Source: Nocardia tengchongensis (GTDB lineage: Bacteria; Actinomycetota; Actinomycetes; Mycobacteriales; Mycobacteriaceae). From it: a DNA stretch of 64,000 bases. The stretch spans positions 4,340,001-4,404,000 of the forward strand of contig NZ_CP074371.1 of the NCBI RefSeq assembly GCF_018362975.1, in the 5' to 3' direction. The notes below the pieces were generated by a model. The model did no database searches and was not told where the DNA came from. It saw only the letters and a list, made by a program, of their open reading frames with translations. Made by a program: the position numbers and the translations under genes. Shown piece after piece: positions 1-64,000 of this stretch. Position 1 is the stretch's first letter. Every line of letters begins with the position of its first letter.

Positions 1-1143
1 CGCCGCCAGCCGCCGCACCTGCCGATCCAGCTCGGCGGCGGTGATCGGGCCGTCGTCGTCGATCATGGCGGGCCGGTCCGGGAACCGCGCCGCGAAGGAC
101 GACAGCGCGGTCGCCAGGCCGACGCCATCACGTAATGCCCAGGCCAACTGGGGAATCCGGGTCGGCGGTAGCAGCGCCGTCGCGCCGCTGGCGGGAATCA
201 ACCCTGCCACCGTTACCGCGTCGTCGATCAGATTGGCCGTCCGTTCCACCCGGCCGAGCGGACCGGCCCAGTCGACGGGCCGGTTGTTCCAGTTCCCGGC
301 CTGCGCGTACAGCGTCAGCAGGCGTTGCGCCGCCGGGGAGCTGTCGAGCGCGTAGGACAGCGGCGCGCTCACCCGCTCCCACCACGGCCGAATCGCCAAC
401 GGGCGGTCCACGATCGCCCGGCACACCAGGCCCGCCGCCTCCTCGGTCGACATGCTCGGGGTGTACCGATAGATCCGGTAGGGACCCAGCATCTCCGAGC
501 GCACCAACTGCAGGTGAATCGTGGTGACGTCGATGCCGTCGGCCCGCAATTCCGGTGCGGCGCCACGCATCCAGGAATTGAACGCCGACTTCGACGCGAT
601 GTAGGCGGTCCAGCCCACACCCGGACCGTGCACACCGGCGGTGCTGACATTGACGATGTGACCGCGATGCCGGGCCCGCATCGACGGCAGCAGACTCATG
701 ACCAGCCGCGCGGGACCGAGGTAGTTGATGCGCGCGGTGTCGTCGATATTGTCCCAGCGGTCCACCGAATCCGAGAGCCAGCGCCGAATGGACTTGCCCG
801 CGTTGTTGACGAAGACATCCACGTGCCCGTGCTCGGCGAGCACCCGGTCGATCAGCGCGGCGCAGGCATCGGTGTCGGACAGATCCGCCGGATAGGCGTG
901 CACGCGCCCCTGGAATTCCGCTGTCTCCGCGCACAGTTGCTCCAGCAGCGCGGCTCGGCGGGCCACCGCGAGCACGGTCGCCCCCTGCGCGGCCAAGCGT
1001 TTCGCGGTGGCCCGCCCGACACCCGACGACGCCCCGGTCACCAGGATCACGGCGCCCCTGACGGCCGGTCCGAGACGGCGGTCGCTGATGCCGTATCCGG
1101 CCGCGCCGAGCGCGATCCGGACCGATTTCGGCAGTTCGATCAT
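1..1143 (-). CDS. SDR oxidoreductase running into an acyl-CoA synthetase N-terminus (partial)
   Basis: The reading frame starts at ATG 1143 and is still open at the window edge (381 codons). Residues about 31-270 are a classical short-chain dehydrogenase: TGASSGVG cofactor loop near residues 36-43, NNAG near 112-115, and a YxxxK active site near 180-184. After residue about 290 the frame continues without a stop into PDRPAMIDDDG followed by AAELD, which is the typical N-terminus of AMP-binding fatty-acyl-CoA ligases (FadD type). It follows the flavin monooxygenase by 28 bases on the same strand, so the two probably share a transcript, as in the mycobacterial mymA region, where a monooxygenase, an SDR and FadD13 are separate genes. 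The SDR call is secure. The fusion rests on the absence of a stop and can only be confirmed with the sequence beyond the edge. Confidence 0.8.
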   Translation of the reverse strand, partial: MIELPKSVRIALGAAGYGISDRRLGPAVRGAVILVTGASSGVGRATAKRLAAQGATVLAVARRAALLEQLCAETAEFQGRVHAYPADLSDTDACAALIDRVLAEHGHVDVFVNNAGKSIRRWLSDSVDRWDNIDDTARINYLGPARLVMSLLPSMRARHRGHIVNVSTAGVHGPGVGWTAYIASKSAFNSWMRGAAPELRADGIDVTTIHLQLVRSEMLGPYRIYRYTPSMSTEEAAGLVCRAIVDRPLAIRPWWERVSAPLSYALDSSPAAQRLLTLYAQAGNWNNRPVDWAGPLGRVERTANLIDDAVTVAGLIPASGATALLPPTRIPQLAWALRDGVGLATALSSFAARFPDRPAMIDDDGPITAAELDRQVRRLAA

Positions 1144-1171
1144 GAGCGCGAGATCCTTGCGAGCTGAGCGG

Positions 1172-2707
1172 TCAGGCGGTCCGACGGTCGAAGTCGTAGT
1201 CGGTGAACGGGAACCGGTGATGGGCCCGTCGCGCCGAGAAGAATCCCGTCGGCCGGATGTAGGTCGAGTCCCCCTGGGAATTGCGGTAATAGGTCGGGAC
1301 GTGCGCGTTGAGTTCGGTCAGGTAGTAGCGCATGGCCGCGCCGTTGCGGTAGATGCGACGGTGATAGGCGTCGTGCGCGTCCTGCCGGACGGCCACCCGG
1401 GTCGCCGACCGCCGCCGCGCTTCCGAGATGGCGCGCACCGCATGGTCGGCGGTCATCTCCACGAAGGCGTGCCAGCCGCTGCCGGTCCACGAATACGGGC
1501 CGACCAGCGTCCAGCGATTGGGCAGGCCCGGCAGCGACACGCTCTCGTAGGCCTGCAGTCCGTGTTCGATGTAGTACTTGCCCAGATCCAGGCCGTCGCA
1601 TCCGACCACCAGGCCGGGCGTGTAGGTCTCCGGGTCGGAGAAGACGTGGTAGCCGGTCGCCAGCACGACCATGTCGAAGTTGCGCTCGATCCCGTCGGTG
1701 GTGCGCAGGCCGTGCTCGGTGAACCGTTCGATGGGGGTGGTCACCAGGTCGACATTGTCGCGGTTGAAGGCCAGCAGATAGCCCGTGTTCAGGGTCGGGC
1801 GTTTGGCGATCGGGCCGTAGTCCGGGGCCAGGCCCGCGCGAATCCCGGGATCGCGCACCAGGAGTCGCAGCAGTCCGCGGTAGCCGCGAATGGCGGTGGC
1901 ATCGATCGCCCGCAGGCCCGGCCGGACCACCGGCATCGGTGCGTTGGACATGGTCCGCACCACGGCGTCGACCGCCACCAGCGCCGCACCGTGCACGCCG
2001 GCCTGCACGCCGGGGACCCCCAGCGCCCAGCGGACCGCGCGCGGAATCCTGGGATTCGGCTTGGGCAGACACCAGACCGGGGTGCGCTGGAAGACCGCCA
2101 GGCTGCCGACCTTCCCGGCGATCGCCGGGGTGATCTGCACCGAGCTCGCGCCCGTGCCGATGATCGCGACCCGCTTTCCGGTCAGGTCGTAGTCGTCGTC
2201 CCAGTCCGAGGGGCGTTGAATCCTGCCGCGGTACCGGTCCAGTCCCGCGATCCCGGGATCCAGCTTGGGGCTGATGAACGCGCCGACCGCGCTGATGACG
2301 AACCGCGCGGTGAGCACGCCGCCGTCCGCGAGCCGCAGCGCCCAGCAGTGCCGGTCCCCGTCCCACTCCTCGGCGGCCACCGCGGTGCCGAACCGCAGGT
2401 GCGGGTACAGCCCGAACCGCCGGGCCACCGCCACGTGATACCGCCGCACCTCCGCCCCGGAGGCGAACAGCCTGCTCCAGTGCGGGTTTCGCGCGAACGA
2501 ATACTGGTAGGCCAGTGACGGGATATCGACTTCCAGCCCGGGGTAATGGTTTTCGTGCCAGCTGCCGCCGACCTCGTCGGCCCGCTCCAGGATCACGAAG
2601 TCCTCGACTCCGGCCCGCGTCAGCTTGACCCCCGCGGCAATGCCGCCCGGACCCGCGCCGATCACCACGACCTCGTGATCGGGAGCCGGATGCCGCTCTG
2701 CGCCCAT
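1172..2707 (-). CDS. MymA-like flavin-containing monooxygenase (Baeyer-Villiger type)
   Basis: This 511-residue protein has two dinucleotide-binding motifs: GAGPGG at residues 17-22 for FAD and GTGASS near residue 181 for NADPH. It is the length of class B flavoprotein monooxygenases such as mycobacterial MymA. Such enzymes insert oxygen into ketones or oxidise heteroatoms. The family fingerprint FxGxxxHxxxW is present only in altered form near residues 160-170: the phenylalanine is tyrosine and the histidine is arginine (YRG...RPSDW). The gene lies 31 bases after the UbiB-like gene and 28 bases before the SDR, suggesting one operon for oxidation of a lipid or ketone substrate. A GTG codon three bases upstream could also start it. 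The substrate is unknown. Confidence 0.88.
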   Translation of the reverse strand: MGAERHPAPDHEVVVIGAGPGGIAAGVKLTRAGVEDFVILERADEVGGSWHENHYPGLEVDIPSLAYQYSFARNPHWSRLFASGAEVRRYHVAVARRFGLYPHLRFGTAVAAEEWDGDRHCWALRLADGGVLTARFVISAVGAFISPKLDPGIAGLDRYRGRIQRPSDWDDDYDLTGKRVAIIGTGASSVQITPAIAGKVGSLAVFQRTPVWCLPKPNPRIPRAVRWALGVPGVQAGVHGAALVAVDAVVRTMSNAPMPVVRPGLRAIDATAIRGYRGLLRLLVRDPGIRAGLAPDYGPIAKRPTLNTGYLLAFNRDNVDLVTTPIERFTEHGLRTTDGIERNFDMVVLATGYHVFSDPETYTPGLVVGCDGLDLGKYYIEHGLQAYESVSLPGLPNRWTLVGPYSWTGSGWHAFVEMTADHAVRAISEARRRSATRVAVRQDAHDAYHRRIYRNGAAMRYYLTELNAHVPTYYRNSQGDSTYIRPTGFFSARRAHHRFPFTDYDFDRRTA

Positions 2708-2738
2708 CACTCCAGGGTAGGTCTGTCTGGGACAGTGA

Positions 2739-4136
2739 TCAAGGGGTGGGTGCGCAGCGATCCATCACCGCGCTCAACTCCGGCGACCAGCGCAGGATCT
2801 CCGCGCGCATCGGACCCGTGGTGCCCAGCTGCGCGACCAGCCCGAGCAGGGTGACCAGGGCCCGCTGGAACGGCATCAGATACGCGGGCACCCCCAGCTG
2901 CCGGTAGGCGTTGTCGAGCTTGGGGCTCAAGGCATCCCGCGTACGCCCGCGCAACCACGTGGTGTCCACCCGGAACGTCTCGTGCCGCAGCAGCTCGGTG
3001 AACGGCAGCAGCTTCTCGGCCAGGCCCGCGCTGTCCAGACCCCGCTGCGCGTCGGTGAAGCCGTGCCGCTGGGCGGCGGCGTCCAGCTCCGCGGGGCCGC
3101 CGTGGATGAGCGCATCGGCCAGATCGTGCACGAGTGCGGGGAACTGCGCCGGCGGCCACGGCGGGCACGCCCCGAAGTCCACCACCCCCAACCGGCCGTC
3201 GGGCAGCGCGCGGAGATTGCCCGGATGCGGATCGCCGTACAGCAGGCCCGAACGCGGCGCGGACGACCAGAAGAACCGCACCGCCAGCATGCCCACCCGA
3301 TCCCGCTCGGCCCGCGAACCCGTGGTGATCAACCGCGACAACGGAATCCCGTCCAGCCATTCGGAGACGATCACGTCGCCGCGCTGGGCCACCACCCGCG
3401 GCACCACGAAATCCGGATCGTCGGCGTAGGCCTGCGCGAAGCGCCGCTGATTACGGGCCTCGGCCTCGAAATCCATTTCGGCGCGCAGGCATTCGGCCAG
3501 TTCGTCGACCACCGCGTGACCGTCGACGTGCGGGGCGAACACCGGCGTGAGCCAGGCCAGGCCGCGCAACTGCCGCAGGTCGCTGTCCACCGCGGCCCGC
3601 GCGCCCGGATACATCACCTTCACCGCGACCGCCCGGCCGTCGTGCCAGACCGCCCGATGCACCTGACCGATGGTGGCCGAGGCACTCCGGCGATCGTCGA
3701 ACTCGCGGAAGCTCGCGCGCCAATCCGGCCCGAACGACGCCTCCAGCACCGTGTGCACCGTGCGCGGCAGCATCGGCGGCGCGGCATCCTGCAAGCGGCC
3801 CAGCGCGATCCGGTACGGCTCGGCCAGTTCCGGCGGCAGCGCCAGCTCGTAGACGCCCAGGACCTGCCCCAATTTGGCGGCGCAGCCCTTCAATTCGCCC
3901 AGCACGTCGGCCATGTGCTCGGCGGTGCGCAGCTGGATCTCGCGATCGATCTCGCTCGCGGGCCGCCCCAGCGCCCGCTTCCCGGCCCCCGCGACCTGCC
4001 GTCCCGCGAACGACAGCGGCACCGCCGCCAGCTTCGCGGTGCGGACCGCCTTGCGGGCGGGCGGATTCCCCCCGATGTCCGCCTCCGCCCGAAGGCCGCC
4101 CTCCACCAGCCGGACACCGCTGCGCCGAGATTTCAT
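2739..4136 (-). CDS. ABC1/AarF/UbiB-family atypical kinase
   Basis: The 465-residue product belongs to the ABC1/UbiB family of protein-kinase-like ATPases. The diagnostic KxGQ motif is at residues 88-91 (KLGQ). A TIGQVHRA segment and VAVKV lysine follow. The catalytic-loop equivalent YGDPHPGNL and the metal-binding VVDFG come near residues 305-325. Family members act on lipid-related pathways, including quinone biosynthesis, but the role in this operon is unknown. It is the first gene of the minus-strand run leading into the flavin monooxygenase and SDR. The frame is intact and the motif set is complete. Confidence 0.9.
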   Translation of the reverse strand: MKSRRSGVRLVEGGLRAEADIGGNPPARKAVRTAKLAAVPLSFAGRQVAGAGKRALGRPASEIDREIQLRTAEHMADVLGELKGCAAKLGQVLGVYELALPPELAEPYRIALGRLQDAAPPMLPRTVHTVLEASFGPDWRASFREFDDRRSASATIGQVHRAVWHDGRAVAVKVMYPGARAAVDSDLRQLRGLAWLTPVFAPHVDGHAVVDELAECLRAEMDFEAEARNQRRFAQAYADDPDFVVPRVVAQRGDVIVSEWLDGIPLSRLITTGSRAERDRVGMLAVRFFWSSAPRSGLLYGDPHPGNLRALPDGRLGVVDFGACPPWPPAQFPALVHDLADALIHGGPAELDAAAQRHGFTDAQRGLDSAGLAEKLLPFTELLRHETFRVDTTWLRGRTRDALSPKLDNAYRQLGVPAYLMPFQRALVTLLGLVAQLGTTGPMRAEILRWSPELSAVMDRCAPTP

Positions 4137-4224
4137 CGATCAACCAACTCCTGGTGCGCGTTTCGATCGAACGCTTCGGGAGTCTGCCACGAAGTGAAAC
4201 TACGCGGTATGAAATTCGGTCCGG

Positions 4225-5031
4225 TCAGGCTTGCCGGGCGGTGACCACGGCCAAGTCGATGAGCCGGTGGGCGCGGGCGACCTCCGCGGGGGTGAAGGGC
4301 TCCCCGGTGCGCAGGAACGTCATGGCCCCGAGATCCCCGGATGCGGCGGTCTCGAGCAGTGTGCCACCGGGGACACGAGCGGGATCGGGATCCGGAAGAT
4401 ATTGCGCGCCCAGCAGTTCGGCGATGGCCAGGGGCAGCTCACCGGGATCGGCGGCCACCCGCCCGGCCAGGCCCAGCGCCCGGGTCTGGCCGTCGACCAG
4501 GGTCAGCGCCGAGGCCGGCCAGATGCCGATCGCCACCCCGCCCGCCCGGGCGACGGCGTGGGTGAGGCGCTGCGGCAACACTTCCGCGGGCGTCGAGACC
4601 ACCAGCTCGTCGAGCACGCCGTTCTCCAGGTGATGGACGTGCATGGCGAGAATGTTGGCGCGGCGGTCGGCCAGATGCTTGGCCAGCAGCTCCAATCGGC
4701 CGGGCTTGTCGTCCAGGCGCACCCGGATGCGCCACAGTCGCTCGGCGCTGTCGAGACGGTGCCGGTGCCGCAGTTCCGGGGCGTGCAGCCAGCGGCTCAG
4801 GTAGCGCATGGCCCCGGGCTCGACCACCCAGATCACCAGGATGGTCGCGGTCACGGCGAGGATCGACACCGTTGCCAGATAGGGCAGTTCGAAGTGGATG
4901 ACCAGGGCGTGCAGCGCCAGCTCGACCGGGAAGACCGCTGCCAGCTTGGCCAGGGCCATGCGGGTGCGTTTGGGATGGGGCAGACGACCACAGACCTCGC
5001 ATGCCAGCGCATGTATCTCGGTTTGCCTCAT
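4225..5031 (-). CDS. ACT-domain membrane-associated protein
   Basis: The chosen start, ATG 5031, gives 268 residues. An N-terminal hydrophobic stretch (about residues 20-65) looks like two membrane segments. It is followed by an ACT-type ligand-binding domain (IRVRLDDKPGRLELL, then a beta-alpha-beta pattern to about residue 150). The C-terminal part is unassigned. ACT domains bind amino acids and regulate enzymes or channels, and the ligand here is unknown. A 13-bp inverted repeat lies immediately upstream of the start codon and probably decides its regulation. In-frame codons further upstream could extend the protein, but they would place the inverted repeat inside the coding region. Confidence 0.7.
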   Translation of the reverse strand: MRQTEIHALACEVCGRLPHPKRTRMALAKLAAVFPVELALHALVIHFELPYLATVSILAVTATILVIWVVEPGAMRYLSRWLHAPELRHRHRLDSAERLWRIRVRLDDKPGRLELLAKHLADRRANILAMHVHHLENGVLDELVVSTPAEVLPQRLTHAVARAGGVAIGIWPASALTLVDGQTRALGLAGRVAADPGELPLAIAELLGAQYLPDPDPARVPGGTLLETAASGDLGAMTFLRTGEPFTPAEVARAHRLIDLAVVTARQA

Positions 5032-5034
5032 GTT

Positions 5035-5071
5035 CACCACAGTGCGGTGCCGAGGTTTCCGCACTGTGGTG
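5035..5071 (-). promoter_or_regulatory. 13-bp perfect inverted repeat abutting the ACT gene start
   Basis: CACCACAGTGCGG at 5035-5047 is repeated in perfect inversion at 5059-5071, with an 11-base spacer. The proximal arm ends three bases before the ATG at 5031. It could be a repressor operator, or an RNA hairpin covering the ribosome binding site of the ACT-domain gene. Nothing in the sequence decides between these. Confidence 0.6.
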
Positions 5072-5201
5072 CGGTGTAAAGACGGGATGACAACTCGTGA
5101 GAAACCCATTGTGGCAGCTCGAAATTGGGTGAATCGAGCCACAGGCGCGTCATCGCTGTGCCGCAGGGCACAGTGTTTGCTCCCGGGTATGACCGCCGGG
5201 C

Positions 5202-5537
5202 CTACTTCGGTGGCAGCGTCTTGGCGAAATCGACCCCGCGGCGCACCCACTCGTCGAGCGTGTCGTCGTCGGTGACCGTCGCGGCCGTGACGCGCAGCCA
5301 TCCGGTCATCTTCCGGCCGCCCATCTCCATCGGCTCGACCGCGCCCGCCCGCAGCAGCGCCGCGGCGGCGTCCGGATCGGCGCGCACCAGCAGCCCGCCC
5401 TGGCCGCTGGCCGCGACGGCCATATTGCCGCCCACCAGAAATGCCAGGCCACCGAACATCTTCTTCTCGACCACGTGCGCCACCTCGGGCCCCAGCGAGT
5501 CCCGGATGCGGTCGGCCAGCTCCTCGTCGTATGCCAT
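5202..5537 (-). CDS. TfoX/Sxy N-terminal domain protein
   Basis: This short 111-residue protein matches the TfoX N-terminal domain: MAYDEELADRIR at the start, then KKMFGGLAFLVGGNMA near residues 25-40, the family hallmark. Stand-alone TfoX_N proteins are common in actinobacteria. TfoX/Sxy regulates competence in gammaproteobacteria, but no such role is shown for these small relatives. It diverges from the YbdK-type ligase gene, and the two share a short promoter region of about 110 bases. Confidence 0.85.
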   Translation of the reverse strand: MAYDEELADRIRDSLGPEVAHVVEKKMFGGLAFLVGGNMAVAASGQGGLLVRADPDAAAALLRAGAVEPMEMGGRKMTGWLRVTAATVTDDDTLDEWVRRGVDFAKTLPPK

Positions 5538-5649
5538 ATCGACAGTGTGACCCCACCCACCGACAGCGACCGTGATTTCACCGACCGGTCGGGCGCCGGA
5601 GAGACCGCTCCGCAGGTGTGGAGTGGCGTCGGTGAGGTATCCCGCCAGG

Positions 5650-6738
5650 GTGAAAACCCCGCCTACGGTCGGTGTCGAAGAGGAGTTCCTCCTCGTGGAT
5701 CCGCGTACCGGCGCGCCGGTCGGCAAGAATGCCGACGTCGCCCGGACCGCCGCGGATCTCGGCCTGGACCTGCAATTGGAGATCATGCGGTGCCAGGTCG
5801 AGACCAGCACCCGCGTGCACACCGACACCACCGAACTGCTCCAGGAACTGCGGGAGCTGCGCCGCGGCGCCGCGGCCTGCGCGGAGAAGAACGACGCGCT
5901 GCTGCTGGCCGTGGCCGTGCCGCCCACGCTCCCCGACGAGCTCGCCATCACCAGCACGCCGCGCTATCACCGGATCGCCGCGAGCTTCGGCCGCCTCGCC
6001 CAGGAACAAGGTCTGTGCGGCTGCCACGTGCACGTGGCCGTCCCGGACCGGGCCGCGGCCCTGCGGGTGAGCAACTTCCTGCGACCCTGGCTGCCGCTGC
6101 TGCTGGCCCTGACCGCAAACTCCTCCATCCACCGCGGCGTCGAAACCGGTTATGCCAGTTGGCGTCACATCCTGTGGCGGCGCTGGCCGAGCGCCGGGCC
6201 GCCGCCCTACTTCGCCTCTGTGGGCGAGTACGAGGCGGCCGTGGAGTCGATGCTGGCGCTGGGCGTGATCCTGGATCGCAAGATGGTCTATTGGGATGTG
6301 CGGCCCTCCAGCACTTTTCCGACGGTGGAGGTACGGGTCAGCGACGTGCCCGCCACGGTGGAGGAGTCCGCGCTGCTGGCCTGCCTGGTGCGCGGGTGTG
6401 CGATGACGGCCCGCACCACCGACCCGGTGCCCCGGATCGCGGAGGACACGCTGCGCGCCGCCTACTGGCGGTCGGCGCACGGGGGCCTGGACGGGGCCGC
6501 CATCGATCCGGTCGATGGGCACGCCGTGCTGGTTCGGGAGCTGCTGGATCGGCTCGTCGAGCTGATCCGGCCCGCGCTGGAGCAGCTGGGCGATCTCGGC
6601 TTCGTCACTGAGGGGCTGGCCGCGCTGCTGGAGCGGGGCAACGGAGCCCGCCGTCAGCTCAACGCTTTTCGTGCCCGCGGCGACCTGTCGGACGTGGTGA
6701 GCGAACTCGCGGAGGCGACGCTGTTCAGCTGCCGCTAG
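5650..6738 (+). CDS. YbdK-family carboxylate-amine ligase (glutamate-cysteine ligase type 2 like)
   Basis: The product (362 residues from GTG 5650) is a YbdK/GCS2-type ligase. It has the N-terminal GVEEEF motif, the REVxT-like segment around MRCQVETST, GCHVHV in the middle and RPSSTFPTVEVRV near residue 220. The family joins a carboxylate to an amine with ATP; weak gamma-glutamylcysteine synthesis is known for some members. The start is uncertain: GTG codons at 5622 and 5572 are in the same frame. 5650 is preferred because it begins just before the conserved TVGVEEEF strand. Confidence 0.88.
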   Translation: MKTPPTVGVEEEFLLVDPRTGAPVGKNADVARTAADLGLDLQLEIMRCQVETSTRVHTDTTELLQELRELRRGAAACAEKNDALLLAVAVPPTLPDELAITSTPRYHRIAASFGRLAQEQGLCGCHVHVAVPDRAAALRVSNFLRPWLPLLLALTANSSIHRGVETGYASWRHILWRRWPSAGPPPYFASVGEYEAAVESMLALGVILDRKMVYWDVRPSSTFPTVEVRVSDVPATVEESALLACLVRGCAMTARTTDPVPRIAEDTLRAAYWRSAHGGLDGAAIDPVDGHAVLVRELLDRLVELIRPALEQLGDLGFVTEGLAALLERGNGARRQLNAFRARGDLSDVVSELAEATLFSCR

Positions 6739-6757
6739 ACCGCCGGGCGCGATCCGG

Positions 6758-7549
6758 CTATTTCAGGGTGAGGCACAGCGCGAAGGTCGTGAACTCCGGG
6801 CCGTTGCCGTAGCTGGTCTTGTGCGTGAGGACCACATCGGCGTCGGGGAACTTGCTGTCGCACTCGGCTTCGGCGTTCGCGCCCATCGGCTTGCCCAGCA
6901 CGGTCGCCTGGGCCTGTGGATCCGAGCACGGCACCACCTCGATCTTGGGGTGCTGGTCGGTCGCGAGGTCACCGGCGGTGTCGCGCACGCAATCTCCGAC
7001 GATTGCCGCCGTGGCGCCGCGGGCCGCGGGGGTGGTGGGCGCCGGCGGGGCGATGGGCATGGCGTAGGTCGTCGACGGCGCGCCCAGGTAGTGATCGCTG
7101 CTGCGATCGGCCGAGCTGGAGCTCGAACTCTTGGCACTGTTGCCGAACACGAAGGCCACCAACAGGATCGGCACCAGCGCGCCCAGGATGTGCGGTCGCA
7201 GGAACAGCGGCGTGCCCGGATCCATCGGCGGTGACGGCGCACCCGGAATCGGGGGCGGCAGCTGCGCCAGGCGCGCGCGGTTCACCAGGTTCAGCAGCAG
7301 CGTGCCCGGATTCGCGAACACGAACGAGAAAGGGCCCCACCAGCCTTGGACCAGGCTGTCGCCGGTCATCTTGCGGAACGAGGCCAGACCGCAGGTGCGG
7401 CAGTAGGGTCCGGGCAGCTTCCGGAACTGCATCATCAAGACCATTCCGCGATGGGCGCGGAAGTCCATGTCGATGGCCGGGGTGGCCCCGCAGAAGCGGC
7501 AGTAGACGCCGTTGGCGTCGCCGAAACGCGCTGGATCGGGCGTGGTCAC
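6758..7549 (-). CDS. Zinc-ribbon membrane protein with LppU-like extracellular domain
   Basis: The GTG start at 7549 is supported by an AGGGGG ribosome binding site nine bases upstream and gives 263 residues. The N-terminus holds a Cys4 zinc ribbon (CRFCG, then CRTCG about 30 residues later). A hydrophobic region and one clear membrane segment follow (LGALVPILLVAFVFG, near residue 120), then a Ser-rich linker and a C-terminal domain with conserved Cys residues like those of mycobacterial LppU-type proteins. This topology suggests a cytoplasmic metal-binding head with an exported C-terminal domain. Function is unknown. The next gene upstream also encodes an exported protein. Confidence 0.7.
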   Translation of the reverse strand: MTTPDPARFGDANGVYCRFCGATPAIDMDFRAHRGMVLMMQFRKLPGPYCRTCGLASFRKMTGDSLVQGWWGPFSFVFANPGTLLLNLVNRARLAQLPPPIPGAPSPPMDPGTPLFLRPHILGALVPILLVAFVFGNSAKSSSSSSADRSSDHYLGAPSTTYAMPIAPPAPTTPAARGATAAIVGDCVRDTAGDLATDQHPKIEVVPCSDPQAQATVLGKPMGANAEAECDSKFPDADVVLTHKTSYGNGPEFTTFALCLTLK

Positions 7550-7654
7550 GCTGTGAATCCCCCTGGGTGGAGCTGGAAACCGCCGTATTGAAACACATCG
7601 TGTTCGCAATCGCGGAGTCCAGCCCGAACGCCCGTCCAGTATCTGGGATGGGAA

Positions 7655-8197
7655 TTACGGTAGCGGCTTGTCGTCGACGATCATGTCGTAGTTGACCTTG
7701 GAGCCCTCGACATTCGTGGTCTTGGCGGTGAATCCCCAACGGGTGCCGTCCACCTCGGTCACCACGCAGCGGATGGACGCGCCGGTGGCTCCGCGCAGCA
7801 GTCCGTTGCAGGTGGAGGACTGCGGGGACGAGCCGAACTTCTGCTTATAGGTGTCGGCGATGGTGCTCGCGACATCATCGGGGGCCACGTAGGCGTCGGC
7901 GAAGGTCAGGTCGTAGTAGACGTCGCTGCCGTCCACCTTGGTGACCTTGGTGTCGATCACCCAGTTCTGCCCGTCGGCCGCGGTGGCCGTACAGGTCTGG
8001 GTGGCGTCCACCTTGGCGGCCAGACTGCCCTCGCAGGACACGGATTTCGCGTCCTCGTGGGATTTGTCCTTGTAGAAGCTGCCGGCCTTGGCCTGCACAT
8101 CACTCTTGCTCACCGAGCCGGAACCGGTGGATACGGAGCAGCCCACGGCGAGCAGCGGCGTGAACGTCAGAACCAGAGCGGCTGTCAGTTTTCTCAT
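7655..8197 (-). CDS. DUF4333 lipoprotein
   Basis: The 180-residue product starts with a lipoprotein signal peptide ending in LAVGC, so the mature protein is lipid-anchored. Two tandem DUF4333 repeats follow, each with a conserved Cys pair and a W(V/G) strand (NWVIDTKVTKVDGSDVYYDL, then RWGFTAKTTNVEGSKVNYDM). Such proteins are typical of mycobacteria and nocardiae; their function is unknown. ATG 8197 is preferred over a TTG six bases upstream because it directly precedes the basic n-region MRK. Confidence 0.85.
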   Translation of the reverse strand: MRKLTAALVLTFTPLLAVGCSVSTGSGSVSKSDVQAKAGSFYKDKSHEDAKSVSCEGSLAAKVDATQTCTATAADGQNWVIDTKVTKVDGSDVYYDLTFADAYVAPDDVASTIADTYKQKFGSSPQSSTCNGLLRGATGASIRCVVTEVDGTRWGFTAKTTNVEGSKVNYDMIVDDKPLP

Positions 8198-8332
8198 GGA
8201 CAACTTTAGGCGCGGATTCGCCGGGAAAATCTCGAGAACGAAAACTGGTCTGGCGCATTTGGGGGTGGATTAGGGGCTTCGGCAGTGATCCGGTCGGTTT
8301 TGGCAGGGCGACCGACCGGACCACGCCGAGCA

Positions 8333-8959
8333 TCAGCCGATGCGGGCGCGCCACTCCTCCAGCTGCGGGAGTTCCGCGCCGATGGTGGTGGATTCGCCGT
8401 GTCCGGTGTGCACCAGGGTCTCCGGCGGCAGCGTGAGCAGCCGGTCGGCGATCGACTCGACAATCGTGCCGAAATCCGAGAACGACCGGCCCGTGGCACC
8501 CGGACCGCCATGGAACAGCGTGTCGCCGGTGAAGACCGCGCCCAGGTCGGGGGAGTAGAAGCAGACCGAGCCCGGCGCGTGGCCCGGGGTGTGCAGCACG
8601 TGCAGCTCGGTGCCGCCGACCGCGATGATCTGCTTGTCCGACAGCTCCCCGTCGGGGGCGATGTCCGGGTGGGTCTGCTGCCACAGCACCAGGTCGTCGG
8701 GGTGCATGAGGATCGGAGCGCCGGTGGCCCTGGACAATTCGGGCGCGACGCGGACGTGGTCGTCGTGCGCGTGGGTGACCAGGATGGCCTTCACCTCGCG
8801 GGTGCCGATCACATCGAGAATGGCCTCGACATTGTGCGGGGCGTCGATGACGACGCACTCCAGATCGTCACCCACCACCCAGACATTGTTGTCCACGTCG
8901 AAGGTCTCGCCGTCGAGGCTGAAGGTGCCGACGGTGACGGTGTGGTCGATGTGCGCCAT
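8333..8959 (-). CDS. MBL-fold hydrolase, partner of mscR
   Basis: This 208-residue metallo-beta-lactamase-fold protein has the metal motif THAHDDH at residues 62-68 and later ligands in the HTPGHAPGS and FTGDTLF segments, as in glyoxalase II-type hydrolases. It sits directly downstream of mscR, with its start codon overlapping the mscR stop region. That arrangement is known from M. tuberculosis (Rv2259-Rv2260). It probably hydrolyses the S-formylmycothiol produced by MscR in formaldehyde detoxification; this is inferred from context and fold. Confidence 0.9.
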   Translation of the reverse strand: MAHIDHTVTVGTFSLDGETFDVDNNVWVVGDDLECVVIDAPHNVEAILDVIGTREVKAILVTHAHDDHVRVAPELSRATGAPILMHPDDLVLWQQTHPDIAPDGELSDKQIIAVGGTELHVLHTPGHAPGSVCFYSPDLGAVFTGDTLFHGGPGATGRSFSDFGTIVESIADRLLTLPPETLVHTGHGESTTIGAELPQLEEWRARIG

Positions 8960-10044
8960 CAGAACACCACCACCGATCGCAGCACGTCACCGTGGTGCAT
9001 CTTGGTGAACGCCGCCTCGACCTCGTCGAGCGCGATGGTCTCCGAGACGAACCCGTCCAGATCCAGCCGGCCCTGCTTGTAGAGCTCGATCAGGTACGGG
9101 AAGTCGCGCGAGGGCAGGCAGTCGCCGTACCACGAGGACTTCAACGAGCCACCGCGCGAGAAGAAGTCGATGAGCGGCATCTCCAGGGTCATGTCCGGGG
9201 TCGGCACCCCGACCAGCACCACGGTGCCCGCCAGATCGCGCGCGTAGAAGGCCTGCTTCCAGGTCTCGGGGCGGCCCACGGCATCGATCACCACGTCCGC
9301 GCCGAAGCCGTCGGTGAGTTCCTGAACCCGTTCCACCGCATCCTCTTTGGCGGCGTTGACGGTGTGGGTGGCGCCGAAACCGGTGGCCCACTCCAGCTTC
9401 CGCTCGTCGAGGTCGACCGCGACGATGGTGGTCGCGCCCGCCAGCTTGGCGCCCGCGATGGCGGCGTTGCCGACTCCGCCGCAGCCGATCACTGCGACCG
9501 AGTCACCGCGGCTCACGCCACCGGTATTGATGGCCGCGCCCAGGCCCGCCATCACGCCGCAGCCCAGCAGGCCCGCCGCGGCCGGGGAGACGCTCGGGTC
9601 CACCTTGGTGCACTGCCCGGCGTGCACCAGGGTCTTCTCGGCGAACGCGCCGATACCCAGGGCCGGGGTGAGCGGCGTGCCGTCGGTCAGCGTCATGGGC
9701 TGCGCGGCATTGAAAGTGTCGAAACAGTACTGGGGCTTGCCCTTCCGGCAGGCGCGGCACGAACCGCAGACCGCGCGCCAGTTCAGGATGACGAAATCGC
9801 CCGGCTCCACATCGGTGACGCCCTCGCCCACCGATTCCACGATGCCGGCGGCCTCGTGCCCGAGTAGGAAGGGGAATTCGTCGTTGATGCCGCCTTCGCG
9901 GTAGTGCAGGTCGGTGTGGCAGACGCCGCAGGCTTGGACCCGCACCACGGCTTCGCCGGGCCCCGGGTCCGGGATCACGATCTCGGTGACTTCCACGGGA
10001 GCGTTCTTCGAGCGTGCGACAACGCCGCGCACAATTTGGGACAA
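8959..10044 (-). CDS. mscR: S-(hydroxymethyl)mycothiol dehydrogenase
   Basis: The product oxidises S-hydroxymethylmycothiol to S-formylmycothiol with NAD, the mycothiol-dependent route for formaldehyde. It is a zinc-dependent medium-chain dehydrogenase of 361 residues and closely resembles mycobacterial MscR along its length: [20 protein letters not shown], four structural Cys ([15 protein letters not shown]) and the GCGGVG nucleotide loop. The start is a TTG at 10044, chosen because GGAAGGAA lies five bases upstream and because MSQIVRG matches the family N-terminus. The MBL hydrolase gene follows immediately. Presence of this enzyme shows that the host makes mycothiol. Confidence 0.95.
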
Positions 10045-10149
10045 CGAAATTCCTTCCTGGCTAAACGCAATGCCTCCGACTATTGCATCCGGTTCGGCCC
10101 ACGTCATCTATTACCCCGGGTCACGCACAATGAATCCCCTTGCGTCCGA

Positions 10150-11046
10150 TCACAAGAGGGCCCCCTGCGCGGCCTCGGCGATGGTGGCCGCGACCAGCGT
10201 CAGGGCGGGTGAATCCAGCCGCCACTGCTGCCAGTACAGGGGGACGTCCACGAAAACCTTGTCGTCCAGCGGAACCAGGTCGTCTTCGGGACGAATCATC
10301 AGGTCGGGAATCATGCCCCAGCCCAATCCGGCCTGCACCGCGTCGTTGAACGCGGCCGAGGACGGGATGTAGTGCCGCGGCGGATCCACCGGTTTGCGAG
10401 TGTAGTGGCGCACCAGCCGGAATTGCAGATCGTCCTTGCGATCGAAGAGCACCACGGGCGCGTGTGCGAACGATTTCGCATTCGCGCCGTCGGGGAACCA
10501 GGTGCGGGCGAAGCCGGGCTGTGCCATCGGGCGATAGCGCATCGCGCCGAGCCGGCGCACCGTGCAGCCCTGGACCGGGGCGGCGGTGGAGGTGATTGCC
10601 GCCATCACGGTACCGTCGCGCAGCAGGCGCGTGGTGTGCTCCTCGTCCTCGCGGTGGATCTCGAAGCAGAGCCCGGCGCCGGGCCGCTCGGCCGCGGTGG
10701 CGCGGCCCAGTGCGGCGACCACCCAGGTGTGCAGCGAATCGGCGTTCACGGCAATCGGAATCACCACCGGGCGGTCGGCGGGCTGATGCGCCTCCCCGAG
10801 TTCGCGGGCGGTGTCGCCGGTGAGCAGCTGGATCTGGCGGGCCAGGCGCAGCACGGCCAGCCCGGAATCGGTGGGTTGCACCGGTTTGGTGCGTTGCACC
10901 AGGATGCGGCCCGCCGCGTCCTCGAGGGCCTTGATGCGCTGACTGATTGCCGAGGGCGTGACGTTCAGTTTGCGGGCGGCGGCGTCGAAGGTACCCTCGC
11001 CGATCACGGCGTCGAGGGCGCGTAGTTGGTCGAGCTGGAGTTCCAC
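10150..11046 (-). CDS. lysG: LysR-type regulator LysG/ArgP
   Basis: The 298-residue product is a LysR-family regulator of the LysG/ArgP group. The N-terminal helix-turn-helix reads FDAAARKLNVTPSAISQRI, and the remainder is a periplasmic-binding-like sensor domain. LysG activates its divergent exporter gene when basic amino acids accumulate, as in Corynebacterium. Here it diverges from a LysE-type exporter with a 73-base intergenic region. The GTG at 11046 is the likely start because the HTH begins about 15 residues later; the longer frame would enter the neighbouring gene. Confidence 0.92.
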   Translation of the reverse strand: MELQLDQLRALDAVIGEGTFDAAARKLNVTPSAISQRIKALEDAAGRILVQRTKPVQPTDSGLAVLRLARQIQLLTGDTARELGEAHQPADRPVVIPIAVNADSLHTWVVAALGRATAAERPGAGLCFEIHREDEEHTTRLLRDGTVMAAITSTAAPVQGCTVRRLGAMRYRPMAQPGFARTWFPDGANAKSFAHAPVVLFDRKDDLQFRLVRHYTRKPVDPPRHYIPSSAAFNDAVQAGLGWGMIPDLMIRPEDDLVPLDDKVFVDVPLYWQQWRLDSPALTLVAATIAEAAQGALL

Positions 11047-11119
11047 GGTAAGAGATTCTAATGGTGCCTCAGAATCTTTAGCTGGCCTGGTGCTGGACGG
11101 TTGCCCTAATTTTGACCGG
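11047..11119. promoter_or_regulatory. lysG/lysE divergent promoter with LysR-type dyad
   Basis: The 73-base gap holds a perfect 7-bp dyad, AGATTCT at 11053-11059 and AGAATCT at 11071-11077, with an 11-base spacer. The size and position fit a LysG binding site. The spacing and symmetry are seen directly; binding is inferred. Confidence 0.55.
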
Positions 11120-11737
11120 GTGAACGCATCATCGGCGGCCCTGGCGGCCATTTCAGGACTCGGCTTCGGACTCTCGCTGATCATGGCGATCGGCGCGCAG
11201 AACGCCTTCGTGCTGCGTCAGGGGATCCGCGGCGAACACGTCCTGCCGGTGGTCGCGGTGTGCATCGGGTCCGACGTCGTCCTGATGACGCTCGGCGTCG
11301 CCGGCTTCGGCGCGATCGTGGACTCCGCGCCGATGGTCATGACCGTCGCGAAATACGCGGGCGCGGCGTTCCTGCTGGGCTACGCGGCGCTGGCCGCCAA
11401 GCGCGCCTGGTCGGCCTCGGCGCTGTCCGCGGGCGGCGGCGCGCCCCTCGCGCTCGGCGCGGCCGTCGCCACCTGCCTGGCCGTCACCTGGCTCAACCCG
11501 CACGCCTACCTGGACACGGTGGTGCTGCTGGGATCCTTCGCGAACACCTACGCCACCCCCGACCGCTGGTTCCTGACCGCGGGAGCCATTGCCGGCAGCC
11601 TGATCTGGTTCCTGTCACTCGGATTCGGCGCGCGGCTGCTGGCCCCCGTCTTCGCGAAGCCGCAGGCGTGGCGGGTGCTGGATTCGCTGATCGCCCTGGT
11701 GATGACGGGTCTCGCCGTCGGTTTGCTGGTGAGCTGA
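11120..11737 (+). CDS. lysE: LysE/ArgO-family basic amino acid exporter
   Basis: This 205-residue membrane protein has the LysE-family signature GAQNAFVLRQG in the first helix region (residues about 25-35) and the conserved WLNPHAYLDT near residue 130. About five or six hydrophobic helices are visible. LysE proteins export lysine and arginine across the cell membrane. It is divergent from lysG, the expected arrangement. The start is GTG 11120, where the family N-terminus begins. Whether lysine or arginine is the main substrate cannot be told. Confidence 0.93.
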   Translation: MNASSAALAAISGLGFGLSLIMAIGAQNAFVLRQGIRGEHVLPVVAVCIGSDVVLMTLGVAGFGAIVDSAPMVMTVAKYAGAAFLLGYAALAAKRAWSASALSAGGGAPLALGAAVATCLAVTWLNPHAYLDTVVLLGSFANTYATPDRWFLTAGAIAGSLIWFLSLGFGARLLAPVFAKPQAWRVLDSLIALVMTGLAVGLLVS

Positions 11738-11745
11738 AACCGCGG

Positions 11746-12600
11746 TCAGTACACCTGTTTCCACACGCCGATCGGGCTGCTGGAGCTGTCGGCGGGCAGG
11801 CAGTAGACGGCCCGGCCGCTCGAGGACTGGGCGATGGAGTCCTTCTTCAGATTGCAGACCTGGCCCGGCTCGTGCATCCCCGCGGTCACCGTGCCGGGGC
11901 TGTCCCACATGTAACTCGGCGCCGAGCTCGTGCCGGGGCGACGCGCGCAGACCAGCGGGGCGCCGCTGCTGCTGTAGCCGAAGCTGCCCGCTTCGCCGGC
12001 ATTACACGGCGATCCTTGCGCGGGGCGGGTGATGGGCAGCCAGTGCGGGCTCGCGCCGCCGGTGGCGTCGCAAGTCAGGACGGTGCCGTCGGCCGTCGCG
12101 GCGGTCATGCCCACCTGATCGCAGGGCAGTTGGGAACCGACCACCGAGCTGGTCGTGGTGGTCGTCGTAGTCGTCGTAGTGGTTGTCGTCGTACTGGACG
12201 TGGTCGTCGTCGTGCTGGGGTCGGTCGTGGTGGTGGCCCGGTTCGGCGCGGTCGTCACGTCGGCCTCCTGGGCCGCGGTGGTCGGCGTGGGCCGCACCGA
12301 GGTGGTGATCAGGACCCGCGTCGGGCCGGGGCCTTTGGCGGCGTTCGGGGCCGCGTCCCAGCCGCTGTGCCCGGAGGCGAGCAGGCCCACGATGGCCAGC
12401 AGCGACACCGCGATGGTCGCGGTCAACCCGATGATCGCGTAGCGCGTGGCCTTGGTGCCGCCGAGCAGACCGGCCAATCCGCCGGGCTTGCTCGCGGGCG
12501 GCCCGTCGGGGCCGTCCTGGATCGCCTCGAACACCATCGTTTCCTGTGTCCACAGCCGGTCGTGCGGATCATAGCCCGGTGGTATCGAATTGCCGTTCAT
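11746..12600 (-). CDS. Thr-rich single-pass membrane protein with Cys-rich extracellular region
   Basis: The 284-residue product has a cytoplasmic N-terminus of about 55 residues, one membrane helix (YAIIGLTATIAVSLLAIVGLLA), a very long Thr-rich linker and a C-terminal region with eight or so cysteines in repeated short segments. It looks like a cell-envelope protein with a possibly O-mannosylated stalk. I do not recognise the family. ATG 12600 is taken as the start; a further in-frame ATG lies at 12645. It ends nine bases from the convergent lysE stop. Confidence 0.75.
   Translation of the reverse strand: MNGNSIPPGYDPHDRLWTQETMVFEAIQDGPDGPPASKPGGLAGLLGGTKATRYAIIGLTATIAVSLLAIVGLLASGHSGWDAAPNAAKGPGPTRVLITTSVRPTPTTAAQEADVTTAPNRATTTTDPSTTTTTSSTTTTTTTTTTTTTTSSVVGSQLPCDQVGMTAATADGTVLTCDATGGASPHWLPITRPAQGSPCNAGEAGSFGYSSSGAPLVCARRPGTSSAPSYMWDSPGTVTAGMHEPGQVCNLKKDSIAQSSSGRAVYCLPADSSSSPIGVWKQVY
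12148..12232. repeat. Low-complexity Thr-codon repeat
   Basis: On the minus strand this stretch is almost entirely ACC/ACG/ACT/ACA codons, giving the poly-threonine linker of the membrane protein above. The synonymous third bases vary, so it is a selected amino-acid run rather than recent DNA slippage. Confidence 0.75.
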
Positions 12601-12706
12601 CCCAGTAACTCTCGCTCGGTGGTCCCGCTGTTCCTCACCGGGCAAAGAAAGAAGGTATACGGCGATCCGGTTGCGCGGTAGCCGGAGTTTCGGCGGCGAG
12701 GGTCGG

Positions 12707-13717
12707 TCAGCGGCGAATGTCGGCCAGACGAACAGGTCTGCCCTGATGCCGGGACAGCTCGCAGGCCTCGGCGATATAGAAGGCCTCGAGCGCGTCCGCG
12801 GGCGGGCACGGATTGGCGATCTGCCCGCCGATCACGCCCAGGAAGGTGGCAAGTTCCTCAACGTAGGCGCTGTGGAAGCGATCCATGAAGCCCGGATAGG
12901 CCGGCAGCGCCGAGGGTGGGTACCCGGGTTCCACCGAATGCAGCGGGGCTCGCTCGTCGAGCCCGACGATGGCGTTCCCGGTCGAGCCCAGCACTTCCAT
13001 CCGCACGTCGTAGCCGGCGCCGTTATAGCGGCTCAGGGAGACAGTTGCCAGACAGTCGTCGTCCAGGCGCAGCACCACCGCGGCGGTGTCGACATCGCCG
13101 GAGTCGGCGAAGCAGCGCTCGCCGCGATTGGCGCCGGTGGCGTATACCTCCACCACCTCGCGGCCGGTGACCCAGCGGACGATGTCGAAATCGTGGACGC
13201 CGCAGTCCCGGAACAGGCCGCCCGAGCGCGGAATGTAGTCCGCGGGCGGCGGAGCGGGGTCGAGGGTGGTGGCGCGCACGGTGTGGATCCAGCCCAGCTC
13301 GCCGGCCGCGATGGCCGCGCGCGCCGCGCGGTACCCGGCGTCGAAGCGGCGCTGGAAACCGATCTGCACCGGCACCTTCGAGCGCTCGACGTGTTCGACG
13401 ACGGTCAGCGTGCCGAGAATGTCGGCGGCGATCGGCTTTTCGCAGAAGACCGGGATGCCGCGGTCGACGGCGGCGGTGATGAGGGCCGGATGCGAGTCGG
13501 TGGCCGTGGTGACGACCAGGCCGTCGATCCCGGCGGCGAAGAGCGCCTCGATATCGGGTGCGAACTCCACCTCGAGCTTGTCGGCGGTGACGCGGGCGCG
13601 TTCGGAGTCGGTGTCGGTGACGATGACCCGGTCCACGCCCGGCAGGGTCGCGAGGGTCTCGGCATGGGAGGTTCCGATGCGGCCGGTGCCGGCGAGGCCC
13701 ACGGTGATGGGGGACAT
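12707..13717 (-). CDS. iolG: Gfo/Idh/MocA oxidoreductase, likely myo-inositol 2-dehydrogenase
   Basis: The 336-residue product has the N-terminal NAD loop GLAGTGRIG and the family's EKP motif (FCEKPIA, near residue 95), then the HD segment DCGVHDFDIVRW typical of inositol dehydrogenases. It would oxidise myo-inositol to scyllo-inosose, the first step of inositol breakdown. It lies 14 bases after the LacI-type regulator on the same strand and divergent from the rest of the iol genes. That context supports the inositol assignment, but related sugar dehydrogenases cannot be excluded. Confidence 0.88.
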   Translation of the reverse strand: MSPITVGLAGTGRIGTSHAETLATLPGVDRVIVTDTDSERARVTADKLEVEFAPDIEALFAAGIDGLVVTTATDSHPALITAAVDRGIPVFCEKPIAADILGTLTVVEHVERSKVPVQIGFQRRFDAGYRAARAAIAAGELGWIHTVRATTLDPAPPPADYIPRSGGLFRDCGVHDFDIVRWVTGREVVEVYATGANRGERCFADSGDVDTAAVVLRLDDDCLATVSLSRYNGAGYDVRMEVLGSTGNAIVGLDERAPLHSVEPGYPPSALPAYPGFMDRFHSAYVEELATFLGVIGGQIANPCPPADALEAFYIAEACELSRHQGRPVRLADIRR

Positions 13718-13731
13718 GGCGGTGGCTCCTG

Positions 13732-14736
13732 TCAGTCTCGGGGTGCGGCGGTGGTGGAACGGACCACCAATGACGGTTCCAGTCGCCGGCGCACCGGATC
13801 GGTCCGGTCCTCGCGCAGGCGTTCGGTGAGGGCGCGCACGGCCAGGCGGCCGATGCTGGTGCGCGGCTGGTCGATGGTGGTGAGCGCGACGTGCCGCAGC
13901 GCCGCGAGCGAGGTGTTGTCGTAGCCGACGACCGAGACGTCCTCGGGCACCCGCAGACCCGCCTCTTCGAGCGCGGCCATCGCGCCCACGGCATTGAAAT
14001 CGTTGCCGCACACCAGTGCGGTGGGAAAAGTGCTGGGGGAGAAGATGTTCAACAGCTTGCGGACCGCGCCCGCGCCCGCCTCGTCGGTGTGTTCGCTGGG
14101 GATCACCACGGGTTCGAGGCGGTAGCGGGCCATGGCGGCGGTGTAGCCCTTGCGCCGCGGCGGCGCCGCGAAGGCCGCGCCGCCGTCGAGGTGCACGATG
14201 CGCCGATGGCCCAGTGCGACAAGGTGATCCACGGCCAGGGCGGCGCCGAGTTCGCCGTCGTCGTTGACGGTGTCGACGGTGGCGCTGGTGGAGGTGCGCG
14301 AGACCAGCACGACCGGGCATTGCGCGGCCGCGTCGCGGATCGCGGCGGCGGGCAGCACCGGGGACAGCAGGATGATCCCGCCGGGGCGGAAGGCCAGCAG
14401 GCTTTCCAGGGCGGCGCGTTCCCGGGGTCCACTGCGCCGGCCGGTGTTCAGGATCAGTTCGAGCCCGGACTCCTGCGCCGCCTCGTCCATTCCTTCGATC
14501 ACGTCCGCGAAGAAGGGATTGCGCAGGTCGGACACCATGACGCCGATGATGTTCGAGGTGCGGCTGGCCAGCGACCGGGCCATGGCGTGCGGGTGGTAGC
14601 CGAGGTCGGCGGCCGCCGCCAGCACCGCGCGGCGGCGGTGCTCACTGACCTTGGGCGAGTTGCGCATGACCAGCGAGACCAGCGCCCGGGAGACGCCGGC
14701 GCGAGCGGCGACATCCTCCATGGTCGGTCTGGTCAT
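13732..14736 (-). CDS. LacI-family repressor of the inositol cluster
   Basis: The 334-residue protein has an N-terminal LacI helix-turn-helix (MEDVAARAGVSRALVSLV) and hinge, then a sugar-binding-like effector domain (GVMVSDLRNPFFADVIEG). It is the first gene of the minus-strand pair with iolG. Two palindromic sites with the LacI-type CG centre lie in the divergent promoter. It probably represses both arms until inositol or an intermediate appears. ATG 14736 precedes the HTH by the normal spacing. Confidence 0.9.
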   Translation of the reverse strand: MTRPTMEDVAARAGVSRALVSLVMRNSPKVSEHRRRAVLAAAADLGYHPHAMARSLASRTSNIIGVMVSDLRNPFFADVIEGMDEAAQESGLELILNTGRRSGPRERAALESLLAFRPGGIILLSPVLPAAAIRDAAAQCPVVLVSRTSTSATVDTVNDDGELGAALAVDHLVALGHRRIVHLDGGAAFAAPPRRKGYTAAMARYRLEPVVIPSEHTDEAGAGAVRKLLNIFSPSTFPTALVCGNDFNAVGAMAALEEAGLRVPEDVSVVGYDNTSLAALRHVALTTIDQPRTSIGRLAVRALTERLREDRTDPVRRRLEPSLVVRSTTAAPRD

Positions 14737-14772
14737 GTGTCGCACGCTACATCGTGGCCGGGGAGCGAGGCA

Positions 14773-14786
14773 ATGGAGCGCTCTAA
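14773..14786. promoter_or_regulatory. LacI-type operator 1 of the iol cluster
   Basis: ATGGAGCGCTCTAA at 14773-14786 is a near-perfect palindrome around a central CG. It lies 37 bases upstream of the LacI gene start. It matches operator 2 at 10 of 14 positions. Confidence 0.65.
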
Positions 14787-14908
14787 TAGGACTTTTCCGG
14801 CGCGGTTCCGGTCTGTCATTCCTCCTGCAAGACACCATTTTCGGTGTGTACGGGCAACTTTGGGGCGCATGTCGGGACCTTGACACCCGAGTGAGCCAGG
14901 TTACATTG

Positions 14909-14922
14909 TTGGAGCGCTCCAA
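14909..14922. promoter_or_regulatory. LacI-type operator 2 of the iol cluster
   Basis: TTGGAGCGCTCCAA at 14909-14922 is a perfect 14-bp palindrome with the CG centre typical of LacI-family operators. It lies 52 bases upstream of iolE. Together with operator 1, 136 bases away, it could support looping across the divergent promoter. Confidence 0.75.
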
Positions 14923-14974
14923 TATCGACGGCAAGCGCCTCACACGATGGCCAACGACGGGTCTGGAAGTGCCG

Positions 14975-15886
14975 ATGACCGAACCGCTCCATCCATTGTC
15001 TCCATTGCGAATCGCCGCCGCGCCGATCTCCTGGGGGGTCTGCGAGGTCCCCGGCTGGGGTCACGTCCTCGACCCGGACATCGTCCTGGCCGAGATGGCG
15101 AGCCTCGGCCTCACCGCGACCGAATTCGGGCCGCCGGGATACCTGCCCGCCGACCCCGCCGAACTCCGGAAGACCCTGCGCGGCTACGGTATCGCGCCGA
15201 TCGGTGGCTTCCTGGCGCTCGCACTGCACCGGGAACCGAGCTGGGCCCTGACCGCCGCGCGGACCGCCGCCGCGCAGTTCGCGGCCGCCGGCGCCGAGGT
15301 CCTGGTGCTGGCCGCCGCCACCGGCCACGACGGCTACGACACCCGCACGCCGCTCGATGCGCGGCAGTGGCGCACGCTGCTCGACACAGCGGGCGCCGTC
15401 GGTGACATCGCCGCCGAACACGGCCTGCGCCTTGCCGTCCACCCGCATGTGGGCACCCACGTCGAGACCGCCGCCGAGGTGGAACGCTTCCTCGCCGACT
15501 CCGATCTGGACCTGTGCCTGGACACCGGGCACCTGCTCATCGGGGGCGCCGACCCGGTCGAGCTGGCCCGCCGCCACCCCGATCGCCTCGGGCACATCCA
15601 TCTCAAGGATGTCCGGGCGGCGCTGGCCGCCGAAGTCCGCAGCGGCGCAGTCGAATACAGCGAGGCGGTGCGGCAGGGACTCTATGTTCCGCTGGGTGCG
15701 GGCGACGTCGAGGTCGCCGCCCTGGTCCGCGCGGCGCACGCCGGCGGCTACCGCGGCTGGTACGTGATCGAGCAGGACACCGCGCTGCGCCCGGGCGAGA
15801 CCGCCGCGGCCGCGACCGCGGCCGCGCGACAAAGTCTGCGACACCTGGCCGAGATCGCCGCCGGTCTCACCTCGGCTCGGATTTAG
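14975..15886 (+). CDS. iolE: IolE-like inosose dehydratase (TIM-barrel)
   Basis: This 303-residue TIM-barrel protein of the xylose-isomerase-like family begins with AAAPISWGVCEVPGWG, the N-terminal signature of IolE-type dehydratases. Metal-binding segments follow (LAVHPHVGTHVE, LDTGHLLIGG, HIHLKD). It would dehydrate scyllo-inosose to the trihydroxycyclohexane dione. ATG 14975 has a GGAAG ribosome site seven bases upstream. It is the first gene of the plus-strand iol operon. IolH or a sugar epimerase would look similar, but the neighbours favour IolE. Confidence 0.85.
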   Translation: MTEPLHPLSPLRIAAAPISWGVCEVPGWGHVLDPDIVLAEMASLGLTATEFGPPGYLPADPAELRKTLRGYGIAPIGGFLALALHREPSWALTAARTAAAQFAAAGAEVLVLAAATGHDGYDTRTPLDARQWRTLLDTAGAVGDIAAEHGLRLAVHPHVGTHVETAAEVERFLADSDLDLCLDTGHLLIGGADPVELARRHPDRLGHIHLKDVRAALAAEVRSGAVEYSEAVRQGLYVPLGAGDVEVAALVRAAHAGGYRGWYVIEQDTALRPGETAAAATAAARQSLRHLAEIAAGLTSARI

Positions 15887-15902
15887 TGGGGAGGTGACGA
15901 CG

Positions 15903-16898
15903 ATGTCCGCATTCCCCCGTGCGCGCCGCGTCCGCCGGCTGCGCCTGGCGCCCTGGCTGGCCGCCGCGGCCGTGCTCGCCGCCTGCAGCGGCCCCGGCGC
16001 CGATGTCAACGGAACCACCGCAGCCCCGGTCGCGGTCGGGGCGGTGAAGTCGGTGGCCGTGGTGACCCACGGGTCGCCCGGCGACGCCTTCTGGAACGTG
16101 GTGAAGAACGGCGCCGAGGCCGCCGGGAAGGATCTCGGCATCCGGGTCGAATACAACTCGGCGGGCGATCCGACCCAGCAGGCCAAGCTGATCGACAACG
16201 CCGTCGCCCAGGGCGTGGACGGGCTGGTGGTGTCCATGGCCAATCCGGATGCGCTGCGGCCGTCGGTGGAGAAGGCGGTGGCCGCGGGCATTCCGGTGGT
16301 GACGATCAACTCCGGGGAGGCCGAGAGCGCCCGGTTCGGGGCCATCGGCCATGTCGGGCAGAGCGAGCGGCTGGCCGGCGAGGCCGCCGGGAAACGGCTG
16401 GCCGACGCCGGAAAACACAAGATGCTGTGCGTGATTCACGAGGCGGGCAATGTCGGGGCCAATGAACGCTGCGCCGGCGCCATCCAGGGCTTCGGCGCGG
16501 CAACCACGCTGCAGGTCGACATCAACAATCCGACCGATGTGCAGTCACGGATCAAGGGCGCGCTCGAGGCCGATCGTTCCATCGACGCGGTGCTGACCCT
16601 GAACTCGCAGATCGCCGCTCGCGCGGTGGACGCGGTGAAGGAGTCCTCGGCCAAGACCACCGTCGCCACCTTCGACCTGAATTCCGATGTGGTGCGCGCG
16701 ATCCAGGCCGGGACGTTGCTGTTCGCGGTGGATCAGCAGCAGTACGAGCAGGGCTATCTGCCGGTGGTCATGCTGAAGCTCTACAAGTCGAACCTCAATG
16801 CCGTGGGCGGCGGCCATCCGGTGCAGACCGGACCGGCATTCGTGGACAAGACCACCGTCGATGCCGTCGCCGCCCTGGTCGGCCAGGGCACGCGGTGA
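15903..16898 (+). CDS. Sugar ABC transporter substrate-binding lipoprotein (inositol type)
   Basis: The 331-residue product starts with a lipoprotein signal ending AAC (Cys about residue 27). A periplasmic-binding fold of the ribose/inositol (CUT2) type follows: VVTHGSPGDAFWNVVKNGAEAA, then the VDGLVVSMANPDAL and IPVVTINSG segments. It presumably captures myo-inositol outside the membrane for the permease and ATPase encoded next. GGGGAGG lies nine bases before ATG 15903. The last codons overlap a possible upstream start of the permease gene. Confidence 0.9.
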   Translation: MSAFPRARRVRRLRLAPWLAAAAVLAACSGPGADVNGTTAAPVAVGAVKSVAVVTHGSPGDAFWNVVKNGAEAAGKDLGIRVEYNSAGDPTQQAKLIDNAVAQGVDGLVVSMANPDALRPSVEKAVAAGIPVVTINSGEAESARFGAIGHVGQSERLAGEAAGKRLADAGKHKMLCVIHEAGNVGANERCAGAIQGFGAATTLQVDINNPTDVQSRIKGALEADRSIDAVLTLNSQIAARAVDAVKESSAKTTVATFDLNSDVVRAIQAGTLLFAVDQQQYEQGYLPVVMLKLYKSNLNAVGGGHPVQTGPAFVDKTTVDAVAALVGQGTR

Positions 16899-16918
16899 CC
16901 GGGCCGGGAGACGCGGAA

Positions 16919-17980
16919 ATGACTACTACGACAGAGGCATCCGAGACGGCGTCCGGGACCGCCGCCGCGCCGCCGGACCGCATGGCCATCCTGAACCGCC
17001 TGGTCGCCCGGCCCGAGGTCGGCGCGCTGCTGGGCGCGGTGGCGGTGTTCGTGTTCTTCACCGTCATCACCACCAAATTCCTGAACCCCTTGGGCATTTC
17101 GACCTGGCTGGATGACGCCTCCACGCTCGGCATCATGGCGGTCGCGGTGGCCCTGCTCATGATCGGCGGGGAGTTCGACCTGTCCACCGGCGTGATGACC
17201 GCCTCCACCGCGCTGATCACCGGCCTGCTCGCGGTGCACGCGGGCTGGAACGTGTGGTTCGCGCTGGCGGTGTCGCTGGCGTTCGCGCTCGCCGTCGGCG
17301 CGCTCAACGGCTGGGTGGTGATGCGCACCGGGCTGCCGAGCTTCATCGTCACGCTGGGCACGTTCCTGGCCTTACAGGGCCTGAATCTCGGTGTGACCCG
17401 GTGGGCCACCGGCACCGTGCAGGTGTCGGGGATGCGGTCCGCGGACGGATATCAGTCCGCCGGTTGGGTTTTCGCCTCCACAACCAAGATCGGCAACGCC
17501 AGCATCCAGGCGTCGGTGGTGTGGTGGATCGCGGTCACCGCGGTCGCGGCGATCGTGCTGGCGCGCACCAGGTTCGGCAACTGGATCTTCGCGGTCGGCG
17601 GTTCGCTGCCCACCGCCCGCGCGGTCGGCGTGCCCGCCACCCGCACCAAGATCCTGCTGTTCATGACGACCGCGTTCGCGGGGTGGATCGTCGGCGCGTG
17701 CAATCTGCTGCGGTTCGCCAGCGTGCAGGCGAATCAGGGTGTGGGACTGGAGTTCCAGTACATCATCGCCGCCGTGATCGGAGGCTGCCTGCTCACCGGC
17801 GGCTTCGGCTCGGTGGTGGGCGCGGCGCTCGGGGCGCTCATCTTCGGGATGGCGCGGCAGGGCATCGTGCTGGCGGGCTGGAACAGCGACTGGTTCATGC
17901 TCTTCCTCGGCCTGCTGTTGTTCTCGGCCGTGCTGGTCAACAACGCGTTCAAGAAGCGAGCCGAAAGGGTCCGGCGATGA
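16919..17980 (+). CDS. Inositol-type ABC transporter permease
   Basis: This 353-residue membrane protein has eight or more hydrophobic helices and belongs to the CUT2 (RbsC-like) permease family: [13 protein letters not shown] near residue 85 is the family hallmark. It forms the membrane channel for the solute captured by the preceding lipoprotein. ATG 16919 has GGGAG seven bases upstream; a GTG at 16895 overlapping the previous stop would add eight residues. The gene ends in an ATGA overlap with the ATPase gene, indicating coupled translation. Confidence 0.9.
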
Positions 17981-18774
17981 CCGAGCAGCAGAGCGCGCCG
18001 CCGCTCATCGAAACCGTCAGCATCGGTAAGAGTTACGGCGGCGTGGTGGCGTTGTGCGACGTGTCGACGGTGGTGAACGCCGGTCAGGTCACCTGCGTGC
18101 TGGGCGACAACGGCGCGGGCAAGTCCACGCTGATCAAGATCCTGTCGGGCGTGCATCAGCACGACAGCGGGCAGCTGCGCATCGAGGGCCGTGAGCTCCG
18201 ATTGTCCTCGCCGCGTGCGGCTTTGGACCTCGGCATCGCCACCGTGTATCAGGATCTGGCGGTGGTGCCGCTGATGAGTGTGTGGCGCAATTTCGTGCTG
18301 GGCTCCGAGCCGGTCAAACGGTACGGGCCGCTGGAACTGCTGGACCGCAGGCAGGCCCAGGACATCGCGCGAAAGGGACTCGCGGACATGGGGATCGACA
18401 TCCCCGACCTGGAGCAGCCGGTGGGGACGCTGTCCGGCGGTCAGCGCCAGTGCGTGGCCATCGCCCGCGCGGTGCACTACGGGGCCCAGGTCCTCATTCT
18501 CGACGAGCCGACCGCGGCGCTGGGCGTCAAACAGGCCGGTGTGGTGCTGCGCTACGTGGTGCAGGCCCGCGATCGGGGGCTCGGCGTCGTGCTGATCACC
18601 CACAATCCGCACCACGCCTACCCGGTCGGGGACCGGTTCCTGCTGCTCAAGCGCGGGTCGGCGCTGGGCAGTTACGAGAAGTCGGAGATCGACCTCACCG
18701 AGCTGACCCGGTTGATGGCCGGCGGTGCGGAACTCGAAGCGTTGCAACACGAATTGGAGCGGGTGGTGCCGTGA
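17977..18774 (+). CDS. Sugar ABC transporter ATP-binding protein (single-domain)
   Basis: The 265-residue ATPase has Walker [10 protein letters not shown] (residues about 42-50), the signature LSGGQRQ, Walker [12 protein letters not shown] and a switch histidine in ITHNPHHA. It powers the inositol-type importer. Unlike RbsA-type CUT2 ATPases of about 500 residues, it carries only one nucleotide-binding domain, as in FrcA-type systems, so it must act as a dimer. It overlaps the permease by ATGA and the kinase gene by GTGA. Confidence 0.92.
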
Positions 18775-19709
18775 CCGAGCTGGATGTGCTGACGATCGGG
18801 CGGGTCGGAGTCGACCTGTATCCCGAGCAGAGCGGGGTGCCGCTCGCGCAGGTTCGGAGCTTCGCCAAGTTCCTCGGCGGGACCGCCACCAATGTCGCGG
18901 TGGCGGCGGCGCGACTGGGTCGCCGCACCGCGGTGCTCACCAAGGTCGGGCCCGACGGGTTCGGCGACTTCGTGCGCGACGCGCTGGAGGGGTTCGGGGT
19001 CTCGGCCCGGTATGTCGGGACATCGCCTGATCTGCAGACACCGGTGGTGTTCTGCGAACTGAATCCGCCCGCGGACCCGCCGCTGCTGTTCTATCGCGCG
19101 CCCATCGCGCCCGACCTCACGCTCACCGTGGATGAGATCCCTTGGGAAGTAGTGGATTCCGTGCCGCTGCTGTGGGTGACCGGGACCGGTGTCAGCGCCG
19201 AACCCGGCCGCGCCACCCAGCGCGCCGTCTTGGAGCGCCGGGCGCGACACGGGCACACGGTGCTGGATCTGGACTACCGGCCCATGTTCTGGCCCGACGT
19301 GAAGACCGCGCGCGCCGAGATCGGCTGGATGGTCGATCACGTGAACGTGGTGGTGGGCAATCGAACCGAGGTGCAGGTGGCGGTCGGCACCGCCGATCCC
19401 GACGAGGCCGCCGACCGGCTGCTGGCGCGCGGGGTCCGGATGGCCGTGGTGAAACGCGGCGCGGAGGGCGTGCTCATCGCCACCGAAGCCGAACGCTGGA
19501 CGGTGCCGCCGTGCCCGGTGCGGGTGCGGTGCGGGCTGGGCGCGGGCGACGGCTTCGGGGGCGCGCTGATCCACGGACTGTTGTCCGGCTGGGACCCGCA
19601 CCGGGTGGCCGCCTACGCCAATGCCGCCGGCGCGCTGGTGGCCTCGCGGCTGGCCTGCGCCGACGCCATGCCGACCGCCGCCGAGATCGAGGAGATGCTG
19701 TGCACCTGA
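18771..19709 (+). CDS. iolC: 5-dehydro-2-deoxygluconokinase (PfkB family)
   Basis: The 312-residue product is a ribokinase-like (PfkB) sugar kinase. It has the GRVGVDLYP start typical of IolC, the [15 protein letters not shown] motif near residues 38-52 and the C-terminal anion-hole/catalytic GAGDGFGG near residue 258. It phosphorylates 2-deoxy-5-keto-gluconate in inositol degradation. GTG 18771 overlaps the ATPase stop (GTGA). The next gene starts inside its last codons. Confidence 0.92.
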
Positions 19710-20593
19710 CCGACGCGCGGTGGTACGACCTGCTCCGCACCCGCGCCACCGATCCCGAGGCCGTCCGGCACGCCTACGCCGACCGGCGGCGGCGCCGGAG
19801 TCTGCTGTCGGATACCGGCACCCTGTTCCTCGTCGCCGCCGACCACCCGGCGCGCGGGGCCCTGGGCGTCGGCGCCGACCGGACCGCCATGGCCGACCGC
19901 CGCACTCTGCTGGAACGCCTGCTCATCGCGCTGGCCGACCCAGCGGTGGACGGCGTGCTCGGGTCACCCGACATCGTGGAGGAACTCCTGCTCCTCGACG
20001 CCGTCCACGACAAGATCGTCATCGGCTCCATGAACCGCGGCGGACTGGCGGGGGCCGACTGGGAGATCGACGACCGCTTCACCGGCTACGACGCCGAAGC
20101 GCTCGTCAAATACCGTCTCGACGGCGGGAAAATGCTGTTGCGCCTGGTGGATTCGGATCCCGGCACCATCCCGACCCTGGAAGCCTGCGCCCGCGCGGTA
20201 TCCGAGCTGGCCGAGCACGGGTTGATGGCCATGGTGGAACCGCTGCCCTACGCGCGCGACCACAGCGGGGCGCTGATCATGCACAAGGACTCCGCCTCAC
20301 TGCAACGCGCCATCACCGTGGCATCGGGGCTGGGCGTCACCTCGGCGTACACCTGGCTGAAAATCCCCGCGCCCGAGGATGTTTCGGTGCTCGATGCCAC
20401 CACGCTGCCCGTGCTGGTGCTGGGCGGCGAGCCCTCCGGGGACCCCGAGGCCGACCTCTCGTCCTGGGGTGCGGCGCTGCGCCACGATGTCGCGCGGGGC
20501 CTGGTCGTCGGCCGCAGCCTGCTCTACCCGCCCGACGGTGACGTCGCGGGCGCGGTGCGGGCCGCGGCGCGCGTGCTGGAGGTGGCGCGATGA
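19700..20593 (+). CDS. Cgl0159-family (beta/alpha)8 aldolase-like protein
   Basis: This 297-residue protein resembles the Cgl0159/DeoC-like barrel found in actinobacterial inositol clusters: TLFLVAADHPARG near residue 45, a central KYRLDGGKMLLRLVD with a candidate Schiff-base lysine, and GLGVTSAYTWLKIP towards the end. It occupies the operon position where IolJ would cleave phosphorylated 2-deoxy-5-keto-gluconate to dihydroxyacetone phosphate and malonic semialdehyde. That function is inferred from context. GTG 19700 overlaps the end of iolC by 10 bases. The family call is from memory of the actinobacterial annotation. Confidence 0.8.
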   Translation: MHLTDARWYDLLRTRATDPEAVRHAYADRRRRRSLLSDTGTLFLVAADHPARGALGVGADRTAMADRRTLLERLLIALADPAVDGVLGSPDIVEELLLLDAVHDKIVIGSMNRGGLAGADWEIDDRFTGYDAEALVKYRLDGGKMLLRLVDSDPGTIPTLEACARAVSELAEHGLMAMVEPLPYARDHSGALIMHKDSASLQRAITVASGLGVTSAYTWLKIPAPEDVSVLDATTLPVLVLGGEPSGDPEADLSSWGAALRHDVARGLVVGRSLLYPPDGDVAGAVRAAARVLEVAR

Positions 20594-20630
20594 GCAGCCG
20601 GGGCGCGCTCCGGCCCACGAGGAGGCGGCG

Positions 20631-21541
20631 GTGAACGGGCTGCATCGACCGGCCGGAACGCTGGCCGATTCCGGGGATCCGGTGTGGCTGACGCCCGAAG
20701 CCGCCGGGTGGTCCTACGCCGGGCTGCGGGTGCTGCGGCTCGGCGCGGGGGAGCGGCGGGTGCTGCGGACCGGGGAATTCGAGGCGTTCGTATTGCCGCT
20801 GGCGGGCGCGTGCACGGTGCGGGTGGACGGGCTGGTGTTCGAACTCGCCGGGCGCGATTCGGTTTTCACGCGGGTCAGCGACTTCGCGTACGTGCCCAGG
20901 GACGCCGAGGTGGAGCTGTCCACGGTGGCGGGGATCGAGGTGGCTCTGCCGATGGCACGGTGTACGCGTCGACTGGATCCGAAATACGGTCCCGCCGAGC
21001 GGGTTCCGGTCGAGGTGCGCGGCGCGGGGCCGGCGACCCGGCAGGTCACCAACTTCGGGACGCCCGGGGCGTGGGAGCACGCGGACAAGCTCAACGCGTG
21101 CGAACTGCTCACCCCCGACGGGAACTGGTCCTCCTACCCGCCGCACAAGCACGACGAAGCCTCCGAATGCGAGGTCGTCAACGAGGAGATCTACTACTTC
21201 CGCATCGCCGGACGCGACGGAATCACCCCGGCCCCGAGGGTTTCGGGCTGCACCGCACCTATACCCACGACGGGTCCCTCGACGAGAACGTGGCCGTTCG
21301 CGACGGCGACGTCTTCCTGATCCCGCACGGCTACCACGGTCCGTGCGCGGCCGCCCCCGGCTATCCCATGTACTACCTGAACGTGCTGGCCGGTCCCGCG
21401 CCCGAACGGTCCATGGCCTTCTGTGACGACCCCGCGCACGCCTGGGTGCGAGCGGAGTGGGCGCGGCAGACGCCGGATCCGCGGTGCCCCCTTACCTCCC
21501 ACGCCGGCCCCGTCACTGCCCCCGAAGGACGGCTCGGATGA
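20631..21541 (+). pseudogene. iolB: iolB, 5-deoxy-glucuronate isomerase, one-base frameshift
   Basis: The gene starts at GTG 20631 with GGAGG upstream. The cupin-like IolB sequence (CELLTPDGNWSSYPPHKHDE, EEIYYFRI) runs to about 21233, then jumps to the -1 frame and continues with EGFGLHRTYTHDGSLDEN and IPHGYHGP. One missing base in the GCCCC run at 21231-21236 explains the break; the 911-base gene is one short of 304 codons. The second half is undamaged and its stop overlaps the iolD start as ATGA, so the gene is probably functional and the base lost in sequencing. If the deletion is real, the inositol pathway would be blocked at the isomerase step. Confidence 0.88.
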
Positions 21542-23388
21542 AGCTCACGACAGCGCAAGCACTGGTGGCCTGGCTGGTCGCGCAACGCTCGGAAACCCTC
21601 GAAGGCGTCGAGGTGCCGTTGTTCCCCGCCGTGTTCGGCATTTTCGGGCACGGCAATGTGCTCGGCCTGGGCACCGCGCTGGCCGAGTACCGCGACGCCT
21701 TGCCGCTGTGGCGCGGGCACACGGAGGAGGGTATGGCGCTGGCGGCGGTCGGGCTGGCCAAGGCCACCCAGCGGCGGCAGGTCGCCGTCGCCGCCTCCTC
21801 GATCGGGCCGGGCGCGCTGAACATGGTGACGGCCGCCGGTGTGGCGCACGCGAATCGGCTGCCGGTGCTACTGCTGCCCGGCGACACGTTCGTCAGTCGC
21901 GCCCCCGATCCGGTGTTGCAGCAGGTGGAGCACTTCGGTGATCCGACCGCCACCGTCAACGACGCCTTCCGGCCGGTGAGCCGGTATTTCGATCGCATCA
22001 CCCGGCCCGAGCAGCTGATCGCGACACTGCCGCAGGTGGCGCGGGTGCTCACCGACCCCGCCGACGCCGGGCCGGTGGTGCTGGCGCTGCCGCAGGACGT
22101 GCAGGCCGAGACCTACGACTTCCCCGACGCCCTGTTCGAGCCGGTGCTGCACCACGTCCCGCGCCCACGGCCGGATCGGCGCGCTGTCACCGACGCCGTG
22201 CGCGTGCTGCGGGAGGCGCGTCGGCCGCTGCTGGTGCTCGGCGGCGGCGTCCGATACTCGGGTGCGGGCGGGCAGGCGCTGGAATTCGCTGAGCGGCACG
22301 GTATTCCGGTCACCGAGACCACCGCCGGGCGCACGTTGGTTCCGCACGGTCATCCGCTGTTCGCGGGTCCGCTCGGCATCACGGGTGCGGCGTCGGCCAA
22401 TGCCTTGGCCGGGGCGGCGGATGTGGTGCTGGCAGTCGGCACCCGACTCCAGGACTTCACCACCGCGTCGTGGACGGTGTTCGCGCCGGAAGTCCGTCTG
22501 GTGCACATCAATACCGCGCGCTTCGACGCGGTCAAGCACGGTGCGCTGGCGGTGGTCGGCGACGCCGACGCCACCCTGCGCGACCTCGGATCCGACCTGG
22601 GGGAGTGGACGGCCGATCCGGACTGGACCGTGCGGGCGCAGGCGGTGCGGTCGGAGTGGGACGCGCACATCGACAAACTGCGCGCGCCGACACCGGGCAT
22701 GCCCAGCTACGCGCAGGTCGTCGGCGTGGTCAACGAGCTCAGTGAAGCCTCGGACTATGTCATGACCGCATCGGGCGGGATGCCCGGAGAACTCGTGGGC
22801 GGCTGGCGAGCCACCGGGGGCGTGCCGACGATGGATGTCGAATACGGCTTCTCCTGTATGGGATACGAGCTCGCCGGGGCCTGGGGTGCGGCGCTCGCGC
22901 GCACGGGGACCGACGGCCTGGTCACCACGCTGCTCGGCGACGGCTCGTACCTGATGCTCAACTCCGAGCTGTTCTCCGCGGCGTTCGCCGGGCACCCGCT
23001 GGTCGCGGTGGTGTGCGACAACGACGGATACGCGGTCATCGCACGGTTGCAGGAAGGCCAGGGCGGGACGCCGTTCAACAACTTCTACGCCGACTGCCGG
23101 ACCAATCACGCGACCCCGCCGCGCGTGGACTTCGCCGCACATGCGGCAGCGCTGGGCTGCGCGGTGTTCAGCGCGGGCGAGCTCGATGAGTTTCGGGAGG
23201 CATACGCCCGCGCGCGAGTAGCCGCGCGGGCCGAGTCCCGGCCCGCCGTCGTCGTGGTCCGCACCCGGCCGTCCGCCTGGACCGAGGCGGGCGCGTGGTG
23301 GGAAGTCGGTGTGCCACAGCATCTCTCGGGCCGAACCGAATACGACCGCGGCAAAGCGGGGCAACTGCGCTACACCCATCCGGACTGA
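21538..23388 (+). CDS. iolD: 3D-(3,5/4)-trihydroxycyclohexane-1,2-dione hydrolase (ThDP enzyme)
   Basis: The 616-residue enzyme belongs to the thiamine-diphosphate-dependent acetolactate-synthase-like family. The N-terminal domain has the catalytic glutamate region RGHTEEGMALAAVG, the central domain LLVLGGGVRYSGA, and the C-terminal domain the ThDP motif GDGSYLMLNSELFSAAFAG followed by NDGYAVI. IolD opens the dione ring in inositol catabolism, and the length matches the family. ATG 21538 overlaps the iolB stop. It is the last gene of the operon; 187 bases without a gene follow. Confidence 0.93.
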   Translation: MKLTTAQALVAWLVAQRSETLEGVEVPLFPAVFGIFGHGNVLGLGTALAEYRDALPLWRGHTEEGMALAAVGLAKATQRRQVAVAASSIGPGALNMVTAAGVAHANRLPVLLLPGDTFVSRAPDPVLQQVEHFGDPTATVNDAFRPVSRYFDRITRPEQLIATLPQVARVLTDPADAGPVVLALPQDVQAETYDFPDALFEPVLHHVPRPRPDRRAVTDAVRVLREARRPLLVLGGGVRYSGAGGQALEFAERHGIPVTETTAGRTLVPHGHPLFAGPLGITGAASANALAGAADVVLAVGTRLQDFTTASWTVFAPEVRLVHINTARFDAVKHGALAVVGDADATLRDLGSDLGEWTADPDWTVRAQAVRSEWDAHIDKLRAPTPGMPSYAQVVGVVNELSEASDYVMTASGGMPGELVGGWRATGGVPTMDVEYGFSCMGYELAGAWGAALARTGTDGLVTTLLGDGSYLMLNSELFSAAFAGHPLVAVVCDNDGYAVIARLQEGQGGTPFNNFYADCRTNHATPPRVDFAAHAAALGCAVFSAGELDEFREAYARARVAARAESRPAVVVVRTRPSAWTEAGAWWEVGVPQHLSGRTEYDRGKAGQLRYTHPD

Positions 23389-23575
23389 GGCCGCCGACCC
23401 ATTCGGCCTGATAGCGGGCGCGACGTGCCGATGGCAAGAAATCCGGGCATACGGCGGACGCCCGACCCGCGTCCAGGATTTGTGGCAGACTCGGCGCAAA
23501 TACGCGGTCGGTCGATGGGCGATCAACGTTTGTGGTGATCGAAGCAGTACGGGGTACGGGATTTTGAAGGTCGCA

Positions 23576-25078
23576 ATGGATCTCAGCGCCATCGAGCGGC
23601 AAGTGGCCGCGGATCGCGGGGCAGCACGGGACCGGTCGATCGGGCCGGAGCTGGCGCTGGCCACCACACTGTCCGAGCTGGCCCGGGCGCTGATGGCGAC
23701 CAAGAACGATCCGGAACAACGGGATCGGTCCGCGTCGGCGCTGGAGCCCGCGCAGGAAGCCGTGCTGATCCGGTTGCGCTGGCTCACCGCCGGGCACGTG
23801 ACCGCGCCGTTCGCCGCGGAGGTGACGGAGGCGCTGCGGCTGTTCGAGCAGGCCGCCCGCACGATCGGGCATCGGGAGCTGGCCACCTCCACCATCCGCA
23901 ACGCTTGTTCGGCGTATCGGCATGTGGCGCAGAACTATCCCCTCGCGGCGGGCGCGTCGGCCGATGCGCTGTCCAAGTGCAGTGTGTGGCTGTGTCGCCT
24001 CGACCCCAAGGCCGCCGTGGCCGCGGGCGAGGATGCGGTGCGCATCCGCGCGGGCCTGTTCGCCGCCGACCCGGACCAGGCCAACCGGTACCTGGCCACA
24101 TTGAACACCCTCCTACGCACCCTCATGGTGGGCCGCCAGCGCAAGCAGGCCCTGGCCATGTACCGCGAGTGCTACGCCAACGTCACCACCGCGGGCATGA
24201 CGCAGCGGCTGCGTGAAATCCGGGTCGAGGACATCGGATTCACCGGCAAGACCGTCACCGCCCTGCGCAAACTCGAATGCGCCACCCTCGAACGCGCCGG
24301 CTACCTGACCCAGCAGCAGATCCTCTACCAGACGGCCGGTGACCTGGCCACCATCGAGGAGATCAACTGGCAGCTGGCCCTGGTCGGCCTCAAGCCGATC
24401 GCTGCGGGCGCACTCCCCGATCAGCCCTCCAAGCCGGTCGAGATCAGCACCTCCTTCGGCGCGCTGAGCGTGCGCTGCTCCTCCCGCAACGCCGTCACCC
24501 TGGTGCGCGCGGCCATCCTCGCCGCCTACACCGCCGACAACGCCCAGGCGGTCCCCAGCACCGCCTACCAGGGTGTCGACGAAAAGCACTGGAGCACACC
24601 CGAGCCCGAGGTCAACCGGGCCGAACGCCTCGGCGAGGATGTCGTCCTCATCGAGAAGGTCTCCGAACACTGGGTCTCGGTGAAGAGCCTCAACTGGGAG
24701 GTCGCCCCCGTCGGCCGCCACCCCCTGGCCCTGCGCCTATCCCAGGAATGGCCGGTCGTCAGCGTCACCACCACCGAACAGATGTCCTACGAACTGTGCT
24801 GGTACGAGGGCGGCGCCGCCACCCAATACGCCTGCCTGGGCCTCCCCGCCGCCCAAATCCCTTTGGAAAAACCCTTGGCCCCCTTGGACTTCAAGGCCCT
24901 CTCCGACTACGGCGCCGACTACGCCTCCGAAACCCAGGTCCGCTCCGCCTTCGGCAACACCACCATGTTCACCAAACTCACCTGCCTCCCCGGCAGCGGC
25001 ATCCGCCAGGCCGCCGAAGCCGGCCCCCTCTCCGCCCACGGCGCGAACACCCTGTACTTCCGCAACGGCGAATCGTGA
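23576..25078 (+). CDS. Hypothetical TPR-like protein
   Basis: The 500-residue product is not one I recognise. The first 300 residues are strongly alpha-helical with repeated TPR-like pairs (LFEQAARTIGHRELATSTIRNACSAYR; DALSKCSVWLCRLDPKAAVAAGEDAVRIRA). The last 200 are richer in beta strands with Trp and Tyr. No signal peptide or membrane segment is seen. GAAGG lies five bases before ATG 23576. The N-terminal SARP/TPR-type helical repeats suggest protein-protein interaction. It stands alone between the iol operon and the DUF4184 gene. Confidence 0.75.
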   Translation: MDLSAIERQVAADRGAARDRSIGPELALATTLSELARALMATKNDPEQRDRSASALEPAQEAVLIRLRWLTAGHVTAPFAAEVTEALRLFEQAARTIGHRELATSTIRNACSAYRHVAQNYPLAAGASADALSKCSVWLCRLDPKAAVAAGEDAVRIRAGLFAADPDQANRYLATLNTLLRTLMVGRQRKQALAMYRECYANVTTAGMTQRLREIRVEDIGFTGKTVTALRKLECATLERAGYLTQQQILYQTAGDLATIEEINWQLALVGLKPIAAGALPDQPSKPVEISTSFGALSVRCSSRNAVTLVRAAILAAYTADNAQAVPSTAYQGVDEKHWSTPEPEVNRAERLGEDVVLIEKVSEHWVSVKSLNWEVAPVGRHPLALRLSQEWPVVSVTTTEQMSYELCWYEGGAATQYACLGLPAAQIPLEKPLAPLDFKALSDYGADYASETQVRSAFGNTTMFTKLTCLPGSGIRQAAEAGPLSAHGANTLYFRNGES

Positions 25079-25191
25079 AATAGCCCGACGGCTACGAGAT
25101 CGCGTCCGACACCGACCTGGAAGCCCACGGTTGAACGGCGTTTGCGGACGCGTCTCGGAACGGGTTGAAACGGTGCTGGATAGACTTGGTC

Positions 25192-25968
25192 GTGCCGCTC
25201 ACCTTTCCTTCGCATGCGTTGGCCGTACTCCCGTTGAAGATGCGGTGGCCTCGTCACCTGGACGGTGTCGCGTTGGTGGTGGGCGCCGCGGTTCCCGACG
25301 CCCCCTATCCGGTGGCAGGGTTCTTTTCGTTTCCGGAGACGCACACACTGCCTGCGTTGTTGTGGTGGTGTCTGCCGATGGGGATCGTCGCTACGTTGGT
25401 GATCCGTTGGGGTGCACCGGCGATTGGCGCGCATCTGCCGCGACTCGGTGCGTTCGATCTGCCCGCCTACGGCGTACTCGGTGTCGTCCGATATCCGTGG
25501 TATGTCACGGGATACTCGATCCTGATCGGTGCGGTCACCCATATCTTCTGGGACGGGTTCACGCATGATCCGGCCGGCGGGCATGGCTGGGGTGTGGCCA
25601 GCTTTCCCGTGCTGTTGCAGCCAGGTCTGCTGGGCAGGCCCTGGTGGTACCTGCTGCAGCAGACATCGACCTTCGTCGGTGCGGCACTCGCGGTTGGATT
25701 GTTCTACTACATCGGTCGCCGCGGACTGCTGCGGGCCTGGCACGGTGAACCACCGGTCACCCGGCGCGAACCGAAGCGGTTCTGGCTGGCGGCCGGTCTG
25801 GTCGCCGCGATCTGTTTGTCGCTGCTCCCGCTGATGCCCTTGCCATTTCAGCCGTTCGTGGTGGGAGTCCGGTTGCTCTATGTCGTGGCGCTGTCGTTGC
25901 TGGCAGGCGCAGTGGTGATGCGGGAGAGGGTAGCTGCGCCAGTCGCTGGTGTCCGGTCCGCGCAATAG
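25192..25968 (+). CDS. DUF4184 membrane protein
   Basis: The product (258 residues) matches the DUF4184 family: PLTFPSHALAVLPLK at the N-terminus and DGVALVVGAAVPDAPY, then SILIGAVTHIFWDGFTH in the middle. Histidine and aspartate residues in these segments recall metal-dependent membrane hydrolases, but no function is established. Six or so hydrophobic helices are visible. GTG 25192 directly precedes the family N-terminus. It ends two bases from the convergent response-regulator gene. Confidence 0.85.
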   Translation: MPLTFPSHALAVLPLKMRWPRHLDGVALVVGAAVPDAPYPVAGFFSFPETHTLPALLWWCLPMGIVATLVIRWGAPAIGAHLPRLGAFDLPAYGVLGVVRYPWYVTGYSILIGAVTHIFWDGFTHDPAGGHGWGVASFPVLLQPGLLGRPWWYLLQQTSTFVGAALAVGLFYYIGRRGLLRAWHGEPPVTRREPKRFWLAAGLVAAICLSLLPLMPLPFQPFVVGVRLLYVVALSLLAGAVVMRERVAAPVAGVRSAQ

Positions 25969-25969
25969 G

Positions 25970-26644
25970 TCAGGGGCGGGGTGGTTCGACGCGGACCAGG
26001 CCGGATTGGAAGGCCAGGACGACGAGTTGGGCTCGGTTTTGGACGCCTAGTTTGGACATGGCTCGTTGGACGTGGGTGCGGATTGTGAGGGGGCTGACGT
26101 ACATTTTTTCAGCGATTTCCTCGTTGGAGAGGCCTTCGGCGACCATGGCGACGACCTCGCGTTCGCGGGCGGTGAGGACGTCGAGGGAATCGGCGGCGCT
26201 GATGCGGCTTTCGGGGCGGGAGAGGTAGCGGGCGATCAAGGTGCGGGTGGCGGTGGGGGAGAGCAGGGCGTCGCCGGCGGCTACCGCGCGGATGGAGCGG
26301 AGCAGTTCTTCGGGGCCTACGTCCTTGCCGAGGAAGCCGCTGGCTCCGGCGCGAAGGGCCTGGGCCACATACTCATCGAGTTCGAAGGTGGTGAGGATCA
26401 TGACTCGGGTGTCGTGCAGGGCGGGATCGGCGCAGATCTCCTGGGTGGCGGTGAGGCCGTCGACGCCGGGCATACGGATATCCATGACCACGACGTCGGG
26501 GGTGGTGGCCTGTGCGAGTTCGACCGCCTCCCGGCCGTTTCCGGCGATACCGACCACCTCCATGTCCTCGGCCGAATCGATCAGGAGCCGGAAGGTGCCG
26601 GCCAGCAGGGCTTGGTCGTCGGCGAGCAGTACCCGGATGGTCAT
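25970..26644 (-). CDS. NarL/LuxR-family response regulator
   Basis: The 224-residue product has a receiver domain with phosphoacceptor Asp55 (VVVMDIRMPG), Thr in ILTTFE and Lys in LGKD, and a C-terminal LuxR helix-turn-helix (LTAREREVVAMVAEGLSNEEIAEKMYVSPLTIRTHV). Its start overlaps the histidine-kinase stop (ATGA), so the two form a two-component system. The targets are unknown; the upstream MMPL exporter on the same strand is a candidate. Confidence 0.95.
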   Translation of the reverse strand: MTIRVLLADDQALLAGTFRLLIDSAEDMEVVGIAGNGREAVELAQATTPDVVVMDIRMPGVDGLTATQEICADPALHDTRVMILTTFELDEYVAQALRAGASGFLGKDVGPEELLRSIRAVAAGDALLSPTATRTLIARYLSRPESRISAADSLDVLTAREREVVAMVAEGLSNEEIAEKMYVSPLTIRTHVQRAMSKLGVQNRAQLVVLAFQSGLVRVEPPRP

Positions 26645-27876
26645 GGCGTCTTGTCCTCGTCGTCGGGGGATTGCGGGGGCTCGAGGGGGAGTTCGGTGGT
26701 GACTTCGAAACCGCCGCCGGGCTTGCGGCCGGCGCGCAGGTGACCGCCGACGGAGACGGCGCGCTCGTTCATGCCGATCAGGCCGTACCCTTGCCCGGCC
26801 GAATCCTGGTCGCCGCGAACAGTTTCGGTAGCGTCACCGCCGTCGTCGCTGATGCTGATGGTCAGCAGCAGACGCGAGTAGACCAGTCGCACATTCGCGG
26901 TCGCGGTGCTCGCGTGCTTGGTGACATTGGTGAGCGCCTCCTGGATGATCCGGTACGCCGTCAGATCCGCGCCCGGCGAGAGCGGTCGCGGCACCCCGGT
27001 GATCGACAGCGACAGGGTCAAGCCGGTCCGCTCGAAAGAGGTGAGCAGTTCCGAGAGTTGAGCCAGGCCGGGCGTCGGCTCCAGCGGAGCATCGGAATCG
27101 TCTTCACGCAGCAGCCCTACGGTGGCCTTGAGCTCACGCAACGCCGCGGAGGTCGTACCCGCCAGCTCGTCGAGCATCCCCTGCGCCTGATCGGGCTGGC
27201 TCCGCAGCAGGTACGCGGCGGTGGAAGCTTGAGCGTGCGCCAACGCCATGTGATGCGCCACGATGTCGTGCAGTTCCCGCGCGATCCGGACCCGCTCCTC
27301 GCCGACCCGCTGCCGCGCCTCCTCCTCACGGGTCCGTTCGGCCAGCTCCGCGCGTGCGTGCAAGGCGGCCAGATAGTTGCGCCGATTGCGACCGGCCTCG
27401 GCGAACGCGCCCGCCAGCAGGTCCCCGGCGACCAGCGTGATGCGTCCCCCGGTCAGCAGCGGATTGAAGTCGTGTACGAGGGAGGTGATCAACAGCGCGC
27501 CGCCCGCGACGATCGGCGCGAGCTTGGCGGTGCGCGCATCGGGATACCACAGTCCCAACGAGTACATCGCGACGAACGCCGCGCCCGCCGTGAACACCGA
27601 CACCTCGAAACCCAAGGCGCCGATCGCGATACCGCAGGCCGTCGTGATCGCCAGCACCGCCCGCGGAAACTCCCGGCGCCACAACAACGCCAGCGAGGCA
27701 GTCGCCGACAACGCGAACACCCCGGGCGACCACGGCCGCACCACCACCGGGCCCTGCCCGTTGCCGTGATCGATGAACCGGCTCGCGTAGGTGGCGAGCG
27801 CGCACAGCAGAATCGCCACGACCACATCGACCACCCGGCTGTGCCGGCGCGGCCACTGCGACCATTCGGCGGTCAT
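26641..27876 (-). CDS. DesK/NarX-type sensor histidine kinase
   Basis: The product is a 411-residue membrane kinase. About five or six hydrophobic helices occupy the N-terminal 150 residues without a large extracellular loop. The HisKA_3 dimerisation box RIARELHDIVAHHMA comes near residue 200, and an HATPase domain ends in DDGGDAT and GYGLIGMNERA. It phosphorylates the downstream regulator. ATG 27876 has GAGGAG about ten bases upstream; an upstream in-frame ATG at 27903 is possible. The lack of an obvious sensor domain suggests detection of membrane state. Confidence 0.92.
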   Translation of the reverse strand: MTAEWSQWPRRHSRVVDVVVAILLCALATYASRFIDHGNGQGPVVVRPWSPGVFALSATASLALLWRREFPRAVLAITTACGIAIGALGFEVSVFTAGAAFVAMYSLGLWYPDARTAKLAPIVAGGALLITSLVHDFNPLLTGGRITLVAGDLLAGAFAEAGRNRRNYLAALHARAELAERTREEEARQRVGEERVRIARELHDIVAHHMALAHAQASTAAYLLRSQPDQAQGMLDELAGTTSAALRELKATVGLLREDDSDAPLEPTPGLAQLSELLTSFERTGLTLSLSITGVPRPLSPGADLTAYRIIQEALTNVTKHASTATANVRLVYSRLLLTISISDDGGDATETVRGDQDSAGQGYGLIGMNERAVSVGGHLRAGRKPGGGFEVTTELPLEPPQSPDDEDKTP

Positions 27877-27926
27877 CCGCACTCTTCTCCTCGTCGAGAA
27901 CACTAATCGGCAGGTCCCGAAGTGAC

Positions 27927-27957
27927 CGGTAGGCCGCCCACCCGGGACGGCCTACCG
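27927..27957 (-). terminator. Hairpin between the MMPL gene and the kinase gene
   Basis: CGGTAGGCCG at 27927-27936 pairs perfectly with CGGCCTACCG at 27948-27957 across an 11-base loop. It lies 14 bases after the MMPL stop and 50 before the kinase start. No T-tract follows, so it may attenuate rather than stop transcription into the two-component genes. Confidence 0.5.
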
Positions 27958-27971
27958 ATGCCTGTCATCGA

Positions 27972-30181
27972 TCAGGCGCGCACGGATTCGAGCTCCCGCT
28001 CCGGTTCCACGGCCTCGTGACGGTTCAAGCTCTCACCCTCCACGTCCACGTTCGGCAGGATCCGCGCCAGCCACCCCGGCAGCCACCACGCCTTGTCGCC
28101 GAGCAGCGCGAGCACCGCCGGCACCAGCGTCATGCGAACGATGAAGGCGTCGAAGAAGACCGCCGCGGCGAGCCCGAGACCCATCATCTTGATCATCGGT
28201 TCACCGCCGCCGATGAATCCGGCGAACACCGCGATCATGATGGCGGCCGCGGCCACCACCACCCGGCCGCTGTGTCGGAATCCGGTGACGATGGCCTCGT
28301 GCGCGGTCTCGCCGTGCGCGAACGCCTCCCGCATCCGGGTGACGAGGAAGACCTCGTAATCCATGGCGAGGCCGAACACCACGCCGATCAGGAAGATCGG
28401 CATCATGCTCATCACCGGACCGGTCTGGTGAACTCCGATCAGGTCGGCCAGCCAACCCCACTGGAAGACCGCCACGATCACACCGAAGGCCGCGCCCACC
28501 GACAGCAGGAATCCGAGGGCCGCCTTGATCGGCACGGCGATCGACCGGAACACGACCATCAGCAGCAGAATCGCGAGCCCGACCACCACGGCCAGATACG
28601 GCAGCAGCGCGTCGGCCATCTTCTGCGAGACATCGATATTCATCGCGGTCGCACCCGTGACCAGCATGGTCGCGCCGGTCGCCGTCTGCAGATCGCTCGC
28701 CTCGCCGCGCAGGGTGTGCACGAGATCCTTGGTCGCGGTGGTCGAGGGACCGGTCGCGGGCACCACGGTGACCATGGCCGCGTCCCCGGCCTGGTTGAAC
28801 ATCGCGGGCGACACCGACACGACTCCCTTGGTCGCGGCCAGGGTGCTGGTCGCCTGTTCGACCGCGGCCCGCGGATCGCTGACGCCCTTGACGTCGAGTG
28901 CGACGGTGAGCGGCCCGTTGAAGCCGGGACCGAAGCCCTCGGCGAGCGCGTCGTAGGCGCGGCGCTGCGTCGTCGACGTCGGCTGTGCCTCGTCACCGGG
29001 CATACCGAGTTCGAGGCTGGTCATCGGCAGCGCGAGCGCACCCATACCGACCAGGCCGATCACCAGCACCGCCACCGGGCGGCGGACGACGAACCGCGCC
29101 CAGCGGGTGCCCATGCCGGGCTTGCCGGCCGGAACCCGGTCGGCCGGCGGGTTGTCCCGACCGTCCCGCGCCTTGCGGGAAGCCTTGGGCAGCACGGCAT
29201 TCTGGAAGAACCCGAGCAACGCGGGCAGCAAGGTCAACGCGATCGTCACCGCGACGGCGACGGTGCCCGCCGCGGCCAACCCCATCTTGGTGAGGGCCGG
29301 AATACCGACCACGGCCAGTCCGGCCAGTGCGATCACCACGGTGAGTCCCGCGAAAACCACCGCGGATCCGGCGGTTCCGACGGCCCGCCGGCGGCTTCGG
29401 CCGCGCTGTAACCCTCGGCGCGTTCGGTGCGGTAGCGCGACACGATGAACAGCGCGTAGTCGATGCCGACCGCGAGCCCGAGCATCATGGCGAGCGTCGT
29501 CGTGGTGGTGGACATCCCGATCGCCACGATCGCGGCGATCCCGACGCCGATCCCGATCAGCGCGGTGATCAGCGGCAACCCGGCCGCCGCGAACGCCCCG
29601 AAGGTGATCATCAGCACGATGGCGGCGATGGCGATGCCGATGGCTTCGGTCGCCCCGGCCATTTCCGGCTTGGCCTGCAGCGCGGACCCGCCGATCTCCA
29701 CCGTGACCCCGGCCGACTCGCCGGTGTGCATCGCGTCGGTCAGCGCTGTCTTCGTCGCATCGGTGAGATTGTCGCTGGAGGCGCCGTAACTCACGGTCGC
29801 GTACGCGGTGCTGCCGTTCTTGCTGACCGCCCCGGTCTGGAACGGGTCGAGCACGCCCTTCACCTGTGCGCCACTCGAGACGTCGGCGACGATCCGCTCC
29901 ACCACCGCCTTGTTGGCGTCGGAACCGATCTGCTGTCCCTCGGGTGCGACGAACACGATCCGGGCTTGCGCCCCATCGGATTTGGTGCCCGGGAAACGCT
30001 GTTCCAGCAGGTCGAACGCCTGCTGGGACTCGGTGCCCGGAATCGAGAAGGTGTCCGGCGGCGCCGGCGGCGCGCTGGCGGCCCCGATCGCCAGCGCGGC
30101 CAGCAGACCCACCCAGAGCAGCACGACGAGCCGCCGCTTCTCGAACGCGAACCGGCCGACCCGGTACAGGAGTTTCGCCAT
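27972..30181 (-). pseudogene. MMPL/RND-family transporter, one-base frameshift
   Basis: Restoring one base gives a 736-residue MMPL-family exporter. It has an N-terminal helix (RLVVLLWVGLLAALAIG), an extracellular domain, a first five-helix block with GLAVGIDYALFIVSRYR, a second extracellular domain and a second block with FGLAMDYEVFLVTRMREA, both RND hallmarks. The frame breaks after EGYSAAEAAG near 29382-29393 and resumes with RAVGTAGSAVVFAGLTVV. The 2210-base length is one short of a multiple of three. Everything else is undamaged, so a missed base is likelier than a dead gene. It diverges from a TetR gene, the usual regulator arrangement for such exporters of lipids or drugs. Confidence 0.88.
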
Positions 30182-30369
30182 ACGGCCATGCTCGTTGGAG
30201 GCCTCTGTAGTCGGCATCGTCCACGTGAAGGCCGTCTCGCGTACTGCGAACGCAGTACCCGCGCGCTCCCGGTACTCGATCCGCAGCACTTTCGCCGGGT
30301 CCCGGCGGCCCCCAACGTCACCGCTCCGACGTGCTCACATGATGTGTGTGACGCTGATGTCAGGATCGA

Positions 30370-30386
30370 TGTAAACGGTGTCAACA
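30370..30386. promoter_or_regulatory. TetR-type dyad in the MMPL/TetR promoter
   Basis: TGT-N2-AC-N3-GT-N2-ACA symmetry is present at 30370-30386, 17 bases before the TetR start. It is a fair candidate for the autoregulatory operator in the 222-base divergent region; no other strong dyad was seen there. Confidence 0.4.
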
Positions 30387-30403
30387 CTTGTTAGGTTGGA
30401 GTG

Positions 30404-30997
30404 ATGCGACCCACGACGAGCGCGTACCACCACGGCGACCTGCCCGCCGCCCTCGTTCGTGCGGCCATCGAACTGCTCGAGGAAGGCGGCTCGAGCGAGC
30501 TTTCGCTGCGCGCGGTGGCCCGCCGTGCCGACGTCTCCACCGCCGCGCCCTACCGGCATTTCGCCAACCGTCAGGCCCTGCTGTCCGCGGTCGCTGCCGT
30601 CGGCTACCGCGAACTCGCCCAACACCTGGCGGCCGCGAACCCCGACCCGAAGACCGCCGACGACTTCGCCGACATCGCGATCGCCTACGTTCAGTTCGCC
30701 CTGCAGCGGCCCGGGTTGTTCCGGGCGATGTTCGTCGAGCCCAGCGATTCCGGCAGCCCCGATCGGGTGGCCGCCGTGGACGCGATCACCGACTACCTGA
30801 AAAGCATTGTCCACCAGGCCTTCCCCGACGTGGACGCCGACGCCGGGGCGAAAGCTACCTGGTCGCTGGTGCACGGCCTGGCCTTCTTGCATCTCGACGG
30901 CAAGTTCGACGCGTCCTCCGCGGAGGCAATCGCCGAAACCGTCCGTGCCGTCGTCCGCGTCACTCTCACCGCATCGGGAAGAGTCGCAACGCAATAG
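30404..30997 (+). CDS. TetR-family regulator of the MMPL exporter
   Basis: The 197-residue product has an N-terminal TetR helix-turn-helix (LSLRAVARRADVSTAAPYRHFANRQALL) and a TetR_C_33-like ligand domain (FALQRPGLFRAMFVEP). It is divergent from the MMPL transporter gene and probably represses it. ATG 30404 is chosen; a GTG three bases upstream would add one residue. The effector is unknown. Confidence 0.92.
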   Translation: MRPTTSAYHHGDLPAALVRAAIELLEEGGSSELSLRAVARRADVSTAAPYRHFANRQALLSAVAAVGYRELAQHLAAANPDPKTADDFADIAIAYVQFALQRPGLFRAMFVEPSDSGSPDRVAAVDAITDYLKSIVHQAFPDVDADAGAKATWSLVHGLAFLHLDGKFDASSAEAIAETVRAVVRVTLTASGRVATQ

Positions 30998-31019
30998 CCG
31001 GGCCGGCCGCGCACGCCCG

Positions 31020-31583
31020 TCAGCGGTGCGCGACCCGCTCGACCGCTGCCTCGGCCCTCGCCTCGAGTCGAAGGACCGCGCCCTCTTCCCTCCGGCGCTC
31101 TACCGGGATGTCCGCCGGTAGTTCCGTGCACACCCGGAACAACAGCAAGAACAGACTGTCGATGAGGAACGGGACCGCCAGGAACAGTACGGCCGGCAGT
31201 GCGATCGGCAGGAACAACAGCCATTCGCGGAGACCCGCGCCGGACATGCGGCCGCCGAAACGCACGGCGGCCCACATCATCCAGCGCTGGGGCGCGGAGA
31301 CGCCGCACTCGCGGAGCATGCGGCGGAAGATGCCGTCGGCGTCGGATCGGTCGACCGGGGCATGCTCGCACAGGTAGTCGTGGACGATCGCGGCTCGGGT
31401 GTAGGCGCCGTAGCGGGGGATCAGCCAGATCAAAGGCCTTGGGACCGAGGCGAAGTCGGTCAGGAAGCCGACCGGGACGTGGAAGACGTCGGTGGCCGCC
31501 CGGTAGGTCAGGGGTGCCTGTAGCCGCCACCTGACCGCGTCGACCTCCTCGACGACGATGGCTTGTTCACCGAGGAACGGCAT
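31020..31583 (-). CDS. DUF1353 protein with C-terminal membrane segment
   Basis: Residues 1-118 match the phage-associated DUF1353 family: VPVGFLTDFASVPRP near residues 37-50 and the AAIVHDYLCE motif at 64-73. Unlike typical DUF1353 proteins of about 120 residues, this one of 187 residues continues with a hydrophobic stretch at about 119-150, long enough for one or two membrane passes, and a charged tail. It follows the LysB-like gene by 36 bases on the same strand. In this context the membrane tail could serve a holin-like purpose, which is inference only. Confidence 0.85.
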   Translation of the reverse strand: MPFLGEQAIVVEEVDAVRWRLQAPLTYRAATDVFHVPVGFLTDFASVPRPLIWLIPRYGAYTRAAIVHDYLCEHAPVDRSDADGIFRRMLRECGVSAPQRWMMWAAVRFGGRMSGAGLREWLLFLPIALPAVLFLAVPFLIDSLFLLLFRVCTELPADIPVERRREEGAVLRLEARAEAAVERVAHR

Positions 31584-31619
31584 CGAATCCTCCTGTGCGG
31601 AGCTCGGTTCGGCCGGTCA

Positions 31620-32339
31620 TCAGGACAGCTCCTGGTTCACGGCGTCGGCGAGCGCCTTGCAGTGGCCCTCGGCCAGGTAGGCGGTGGTGTGCCGGCCATC
31701 GGTGAGATAGCCCTTCATCCAGGCCGCGGCGCCACCCCAGTCCTGCCAGTGGTCGAGCGTCCACCACGGTTGCATGCTGCGGCTCAGAGCCGTGTCGAGC
31801 ATGGTCTGGGCCCAGTGTGCGACCGCCTCGGGCGAACTCAGCGAATAGAACTCGGTCATATCCGCCAAGCTGCGCAAGGGGTTTCCCGCCGGGAGCGCGG
31901 TGATCGGGTCGCCGGGGGCGGCGGCCCACCAGGTAGGTATGCCGGTGTCGCGTTCCCCGGAGATGCCCCAGCCGCCCGGGTCGGCGCCGGCGCAGCGACC
32001 GTGCGGGCGCGACGGGTCGGCGATCAACGCCACCCCGCGCACCTCCAGCTCCGGATGCCGTCCGGCCGAGATCTCGGCGGCGACATCGCCGGCGATCTGC
32101 GCGCCCTGCGAATACCCGCCCAGCAGAACCGGATTCGGGCTCGCGCCGATCGCGCCGAGCAGGGCTTCGCGGCCCGCCGCGCGGCTGTCGGCGTAGGTGC
32201 CGGGGCTGCCGTATTCGGCCGGATAGTCGACGATGCGGGTGGTGAACCGCGCGGGATCGAGGTCGCGCAGGAACTCTTCGCTGATGTTGTCGCCGCCGTG
32301 CGGGCAGAAGGTGCCCGGCATCATCAGAACGTCGATCAT
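31620..32339 (-). CDS. LysB/cutinase-like serine esterase
   Basis: The 239-residue alpha/beta hydrolase resembles mycobacteriophage LysB and PE-PPE/cutinase esterases. It has nucleophile Ser77 in GGYSQGAQ, candidate Asp144 in APGDPI and candidate His217 in GRHTTAY. LysB cleaves the ester bond between mycolic acids and arabinogalactan. No signal peptide is visible, so export would need a phage-like holin or cell lysis. The start ATG 32339 overlaps the GH25 stop (ATGA), tying the two together. A host cutinase is the alternative, but those carry signal peptides. Confidence 0.85.
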   Translation of the reverse strand: MIDVLMMPGTFCPHGGDNISEEFLRDLDPARFTTRIVDYPAEYGSPGTYADSRAAGREALLGAIGASPNPVLLGGYSQGAQIAGDVAAEISAGRHPELEVRGVALIADPSRPHGRCAGADPGGWGISGERDTGIPTWWAAAPGDPITALPAGNPLRSLADMTEFYSLSSPEAVAHWAQTMLDTALSRSMQPWWTLDHWQDWGGAAAWMKGYLTDGRHTTAYLAEGHCKALADAVNQELS

Positions 32340-32983
32340 GCCCGGACTCCGGTGCGCGCGGCGACGATGCCGCAGGCGGCGGCGAACTCGTCGGCGGACA
32401 AGCCGTCGGCGCTGTTCATGTCGCAGGGTCCGAACGGCGGGCAACCCTCGGGCAGCCCTCCGCCCCAGCCGCCCCCGTCGGTGTACTGGTGTGCGACCTG
32501 ACCCGGCAGCTGCGGATCGCGCCCGTATCCCGCCGCGACCACGCGCAGGCCGTCGGGCCGGGTGGGCCACATGGCCGCGAAGTCGGCCGCGTTGGCGTAA
32601 CCGATGACCCGGCGCGGATCACCCAGCCAGTCGGCGACGGCCCAGTAGGCGTGATTCACCCCGTCGGATTGGTCGCCGGCCGGATTGCCGCCCTGCTCGA
32701 CATCGAGCATCACGATCATGCGCGGATGCGGGCCGCCCGCCTCGCTCACCAGGTCGATGCAGGTCTGCACCGTTTCCTGCCAGTTGGGGCGCCAGTAGAA
32801 GTAGACGATGAAGCACGCCAGCCGGCCGGAATCGGCCGCGGCGGTGGCCCATCGATAGTTGTCCGCGAACCGGTCGTCGCGGTAGGTGCCGTCGTTGCTG
32901 CGGAACGACAGGACTTCGTAGGGATAGTCGTCGTCGACCGGTGCCTGAAAAGTGGACACGTCGGCGAACAAGGTGTCTGTCAT
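32336..32983 (-). CDS. GH25-like muramidase (endolysin type)
   Basis: The 215-residue product looks like a glycoside hydrolase 25 lysozyme barrel. It has an N-terminal FADVS with Asp8, and the central MLDVE at residues 92-96 supplies the Asp94-x-Glu96 catalytic pair. The later IGYANAADFAAMW and VAHQYTDG strands also fit the GH25 pattern. The family cleaves peptidoglycan. It has no signal peptide and no obvious wall-binding domain. It is first in a three-gene unit with the LysB-like esterase and the DUF1353 protein, the pairing seen in phages of mycolic-acid bacteria. The GH25 call is by motif reading only. Confidence 0.75.
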   Translation of the reverse strand: MTDTLFADVSTFQAPVDDDYPYEVLSFRSNDGTYRDDRFADNYRWATAAADSGRLACFIVYFYWRPNWQETVQTCIDLVSEAGGPHPRMIVMLDVEQGGNPAGDQSDGVNHAYWAVADWLGDPRRVIGYANAADFAAMWPTRPDGLRVVAAGYGRDPQLPGQVAHQYTDGGGWGGGLPEGCPPFGPCDMNSADGLSADEFAAACGIVAARTGVRA

Positions 32984-33023
32984 GACCCCCCCGGGTCTGA
33001 ATCAGTCGGCGGTCTGTCGACCG

Positions 33024-33045
33024 CGGACTTGAAGGTACAAGTCCG
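33024..33045. promoter_or_regulatory. 8-bp inverted repeat between divergent genes
   Basis: CGGACTTG at 33024-33031 and CAAGTCCG at 33038-33045 form a perfect inverted repeat with a 6-base spacer. It lies 41 bases upstream of the GH25 gene and 110 upstream of the plus-strand lipoprotein gene. Its position fits an operator controlling the lysis-like unit. Confidence 0.55.
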
Positions 33046-33154
33046 ATGCCCGGTTCCGCCACGCCTTTTCCACGCCGGTCGTGGCTATGGTCCAGCTACC
33101 GGCGTACATTCTGGTCAACGCTGCTCAGGCCGTTTTCATCGACGAAGGGGCCCG

Positions 33155-34315
33155 ATGGTGAGTGTGTCCGCTCGATGGCGCGCCGGCGCGGCGCTCGCAG
33201 TCGCGCTCACCATGGTCGTCAGCGCGTGCGGGACGAACCGGGACAGCGGTTCGAGCCGATCGACGGTCCCTTCCCCGGAAGCCGCCCGGATCACCGGGCT
33301 CGTGCGCGCGAAACTGGCAGAACTCGATCTCACCGCGGCGGTGTACGGCGTCTGGCGCGACAACCGGGAAATCGTCACCGGCGCGGTGGGCGACTCGCCA
33401 CTGGGCGTCCCGGCGACCACCGATATGCGACTGCGGGTAGGTCAGCCGATGGAACCGATGCTGTCCACCGTGCTGTGGCGGCTCGACGAATCCGGTGTGC
33501 TGAAAATGGACGAGCCGATCGCCCGCTGGCTGCCGAATTTCCCGCGCGCCGACCGCATCACTACTCGCATGCTCGCCGACAGCACCTCCGGAATAGCGGA
33601 CTATGTCACCGACCCGGAATTCCTGAAACGATTCGGCGACAACCCATTCCACACCTGGACGGCACAGGAGTTGCTGGACCTGGCCAATGCTCGCCCGCCG
33701 TTGTTCGACCCGGGAACCAGTTTCGCCTACGCCCACAGCGATCTGGTCGTGCTGGGCGAGGTTATGCAGAAGGCATCGGGTAAACCATTGGGCGACTTGA
33801 TCTCCCAGTACATTCTGGACCCGCTCGGAATGTCGAAGAGCTCGGTGGTGCTGACCGCTCGGATCGACGAACCGATCCTGCACGGCTACACCGATGAGCG
33901 AAAGGTCTTCGAGGACGCCACTTTCTGGAATCCGACCGCCTTCCTGCACAGCGGCAACATGAATTCGACCGTCGCCGAGGTCGGCCGCTGGGTCCGTGCC
34001 GTCGGCAAGGGAGAACTGCTCTCCACCGGGCAATTCCAGCAGATGATGGCTCCCTCGACCGCCGGTCTCGGGCCGCTCACCACCGAGAAGTACTTCGCCT
34101 TCGGTATCCCGCACCTGTCCGACTGGCTCTTCATGAACCCGGCCTACGGCGGCTACAACGGAGTCGCCTTCTACGACACCAAGACCGCCACCACCGTGGT
34201 CGTCTACGCGACCCTCGGCCCTGCCGCGGCCGCGGAGAAGAACAACGCCGTCCCCATCGGCGAAGCGATCGCCACCCTCCTGGTGCCCGATCGCCCACCC
34301 CCGCTCCCGCGCTGA
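33155..34315 (+). CDS. Beta-lactamase-fold (serine hydrolase) lipoprotein lacking the catalytic SxxK
   Basis: The 386-residue product begins with a lipoprotein signal ending VVSAC (Cys25). The rest aligns in style with class C beta-lactamase/D-Ala-D-Ala peptidase-like proteins (SGVLKMDEPIARWLPNF, TTRMLADSTSGI, PLGMSKSSVV, FAFGIPHL). At the expected SxxK position the sequence reads Q97-P-M-E100, and the YxN motif is Y191-A-H193, so the acylating serine and the lysine are both missing. It is probably a non-enzymatic envelope protein. It is divergent from the lysis-like genes. Confidence 0.85.
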   Translation: MVSVSARWRAGAALAVALTMVVSACGTNRDSGSSRSTVPSPEAARITGLVRAKLAELDLTAAVYGVWRDNREIVTGAVGDSPLGVPATTDMRLRVGQPMEPMLSTVLWRLDESGVLKMDEPIARWLPNFPRADRITTRMLADSTSGIADYVTDPEFLKRFGDNPFHTWTAQELLDLANARPPLFDPGTSFAYAHSDLVVLGEVMQKASGKPLGDLISQYILDPLGMSKSSVVLTARIDEPILHGYTDERKVFEDATFWNPTAFLHSGNMNSTVAEVGRWVRAVGKGELLSTGQFQQMMAPSTAGLGPLTTEKYFAFGIPHLSDWLFMNPAYGGYNGVAFYDTKTATTVVVYATLGPAAAAEKNNAVPIGEAIATLLVPDRPPPLPR

Positions 34316-34443
34316 ATGCATCAGGTGCCGTGCGTAATTCCGAATAGAGGAACTTCCTCCGCAATATTCAATTCTTTTGTTTTCGTAACAAGTAGCAGTC
34401 GTATGCGATTTGCTTGAAGACAACACCAATTCAGGAGGTCGGA

Positions 34444-34770
34444 ATGCTCTCTGCGAAGCGGCTTGCTGCCAGTGCCGTCGTTGCCAGTGCGGCCGCGGGT
34501 CTCGTGCTCGCCGGCAGCGGAACAGCCTCGGCCGATGATGTGCCCGTGTGGCAGGCCAACTGCCACCTGTACAACATTTTCAACACCGGCGGAATGTCCA
34601 ATTGTGAATTGCCGACCTGGCATCAGGTGAAGCTGACCTGCGTCGCATGGCCGGTGCCCTTCACCTACTGGAAGTACGGTCCCATGGAGTACGGGCAGAA
34701 CCAGTCGTGGGCCAGTTGCGACTCGTACAACGCGATGGTCGGCGTCGAGGTAATTCAGGCCTATCCCTGA
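34444..34770 (+). CDS. Small secreted four-cysteine protein
   Basis: The 108-residue product has a clear Sec signal peptide cleaved after TASA (residue 30), leaving a 78-residue mature protein with four cysteines (40, 54, 66, 92), enough for two disulfides, and many aromatic residues. I do not recognise the family. AGGAGG lies a few bases before ATG 34444, and a strong terminator follows directly, so it is a single-gene, probably well-expressed unit. Confidence 0.8.
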   Translation: MLSAKRLAASAVVASAAAGLVLAGSGTASADDVPVWQANCHLYNIFNTGGMSNCELPTWHQVKLTCVAWPVPFTYWKYGPMEYGQNQSWASCDSYNAMVGVEVIQAYP

Positions 34771-34775
34771 CCGCG

Positions 34776-34815
34776 AAAAGACCCCGGGATCGCCACGGCG
34801 TTTCCGGGGTCTTTT
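34776..34815 (+). terminator. Strong intrinsic terminator after the secreted-protein gene
   Basis: AAAAGACCCCGG at 34776-34787 pairs perfectly with CCGGGGTCTTTT at 34804-34815. The 12-bp stem ends in a run of T, the classic intrinsic terminator form, six bases after the stop codon. Confidence 0.9.
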
Positions 34816-35071
34816 GCTGTGCACCGGAAAGTTCGAATCGGCGCCCGATACGCGGGCCCGGAACCCGCCGCCGGGCAGGGGTTCGGACCGCCGAGCCCGC
34901 GCCCGCGCCCCGGTTCGGCAACGGTCCGGGGGCCGATCGCGACCGCGGAGTTCGATAACAGTGATTCAAATCACTCATGGCCGCTACCCTGTTGTCACCC
35001 CGGTTGCTCGCGCCGCGTTTCAAGGGCCCGCCGGCTGCGCGAAAGGCCGTGGAGAGAAAGGCGTCTCGAAC
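34816..35071 (+). other. Gene-free region upstream of the MFS transporter
   Basis: No convincing gene is present between the terminator and the MFS start. The only notable feature is the CRP/GlxR-like palindrome at 34960-34975, so this is probably the transporter promoter with a 5' leader. A GGAGAG lies about 15 bases before the start. Confidence 0.6.
34960..34975. promoter_or_regulatory. CRP/GlxR-like palindrome
   Basis: AGTGATTCAAATCACT is a perfect palindrome of 7-bp arms around CA and contains GTGA-N6-TCAC, the core of CRP/GlxR sites. It lies 97 bases upstream of the MFS gene. A GntR-type site is the alternative. Confidence 0.5.
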
Positions 35072-37024
35072 ATGAGTAGTACCCCGACCGCGGCACCTCC
35101 GGCCGCGGAATTCCCCCCGCCGACGCTGGTCACCGGACTCTGGCAGCGCAAGCTGCCGCACTACCCCGAAACCCCCGCCCGCTCCTGGTATCTCTTCCTC
35201 GTCGTGACGGTGTCCGTCGCGCTGTACTACCAGCTGTTCGTGTCCGGAGCCGTCGGCAACCAGCTGATCGCCGACTTCCACCTGACCTTCCGATACTTCG
35301 TCGGAATCTTCATCATCGGCGCGGCCTTCGGCGCCGTTGCCTCGGTCGTGACCGGGGTGCTGGACCGGTGGGGGCGCGCCAATATCGTCGCCTACGGCAC
35401 CGTGCTCACCTCGCTGCTCACGCTCTTCGCGCAACCGCAGTGCACGAACAAGGAATCGTTCCTGGCCGTCTACTGCATCATCAGCATCGTCGAGGGCGCG
35501 GTGCTGGTGGCCACGCCGGCGCTGGTGCGTGACTTCTCACCTCAGCTGGATCGTGCCTCCGCGATGGGTTTCTGGACCCTGGGGCCGGTACTGGGCGCAC
35601 TGGTCACCACCGAGATCTCCACGCACACCCTCGACGCGCACCCGGACTGGCAGTACCACTACCGTCTGGCCGGGGTCATCTGCTTGGCGATCTCCCTGAT
35701 CGGCCTGGTCGGGCTGCGCGAGCTGAGCCCCCGGCTACGGGACCAGATCATGGTGTCGCTGCGGGACAAGGCGCTGATCGAGGCGCGGGCGCGCGGACTG
35801 GATGTCGATGCGCTGGAGCGCAATCAGTGGAAACAGATGATGCACCTCGACGTCGTCGGCTCGGCGCTGGGCATCTCGATCTTCCTGGCGTTCTTCTACA
35901 CCATCGTCTCGTTCCTGCCGGTCTACATGGCCACCAACTTCGGGTTCACCGCCGCCCAGGCCAACGCCCTGGGTAACTGGTACTGGATCGCGACCGCCTT
36001 CGCCCTGGTGACGACCGGCATCGTGTCGGACAAGATGAAGGTCCGCAAGCCGTTCATGATCTTCGGCGCGATCATCAGCATCATCGGCACCTTCGTCTTC
36101 CTCGGCTACACCGACAGACCCGGCACCGACTACTACACCTTCGCGGCCGTCATGAGCTTCACCGCGGTCGGCACCGGCATCGCCTACTCCACCTGGATGG
36201 CCAGTTTCACCGAGACCGTGGAGAAGCGGAATCCGGCGGCCACGGCGGTCGGGCTCGCGGTGTGGGGCGGCGTGCTGCGCACGGTGGTGACCTTCGTGCT
36301 GCTGGGCTTGCTGTTCGTGGTCACCGCGGCCGGCACGCTGGTGAACTACGGGCCGCGACTGCAAACCATCAACGCCAAGTACCACGACGAGATCACCACG
36401 ATCCAGACCGTGGGCGCGGATACGCTCACCGCCCTGGGCAAGGATCCGAACGACGTCTCGGCGCAGGTGGCGGCGCTGGTGAAGCTGACCGGTGACGCGC
36501 CCGCGGACATCAAGACCACCGTCGAGCTCAACGCCAAATATCCGCAGGAGCTGGCCACCCTTCAGGCCATCGACCAGAAGGTCCTGATCAAACTGCTGAC
36601 CAACCCCGCCGACACCGCGGCGCAGGCAACCGCAGTCGGCCAGGTGGCCCAGAAGTTCTCCATCCCACCGGATCAGGCCGTCGCGCGGATCGCCGCCGCT
36701 GGGAAGGTGCCCGTCGACCAGTTGGCCGTCGCCTCCCAGACCGGCCCGGCCCTGACCGCCGCGAGCGCCAAACTCGAGGCCGTGAGCGCGATCCCGGCCG
36801 ACGACCTGGCCTACCTGTCCGACCACGGCAAGGAAGTCCAGCAGGCCCAGGCCGATTCACCCAAGCAGTGGAAGCGCTGGTGGTGGATCTGCCTGATCGC
36901 CCAGATCTGCTTCATTCCGTTCGTGTTCATCATGGCCGGACACTGGAGCCCGAAGAAGGCCGCCGAGGAGGCCGCCGAACACGACGCGGCCGTCCAGCGC
37001 GAACTGGCGAGCCTGTCGCAGTAG
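35072..37024 (+). CDS. MFS transporter with a large soluble loop before its last helix
   Basis: The 650-residue protein shows an MFS core: helix 1 near residues 30-55, LDRWGRAN in loop 2-3, and a second half with GIVSDKMKVRKPFMI. Between the last two helices lies a hydrophilic, helical Ala/Asp/Gln-rich segment of about 175 residues (roughly 424-598) with no family I recognise, followed by the final helix (WWWICLIAQICFIPFVFIMAG). Usual MFS carriers are 400-500 residues. By helix count the insert should be outside the membrane. The substrate is unknown. A CRP-like palindrome lies upstream. Confidence 0.88.
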   Translation: MSSTPTAAPPAAEFPPPTLVTGLWQRKLPHYPETPARSWYLFLVVTVSVALYYQLFVSGAVGNQLIADFHLTFRYFVGIFIIGAAFGAVASVVTGVLDRWGRANIVAYGTVLTSLLTLFAQPQCTNKESFLAVYCIISIVEGAVLVATPALVRDFSPQLDRASAMGFWTLGPVLGALVTTEISTHTLDAHPDWQYHYRLAGVICLAISLIGLVGLRELSPRLRDQIMVSLRDKALIEARARGLDVDALERNQWKQMMHLDVVGSALGISIFLAFFYTIVSFLPVYMATNFGFTAAQANALGNWYWIATAFALVTTGIVSDKMKVRKPFMIFGAIISIIGTFVFLGYTDRPGTDYYTFAAVMSFTAVGTGIAYSTWMASFTETVEKRNPAATAVGLAVWGGVLRTVVTFVLLGLLFVVTAAGTLVNYGPRLQTINAKYHDEITTIQTVGADTLTALGKDPNDVSAQVAALVKLTGDAPADIKTTVELNAKYPQELATLQAIDQKVLIKLLTNPADTAAQATAVGQVAQKFSIPPDQAVARIAAAGKVPVDQLAVASQTGPALTAASAKLEAVSAIPADDLAYLSDHGKEVQQAQADSPKQWKRWWWICLIAQICFIPFVFIMAGHWSPKKAAEEAAEHDAAVQRELASLSQ

Positions 37025-37031
37025 CCGGTCC

Positions 37032-38885
37032 TCAGCCGGGGAGCATCGAGGTGTCGCGCACTGCTCCCCGGTCGGCCGAGGTGGCCAGCAGCGCATAGGT
37101 TTTGAGTGCGGGCGACACCGTCCGGTCGCGGTGGCGCGGCCGGTAGCCGCCGCCCGCCTCCAATGCGGCTCGGCGCGTGGCCAATTCGGCGTCGTCCACG
37201 TGCACGGTGAGGCTTCGGGTTGGGATGTCGATGGTGATCGAGTCGCCGTCCGCGACCAGCGCCAGCGGGCCGCCCGCCGCGGCCTCGGGGGAGATGTGGC
37301 CCACCGAACAGCCCGAGGAGCCGCCCGAGAAGCGGCCGTCGGTGATCAGCGCGCACTCCCCGGCCAAGCCCAGGCCCTTCAGATACGAAGTCGGATACAG
37401 CATTTCCTGCATGCCCGGCCCACCGCGCGGACCCTCGTAGCGGATGACGAGCACATCGCCGGCTTTGATCCGGCGCGAGAGGATCGCCTCGACGGCGTCC
37501 TCCTGCGACTCCAGCACCACGGCCGGGCCGGTGAAGGAGTGCATGTGCGCGGGCACGCCCGCGGACTTCACCACCGCGCCGCCGGGAGACAGGTTGCCGC
37601 GCAACACTGCCAGCCCGCCGTCGCTCGAATGGGCGTGGGCCGCGTCGTGGATGCAGCCGTCGGCGGCATCCAGGTCCAGGGAGTGCCAGCGCTCGGACTG
37701 GGAGAAGGCGCTCGCCGATCGCTTCCCGCCGGGCGCGGCGTGGAACAGGTCCAGTGCGGCGGGTGAGGGGCGGCCGCCGCGCACATCCCAGTCCGCCAGC
37801 CACGCGCCGAGCGAATCCGCGTGCACCGCATGCACGTCGCGGTGCAGCAGTCCCGCTCGATCCAGCTCGCCCAGCAGCGCGGGGATGCCGCCCGCCCGGT
37901 GCACGTCCTCGATCAGATAGTCGCCGTTGGGCGCGACCTTGCACAGGCAGGGCACCTGCAACGACATCTTCTCGATATCGGTGAGCGTGTAGTCGAGCCC
38001 GGCTTCGTGCGCGGCGGCCAGCAGATGCAGCACCGTGTTGGTGGAGCCGCCCATGGCCAGATCCAGGGCCATCGCATTGTCGAAGGCGTTGCGGGAGGCG
38101 ATGTTCCGGGGCAGCACGGTGTCGTCGTCGGCGTCGTAGTAGCGCCGGGTGAGGTCCATCACCGTGCGGCCCGCGGCCCGGTACAGGTCGGCGCGCGCGG
38201 TGTGGGTGGCCAGCGTGGTGCCGTTGCCGGGCAGTGCGAGGCCCAGCGCCTCGGTGAGGCAGTTCATCGAGTTGGCGGTGAACATGCCCGCGCACGATCC
38301 GCAGGTGGGGCAGGCGTTCTCCTCGATGCGCTCCAGGTCGGCGTCGGAGACGTCGGGGGAGACGGCCTCGGCCATGGTGACGATCAGATCCAGGCGGCTG
38401 CGGATGGTGCCGTCGACCAGCACCGCGGTGCCGCCCTCCATCGGGCCGCCGGAGACGAACACGGTCGGGATGTTCAGCCGCAGGGCGGCCATGAGCATGC
38501 CGGGGGTGATCTTGTCGCAGTTGGAGATGCACACCAGCGCGTCGGCGCAGTGCGCGTTGACCATGTACTCGATCGAATCCGCGATCAGGTCCCGCGAGGG
38601 CAGTGAATACAGCATTCCGCTGTGCCCCATGGCGATTCCGTCGTCGACGGCGATGGTGTTGAACTCGCGCGCGATGCCGCCCGCCTCCCGCACCGCCTCG
38701 GACACCATGCGGCCGACCGGCTGGAGGTGGGTGTGGCCGGGCACGAACTCGGTGAAGCTATTGGCGATCGCGACGACCGGCTTGCGGCCGATATCGGCCG
38801 AGGGAACGCCGCTGGCCCGCATGAGGGCGCGGGCCCCGGCCATGTTCCGTCCGTGCGTGACCGTGCGGGAGCGCAACTCGGGCAC
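37032..38885 (-). CDS. ilvD: Dihydroxy-acid dehydratase
   Basis: The 617-residue product is a full-length IlvD, the iron-sulfur dehydratase of branched-chain amino acid synthesis. Key segments are [32 protein letters not shown] with cluster cysteines, and the C-terminal [24 protein letters not shown] 38885 has AGGAGG eight bases upstream. The gene diverges from a TetR gene across a promoter with three CAACC-N4-GGTTG sites, an unusual control for a biosynthetic enzyme. A sugar-acid dehydratase of the same family is a less likely reading. Confidence 0.92.
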
Positions 38886-38908
38886 GACGCTCACCTCCTC
38901 CTGAATCT

Positions 38909-38979
38909 GCAACCAGATGGTTGCAACCGTGTGGTTGGAGTTTGCCACGACTGCGAGCCCAACCGCAACCATGCGGTTG
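38909..38979. promoter_or_regulatory. Cluster of three CAACC-N4-GGTTG operators
   Basis: The motif CAACC-N4-GGTTG occurs three times, at 38910-38923, 38924-38937 and 38966-38979, the first flanked by G and C to give 6-bp arms. A larger 9-bp dyad (CCAACCGCA / TGCGGTTGG, 38959-38980) overlaps the third, and a further GGTTGG half-site follows at 38985. They fill the ilvD/TetR divergent promoter and probably bind the TetR product. Confidence 0.7.
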
Positions 38980-38990
38980 GAAATGGTTGG

Positions 38991-39587
38991 ATGGACCACA
39001 TGGCGTGGGACACCGAGAGAACCAGACGACTGCTGCTCGAGGCGGCGGTGCTCGAGTTCGCCGAACGCGGACCCGACGGCGCCCGGGTGAACGCCATCGC
39101 GACCCGCGCCGGCATCAACAAGGAACGCATCTACCAGTACTTCGGCGACAAACGCGGCCTGTTCGAGGCGGTGCTCACCGACCAGCTCGAACAACTCGCC
39201 GCCGCCAGCCCGCTGACCGCCGACACCGCCGGCGACCTGGCCGAATACGCCGGCCACGTCTTCGACTTCCATCGCACCCACCCGAAGTTCCTGCGCCTCA
39301 TGTACTGGGAGGGCCTGCAACCGCAGGAGGGCCGCCTGCCCGCCGAATCAGCCCGCGCATCGCACTACGCGGACAAGGTGGCCGCCCTGGCCGCCGCCCA
39401 GCAGGCCGGCACCCTCCCCGACGAGGTCGCCCCCGGCTACCTCCTCTACGCGGTCGCCGCCCTGGCGGCGTGGTGGTTCGCGGCCCCGCAGGTGGTCCGC
39501 ATGATCCTCGGCCCCGACACCGACGACCCGGACGCCCTGCGGGCCGCCCTGGTCAGCCTGGTGCGACGCCTGGAAGTGCGGGACTAG
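38991..39587 (+). CDS. TetR-family regulator divergent from ilvD
   Basis: The 198-residue product has a TetR helix-turn-helix ([28 protein letters not shown]) and an effector domain of the TetR_C_17-like type ([20 protein letters not shown]). ATG 38991 is used; ATG 39000 is an alternative that would clear the last operator half-site better. It probably controls itself and ilvD through the three operators upstream. Its last four bases overlap the convergent hydrolase gene. Confidence 0.9.
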
Positions 39588-40462
39588 CGCCGCACCAATT
39601 CGCGGATGGCTCCGGTGATTTCGCCGGGGGACTCCTCGGCCATGAAATGACCGCAGCCGACGGTCCGATGATCCAGATCCGGTGCCCACGCGCTCCACAA
39701 TGCGGCGGCGTCGAAGCCGAGGAACGCACCCCAATCCTGTTGCAGCACGGTCACCGGCATGCCGAGCGTGTTGCCCGCCGCCCGGTCCGCGCGATCGTGT
39801 TCGAGGTCGATGGTCGCCGACGCGCGATAGTCGGCCACGATCGACGCGACGGCCGCGCGGCTCGCGGCGAGGTACTCGGCGCGGATCTCGGCGGGGATGG
39901 CCGCCGGGTCCCGGGTCCAGATGTCGAGGAAGTGGCCGAAGAACACGTCCGGGCTCGCTCCGATCAGCTGCTCGGGCAGGTCGGCGGGCTGGGCCATCAA
40001 ATACAGGTGGAAGCCGGTGGCGGCGGTGACGCCGTGCATGACCTCCCACATATCGAGGGTCGGCAGCACGTCCAGCGACGCCAGGTGGGTGACCCGCTCC
40101 GGATGGTCGAGGGCGGTGCGGATGGCGACCAGCGCGCCCCGATCGTGGCCCGCCAGCGCGAACCGCTCGTGGCCGAGAGCCTGTGCCAGGGCGACGATAT
40201 CGTCGCCCATGACGCGCTTGGCGTACGCGGCGCCGGTGGGGTCGGCGGGCTTGTCGCTGTCGCCGTAGCCGCGCAGATCCGGGCAGATGACGGTGTGGTC
40301 GGCGGCCAGTTCGACGGCCACGTGCCGCCACACGAGATGGGTCTGCGGGAAGCCGTGCAGCAGCATGATCGGGCGGCCGTTTCCGGCGACAGCGGTGTTC
40401 AGGGTGACCCCGTCGGCGACCTCGACGCGGTGATAGTCGAAACCGGGGATGCGCGAGCCCAT
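39584..40462 (-). CDS. Haloacetate-dehalogenase-like alpha/beta hydrolase
   Basis: The 292-residue alpha/beta hydrolase has the motif set of fluoro/haloacetate dehalogenases: LLHGFPQTHLVWRHVA, the PDLRGYGDSDKP oxyanion region, nucleophile Asp in GHDRGA, and a C-terminal His in GCGHFMAEE. An Asp nucleophile separates it from serine esterases; epoxide hydrolases share the arrangement. The natural substrate is unknown. It stands alone between two plus-strand genes. Confidence 0.87.
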   Translation of the reverse strand: MGSRIPGFDYHRVEVADGVTLNTAVAGNGRPIMLLHGFPQTHLVWRHVAVELAADHTVICPDLRGYGDSDKPADPTGAAYAKRVMGDDIVALAQALGHERFALAGHDRGALVAIRTALDHPERVTHLASLDVLPTLDMWEVMHGVTAATGFHLYLMAQPADLPEQLIGASPDVFFGHFLDIWTRDPAAIPAEIRAEYLAASRAAVASIVADYRASATIDLEHDRADRAAGNTLGMPVTVLQQDWGAFLGFDAAALWSAWAPDLDHRTVGCGHFMAEESPGEITGAIRELVRR

Positions 40463-40557
40463 GGTGTTCCTTTCGGCGAACTTCTCGGTACGAAACGAGC
40501 CTGGCCCGGAGCGCTCAGCAATCGGTCAGCGCCGACTCAGCGATAGAGTCGGCGGAC

Positions 40558-43500
40558 GTGGTGACCTTCGGAGTGCTCGGCCCGCTGCGCGCCGAGAACG
40601 AGCGTGGCTCGCTGGCTCTCAAGGGCCCGCGCCACCGGGCGCTGCTGGCTCGGTTGCTGGTGGCGCGCGGCCGGGTGGTGCCACTCTCGCGGATCATCGA
40701 CGACCTCTGGGAGCAGCCACCCCGCGACCCGGCCGGAGCTATTCAGACGTTCGTCTCGGACCTGCGCCGCGTTCTCGAACCCGGCCGGGCGCCCCGGCAA
40801 CCGGCCACCATCCTGGTCACCGCCGCACCCGGTTACGCGCTGTACGCCGACCCCGAGCAGCTGGACTCGGGCCGATTCGCCGCGTTGGTCTCGTCCGCGA
40901 ACAACCGTCACGCCGGCGACCCGGCCGCGGCGATGGCCGATCTCGATGCCGCACTGGCGCTCTGGCGCGGCCCGGCCTATGCGGAATTCGCTCAGGAGTC
41001 CTGGTCCCGTGCCGAAATCACCCGTCTCGACGAATTGCGCTCGCACGCGGTCGAGCAGCGTGCCCGCGTCCTGACCGATCTCGGCCGGCACGCCGAGGCG
41101 CTGGCGGCTCTGGAACCGCACCTCCAGGACCACCCACTGCGCGAACCAGCCTGGCACACAATGGCTTTGGCCCGCTACCGCGCCGGACGCCAAGCCGATG
41201 CCCTGGCCGCACTGCGTCGGATCAGCGGAGACCTCCGCGCGAACCTGGGCGTCGACCCGGGGCCGGATCTGCGTCAGCTCGAATCCGACATCCTGACTCA
41301 GGCAGCGCATTTGGCAGCTCCGCTGCCCACCTCCGGTCGATCACCCGACCCGGCGGCAGGCGGGACCATGCCCTCGCCCGAGCAAACCGGGTCCGTGGAC
41401 AGAGGCGGCGGAAGGCCGGGCGCTCGGAAGGTCTTCGTCGGCCGTGCCGGTGAATCGGCGCGGCTACGAGCCGTAGCCGCGCGAGTAGCCGGGACCGGCG
41501 CGGCTGGACTGGCGTTGGTCTCCGGAATCGAAGGGGCCGGGAAAACCGCACTGATCGAAGAGCTTTCAGCGGATCTCGTAGCGCGAGGATGGGTGGTCGC
41601 CTGGGGAACCAGCCCGCCGGAAAGCAGCGCACCGCTCAACTGGCCGTGGACGCGGATCACCGCTGCGCTGACCGCGGCACGCGGGATCGTGCCCGTGGAC
41701 GACGTGGGCGGACGGGATGGGGAAGGCGTCGGCGATGGCCGGGCACAGCGGAGGGATGCCGATGAGGCTGTCGGCCGGTTCCTCGCACAGCGCGCGGCCG
41801 TCGACTACCTGGGGCGGGTGGCCGCCGCCGGACCCGTGCTGGTGGTCTTCGACGATCTGCACTGGGCGGGCGAGGAGACCTTGGAACTGCTGACCGCCTT
41901 GGCGACCGCGCCGGCCGCAGGGCCGGTGCTGTTGGTCGGCGCGTATCGCGGCACCGATGTGACCGCGGGGCTGGCGGCGGCGCTGGCTCGGATGGCGCGG
42001 GTGGAGCCGGTGCGGATTCAGCTGGGCGGGTTGGGAGCCGACGACACCGGCGCGCTGGTGCGTGAGGTCGCCGGGCCGGGGATCGGGGCGGCTGCGGTAC
42101 GGCGGATTCATGATCGGGGACAGGGGAATCCGTTCTACACCCGGGAGCTGGCGCGACTCTGGTTCGAGGAGGGAGACACGGCGCTGGAGTCGGTGCCGGC
42201 GGGCGTGCGGGATGTTGTTCGGCATCGGCTGGAGCGGCTGGACGAGGCGCAGCGGATGGTGCTGCAACTGGCCGCGGTGATCGGGCCGGAGGTCGACGTC
42301 GAGCTGCTGGTGGAGCTGGTCGGGGATGAGTACCGTGCGAACTCGGCGGTGGCCGCGGCGCTGCGGGCCGGATTCCTGGACGAATCCGGCGCGGCGGGTG
42401 TGGCTTTCGCGCACACCCTGGTCCGCGATGTCGTCTACCGCGATATCCCGGCGCCGCGTCGATCGGCTTGGCACGCACACGTCGGCACCCTGTTGGAAGC
42501 CACTGGAACCGCCGATTCCGCAGTGTTGGCACACCATTTCGCCCGCGCCGCCACCCGGGCGACGGCGCCGCGAGCCGGAAAGTACTCGCGCGCCGCCGCG
42601 GTCGCCGCCGAGCGGCTGTTCGCGCCGCACGAAGCCGCGCGGCTGTGGGCCGACGCCGCGGCCGCCTACCAGCGTGCCGGTGATATCCGGGCCGGGCTCG
42701 AGGCGACCATGGGTTCGGTCCGCGCGCTGGCGGTGACCGGACGCCTCGCGGCGGCCGGAACCCTCCGTGCCCAGTCGATTCGGACCGCCGAGCAGCTTGC
42801 CGACCCCGAACTCGCCGCCCGCGTGATCGTCGCCTTCGACGTCCCCGCCGTATGGACCGACACCGACGACCCGGAGCTGGCACGCGCCGTCGTGGCCGCC
42901 GCCGAACGTGCCCTGCGCGCCCTCCCCGTCGAGGACTCGGAGCTGCGCTGCCGTCTGCTCACCACGATCGCCTTGGAATTGCGTGCCACCGCCACCGGCA
43001 CCGGTCGGGCTGCGGCCGAGGAGGCGGAAGCGATTGCCGCGCAGCTGAACAACCCGGCCCTGCAGGCCCTGACCATCAATGCCCGCTTCATGCAAACCTT
43101 CGATCGCGCGGGCCTGGCCCCCGAACGTGCAGCTCTCGGCGCACGACTGATAGCCCTGTCCCAGGCGCACGATCTGGTGACCTTCGAAGTCCTCGGCCAC
43201 CTGATCAGCATCCAAGCCCTCAGTGCCACAGCGGACTTCGACACCGCGGACGTCCACGTTCGAGCTGTCGACGCCCTCGCCGACCGTTACGGCCTACCCC
43301 TCGTCCCCTTCTTCACCCACTGGTACGCAGCGATGCGCACCTCACTCTCGGCCCCGTTCGACGAAGCCGATGCCGCGTACCGATCGGCCGCCACCGCGCA
43401 CCCGGGCACGGCGATGCCCGGGCTGCATACCGGTTTGCTGCCATTGGCCCTGCTCTGCCTGCGCCTGCGGCACGCCGAACCGCTCGCTGTCGATCCGCGC

Positions 43501-43800
43501 ACCGACTGGGGCGCACACGAACCATGGGTCCGTCCCGTCATCCTGCTCGATCAAGGCGATCCCGAAGCCGCTCGCTCGGCCCTGCTCGCCCTCCCGGACC
43601 CACCACCCGACCTGCTATTCGAACTCCGCCTGGCACTGCTGGCGCACGCCGCCCTCACGCTGAACGAACGCCGACTCCTGGACCGCCTGCGGGAGCGACT
43701 GTCGCCCGCCGCAGCCGAACTAGCGGGTGCGGGTACGGGCCTGCTGACCCTGGGCCCGGTGTCCGACTACCTGGCCCGGCTCCGCGACGCCCTGTCGTAG
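40558..43800 (+). CDS. AfsR/SARP-type regulator with BTAD, ATPase and TPR-like regions
   Basis: The 1080-residue product has an N-terminal winged-helix DNA-binding domain (FGVLGPLRAE, HRALLARLLV; residues 1-95), a bacterial transcriptional activator domain (about 95-245), then a STAND/AAA-type ATPase with Walker A SGIEGAGKTALIEE near residue 322 and a Walker B-like VLVVFDDLHWAG near residue 425. About 500 helical residues of TPR type follow. Such proteins activate secondary-metabolism genes, but no biosynthetic cluster is next to it. GTG 40558 starts directly before the conserved TFGVLGPL. The sirtuin gene converges and overlaps its end. Confidence 0.92.
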   Translation: MVTFGVLGPLRAENERGSLALKGPRHRALLARLLVARGRVVPLSRIIDDLWEQPPRDPAGAIQTFVSDLRRVLEPGRAPRQPATILVTAAPGYALYADPEQLDSGRFAALVSSANNRHAGDPAAAMADLDAALALWRGPAYAEFAQESWSRAEITRLDELRSHAVEQRARVLTDLGRHAEALAALEPHLQDHPLREPAWHTMALARYRAGRQADALAALRRISGDLRANLGVDPGPDLRQLESDILTQAAHLAAPLPTSGRSPDPAAGGTMPSPEQTGSVDRGGGRPGARKVFVGRAGESARLRAVAARVAGTGAAGLALVSGIEGAGKTALIEELSADLVARGWVVAWGTSPPESSAPLNWPWTRITAALTAARGIVPVDDVGGRDGEGVGDGRAQRRDADEAVGRFLAQRAAVDYLGRVAAAGPVLVVFDDLHWAGEETLELLTALATAPAAGPVLLVGAYRGTDVTAGLAAALARMARVEPVRIQLGGLGADDTGALVREVAGPGIGAAAVRRIHDRGQGNPFYTRELARLWFEEGDTALESVPAGVRDVVRHRLERLDEAQRMVLQLAAVIGPEVDVELLVELVGDEYRANSAVAAALRAGFLDESGAAGVAFAHTLVRDVVYRDIPAPRRSAWHAHVGTLLEATGTADSAVLAHHFARAATRATAPRAGKYSRAAAVAAERLFAPHEAARLWADAAAAYQRAGDIRAGLEATMGSVRALAVTGRLAAAGTLRAQSIRTAEQLADPELAARVIVAFDVPAVWTDTDDPELARAVVAAAERALRALPVEDSELRCRLLTTIALELRATATGTGRAAAEEAEAIAAQLNNPALQALTINARFMQTFDRAGLAPERAALGARLIALSQAHDLVTFEVLGHLISIQALSATADFDTADVHVRAVDALADRYGLPLVPFFTHWYAAMRTSLSAPFDEADAAYRSAATAHPGTAMPGLHTGLLPLALLCLRLRHAEPLAVDPRTDWGAHEPWVRPVILLDQGDPEAARSALLALPDPPPDLLFELRLALLAHAALTLNERRLLDRLRERLSPAAAELAGAGTGLLTLGPVSDYLARLRDALS

Positions 43801-44660
43801 CAGGTTGCTGTTCGTAACCTCGCCCGGTGTGAGGGCATCCGCGAGGGCGGTCAGCACGGGCGCGCAGCCGGTATCGAGGGTGAGGGCTGCGAGGTCGTGG
43901 GCGCGGGTGTGGCCGCGGTTGAGGATGATGACCGGGCGGCCGGATTTGGCGGTGTGGCGGGCGAAACGCAGGCCCGACATGACGGTCAGGGAGGAGCCGA
44001 CGACCAGGAGGGCGTCGGCGGCGTCGACCAGGTCGAAGGCGGCGGCGACGCGGGGTTTGGGGACGGACTCGCCGAAGTAGACGATGTCGGGTTTGAGGAG
44101 GCCGCCGCAGGAATCGCAGTCGACCATGCGGAAGGCGGCGGTGTCGGCGATGACCGCGTCGGCGTCGGGGGCGACCTCGAGGCCGTCGAGCGGAACCGAT
44201 TCGGCGAAGCCGGGATTGGCGGCTTCCAGGCGGTCGGCCAGGGCCATGCGGGAGGTGAGGGTTTCGCAGGTCAGGCAGCGGACGCGGGCGTAGACGCCAT
44301 GCAGGTCGATCACCCGGCGCTGGCCGGCCTTGGTGTGCAGCAGGTCCACGTTCTGGGTGAGCAGGCCGGTGACGATGCCCGCGCGTTCCAGGCGGGCCAG
44401 TGCGCGATGCGACGGATTCGGGCGGGCCGCGTCCATGCGCCGCCAGCCGATGTGATTGCGCGCCCAATAGCGTTGGCGGAACGCCGGATCGCCGACGAAC
44501 TGCTGATAGGTCATCGGTGTGCGGGGCGGGGCGCCGGGGCTGCGGTAGTCGGGGATGCCGCTGTCGGTGGAGATGCCCCGCCGGTGAGCACCACGACCCG
44601 GCGGCCGGCGACCAGGTTCAGCAGCCGATCGAGCTGCTGCGCGGAACCGGAATCGGGCAT
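43720..44660 (-). pseudogene. Sir2-family NAD-dependent deacylase, one-base frameshift
   Basis: From ATG 44660 the frame reads DSGSAQQLDRLLNLVAGRRVVVLTG and then breaks inside the GAGIS cofactor motif. Adding one base at 44575-44583 restores ISTDSGIPDYRSPGAP and the rest: LLTQNVDLLH with the His-bearing IDLHG, a Cys4 zinc site (CLTC, CDSCGG) and VVGSSLTVMSG. The corrected length would be 313 residues, close to class II/III sirtuins. The 941-base gene is one short of a codon multiple. An otherwise intact sequence argues for a missed base. Its 3' end overlaps the AfsR-type gene by 81 bases. Confidence 0.87.
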
Positions 44661-44785
44661 GCGGCCAGCCTACGACCCGGCCGCGACGTGCCGCCGGTCA
44701 CCTCATGTCACGCCCGCGGGGGCTACGGCGTCATCAAGGCAGGACGCCACCGCAGCGGCGGCGCGAGACGAAGGAGATGGTCATC

Positions 44786-45583
44786 ATGGCGAAGACGGTT
44801 CTGGTCACCGGCGGCACGGGCACCCTGGGCACCCTGGTCACTCCGCTGCTGCGGCAGGCCGGATTGCGGGTGCGGGTGCTCAGCCGCGCCGCCCGGGAGG
44901 CGACCGACGGCATCGAGTTCGTGGCCGGGGACCTGCAGACCGGCGCGGGCATCGCCGAGGCGGTGCGCGGCGTCGACACCGTGCTGCACCTGGCGGGCAC
45001 GAACAAGGGCGACGGCGAGAAGGCCCGCGTGCTGGTGGACGCGATCAATGCCGCCGGGCTGTTCCCGCACCTGGTCTACATCTCGGTGGTCGGCGCCGAG
45101 CGGGTCCCGGTGGAGAGCGCGATCGACCGGCAGGTGATGGCCTACATGGCCTCCAAGCGCGATGCCGAACTGGTAGTGGAGAATTCGGGCCTGCCGTGGA
45201 CCACGCTGCGCGCCACCCAATTCCACGACCTGCTGTTCACCATGGTGTCGGCGCTGGCGAAGATGCCGGTGGTGCCCGCCTTCGACTTCCGCTTCCAGCC
45301 CATCGAAACCGCCGAGGTGGCAGCACGCTTGGTGGAACTGGTGCAGGGTGAGCCCGCGGGGCTGGTCGAGGAGATCGGCGGCCCGCGCATCTACACCATG
45401 AAGGAACTCGAGCGCAGCTACCTGGAAGCCACCGGACGCCGCCGTCCCGTGTTCACCCTGAAGGCCCCGGGCAAGGCGGCCCGCGTGTACGCGGCGGGCG
45501 GCAACCTCACCCCCGACCACGCCGTGGGCGAGCGCACCTGGGAGGACTTCCTGGCCGCCAAGCTCGCCGCGGCGGCCGCGTGA
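44786..45583 (+). CDS. NmrA-like NAD(P)-binding protein
   Basis: The 265-residue product is an atypical short-chain dehydrogenase of the NmrA/SDR5 type: TGGTGTLGTLV nucleotide loop at residues 8-18, HLAGTNKG, a VYISVVG strand and DRQVMAYMASKRDAE with the position of the usual YxxxK. LRATQFHDLLF follows, as in NAD(P)H-sensing or quinone reductase-like proteins. AAGGAG lies nine bases before ATG 44786. Function is unknown. Confidence 0.88.
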   Translation: MAKTVLVTGGTGTLGTLVTPLLRQAGLRVRVLSRAAREATDGIEFVAGDLQTGAGIAEAVRGVDTVLHLAGTNKGDGEKARVLVDAINAAGLFPHLVYISVVGAERVPVESAIDRQVMAYMASKRDAELVVENSGLPWTTLRATQFHDLLFTMVSALAKMPVVPAFDFRFQPIETAEVAARLVELVQGEPAGLVEEIGGPRIYTMKELERSYLEATGRRRPVFTLKAPGKAARVYAAGGNLTPDHAVGERTWEDFLAAKLAAAAA

Positions 45584-45601
45584 GGAACGCGAAAACCGGT
45601 G

Positions 45602-46609
45602 TCAGCGCGGTCCGTTGGTATTGAGGTACACCACCGGACCGTCGCCGAACCGGCCGTGCGCGTTCATGTCCAGCAGCGCGGCCATGGCCTTGGCGGTGTA
45701 CACCGGCTCCAGGGTCATGTGCTCTCGATCGGCCGAGAGGGCCTGCGCGGTAGCGGCTTCCGGCATCGGATAGCCGTAGCCCGGGCCCAGATACTCGGTG
45801 ACGATATCCAGATTGCCGGTGGGGGAGATGTTTTCGGGGATGGCCGCGCCGCGCGATCGGAGCAGTTCGGCGCAGCGGCCCGCCAGGGTGGTCAGCGTCG
45901 GTTCATCAAGGCGCAGTGTGTCGTTGACGACCACACCCACCACCCGGGTCTTCAGGCCCGCGAGCCGCAATCCCAGGGACAGTCCCGCCGCGGTCCCGCC
46001 GGATCCGACCGGGATCACGATGTGACCGGGCTCGGGCAGTTCCCCGGCCCGGACCTGTTCGGCCAATTCCAGTGCCGCTTCGACATATCCGAGCGAGCCC
46101 ACCGGTGAGGACCCGCCCGGCGGCAGGTAGTACGGCGGCCGGAATCGGCTGAAGTTCCGGGCGAGCAGATAGGGCGCGCTCGCGATGGTGCGGGCCTTGG
46201 TGTGGGTGAAGTGTAGTTCCGCCCCCGAGGCCCGCAGTCGCGCCAGCTGCGCGCGCACGTGCTCGTCCTCGGGCTGATCCAGCAGTGCCAGTACGGTTTT
46301 CAGTCCGTATTCGCGCCCGTACAACGCGGTCGCGAGACCCCAGTTGGTGCCCAGTCCGCCCACGGTGACGATGGTGGTGCGGCGCAGTCGCAGGGCGTCG
46401 GGCAGCAGCCATTCCAGCTTGCGGACCTTGTTGCCGCCCCAGCCGCCGTCGCCGAAGACGCTGTCGTCCTTGAGCCAGATCTCGGCGCGACCGGAGTCGA
46501 CGGCGTCGAGGGCGTCCAGTCGCCGCACCGGGGTGGGGCTGGTGCCGAGGCTCAGGTGCGGCAGGGTCCGCGCCAATACGGGGTGGAGGCGGTGCAGGTG
46601 CGGCGTCAT
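45602..46609 (-). CDS. PLP-dependent D-cysteine desulfhydrase/ACC deaminase-family enzyme
   Basis: The 335-residue fold-type II PLP enzyme belongs to the ACC deaminase/D-cysteine desulfhydrase family. The PLP lysine lies in GGNKVRKLEWLLPDA, followed by the TVGGLGTNWGLATA substrate loop and the phosphate cup IPVGSGGTAAGLSLG. It would act on D-cysteine or aminocyclopropane carboxylate; the sequence alone does not decide. It converges with the NmrA-like gene. Confidence 0.85.
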   Translation of the reverse strand: MTPHLHRLHPVLARTLPHLSLGTSPTPVRRLDALDAVDSGRAEIWLKDDSVFGDGGWGGNKVRKLEWLLPDALRLRRTTIVTVGGLGTNWGLATALYGREYGLKTVLALLDQPEDEHVRAQLARLRASGAELHFTHTKARTIASAPYLLARNFSRFRPPYYLPPGGSSPVGSLGYVEAALELAEQVRAGELPEPGHIVIPVGSGGTAAGLSLGLRLAGLKTRVVGVVVNDTLRLDEPTLTTLAGRCAELLRSRGAAIPENISPTGNLDIVTEYLGPGYGYPMPEAATAQALSADREHMTLEPVYTAKAMAALLDMNAHGRFGDGPVVYLNTNGPR

Positions 46610-46722
46610 CACACCAACCCTATCGACTGTCCAGTTACTCGACGAGTGTGGCGGGCAGCACAGGGGCGGCCCGTACCGGCTGCTAACTTCTGAAAAGCTC
46701 ATTAGATACGGCAAGGAGAATC

Positions 46723-47586
46723 ATGCCTGGTGTAACCGATCGCGTCATCATTGTCACCGGAGCCGGTGGCGGCCTGGGCCGCGAGTACGCGCTGCTGCTC
46801 GCTAGCGAGGGCGCTCTGGTCGTGGTCAACGACCTCGGCGGCGCGCGCGACGGCTCCGGCTCGGGCCACAATATGGCCGACGCTGTGGTCGAGGAGATCC
46901 GCGCGGCCGGCGGCACCGCTGTCGCCAACTACGACAGCGTCGCCACCGAAGAGGGCGCGAAGGCGCTCGTGCAGACCGCGATCGACAGCTTCGGCGCGGT
47001 ACACGGCATCGTGAACAACGCGGGCATCCTGCGCGACATGAGCTTCGTGAAGATGACCCCCGAGGCGTTCGAGGCCGTGCAGCGCGTGCACCTGTTCGGA
47101 TCCTTCTATGTCACCCACGCCGCCTGGCCGCACTTCCGCGAGCAGGGTTTCGGCCGCGTCGTGATGGCAACCTCCACCTCGGGTCTGTACGGCAACTTCG
47201 GTCAGGCCAACTACGGCGCCGCCAAGATGGGCCTGGTCGGCATGATGAACACCCTCGCGATCGAGGGCCGCAAGTACGACATCACCGTCAATGCGGTCGC
47301 GCCCATGGCGGCCACCCGCATGACCGCCGACATCGCCTCGGAGGCCATGCTCGAGAAGCTGCCTCCGGCCCAGGTCGCGCCCATCGTCGCGCACCTGATG
47401 GGGGAGGACTGCACCGATTCCGGCATGGTGCTGGTGGTCGGCGGCGGCTCGGTGCAACGCGCCCAGTTGTTCGCGAACAAGCCCGTCTTCTTCAGTGAGG
47501 TCCCGAGCGTGGATCAGGTGCGGGAGAATTGGACCCGTATTACTGATATGTCCGACGCTCAGCCCGGGGTGAACCCAGCGGGCTGA
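46723..47586 (+). CDS. 17beta-HSD4-like short-chain dehydrogenase
   Basis: The 287-residue SDR has TGAGGGLGREYA at residues 12-23, the VVNDLGGARDGSG insertion characteristic of peroxisomal multifunctional-enzyme (HSD17B4)-type hydroxyacyl-CoA dehydrogenases, NNAGILRD near 102-109 and YGAAK near 166-170. It probably oxidises 3-hydroxyacyl-CoA or steroid side chains. AAGGAG lies five bases before ATG 46723. It is followed 22 bases later by the flavoprotein gene, so the two may be cotranscribed. Confidence 0.9.
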   Translation: MPGVTDRVIIVTGAGGGLGREYALLLASEGALVVVNDLGGARDGSGSGHNMADAVVEEIRAAGGTAVANYDSVATEEGAKALVQTAIDSFGAVHGIVNNAGILRDMSFVKMTPEAFEAVQRVHLFGSFYVTHAAWPHFREQGFGRVVMATSTSGLYGNFGQANYGAAKMGLVGMMNTLAIEGRKYDITVNAVAPMAATRMTADIASEAMLEKLPPAQVAPIVAHLMGEDCTDSGMVLVVGGGSVQRAQLFANKPVFFSEVPSVDQVRENWTRITDMSDAQPGVNPAG

Positions 47587-47608
47587 GCCTGCTCTGAGGA
47601 GCCTCGCC

Positions 47609-48919
47609 ATGAGCGAGAACGCGTGGGACGCACTGGTTGTCGGAGCCGGAGCGGGCGGGCTGTGCGCGGCCGCCCGGCTCTCGCACCGGGGCTATCGGAC
47701 CCTGGTGGCCGAACGTCTCGACCGAGTCGGCGGGCGGGCCTCCACCGCCGAACTCGACGGTTTCACCATCAATACCGGCGCTGTCGTCGTCGAGCTCGGC
47801 GGCATCACCGAACAGACCTTCGAGGAGGTCGGGGCGAAATTCGAAGTGCGCCCGGCGGATCCGCCGATTCTCTACCGGATCAACGGCCGCGACGTGGATG
47901 TCTCCAGCGGTGGCTGGGGACTGCTCATCTCCCAGCTCACCCGGCACGGGGCCCAATTGATCGGTGGCATCGGGGCCGCCCGCGCCGAGGGCGAATTACC
48001 CGATCGGGAACTGTCCACCGCGGACTGGGTGCGCCGGTACACCAAAAATAACGCGGTGCAAGGCATATTCCGCAACATGTGCGGCTCCATCTTCGCGGTC
48101 GGCTCCGAGGAGCTGCCCGCGCGGGTGTTCCTCACCTATTTCACCCGCAAGTCCGCGTTCAAGAAGTTCGGCTTCTGTCCCGAGGGCACCATCGGCATCT
48201 GGAAGGCCCTCGCCGAAGTCGTGGAACGCAATGGGGGAGAGGTCCGGCTCGGCAGCGAAGTACGGCGGCTGTATGTCGAGGGTGATCGCGTCACCGGCGC
48301 GCAGATCAGTCGTGACGGCGAAATCTCCGATGTTGCATGCGCTTTCGCGGTGAGTGATATCGGTCCGTCGGCGACCATGGATCTGATCGGCCCCGAGCAC
48401 TTTCCGTCCGACTACATCGGCAGTGTGCTCCAGCGGGATCTGCCCTGCGCCATGATCTCGGTCAACTTCGCCAGTCGCGAACCGTTGATCACCGCGCCCG
48501 GGCTGCTCAGCTTCGCCCGCACCCGGCGGCTGTGCTACGTCGCCAATTTCACCGCGACCTGTCCGGAGATGGCGCCCGAGGGCTGGCATCTCTACGTCGG
48601 CACCGGCGTGCCCAAACCCTCGGTCGGCGACTTCGACTCCGAGGCCGAAACCGCACTGGTCCTGCAGGATCTGCGGGAGGAGATCCCGGGCTTCGAACAG
48701 GCCCGCATCCTGTCCATCGCGGTGACCCGCGACGACTGGCCGCCCCAGCGCGCCGTCGCCGGCTACGACCTGCCGCACGACACCCCGCTGGCGAACCTCT
48801 GGAATGTCGGCGACGCGGTCAAGGAGTACGCCAACGGCGGCATCACCGCCTGCATGGAGACGGCGAAGATCGTCGTGGAGGAGATAGTGGCCAGCGAGGT
48901 TGGTCGTCGCGCAACATGA
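47609..48919 (+). CDS. Phytoene-desaturase-like FAD oxidoreductase
   Basis: The 436-residue product belongs to the amine-oxidase/phytoene-desaturase-like flavoproteins. The FAD motif GAGAGGLCAAARLSHRG lies at residues 12-28, then VGGRAST, and a C-terminal NLWNVGDAVKEYANGGITACMETA binds the flavin. GAGGAG lies eight bases before ATG 47609. The substrate may be a lipid, carotenoid or other isoprenoid. It follows the HSD-like SDR gene directly, suggesting a shared lipid pathway. Confidence 0.87.
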   Translation: MSENAWDALVVGAGAGGLCAAARLSHRGYRTLVAERLDRVGGRASTAELDGFTINTGAVVVELGGITEQTFEEVGAKFEVRPADPPILYRINGRDVDVSSGGWGLLISQLTRHGAQLIGGIGAARAEGELPDRELSTADWVRRYTKNNAVQGIFRNMCGSIFAVGSEELPARVFLTYFTRKSAFKKFGFCPEGTIGIWKALAEVVERNGGEVRLGSEVRRLYVEGDRVTGAQISRDGEISDVACAFAVSDIGPSATMDLIGPEHFPSDYIGSVLQRDLPCAMISVNFASREPLITAPGLLSFARTRRLCYVANFTATCPEMAPEGWHLYVGTGVPKPSVGDFDSEAETALVLQDLREEIPGFEQARILSIAVTRDDWPPQRAVAGYDLPHDTPLANLWNVGDAVKEYANGGITACMETAKIVVEEIVASEVGRRAT

Positions 48920-49014
48920 CAACTGATTTCGTGCCGATGGGGGTAACTCGTGGGGTACCCCAAAATCGGTTCGGCACCTGGCCGGCGGCACGCATACGCG
49001 ACCGGTGGCGGCTC

Positions 49015-49686
49015 TCAGCTGGGCGCTGAAGTCTCGGGGAGGCGGGACCGCATCCCGGGCAGCCGATCCACCATGGCCACAACGTAATCCGCGAGAATCC
49101 CGATCAGCACCGGCCGCTCCACCTTCAGGCCGCCGTCCAGCCACACCAGGATCAGCTCGGCGGCCCCACCGGTGATCAGCTGCGCCAGTGCGGTCAGCGC
49201 GGTGTCCTCGCCCTCCGGGATGTCGAGCAGGACACGGGTCTGTTCGATGAGCAGCTCGGCCACCTTGCGCATGCCCTCGAACCGGCGGCGCATGAGCAGT
49301 TCGGAGCCGTAGGCCTGCGCGAAGGCGATATTGGCGCGCCGCGGATCGTCGGTGACGCCGATGATGAGCGCGGCGACGCCCGCGCGCAGCTTCTCCTCCG
49401 GCCCGCCCTCGGTCTCGGTCATGGCGGTGCGCGCCTGGTCGAGCGCCTCGTTCTGCACCTCGTCGAGTAGTTCGGTGGCCAGCGCGTCCAGGTCGGTGAA
49501 GGATTCGTAGAAGAATCGCGGCCCCACCTTGGCCAGTTCGCACACCCCGCGCACCGTGAGCGCGGCCAGCCCCTGCGTGCCGACGATGTCGAGAGCCGCG
49601 TCCAGCAGCCGCCGCCGGCGCTGCTCGCGGCGCTCGTCGGTGGTGGTGCCGCGATAGGTCCCGTTGGAAGCGCGCGTCACCCCCAC
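49015..49686 (-). CDS. TetR regulator divergent from the P450 (Rv3058c-like)
   Basis: The 223-residue product has a TetR helix-turn-helix (LTVRGVCELAKVGPRFFYESFTDLDALA) and a long effector domain. It is divergent from the cytochrome P450 gene across 64 bases that contain two GGAAAC-type dyads. The pair reproduces the M. tuberculosis Rv3058c-Rv3059 (cyp136) arrangement. It probably represses the P450 gene; the inducer is unknown. Confidence 0.9.
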   Translation of the reverse strand: MGVTRASNGTYRGTTTDERREQRRRRLLDAALDIVGTQGLAALTVRGVCELAKVGPRFFYESFTDLDALATELLDEVQNEALDQARTAMTETEGGPEEKLRAGVAALIIGVTDDPRRANIAFAQAYGSELLMRRRFEGMRKVAELLIEQTRVLLDIPEGEDTALTALAQLITGGAAELILVWLDGGLKVERPVLIGILADYVVAMVDRLPGMRSRLPETSAPS

Positions 49687-49703
49687 AGCTTGGCACAGAA
49701 ATT

Positions 49704-49736
49704 GGGAAACGACCGTTTACGGAAACAGGCGTTTCC
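49704..49736. promoter_or_regulatory. Two tandem GAAAC-N4-GTTT operators
   Basis: GGAAAC-AGGC-GTTTCC at 49721-49736 is a perfect dyad, and GGAAAC-GACC-GTTTAC at 49705-49720 is an imperfect second copy directly beside it. Both lie in the TetR/P450 promoter, 14 bases or more before the P450 start. Confidence 0.7.
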
Positions 49737-49750
49737 GCTACCGTTGAGGT

Positions 49751-51169
49751 ATGGCCGTGCGAAAAGCCGTGGTGAACCATCGAATTCAGGGCCGGGCCGC
49801 CGGGCTGCTCGGGAGATATCCCAGCGTGCCGCAGGCGCTCGCCACCCCGCCGCCCGGCAGCGGGCTGAAACCGGTGATGGGGGATTACGGCGCGCCCGGC
49901 ATCGGGCATCTGCTCAGCACGCTCGCCGATCCGCTGAACTTCAGCCGCGACCGCATGCGCCGCTACGGCCCGGTGCAGTGGATGGGCGTGTTCGGGCGGC
50001 AGGTGGTCGGCGTCGTCAGCCCGGCCGCCACCGAGGAGGTTCTGCTCGACCGCAAGCACGTGCTGTCCGCGCAACGCGGCTACGAATTCGTGATCGGCCC
50101 GTTCTTCCGCGGCGGAATCCTGTTGCGCGACTTCGAGGAGCACGCCTACCACCGCCGCATCCTGCAGCAGGCTTTCACCCGTCCGCGCCTGATCGGCTAC
50201 CTCGGTCTCACCACCCCGCGCATCGTGCGCGGCGTCGACTCCTGGCGGCCCGCCCCCGATTTCCGGCTCTACGACCACGTCAAGCGGCTGCTGCTGGAAC
50301 AGGCGACCGTGGTTTTCGCGGGCGCCGAACTGGGCCCCGAGGGCACCCGGCTCTCCCGCGCGTTCGAGGACGCCGTGCACGGCGGCCAGGCCATCATCCG
50401 CACCAACCTGCCCGGCGGCGTCTGGAGCCGGGGCCTGCGCGGGCGCAAGGTGCTCGAGGACTACTTCCGCCGTGAGCTGCCCGCCAAGCGGGCCGGCGCC
50501 GGCGAGGACCTGTTCAGCGTGCTCTGCCATGCCGAGACCGAGGACGGCGAATCCTTCTCCGACGCCGACATCGTGGACCACATGATCTTCGTGATGATGG
50601 CCGCCCACGACACCAGCACCCTGGCCATCTCGATGCTGGCCTACGAGCTGGGCCGTAACCCGCGGTGGCAGGAACGGTTGCGTGCGGAATCGCAGGCGCT
50701 GGGCAAGCCCACGCTCGACTACGCTGACCTGGACCGGTTGCCCGCGCTGGAGATGGCGTTCCGCGAGACGCTGCGCATGTACGCGCCGGTCGGTCAGATG
50801 GTGCGAGAAGCCCTGGAGGACACCGAGATCGCGGGATACTTCGTCCCCAAGGGCGCGCTGATCATGGTCGGGCCGTACTCGATGATGCGCAATGCGGAGT
50901 ACTGGCACGACCCGGACGTCTTCGATCCCGAACGCTTCGCGCCCGGACGTGCGGAGGACAAGTCGCACCGCTTCGCCTGGCCGCCGTTCGGCGGTGGCGC
51001 GCACAAGTGCATCGGCAAGTACTTCGGCAGCATGACGGTCAAGGCGACCATGCACCGCATGCTGCTGAACTACCGCTGGAGTGTGCCGGACGGCTACGAG
51101 GTGCCCCTCGTACCCAGTACCGGCCCCACCCCCGCGGACGGACTGCCGATCCGCCTCGATCGCCTCTGA
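49751..51169 (+). CDS. Cytochrome P450, CYP136-like
   Basis: The 472-residue enzyme carries the P450 hallmarks: MAAHDTST in helix I near residue 283, FRETLR (ExxR) near residue 337 and the haem loop FGGGAHKCIG near 413-422 with the cysteine ligand. The sequence and its divergent TetR neighbour resemble mycobacterial CYP136. No membrane anchor is seen. The substrate is unknown; a lipid or steroid fits the neighbours. Confidence 0.93.
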   Translation: MAVRKAVVNHRIQGRAAGLLGRYPSVPQALATPPPGSGLKPVMGDYGAPGIGHLLSTLADPLNFSRDRMRRYGPVQWMGVFGRQVVGVVSPAATEEVLLDRKHVLSAQRGYEFVIGPFFRGGILLRDFEEHAYHRRILQQAFTRPRLIGYLGLTTPRIVRGVDSWRPAPDFRLYDHVKRLLLEQATVVFAGAELGPEGTRLSRAFEDAVHGGQAIIRTNLPGGVWSRGLRGRKVLEDYFRRELPAKRAGAGEDLFSVLCHAETEDGESFSDADIVDHMIFVMMAAHDTSTLAISMLAYELGRNPRWQERLRAESQALGKPTLDYADLDRLPALEMAFRETLRMYAPVGQMVREALEDTEIAGYFVPKGALIMVGPYSMMRNAEYWHDPDVFDPERFAPGRAEDKSHRFAWPPFGGGAHKCIGKYFGSMTVKATMHRMLLNYRWSVPDGYEVPLVPSTGPTPADGLPIRLDRL

Positions 51170-51173
51170 ACGC

Positions 51174-52177
51174 TTACCGCACGTCGCGCGGGATCCCGAG
51201 TTCGATGTCCAGGTAACGCAATTCCGGATCCCGGCGGCGGCCGTTGCGGAAGGCGCGGAACACCAGGTCCTGCGGATGCCCGACGGTGAACACCTCGGTG
51301 AAGGTGGCCACCGTGCGGCGCGGCGCGCCCCGCAGGCTGGGGTTGAACCCGGCCTTGGCGAGCGGCCCCTCCCAGATCAGCGCCGCCCCGCCCGGCACGC
51401 TGTGCGGGGCGAAGCTCCAGCCCAGTTCGCGCATGCGCCGGTCGAATTCGCCCGCGCCCAGTCCGGCCACGTCCCAGCCACTGGCCTCGTTGAAAAGCTG
51501 CCTGCCGTGCAGGAATTGGACGAAGCACGGGTCGGGGCCCGGGTGCGGGGTGCTCAGGTTGATGACGCCGTCCCAGGGCAGGGTGGTCAGTGCCCAGCTC
51601 AGCCGTGTCTCGAAATCGGCCCAGTCGGTGCACACCACGGGCTTGTCGCGTTCGCGGGGCGGTCGGCGGGCAGGCCGTAGCTGCCGGTGCCGGGCGCGTC
51701 CATGCTCCAGGTGGTGAAGCGCAGCCGGTCGCCGTCCATGTCGAGTCCGTCGCGCAGCACGGTCACCACCGATTCGGCGACGCCGCGACGGTGATCCACC
51801 GACTCCCCGCGTTGCCACCCGGTGCTCCATTCCCGGGCCAGCCGCGGCTGCTGGTGGACGCGCTGCATGGCCCGCCACTGCGGATCCGGTGCGGTGGCAT
51901 CGGATTCGGACGGCATCGGGACCGGATCCCAGGTGCCGTCGGGTTGCTCGCCGAGCACCCGCAGTAATCGGTCGGCCTCGTCGGTATCCTCGGGGACCGC
52001 GACCAGGACTTCGATCTCGGAGCCCTGTTGCGCGAAATGCACTCGGCGGCCGGTGAGTTCGTCACGGACCTGGATGAACCGCGGGTTCCATCCGAGTCCG
52101 GATTCGTCCGCGTCCTCGTCCTCCTCGAGAAAAAACGGCATCCATTGGACCAGCACATCCCATCCCTGCGAACCCAC
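51174..52177 (-). pseudogene. Unknown protein, one-base frameshift
   Basis: I do not recognise this protein. GTG 52177 has GGAGGG seven to twelve bases upstream, and the frame begins GSQGWDVLVQWMPFFLEEDED. It proceeds to GTGSYGLPADRP and then needs one extra base in the G/C run at 51656-51660 to continue as RERDKPVVCTDWADFETRL through to the end (RDVR). The 1004-base length is one short of 335 codons. The continuous biased codon usage across the junction indicates one gene. It has no signal peptide or membrane segment and converges with the P450 gene four bases away. Confidence 0.75.
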
Positions 52178-52262
52178 CTTGCCTCCCTCCGGGTTCTCGC
52201 CAACCTACCCGCCGGTCACTGTCCGTGCCCGCCGGTGGGTACCGGATGGACTCGGGCTGTGG

Positions 52263-52276
52263 TAGAACCTGTTCTA
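52263..52276. promoter_or_regulatory. KstR-type operator
   Basis: TAGAACCTGTTCTA at 52263-52276 is a perfect inverted repeat around CT and fits TnnAACnnGTTnnA, the KstR consensus of the cholesterol regulon. It lies 23 bases upstream of the steroid-reductase-like gene, in the core-promoter position. Confidence 0.7.
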
Positions 52277-52299
52277 GTTTTTCACCTGAAGGGCCACGA

Positions 52300-53091
52300 A
52301 TGAACTGGTACACCGGCAACACCGTCTACGACACCGTCCTGACGATCGCCTTCGGTTTCGCTGCCTTCGTGCTGATCGGGGGCCTGTTCCAGCAGAGCCC
52401 GTACGGCCGATTCGCCACCGCCAAGCTCGGACTGAACCTGAACCCGAAACTGGGCTGGTGGTTGATGGAAATTCCGGCCACCGTGGTCTTCGCGGTCGCG
52501 TACCTGAGCGGGCCGCACCGCTTCGAGCCGACTTCCCTGGTGCTGGCGGCAATCTGGATCCTGCACTACGCCAACCGCGGCTGGTTCTTCCCCCTCTCGA
52601 TTCGCCAAGTGCCCGGCAAGACCAGCAGTTTCAACATTTCGGTGCTCGGCATGGGCATGTTCGTCACGGCCATGCACGGGTACCTCAATGGTGCTCTCTT
52701 CAGTCATGACTATTTCGGGCAATACGGAACAGAGTGGCTGACCGACCCGCGGTTCATCATCGGATTGGTCATCTATCTCACCGGTTTCGCGCTGTTGACG
52801 AGTTCCGAGTGGATCGTTCGCAATCTTCGCGATAAGAACAACCCGGGCGCAACGGAATACAAGATTCCGTTCGGTTTGGGCTTCCGATTCGTCACCAGCC
52901 CCACGTATCTCGGCGAACTCGTGGCGTGGGCCGGATTCGCCATCCTCACCTGGGCGCTGCCCGGCGTGGTCATCTTCCTGATCACCTTCGGCAACCTGGT
53001 GCCCCGCGCCTTCGCCACCCACACCTGGTACCGCGAGAAGTTCTCCGACTATCCGTCGGACCGAAAGGCCCTGGTGCCGTTCGTGATCTAG
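52300..53091 (+). CDS. Steroid 5alpha-reductase-like membrane protein
   Basis: The 263-residue product has six or so membrane helices and the conserved C-terminal region of 3-oxo-5alpha-steroid 4-dehydrogenases: HYANRGWFFPL near residue 90, GFGFRFVTSPTYLGELVAW-like segment near 195-210 and HTWYREKFSDYPSDRKALVPF at the end. It probably reduces a steroid or prenyl double bond with NADPH. A KstR-type operator lies just upstream, tying it to steroid metabolism. Its stop codon lies inside the first copy of the 25-bp tandem repeat. Confidence 0.85.
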   Translation: MNWYTGNTVYDTVLTIAFGFAAFVLIGGLFQQSPYGRFATAKLGLNLNPKLGWWLMEIPATVVFAVAYLSGPHRFEPTSLVLAAIWILHYANRGWFFPLSIRQVPGKTSSFNISVLGMGMFVTAMHGYLNGALFSHDYFGQYGTEWLTDPRFIIGLVIYLTGFALLTSSEWIVRNLRDKNNPGATEYKIPFGLGFRFVTSPTYLGELVAWAGFAILTWALPGVVIFLITFGNLVPRAFATHTWYREKFSDYPSDRKALVPFVI

Positions 53092-53207
53092 CGCCCTTGG
53101 CGCAGCCGTGATCTAGCGGCCCCGCCGCAGCCGTGATCTAGCGGCCCCGCCGCAGCCGTGATCTAGCGGCCCCGCCGCAGCCGTGATCTAGCGGCCCTGA
53201 CGCAGCG
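53083..53207. repeat. 25-bp tandem repeat, five copies
   Basis: Five units of 25 bases start at 53083, 53108, 53133, 53158 and 53183. Units 2-4 are identical; units 1 and 5 are diverged at their distal parts. Each unit opens GTGATCTAG and most end CGCAGCC. The palindromic CTAG carries a TAG stop on both strands. Unit 1 supplies the stop of the reductase and unit 5 the stop of the convergent cyclase gene. Confidence 0.9.
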
Positions 53208-54459
53208 CCTTGTCGCGGTACATGGCGGTGTCCACGGCGTGCATGAGTTCGTCGACGGCGGTCGAGTCGGTGTCGACCAGCGCGGTGCCGATGCTCGCGC
53301 CCACCCGCACCGACAGGCCCGCCACGTCGAACGGATCGCGCAGCGCGGCCAGCAGGCCATCGGAGACGGTGTCCAACTCCTCGCGGCCCGAGCAGCTTTC
53401 GACCAGGACGATGAACTCGTCGCCGCCCAGCCGCGCGGCCACCCCGTGCGGCGGCAACGCCCGGCGCAGCCGCTGCGCCACCTCGCACAGCACCTGATCG
53501 CCGGCGGTGTGGCCGCGGCGGTCGTTGACCTCCTTGAAGCCGTCCAGATCCAGGTAGCAGACCCCCACCTGGCCGGTGGTGGCCGCGAGCCGGTCGAAGA
53601 AGAGCAGGCGATTGGGCAGACCGGTCAATGAATCGTGGTGGGCGTCGTACCAGAGCCGGTCGGCCAGTTCCTTGCGGTCGGTGACGTCGACGGTGACGCC
53701 GACCAGGAAGCGCGGTTCGCCTTCGCTGTCGCGGACCACGGTCATCGACAGGTCGATGATGGTGTGCGAGCCGTCGGGCTTGGTGTGCTGGGTCTCGAAG
53801 CGGAAGCGGTCGATCTCGCCCGAGAGCAGGCGCTGGAACAGGCCGAAGGCCTCGCCGATATTGCTCGGGCCGAGGATGTCGGCGACCGGGCGGCCCGGCA
53901 TCTGCGCGGCCGGGACGCCGAGGGTCTCGGCCATGGCGTTGTTGACGTCGACCACCTGGCCGGTAGTGATGTCGACGGTGCCGATGCCCACCGAGGCACC
54001 CTCGAAGATGGCCTGGAAGCGGGCCTCCGACAGCTGTCGGCGGGCGTCCGCCTCCTGCGCCGCGGTCATCGCCGCGGTGAGGGTCGTCTCCTGTTCGGCC
54101 AGCGCCGCATTGCGCAGTCCGGCGGTGAACTCGGCCGCGAACTCCGCGGCCAGTTCGATGGCGCGGTCGCGTACCGGCCAGTAGTCCGCGCAGGCGGGGT
54201 CGGGACAGGCGTCGGTGACCAAGTCCTTGCACAGCACCAGTACCGAGCGGTGCACGGCCAGTGGATCCCGATAGTTGGCCGCTACCAGTGCGCGGGCGGC
54301 CTCGCGGGCCACCGCCATGTCCTCGGTGCCCTGCACGGCCGCGATCAGCCGATCGCCGAACCCGTCGAGCAGCCGCTCGACCTGTGTCCGGGTGAGCGTC
54401 GGCGCCACCGCGCCCTCGAGCGCCTCGGCCCATCGGACCGCCAGCTCGTGTGCTCCCAC
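53188..54459 (-). CDS. PAS-GGDEF diguanylate cyclase
   Basis: The 423-residue product has an N-terminal helical region (about 1-140), a PAS domain (RFQAIFEGASVGIGTVD to DVTDRKELADR; about 145-265) and a GGDEF domain (HDSLTGLPNRLLFFDRL; DGFKEVND; RLGGDEFIVLVE). The GGDEF motif is canonical, so it should make cyclic di-GMP. No EAL domain is present and no membrane segment is visible. It ends inside the tandem repeat, converging with the reductase gene. GTG 54459 is the start. Confidence 0.93.
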   Translation of the reverse strand: MGAHELAVRWAEALEGAVAPTLTRTQVERLLDGFGDRLIAAVQGTEDMAVAREAARALVAANYRDPLAVHRSVLVLCKDLVTDACPDPACADYWPVRDRAIELAAEFAAEFTAGLRNAALAEQETTLTAAMTAAQEADARRQLSEARFQAIFEGASVGIGTVDITTGQVVDVNNAMAETLGVPAAQMPGRPVADILGPSNIGEAFGLFQRLLSGEIDRFRFETQHTKPDGSHTIIDLSMTVVRDSEGEPRFLVGVTVDVTDRKELADRLWYDAHHDSLTGLPNRLLFFDRLAATTGQVGVCYLDLDGFKEVNDRRGHTAGDQVLCEVAQRLRRALPPHGVAARLGGDEFIVLVESCSGREELDTVSDGLLAALRDPFDVAGLSVRVGASIGTALVDTDSTAVDELMHAVDTAMYRDKALRQGR

Positions 54460-54489
54460 CGCCTGACCCCCTTTGCCCCTGCCTCGTGT

Positions 54490-55299
54490 TCAGGCCTTGC
54501 GGCCCACACCCGCCAAACCGAGCGAACGGCCCGGTGTTTCATGCTGGTCACGGTCGGATTCGGGCCGCCACAACGGCAATTCCACCACACCGGGCTCGAT
54601 CAACTGCCACGCCCCGAACAGTGCGGTGATCTCGTCGCGTGTCCGGAATCGCAGCCCGATCCGGCTGACGTCGCGGGAGTTCTCCACCAGTTTGGCCGCA
54701 TCGTCGGGTCGGGTCGCCGAGGTGAGGTGGGAGATGGCGACGTAGCTGCCGGCGGGCGCGGCGGCGTGCAGTGCCGCGACCTTCTCGGCGGGGGCGTACT
54801 CGTCGCCCATCAGGTGCAGGACCGCGATCAGCAGAATGCCGACCGGTTGATCGAAATCGATGATGCCGGTCTCGCGCGCCTGCGCCAGCAGCGCCGCGGG
54901 CTCACGCAGATCCGCCTCGATGGCGGCGGCTTGGTCATTGCCGCGCAGGATCGCCCGCGCGTGCGCCACGGCCACCGGGTCGATATCGGCGTAGAGCACC
55001 CGGCATTCCGGATCGATCGCCTGCGCCACCTCGTGCACATTGCCCGCGGTCGGAATACCCGAACCGATGTCGAGGAACTGCCGCACCCCCTGATCCACCA
55101 GGAACCGCACCGCGCGACGCAGGAAGGCCCGATTACTGAGGGCCAGCCGCGGCAGGTCCGGGACCAGCGCCTTGCCCGCTTCCGCGGCCTGCCGATCGAC
55201 CTCGAAGTTGTGCGACCCACCCAGTAGCGCGTCGTACATGCGCGCCGGACTCGGCCGGTTCATGTCCACGCCCTCCGGGGCCCACGTCGGTCTGTCCAT
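54490..55299 (-). CDS. DUF574/Methyltransf_19 SAM-dependent methyltransferase
   Basis: The 269-residue product is an actinobacterial SAM-dependent methyltransferase of the SCO-type DUF574 family: PSPARMYDALLGGSHNFEVDR near residues 16-36, the SAM loop FLDIGSGIPTAGNVHEVAQ near residue 75 and YADIDPVAVAHA. AAGGAGGG lies about nine bases before ATG 55299. Targets are unknown. It is 30 bases upstream of the cyclase gene on the same strand and may be cotranscribed with it. Confidence 0.9.
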   Translation of the reverse strand: MDRPTWAPEGVDMNRPSPARMYDALLGGSHNFEVDRQAAEAGKALVPDLPRLALSNRAFLRRAVRFLVDQGVRQFLDIGSGIPTAGNVHEVAQAIDPECRVLYADIDPVAVAHARAILRGNDQAAAIEADLREPAALLAQARETGIIDFDQPVGILLIAVLHLMGDEYAPAEKVAALHAAAPAGSYVAISHLTSATRPDDAAKLVENSRDVSRIGLRFRTRDEITALFGAWQLIEPGVVELPLWRPESDRDQHETPGRSLGLAGVGRKA

Positions 55300-55531
55300 C
55301 CCCAAACCCTCCTTGCCGCAACGGTCGAACGCCCGCCGGCAGAACCAGGCGGGCCGAGATCCGGGCAAATCCGGTGTTTCCGATCACCCGGGCGGTGCAA
55401 ACCGAATGGTAGTCCTCGTTCACCAGAAACCTTGCAGCGATACCACTCTCGCCCTGAGGTGGGACAATGCTCACCCGGCGGTTGGGCAGCCACAACCTGC
55501 TATGTGTGGGCGCGGCGGCACACACACCCGT
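55300..55531. other. Gene-free region downstream of tnpB
   Basis: No supported gene lies here. It should contain the right end of the IS element and the 3' part of its guide RNA. A TGTG/CACA stem is visible near 55503-55530, but I could not place the element boundary. Confidence 0.4.
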
Positions 55532-56893
55532 TCACAGAGGTCCTCGTCGGGTTCCGTGACCTGCCAGATTGCTCAGGCAGGGTTGGCCCGTAACCGTGGT
55601 TTCGGGTCTTCCCGTGGCGATACCACTGCCAGGCGAACCTGGTCCTACACGGTTTCCGGCGGGCTTCTTTACCGTCCCGACGCAACTCGCCGAGGACGCC
55701 AACGCCGCCAAGTTGCGTGCGGCGTTCACATCACGATCCAGCACGAGACCACAATGGTCACAACGGAACACGCGCTCGTTCAAGGACAGCTTGGCTTTCA
55801 CTGCCTTGCAGGCCGAGCACGTTTTGGAGCTTGGGAAGTAGCGGTCAGCCTTCACCAAGACTGTGCTGTACCAGCACGCCTTGTACTCGAGCTGGCGCCG
55901 GAGTTCCGCGAGCCTGGTAGACCAGATCGCTTTTGACAGGGACCGGTTGCGCAGCATCCCGGCCACATTCAAGTGCTCGACCACCACTGTCCCGTACTTG
56001 GTGGCGAGTCGGGTAGTGAGTTTGTGCACGCTATCGCGGCTCATTGCGGTCACTCTGTATTCAAGGTGATTGGCTGCAGCGTTGGCCTTCATCCACCGCT
56101 TGGACGGCTCGATACCCCGCTTGCGATCGGGTCCGTTGCGGCGCGACCGAGCCCGCGCCAGGCGGCGGCGCTTCTGCTGCACCTTTTGATAGTGTTTCGG
56201 GTTCCTGAGGACTTCGCCGGTGGAGAGAACGGCGAGTGATTTCACACCGACATCCACTCCGACCACGGCCTTCGGCCGTGCGGGTGTTGGATCGTCACGT
56301 CGGACCCGTACCGTGAACGACGCAAACCAGCGACCAGTTCGGTACGAGAGAGTCATGGCGCCGAGCTTTGCGGTCCCATTGCGCAGGCGCCGCGCGAGCT
56401 TCCGCGTCGATTCGGCAGTCCTGATGACCCCGATTCGGGGGATCTTCAACCGTCGAGAACCCGCACCGAGCCCATAGGAGCCGGTTGTGACCGTGAACGA
56501 TTGATGGGAGTACTTCTTCCTCCGGCGTGGCACGCCCATCCGCGCGCCGGCTCGGAGGCCCCGCTTTGATGCGCCATAGTTGGCGAAAGCATCCGCTAGA
56601 CGCGTGAGGCCCGAGGAGTAAGCCTCCTTGCTGTTTTCGGCCCACCACGGAGCAACGTTGCCTTTTTCGGCGTTCCATGCCTTTCGTAAACCAGAGGAAG
56701 ACACGTCAATCCACGGGGTCAAGTCGTCGTTGGGGATGTCGTAGGAGGCCTCGGCGATGCGTTGGTTCCAATTGGCAAAAACTCTTTGGCGGCCCCAGTT
56801 ATAGGCGAATCGTGCTGCCCCGCAATGCGACCGCAAGGACTCTTGCTGGTCGGGCGTCGGGTCCAGCGCGAACCGGTAAGCCTGGACCTTCAT
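55532..56893 (-). mobile_element. tnpB: Stand-alone tnpB (IS200/IS605-type RNA-guided nuclease)
   Basis: The 453-residue TnpB has the OrfB_IS605 N-terminus (MKVQAYRFALDPTPDQQ), a basic middle region and a complete RuvC core: Asp214 in VVGVDVGVKSLAVLS, Glu306 in VVVEHLNVAGM, and Asp386/388 in LDRDVNAARN. The CSAC...CDHC zinc ribbon lies between the last two. All expected catalytic residues are present. No tnpA or serine recombinase is adjacent, so it is a lone tnpB element. Its base composition is visibly less GC-rich than its neighbours, suggesting transfer. A GTG at 56941 could add 16 residues. Confidence 0.93.
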
Positions 56894-57026
56894 CTCCGTT
56901 GACGGGTCAGGAGGCAGCGCTACGGTCCCGAATTCGCTCACGTGTTCGATGCTAGGCAACTCTGTGGCGACACGAAAGCCTGAAATATGCGACACGCCAA
57001 CAAGATCGATCAGGATTGGAAGGACG

Positions 57027-57797
57027 TCACCGAACCACTTGAAGCGGCCCGGCCGCCACAATGGCCTGAGGTGCCGACACGTCGGCCAGCAGCAACCGCG
57101 CGCCGAGGACCAGCGAGCACAGCGCAATCGCGGCGAAAGTCAGCACCCACAACAGCCCGGGAATCCTGGTCAGGTGAGCCAGCTGGTCGGCATCGGAGTT
57201 GGGCTCGTGCGCGCGGTTGCGCTGCAACTCGATCACCGGGCGCACCGCGGCCAGCAGCAGGAACCAGGACGCCGCATAGGCCAGCGCCGCCTGTGTGGTG
57301 TCACTGCCGAACCAGGACACCGCGAACACCACGCCGCCGGTCACCAGCAGTGACAGCAGGCCGTACCAGTTGCGGATCTTCAGTAGCAGCACCAGCAGCA
57401 GCGCGATGGTCAGCCACAGCATCAAGGTGATGCGATGCGCGCCCAGCAGCGCGGCGTACCCCAGCCCCAGCAGCGCGGGCGCCGGATACCCGGCCGCCAT
57501 GGTCAGGATCATGCCGAGCCCATAGGGTTTGCCGCTCGACACCGTGAGACCCGAAGTGTCGGAATGCAATCGGATGCCGTTGAGCCGCCGCCCGGTCAGC
57601 AGCGCCGTGAACGCGTGCCCGCCCTCGTGGGCGATGGTCACCGCGTTGCGCAGAATCCGCCAGGTCGGCCGGAACAGCACCAGGATCAGCGCCACCACCC
57701 CGGTCCCCACCACCAGCTGCCACGGCGGCGCGGCCTGCGTCGTGGACAACCGATCCACGATCGTGCTGCCCCGCTGAACGAACTCCGCTGTATCCAC
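57027..57797 (-). CDS. M50B-family membrane metallopeptidase
   Basis: The 256-residue membrane protein has the zinc motif HEGGH at residues 57-61 and the downstream GHAFTALLTGRRLNGIRLH strand of the peptidase M50B family. Five or six more helices follow. Such proteins are site-2-protease-like, cutting within membranes. No substrate is evident. The tnpB element lies about 130 bases downstream of its stop, and truncation of its C-terminus cannot be judged from this sequence. Confidence 0.88.
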   Translation of the reverse strand: MDTAEFVQRGSTIVDRLSTTQAAPPWQLVVGTGVVALILVLFRPTWRILRNAVTIAHEGGHAFTALLTGRRLNGIRLHSDTSGLTVSSGKPYGLGMILTMAAGYPAPALLGLGYAALLGAHRITLMLWLTIALLLVLLLKIRNWYGLLSLLVTGGVVFAVSWFGSDTTQAALAYAASWFLLLAAVRPVIELQRNRAHEPNSDADQLAHLTRIPGLLWVLTFAAIALCSLVLGARLLLADVSAPQAIVAAGPLQVVR

Positions 57798-57878
57798 CGC
57801 CGCACCCTACCGATTCGGCGCGCACCCGACCACCGCTCCCGCGCCGCTCAGGGGGCCGGGCGTCGGTCACCCTCGGGT

Positions 57879-58298
57879 CTAACGAAGGCGGTCGGCCAGG
57901 ATGCCCGCGCGGGCGAGCTGGACCTTGCGGGCCTGGCCGGAGGCGAAGGCCATCAGGCCGAAGGGGGTTCGCAGGCGGAGCTCGTCGTCGACGCGGGTGC
58001 CCTCGTCGGTGGCGGTGAGGTCGAAACGGTAGGCCATGCGGACGCCGCCGGGGCTGTCGACCTCACCCCAGACGGCCTTGCCGGGCGTGCCCAGCAGGGC
58101 GACGCGAATGCGGTTGTCGTACTTCAGGCCCAGCGCGCGGAACCGTTCGACGGCGACGTACGAGCCGTCCTGCACATCCTCGACCGCCACGACGAGCGGC
58201 GAGAGGCCGATGTAGTTCTCGGGCCGGATGAGGTGTTCGTAGACCGCTTCCACGGGGGCGGGGACGATGAAGGTGTTGCTGAGGATCTTTTCCGGCAT
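57879..58298 (-). CDS. SRPBCC (START-like) domain protein
   Basis: The 139-residue product has the Bet v 1/START-like pattern: SNTFIVPAPVEAVYEHLIRPENYIGLSP at the start, alternating strands, and a long C-terminal helix. The fold binds hydrophobic ligands and is common in polyketide cyclase-like and stress proteins. The next gene in the same direction, upstream, is a TetR regulator. Confidence 0.88.
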   Translation of the reverse strand: MPEKILSNTFIVPAPVEAVYEHLIRPENYIGLSPLVVAVEDVQDGSYVAVERFRALGLKYDNRIRVALLGTPGKAVWGEVDSPGGVRMAYRFDLTATDEGTRVDDELRLRTPFGLMAFASGQARKVQLARAGILADRLR

Positions 58299-58348
58299 TC
58301 CCGCACTGTAGCGGTCGCGGCCGGGCGGGATTCACCCGAAGTGCGGCA

Positions 58349-59029
58349 TCAGGTTTCGCTAGGTGCGGTCTGGGCCAGGAGGCCGTCGACGAGGGCGCGC
58401 AAACCCTGGCGGTAGGTGTCGCGGGCGGCGAGTTCGGGCCAGCGTTCGCCGATCGCGGCCAGGCGTGGCACCTGCTCGGGGTCGAGGTCGTCGAAGGCGG
58501 GCCTGCCGGTGGTGGCCGGTCCGCCCCGGCGTTGCGAGTGGGTGCGGACGAGGATCTCGCCGACCGTGTAGTACCAGACGGATCGGAAGAGGTAGGCGGC
58601 CTGGTCTGGGGTGCGGCCGTGGGCCTCGGCCGCGGCGAGGATGGATTCGACCGTCCACAGCGCGGATTCGTCGAGGAGGCCGACGAAACCGTCGACGGTG
58701 AGGACCTCGGCGGCCCAGGGCCAGCTGGCCAGCAGGTCGTGCATCGCGGTGGCAGCCGCGACGATGCGGTCGCGCGGGTCGTCGGGTAGTTCGGGGCGGG
58801 CGGTCTGGTCGGCGTAGTGGTTGAGCAGCAGGACCAGCAGGTCTTCCTTGTCCTGGACGTGGCGGTAGACGGTGGTCGCTCCGATGCCGGCTTCGGCGGC
58901 CAGGCCGCGAATGGTCAAGCGCTCCCAGCCGTCGCGGTCGATCAAGCGCCGGGCCGCGGTCAGGATCTCCGTGCGGGAGGTGACGGGCGGGCGGCCGGTG
59001 CGGCCGTGCGGCGGGGTCGGTCGGGGCAT
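58349..59029 (-). CDS. TetR-family regulator divergent from the lipase
   Basis: The 226-residue product has a TetR helix-turn-helix (LTIRGLAAEAGIGATTVYRHVQDKEDLL) and a TetR_C_1-like domain. A dyad (ACTTT...GAAC-GT-GTTC...AAAGT, 59080-59103) lies in the 114-base divergent promoter and is its likely operator. The SRPBCC gene 50 bases downstream may be in the same unit. Confidence 0.9.
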   Translation of the reverse strand: MPRPTPPHGRTGRPPVTSRTEILTAARRLIDRDGWERLTIRGLAAEAGIGATTVYRHVQDKEDLLVLLLNHYADQTARPELPDDPRDRIVAAATAMHDLLASWPWAAEVLTVDGFVGLLDESALWTVESILAAAEAHGRTPDQAAYLFRSVWYYTVGEILVRTHSQRRGGPATTGRPAFDDLDPEQVPRLAAIGERWPELAARDTYRQGLRALVDGLLAQTAPSET

Positions 59030-59079
59030 GGTGCCATCATGCCCCAGCTCCGGTCTCGACAGCGTGACCTGCGGATACT

Positions 59080-59103
59080 ACTTTCGGAACGTGTTCGCAA
59101 AGT
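59080..59103. promoter_or_regulatory. Dyad in the TetR/lipase promoter
   Basis: Nine of twelve positions of the two half-sites are complementary: ACTTT and AAAGT outside, GAAC-GT-GTTC inside. It lies 41 bases upstream of the lipase start. Confidence 0.55.
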
Positions 59104-59143
59104 CGTTGACCGGCGTCGGCGACACCCAGTAGAGGAGCATCCC

Positions 59144-60295
59144 GTGCGATATCTGATCCTGGCGGCGGTCGCCGCACTGTCATCGGCCATCACGACCGGA
59201 TCGGCTGCGGCCCAACCGGATACCGGAGGCGACCCGGGCGCGGTGCTGTCCGCGCGGGCGCTCGGTGGCGGCGAGCTGATTCCCGGATCGGCGAGCGGCT
59301 TTCGGATCAGCTACCGGACCACCGGTCAGAACGGCGAGGCCGTGGTGAGCGGAGGCACGATCTATCTGCCCGGGGGAGTGGCCCCCGCGGGTGGACGGCC
59401 GGTGGTGTCCTGGGCGCACGGGACCAGCGGGATGACGCAGGGGTGCGCACCCGCCCTCAATGGCGGCATGGCGGACACCTTCGACGAAACACCCCAGCTG
59501 GCAACGTATCTGGCGCACGGCTACGCGGTGGTTGCCTCGGACTACATCGGGCTGGGCGGGCCCGGGGTGTACGAGTACCTGGCCGGGCGCGCCGCCGGCC
59601 ACGCGGTCCTCGACATCGTGCGCGCGGGCCACGCCGTCGACGCCGAATTGTCCGAATCATTCGCGCTGGCAGGGCATTCCATCGGCGGGCAATCGGTGCT
59701 CGCCGCCGCCGGAATGTCCGCGGACTACGCCCCGGAGCTCGATCTGCGCGGCACCCTCGCCTACGCCCCGACCAGCAATGTCGAGGAGCTGATCGCCCTG
59801 CTCAGCCGCCCCGGCGTCCCCGTGCTGCCCGGGCTGGACGGACTGCACGCCCGCCTGGTCATGATCCTCGCGGGTCTCGACCACGCCCGCCCCGACCTCG
59901 GCCTCACCGATTACCTGTCGGCGCAGGGCCGCGAGGTCCTCGCCGTCGCCCGGTCCGGGCGTGATTGCCTGAGCTCCTTGGAGAGTGCCGTCGCGGGTCG
60001 GTCCGTCGGGGAACTCTTCTCCGCGCCGCTGCCCGAACCGGTGATCGCGGCGCTGCGTGACTACCTGTCGGTGCCGACCACCGGCTACCGCGGCCCTGTC
60101 GTCCTGCTCCAAGGCGGGGCCGACACCATTCAGCCCGTCCCCACGACTGTGCTCCTGCACCAACAGCTTCAGGCTGCCGGTACCGACAACCGGCTGGTGC
60201 TGGTCGCCCCGGCTACTCATTTCACCATCCTGCGGTCCGCGGATGCCGAGGCTCAGACGTTCCTGGCCGACGTGCTGCCGACCGGCCAACGCTGA
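59144..60295 (+). CDS. Secreted lipase (secretory LIP family)
   Basis: The 383-residue product has a Sec signal peptide ending GSAAA-QPDT (about residue 22) and an alpha/beta hydrolase domain of the fungal-type secretory lipase family: VVSWAHGTSGMTQGCAPAL, a nucleophile Ser in GHSIGGQSV near residue 180 and a C-terminal His in APATHFTI. It would hydrolyse lipid esters outside the cell. AGAGGAG lies six bases before GTG 59144. It is divergent from the TetR gene. Confidence 0.9.
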   Translation: MRYLILAAVAALSSAITTGSAAAQPDTGGDPGAVLSARALGGGELIPGSASGFRISYRTTGQNGEAVVSGGTIYLPGGVAPAGGRPVVSWAHGTSGMTQGCAPALNGGMADTFDETPQLATYLAHGYAVVASDYIGLGGPGVYEYLAGRAAGHAVLDIVRAGHAVDAELSESFALAGHSIGGQSVLAAAGMSADYAPELDLRGTLAYAPTSNVEELIALLSRPGVPVLPGLDGLHARLVMILAGLDHARPDLGLTDYLSAQGREVLAVARSGRDCLSSLESAVAGRSVGELFSAPLPEPVIAALRDYLSVPTTGYRGPVVLLQGGADTIQPVPTTVLLHQQLQAAGTDNRLVLVAPATHFTILRSADAEAQTFLADVLPTGQR

Positions 60296-60390
60296 TCGGC
60301 AGCAATGACGGCGAGGTGATAGCGATTTCGGGTGATTCGTCCGATAATCCGACCAGGGGGCCGCGATCGCAGCAGGAGGTCGGTGCGGAT

Positions 60391-61220
60391 ATGAGCTCGA
60401 AAGCCGCTCGGAAACAAGGCCGCCGGAGACTGATCGCGGTGTTCGCGGCGAGCATCGCGGTACCGGCGGCCGCGCTGGTGGCGGCCTGCGCGCGCGAGAG
60501 CGGTCCCGCCGCGCCCACCGCTGCGACTTCCAGTGCTACCGCTGCGACCTCCGGCGCTCAGTCGGCCACCACCGGACCGGGCACGTCTTCGCCGGGCGGA
60601 TCCACGACATCCGCCCCCGCCGATTTCCCCTACGAACCGCTGTGGCCCTTCCGCGATCGCGCCGAAGCGGCGGCGTGGCAACAGGATTCGGCCTCCGGTC
60701 ATCAACCCTGGCACCTCGACCCCGCCGCCACCGCGCAATCCTTCCCCAGCACTATCTCGGCTTCGCCGGCTTGGACAAGATCGTGAAAGTCGCCACCGAA
60801 GGCGAGCAGTCCCGGGTGAGTGTCGGTTTCGGCAATCCGAACGGCGTGGCGGTGGTCGCGGCGGTCATCCACCTGGTCCGCCTCGGCCACGGCGATACCG
60901 CTCCCTGGGAGGTGGTCGGCACCGAGGACACCGCCCTCACCCTCACCACACCGCGCTATGGCGCCACCGTGCACTCCCCGATAGCCGTGGGCGGCACCAT
61001 CACCGGCGTGGACGAAAGCCTGCGCGTCCGTGTCCTGCGCTCCGATCGGGACCAGCCGGTCGGCCAATCCACACCGATCCCCGCGGGCGGCGCCGGATCC
61101 CCGTGGACCGCGACGGTATCCGTTCCCGATGCCTGTCCGGCTACCCTGACGATCGTCGTCGCCACCGGCGGCCATGTCACGGATGTCGAGCGTTTCGCCG
61201 TCACCGGCACCCATTGCTGA
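60391..61220 (+). pseudogene. Gmad2-like lipoprotein, one-base frameshift
   Basis: ATG 60391 (AGGAGG eleven bases upstream) opens a lipoprotein with signal end ALVAAC, a Ser/Thr-rich linker, and PYEPLWPFRDRAEAAAWQ. The frame breaks in the C run at 60743-60748 and continues -1 as QHYLGFAGLDKIVKV through to a Gmad2-like immunoglobulin-fold segment (SPIAVGGTITGVDESLRVRVL). One base restores 276 residues. It is probably an envelope lipoprotein. The intact second part again suggests a missed base. Confidence 0.82.
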
Positions 61221-61372
61221 GCGAAAACTGCGCAGTAGAGCATCTTTCGGGCAAACGAGGCCGGGCGACGTGTGCCAGGTCTGGGACCGTGCGTGCCGTA
61301 GTTGATCTTCGTGCTGCCGGGGCGACGCGCGTGCGCCAGAATTGGTGGTTCCTCGTCGGAAGGTTTCGAAAC

Positions 61373-61582
61373 GTGCTCAAGCACTGGATCACGGTGGTGG
61401 CGATTGCGGTGGCGGCGGTCACGGTCACGGCTTGCGGCGATCACCGCAGCACCCCGCTGACTCCGCCCGCGCCGTCGACCTCGGCGCCTGTCATGGGCGG
61501 CGGCGAGCTCCCGGACGTGATCGATGTGCCGGCCTCGACCGCCACGCCGTCATCGACCTTGCGGCCGACCAAGACCCACTGA
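61373..61582 (+). CDS. Small Pro/Thr-rich lipoprotein
   Basis: This 69-residue product has a short basic N-terminus, one hydrophobic segment and a lipobox VTAC (Cys about residue 21). The rest is a Pro/Ser/Thr-rich tail with no domain. GGAAGG lies eleven bases before GTG 61373. No relatives are recognised; it follows another lipoprotein gene. Confidence 0.6.
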   Translation: MLKHWITVVAIAVAAVTVTACGDHRSTPLTPPAPSTSAPVMGGGELPDVIDVPASTATPSSTLRPTKTH

Positions 61583-61613
61583 CCGGGCGGCTCCGCCACG
61601 TCCGGGTCGCGGC

Positions 61614-62459
61614 TCAAGCGAGCTGCTCGACCGCTTCGGCAAGCGTCGCGATGCGGATCGCGTCATCGGGCAGGATCAGGTTGTCCCAGCCCGGGCCGCC
61701 GACATACACGCGGGCCCCGCCCTCGACGCAGGTGCGCACGGCGGAGGTGAGCGCGGTCGATTCCTGCTGCGACCAGAGCACGACTTTGGCGGGTACCAGA
61801 ATTCGACCGAGGGTGTCACGCAGCGCCGTGGCCGGAACATCGGAGCCCAGCATGTGGGCGGCCACACCGCGTTCGGCGAGTGCGGCGCGCAGCACCTCCA
61901 ATGGCAGGGAATGGGTTTCGCCGCTGGTGCACGCCAGAACGAGCGTCGCGGGTTCGCGGGACAGGACCGGTGAGACGACCCGGTGCAGCGCCGCCACGAT
62001 GCACCACGACAGCAGGTGCTCGACATCCACGCAGCCCTCACCGCCGAGCTGCCGGGCGACGATCGCGGCGAAAGCCGGACGGCACAGGCGGTTCCAGCTC
62101 TCGGTCACCCCGAAGGTCCGCAGATGTGCCTCCAGCATCGCGTACACGGCCGGGCCGTCCAAGGCGAACGCCGCCGTGAGCAGCGGATCGATGTCGCCCA
62201 GCGCGACGGCCGGACCCCGTGCCGTGGCGGCGGCCGCCGCCGGCGTCGCACCGTCCCGGATGAGTTCGAGCATCCGGCCGAGCACGTCGATGTCGCCGTC
62301 GGTGTAGAGCCGGTGCCGGCCGGGACGGTCCTGCCGGGGACCGATGTCGTAGCGCCGATTCCAGCTGCGCAGCGTCGCGGTCGGAATGCCGAGCCGCTCG
62401 GCCACGGTGCGGACGGTGTAACCGCCCTCGTCGGTGGCGGCGGTCGGACTGATCGGCAT
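61614..62459 (-). CDS. MerR-family regulator with cobalamin-binding-like C-terminus
   Basis: The 281-residue product has a MerR helix-turn-helix (YTVRTVAERLGIPTATLRSWNRRY, residues 14-37) with HRLYTDGDIDVL. The C-terminal part resembles the CarH/LitR light-sensor module: a helical segment with Glu147-His148 (VDVEHLL) and a Rossmann-like segment with GETHSLPLEVL, where His183 could be the lower cobalt ligand. The tryptophan usual in the helical part is not evident. It lies 29 bases after a TetR gene and about 1 kb from a photolyase gene, a common light-response context. Cobalamin binding is inferred. Confidence 0.82.
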   Translation of the reverse strand: MPISPTAATDEGGYTVRTVAERLGIPTATLRSWNRRYDIGPRQDRPGRHRLYTDGDIDVLGRMLELIRDGATPAAAAATARGPAVALGDIDPLLTAAFALDGPAVYAMLEAHLRTFGVTESWNRLCRPAFAAIVARQLGGEGCVDVEHLLSWCIVAALHRVVSPVLSREPATLVLACTSGETHSLPLEVLRAALAERGVAAHMLGSDVPATALRDTLGRILVPAKVVLWSQQESTALTSAVRTCVEGGARVYVGGPGWDNLILPDDAIRIATLAEAVEQLA

Positions 62460-62488
62460 CAGGTCATTGTGCCCGTAACGGGCACCCC

Positions 62489-63160
62489 TCAACGAAATCC
62501 GGCCTGCCCGGGCACGGCGGTGTCGAGCACCGGCACCGGGTCACCGGATCCGGCGGGCGATTGCGCGACCGTTCGGACCCCGGCCAGGCCGTTCCAGCAC
62601 AGGCCGGCGGTCGTGCTGACGGCATCGCGCTTGGGGATCGGTTTGCGGTGAATCGCCCAGTCCCGGGCGCACGCCTGAGCGATCGCGACCAGTTCGACGG
62701 CGATGAGCCGGCGCTGCTCGGCCCGCGCGAACGGATACGCGGCCAGCGCCTGGGAGACGGCGTCATTGCAGATCGTCGCGGCCCGGTGGGCGAGGCGCTG
62801 CGCCGAGGGCTCCTCGGCCACCGCCGCGTCGGCCAGCAGCGCCGCGCCGCGGGGGTGGGTGTCGGCGAAGTCGAATACCGCGGCCACCGTGGCCGTCACG
62901 ATCGACTCCAGGTCCCCGGCGTGGCCCAGCGCCACGGTGAGCGTCTGCTCCAGCCCCTGCACCTCTTCGTGCAGGACCGCCAGATACAGCTCCAGCTTGC
63001 TCGAGAACGACTTGTACAGCACGGGTTTGCTGATCCCGGCCCGGCAGGCGATCTCCTCCATGCTCGCCGCGCGATACCCGCACGCGGCGAACAACCCCGC
63101 CGCCGCGGCCATGATCGAGCGCCGTCGCGCCTGCCTGGCCCGCATCACCTTCTCGTCCAC
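62489..63160 (-). CDS. TetR-family regulator upstream of the MerR gene
   Basis: The 223-residue product has a TetR helix-turn-helix (ASMEEIACRAGISKPVLYKSFSSKLELYLAVL) and a TetR_C-type domain. GTG 63160 has AGGAGG eight bases upstream; an upstream ATG at 63184 would put the ribosome site inside the gene. It is transcribed towards the MerR gene and diverges from the photolyase gene. Confidence 0.9.
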   Translation of the reverse strand: MDEKVMRARQARRRSIMAAAAGLFAACGYRAASMEEIACRAGISKPVLYKSFSSKLELYLAVLHEEVQGLEQTLTVALGHAGDLESIVTATVAAVFDFADTHPRGAALLADAAVAEEPSAQRLAHRAATICNDAVSQALAAYPFARAEQRRLIAVELVAIAQACARDWAIHRKPIPKRDAVSTTAGLCWNGLAGVRTVAQSPAGSGDPVPVLDTAVPGQAGFR

Positions 63161-63396
63161 CGCGGTCACCTCCTCGATACGCACCGTATACCGACGCCCG
63201 GCGGTCCCGGCGACGCACGGCCGGATTCGGCCGGCGCCGTCCCCGGTGACCGCACCGCCGCGACGCTACATCCGGGCTACCGCGAGGACCCGGTCTCGGC
63301 CGCATGATCGGGCCGGGTCGCGTGGGGCGGGAGCGGTATCGCCCGGATGGCTCTGATGCATCGATAATGAAATCGAATTGCGACTAGGGTGGCGGC
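63161..63396. promoter_or_regulatory. TetR/photolyase divergent promoter region
   Basis: The 236-base gap has no gene. A small dyad, TCGAT at 63361-63365 and ATCGA at 63372-63376, encloses GATAAT, a possible -10 box, about 29 bases upstream of the photolyase start. Confidence 0.4.
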
Positions 63397-64000
63397 ATGA
63401 CCGCATCGATCGTGCTGTTCACCCGGGACCTGCGTGTGCACGACAATCCGGCGCTGTCCGCGGCCTGCCGCGATGCCGGGACGGTGGTGCCACTGTTCGT
63501 GCTCGACACCGAATTGCTCGCCAAGGTGTCCGACGCCCCGAACCGGGCGCGGTTTCTCGTCGCCGCGCTCACCGAACTCGACACCGAACTACGAACCCGC
63601 GGTGGGCGTTTGGTGGTGCGCAGGGGCCGCGTCGTGGAGGAGGTGGCGCGGCTGGCGCAGGAGGTGAACGCGCGGAGCGTGCACCTTGCCGAGGACGTCA
63701 CCGGCTACAGCGCGCGGCGGCTGACCGCGCTGCGGGAACGGCTCGCCCGCATCGGCTGTGCCGTGCACGCGCACCCCGCGTCCATCACCGCGGTGGATGT
63801 GTCCGCGCTGCGCCCCGACACCGGACGCACCCACTACGCGGTGTTCACGCCGTACTTCCGGCGCTGGGTCGACACCCCGATGCGACGTCCCCTGCCGGCA
63901 CCGGACGCCGTGGTGGTGCCTCGCGTCGGCAGCGAGCCGATCCCCGATCCCGCCGACCTGGCGACCGGCCCCGGGTCGCCCGAACTGGCCGTGGGCGGGG
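63397..64000 (+). CDS. phr: Deoxyribodipyrimidine photolyase (partial)
   Basis: The frame starts at ATG 63397 after GGGTGG and is still open at the window edge (201 codons seen). It has the photolyase N-terminal antenna domain: VLFTRDLRVHDNPALSAA at residues 6-23, VVPLFVLD and YAVFTPYFRRW near residue 148, the classic site after which the linker begins. The FAD domain lies beyond the edge. It repairs UV pyrimidine dimers with light. The MerR/TetR genes opposite suggest light-controlled expression. Confidence 0.93.
   Translation, partial: MTASIVLFTRDLRVHDNPALSAACRDAGTVVPLFVLDTELLAKVSDAPNRARFLVAALTELDTELRTRGGRLVVRRGRVVEEVARLAQEVNARSVHLAEDVTGYSARRLTALRERLARIGCAVHAHPASITAVDVSALRPDTGRTHYAVFTPYFRRWVDTPMRRPLPAPDAVVVPRVGSEPIPDPADLATGPGSPELAVGG

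Follow-up and report, generated by a model that had tools for sequence, protein, structure and literature searches.

Lysin A followed by lysin B is an arrangement known from actinobacteriophage lysis cassettes: in the Gordonia phage NHagos the GH25 part of lysin A overlaps the following LysB gene by 4 bases, and in mycobacteriophage Eponine lysin A stands directly before lysin B. In Salmonella, phage lysis genes are described as having been turned into non-lytic secretion systems (PMC13284979), and the Type 10 secretion systems (chiWXYZ and relatives) are host-reused phage lysis genes with a holin, a signal-less peptidoglycan hydrolase, spanins and cargo. The Salmonella typhoid toxin islet links a phage-type muramidase, TtsA, to the DUF1353 protein TtaP (125 aa). 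In the report on TtaP, its relation to phospholipase A2 (PLA2) was found by HHpred, PLA2 activity was demonstrated and was lost in D85A, and the catalytic residues are given as an H70/D85 dyad with D71; the same study observed no envelope phenotype and found that toxin secretion does not depend on TtaP (PMC11525133, JBC 2024). In mycolate bacteria, endolysins are described as triggers of membrane vesicles (PMC7835258).

Here we describe a three-gene unit of Nocardia tengchongensis which has about an even chance of being a domesticated envelope-opening cassette aimed at three layers, with a membrane-anchored phospholipase in the holin's stead. The trio is a new arrangement of known parts, and no description of a GH25-LysB-DUF1353 trio was found among the titles and abstract openings searched in the open-licence literature. 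It lies in the window (the whole stretch of 64 kb that was analysed) of a source genome, labelled G000, that consists of one contig of 8.0 Mb:

32336-32983, minus strand: gene of the GH25-type muramidase (probable), 215 aa, single catalytic domain
31620-32339, minus strand: gene of the LysB-like esterase (predicted), 239 aa
31020-31583, minus strand: DUF1353 gene, 187 aa; residues ~1-115 form a predicted phospholipase A2-like domain and ~117 onward a hydrophobic C-terminal tail
33032-33037, minus strand: TACCTT block, 48-52 nt upstream of the GH25 start in each of the three trio genomes

The coordinates confirm the tight minus-strand unit proposed in the first-pass annotation, with the four bases ATGA at 32336-32339 common to the GH25 stop and the LysB start, and with a gap of 36 bases between LysB and DUF1353, the latter having an AGGAGG of its own. 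The TACCTT block is a candidate promoter element. An upstream operator, in the form of a perfect inverted repeat around this block (33024-33045), was considered and rejected, being absent in the two relatives described below; 6 perfect inverted repeats of such kind occur within the 64 kb. The lack of signal peptides on the two hydrolases, also noted earlier, was borne out by hydropathy, as neither start is hydrophobic (within the first 40 positions the 19-residue mean reaches at most -0.09 for GH25 and 0.48 for LysB). The GH25-type and DUF1353 proteins each have a single match in G000 (E <= 0.001).

Scanning of nine flanking genes with PHROGs revealed no capsid, integrase or terminase family, in agreement with the original observation of lysis genes lying outside any phage, and no holin or spanin family. 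A prophage remnant around the trio was rejected, the scanned flanks being two-component, MmpL, TetR, beta-lactamase-family and MFS genes. The adjoining beta-lactamase-family gene (33155-34315, plus strand) matches phrog_382, ‘minor tail protein with lysin activity’ (E 2.3e-42), a match that we take to reflect a general enzyme fold; in one relative (G129) this gene stands on the opposite side of the trio. The MmpL-family gene (27972-30289, minus strand) is split across two reading frames in the window, while at L061 and L062 its relatives are open in a single frame throughout the stretch covered, so that it is either a broken gene or a sequence error. Compared with the actinobacteriophage cassettes, the GH25-LysB pair is alike in order and in its short overlap; the trio however lacks a phage, a peptidase part and a classical holin, and its third gene is a DUF1353 gene relocated from elsewhere in the host chromosome.

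The same three-gene order was identified in Nocardia sp. NBC_01503 (G072), with ATGA and TGATG overlaps and identities of 86% (GH25), 85% (LysB) and 75% (DUF1353). Nocardia sp. SYP-A9097 (G129) keeps GH25 (87%) and DUF1353 (73%) with a LysB remnant between them, from which ~200 internal residues have been lost; the first 28 and last few residues remain in frame, and the remnant still ends in TGATG onto DUF1353. Linkage is rare, the complete trio occurring in 2 of 148 genomes and in one more without LysB. Among the places compared (58 for GH25, 102 for DUF1353 and 54 for LysB at >=50%), only G000, G072 and G129 have GH25 and DUF1353 within 20 kb of each other, and only G000 and G072 have LysB within 20 kb of either. 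The linkage in relatives that had been anticipated was thus found in three genomes, one of them with only a LysB remnant, and not elsewhere. A glycosyltransferase-like gene upstream of the G072 trio had matches in 59 of 59 genomes searched; eight such loci had varied neighbours, lacked the trio and offered no clean empty site. The trio is nevertheless real and kept in a small group of relatives.

The 215-aa protein had been called a GH25 muramidase outright. Its phage lysin relatives and catalytic residues uphold this, whereas a GH25 domain was not found, as no Pfam family (PF01183 included) and no NCBIfam family matches it; owing to the missing PF01183 match it is assigned only as GH25-type. 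PF01183 was detected in 1 of 48 homologues (E 0.032), and three phage lysin A relatives likewise lack the match. GH25 enzymes are recognised by a catalytic Asp close to the N-terminus and a D-x-E motif. Residues D8, D94 and E96, which we take to occupy the positions of the GH25 catalytic acids, are invariant in the 48 homologues and fall into the same alignment columns as the D and D-F-E of canonical GH25 proteins (precomputed PF01183 alignment). Endolysin families of PHROGs match the protein (phrog_26250, E 1.2e-25; a second at E 1.2e-4), as do 487 of 50,697 phage records, the best being the endolysin of phage Mendokysei (63.6%); the best 30 of these 487 are all annotated as endolysin or lysin A. 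It shares 37% identity (E 4e-31) with the NHagos ‘lysin A, glycosyl hydrolase domain’. Phage CaiB gp44, which bears that label too and is likewise followed by LysB, is reported to have been placed in GH25 through a match to a solved GH25 lysozyme (PMC9671378). The full profile matched canonical GH25 with 99.4% probability, a value inflated by a shared C-terminal domain, and the catalytic parts matched weakly (E 0.0071, probability 5%; two controls gave 0.065 and 0.27). The identification, resting on motif and relatives, is for this reason supported but not proven. The C-terminal domain PF27131 is absent from the trio protein and present in many of the relatives listed.

Of 148 Nocardia genomes, 38 have a GH25-type match. 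The three trio proteins make up a single clade (100/100) in a 54-row tree, within a 36-row group (87/82) of Nocardia genes plus some viral contigs, apart from which two named phages fall; scanning of the viral_contigs set gave 7 matches. Many species of Mycobacterium carry lysin A-type GH25 genes in a common non-phage neighbourhood (L143-L174, L178-L181), with sulfatase-like, sensor kinase, response regulator and methyltransferase genes, each with 32 members, identified by eye; this is a domestication of its own, perhaps an older one. At L111 (G036), a GH25-type gene lies just upstream of genes that by eye are contractile sheath-, tube- and PAAR-like.

The 239-aa protein matches phrog_102 (E 2.4e-34), and its S77 (within GYSQG), D144 and H217 are invariant in 19 rows, four phage proteins included. 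By this triad and its relation to phage LysB it is predicted to be a LysB-like esterase, as first proposed. Against solved structures, a profile that held phage LysB rows matched cutinase-like proteins first and then 3hc7, ‘Gene 12 protein’ (E 0.0074). In the LysB tree two Gordonia phages fall outside the Nocardia group, Mbo4 sits on a long branch without firm position, and the internal order of the Nocardia group is without resolution. No LysB was found in the genome_contigs scanned, and one weak match was found in the viral_contigs. In 10 of 62 named loci GH25 has a distant cutinase-like gene (26-34% identity to LysB) nearby.

The third protein matches PF07087 (DUF1353; E 2.4e-34, 117.2 bits, cut-off 22.5), which Pfam lists as a family of unknown function. 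Its H68, D69 and D83 have the spacing of H70, D71 and D85 of TtaP, as taken from the publication and not from an alignment, and are invariant in 71 of 71 relatives; across 22 rows, among them 14 phage DUF1353 proteins, neither H68 nor D69 varies and D83 is >=90% conserved. Two DUF1353 profiles searched against solved structures retrieved not one PLA2 chain with E <= 10. Hydropathy windows starting at 117-137 mostly exceed 1.6, with a peak of 2.59 at 123-141, and the tail passes 1.6 in all 71 aligned relatives and in none of eight phage proteins. In six loci of other actinobacteria a tail was seen by eye in five, and no DUF1353-lysin fusion was seen. The protein is predicted to be phospholipase A2-like and membrane-tailed. 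It had been proposed as a candidate holin, but a holin is a small membrane protein without an enzymatic domain, and here the conserved domain accounts for roughly half of the protein or more. Since PLA2 activity is proven for one member of the family, with which these residues are shared, DUF1353 is more probably a membrane-anchored phospholipase A2 than a plain holin, and would in that role be the better third component. The islet of Salmonella is alike in its muramidase-DUF1353 linkage and catalytic spacing; the trio differs in having no toxin genes, an extra LysB for the mycolate layer and a hydrophobic tail on its DUF1353. The lack of an envelope or secretion phenotype for TtaP makes this parallel weaker.

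The reading of DUF1353 as a phage-derived gene to which a membrane segment has been added found no support, since matches occur in 100 of 148 Nocardia genomes (11 of them weak matches only) and the tail is general among the relatives. In Nocardia, DUF1353 is as a rule present in one copy, whose normal place is close to bioB. All 27 other DUF1353 loci that were read have at least one of bioB, DUF2567-like, NUDIX and nadA within 1.5 kb flanks, the gene names having been assigned by reading sequences without HMMs. In G000, G072 and G129, the bioB and DUF2567-like genes keep their usual position, but DUF1353 does not adjoin them (best tblastn E 0.033). The trio copies form a 100/100 clade on a long stem inside the Nocardia group (91/98). 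This tree position and the absence from the bioB region indicate that, as read from these genomes, a resident DUF1353 gene moved in behind the lysins. The bioB-nadA region of other Nocardia (L034-L060) has a predicted membrane-anchored phospholipase near a biotin gene, and biotin shortage is described as leading to vesicles in related genera (PMC7835258); a biotin-DUF1353-vesicle link is speculation.

In phages, DUF1353 lies <=1.5 kb from an annotated endolysin, lysozyme, holin or spanin in 7 of 16 neighbourhoods (Bas80, FNU_1P, AH02, phiPMW, SYP, JD-Fnp2 and IME207). In DMCA and Funu2 it is near an unspecified peptidase (9 of 16 if both are counted), and in seven of the 16 no lysis gene was found. 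These neighbourhoods were hand-picked from 124 records and several of the phages are related, so they are not independent cases. PHROG 1158 labels DUF1353 a ‘tail assembly chaperone’ (E 1.1e-32); this role is doubtful because the catalytic PLA2 residues are kept and seven of the 16 phage copies occur among lysis genes.

Ordinary remodelling of the cell's own envelope, that is, peptidoglycan, mycolate and phospholipid turnover in growth or stress without release or death, is an unlikely explanation of the trio. GH25 relatives are found widely in ordinary chromosomal settings, in conserved synteny within Mycobacterium and, for several Nocardia copies, adjoining non-phage genes, and DUF1353 is itself widespread in Nocardia, all of which would suit such a role. 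However, neither hydrolase has an export signal by hydropathy, and the GH25-LysB pair retains its phage order and overlap.

It had also been suggested that the trio could serve a particle encoded elsewhere. A headless phage-tail locus does exist in the same genome:

~1425-1455 kb of G000 (L112, L116): tail terminator, major tail, tape measure, minor tail and fibre genes

No capsid shell, portal or terminase was found in 20 ORFs scanned with PHROGs, though one fibre-like ORF also matches head fibre and virion structural families. The locus looks like a tailocin; no relevant description of tailocins in Nocardia was found in the open-licence literature. Its major tail protein has matches in 46 of 148 Nocardia genomes (>=63% in 36). 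The trio LysB is nearer to LysBs of this locus in other Nocardia (53-59%) than to those of free phages (41% at best, Lton LysB). Two trio genomes apart, near full-length LysB relatives (50-59%) occur in 47 of 150 Nocardia genomes. Among eight LysB loci of 20 kb each, major tail or tail terminator matches adjoin LysB in five; G038 has weaker adjoining tail matches and its tail protein 18 kb away, while G106 and G115 have an amidase and no tail gene within the 20 kb stretch. With G000 and G072 left out, the tail protein is present in 28 of 45 genomes with the trio-type LysB and in 7 of 101 without (p 3e-12), the two lying within 35 kb in 24 genomes. A lysis or release module for this locus is nevertheless improbable: 17 of the 45 LysB genomes lack the tail protein, and the G000 locus has LysB-like, GH25 and amidase genes of its own, so the trio need not serve it.

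That the trio is a functionless remnant of a phage lysis cassette beside a chance neighbour is equally improbable. Its rarity (3 of 148 genomes) and the internal deletion of LysB in G129 would fit, but all three genes are under purifying selection, with dN/dS of 0.133-0.141 for GH25 (three pairs), 0.136 for LysB (one pair) and 0.133-0.179 for DUF1353 (three pairs), the catalytic residues are intact and the overlaps are kept. From this selection pattern it appears not to be a dead remnant, and together with the linkage in G072 and G129 it marks the trio as more than a chance grouping. Within DUF1353 the domain has a pN/pS of 0.10-0.17 and the tail, which changes faster, one of 0.41-0.55. The core of the first-pass annotation, phage-type lysins packed into one operon with no phage alongside, has stood up, and that interpretation as a whole is partly supported.

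A suicide module causing early lysis upon phage infection is still more improbable, for although phage lysins outside a phage could act in this way and a two-component system (window 25970-27903) lies a few kb off with nothing tying it to the trio, PADLOC assigned no family to any of the three trio proteins, nor to six of seven genes in the flanks. The CARF and SduA models of PADLOC match the flanking response regulator, which we take to reflect its general domains.

In the envelope-opening cassette that we favour, two signal-less phage-type hydrolases would have been joined to a resident membrane-tailed DUF1353. DUF1353, made last, would be anchored in the plasma membrane and act as a phospholipase A2, loosening the membrane so that GH25 and LysB may escape, and so replacing the role of a holin. 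Once outside, GH25 would cut the glycan backbone of the wall and LysB the ester between mycolic acid and arabinogalactan, the mycolate anchor. Such a controlled opening of three layers, in some cells, may lead to release of vesicles or cargo or to cell death. Several of the observations above tell against this reading: the weak catalytic-part match to canonical GH25, the failure of the DUF1353 profiles to retrieve a solved PLA2, the faster change of the DUF1353 tail, the loss of LysB in G129, the rarity of the linkage, the seven phage DUF1353 neighbourhoods with no lysis gene, and the negative phenotypes of TtaP. The endolysin-triggered vesicles are alike in that an endolysin opens a mycolate-bearing envelope, but there it is prophage-borne and DNA damage-responsive, while the trio has no prophage.

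It is possible, though rather doubtful, that the trio represents a mycomembrane counterpart of the Type 10 principle, in which three enzymes would cut one layer apiece and a membrane-anchored host PLA2 would stand in for the holin and let signal-less GH25 and LysB out for on-demand release of vesicles or cargo. The trio resembles Type 10 secretion systems in its host-reused phage lysis genes and signal-less hydrolase, and differs in that no holin or spanin was found in the nine flanking genes and no cargo or dedicated regulator was identified. The trio bears on two questions, the passage of large cargo and vesicles through the thick mycolate envelope and the role of DUF1353 enzymes beside lysins, in phages as well as in the typhoid toxin islet. 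It brings the two together in a single small operon, one gene of which has a natural deletion variant.
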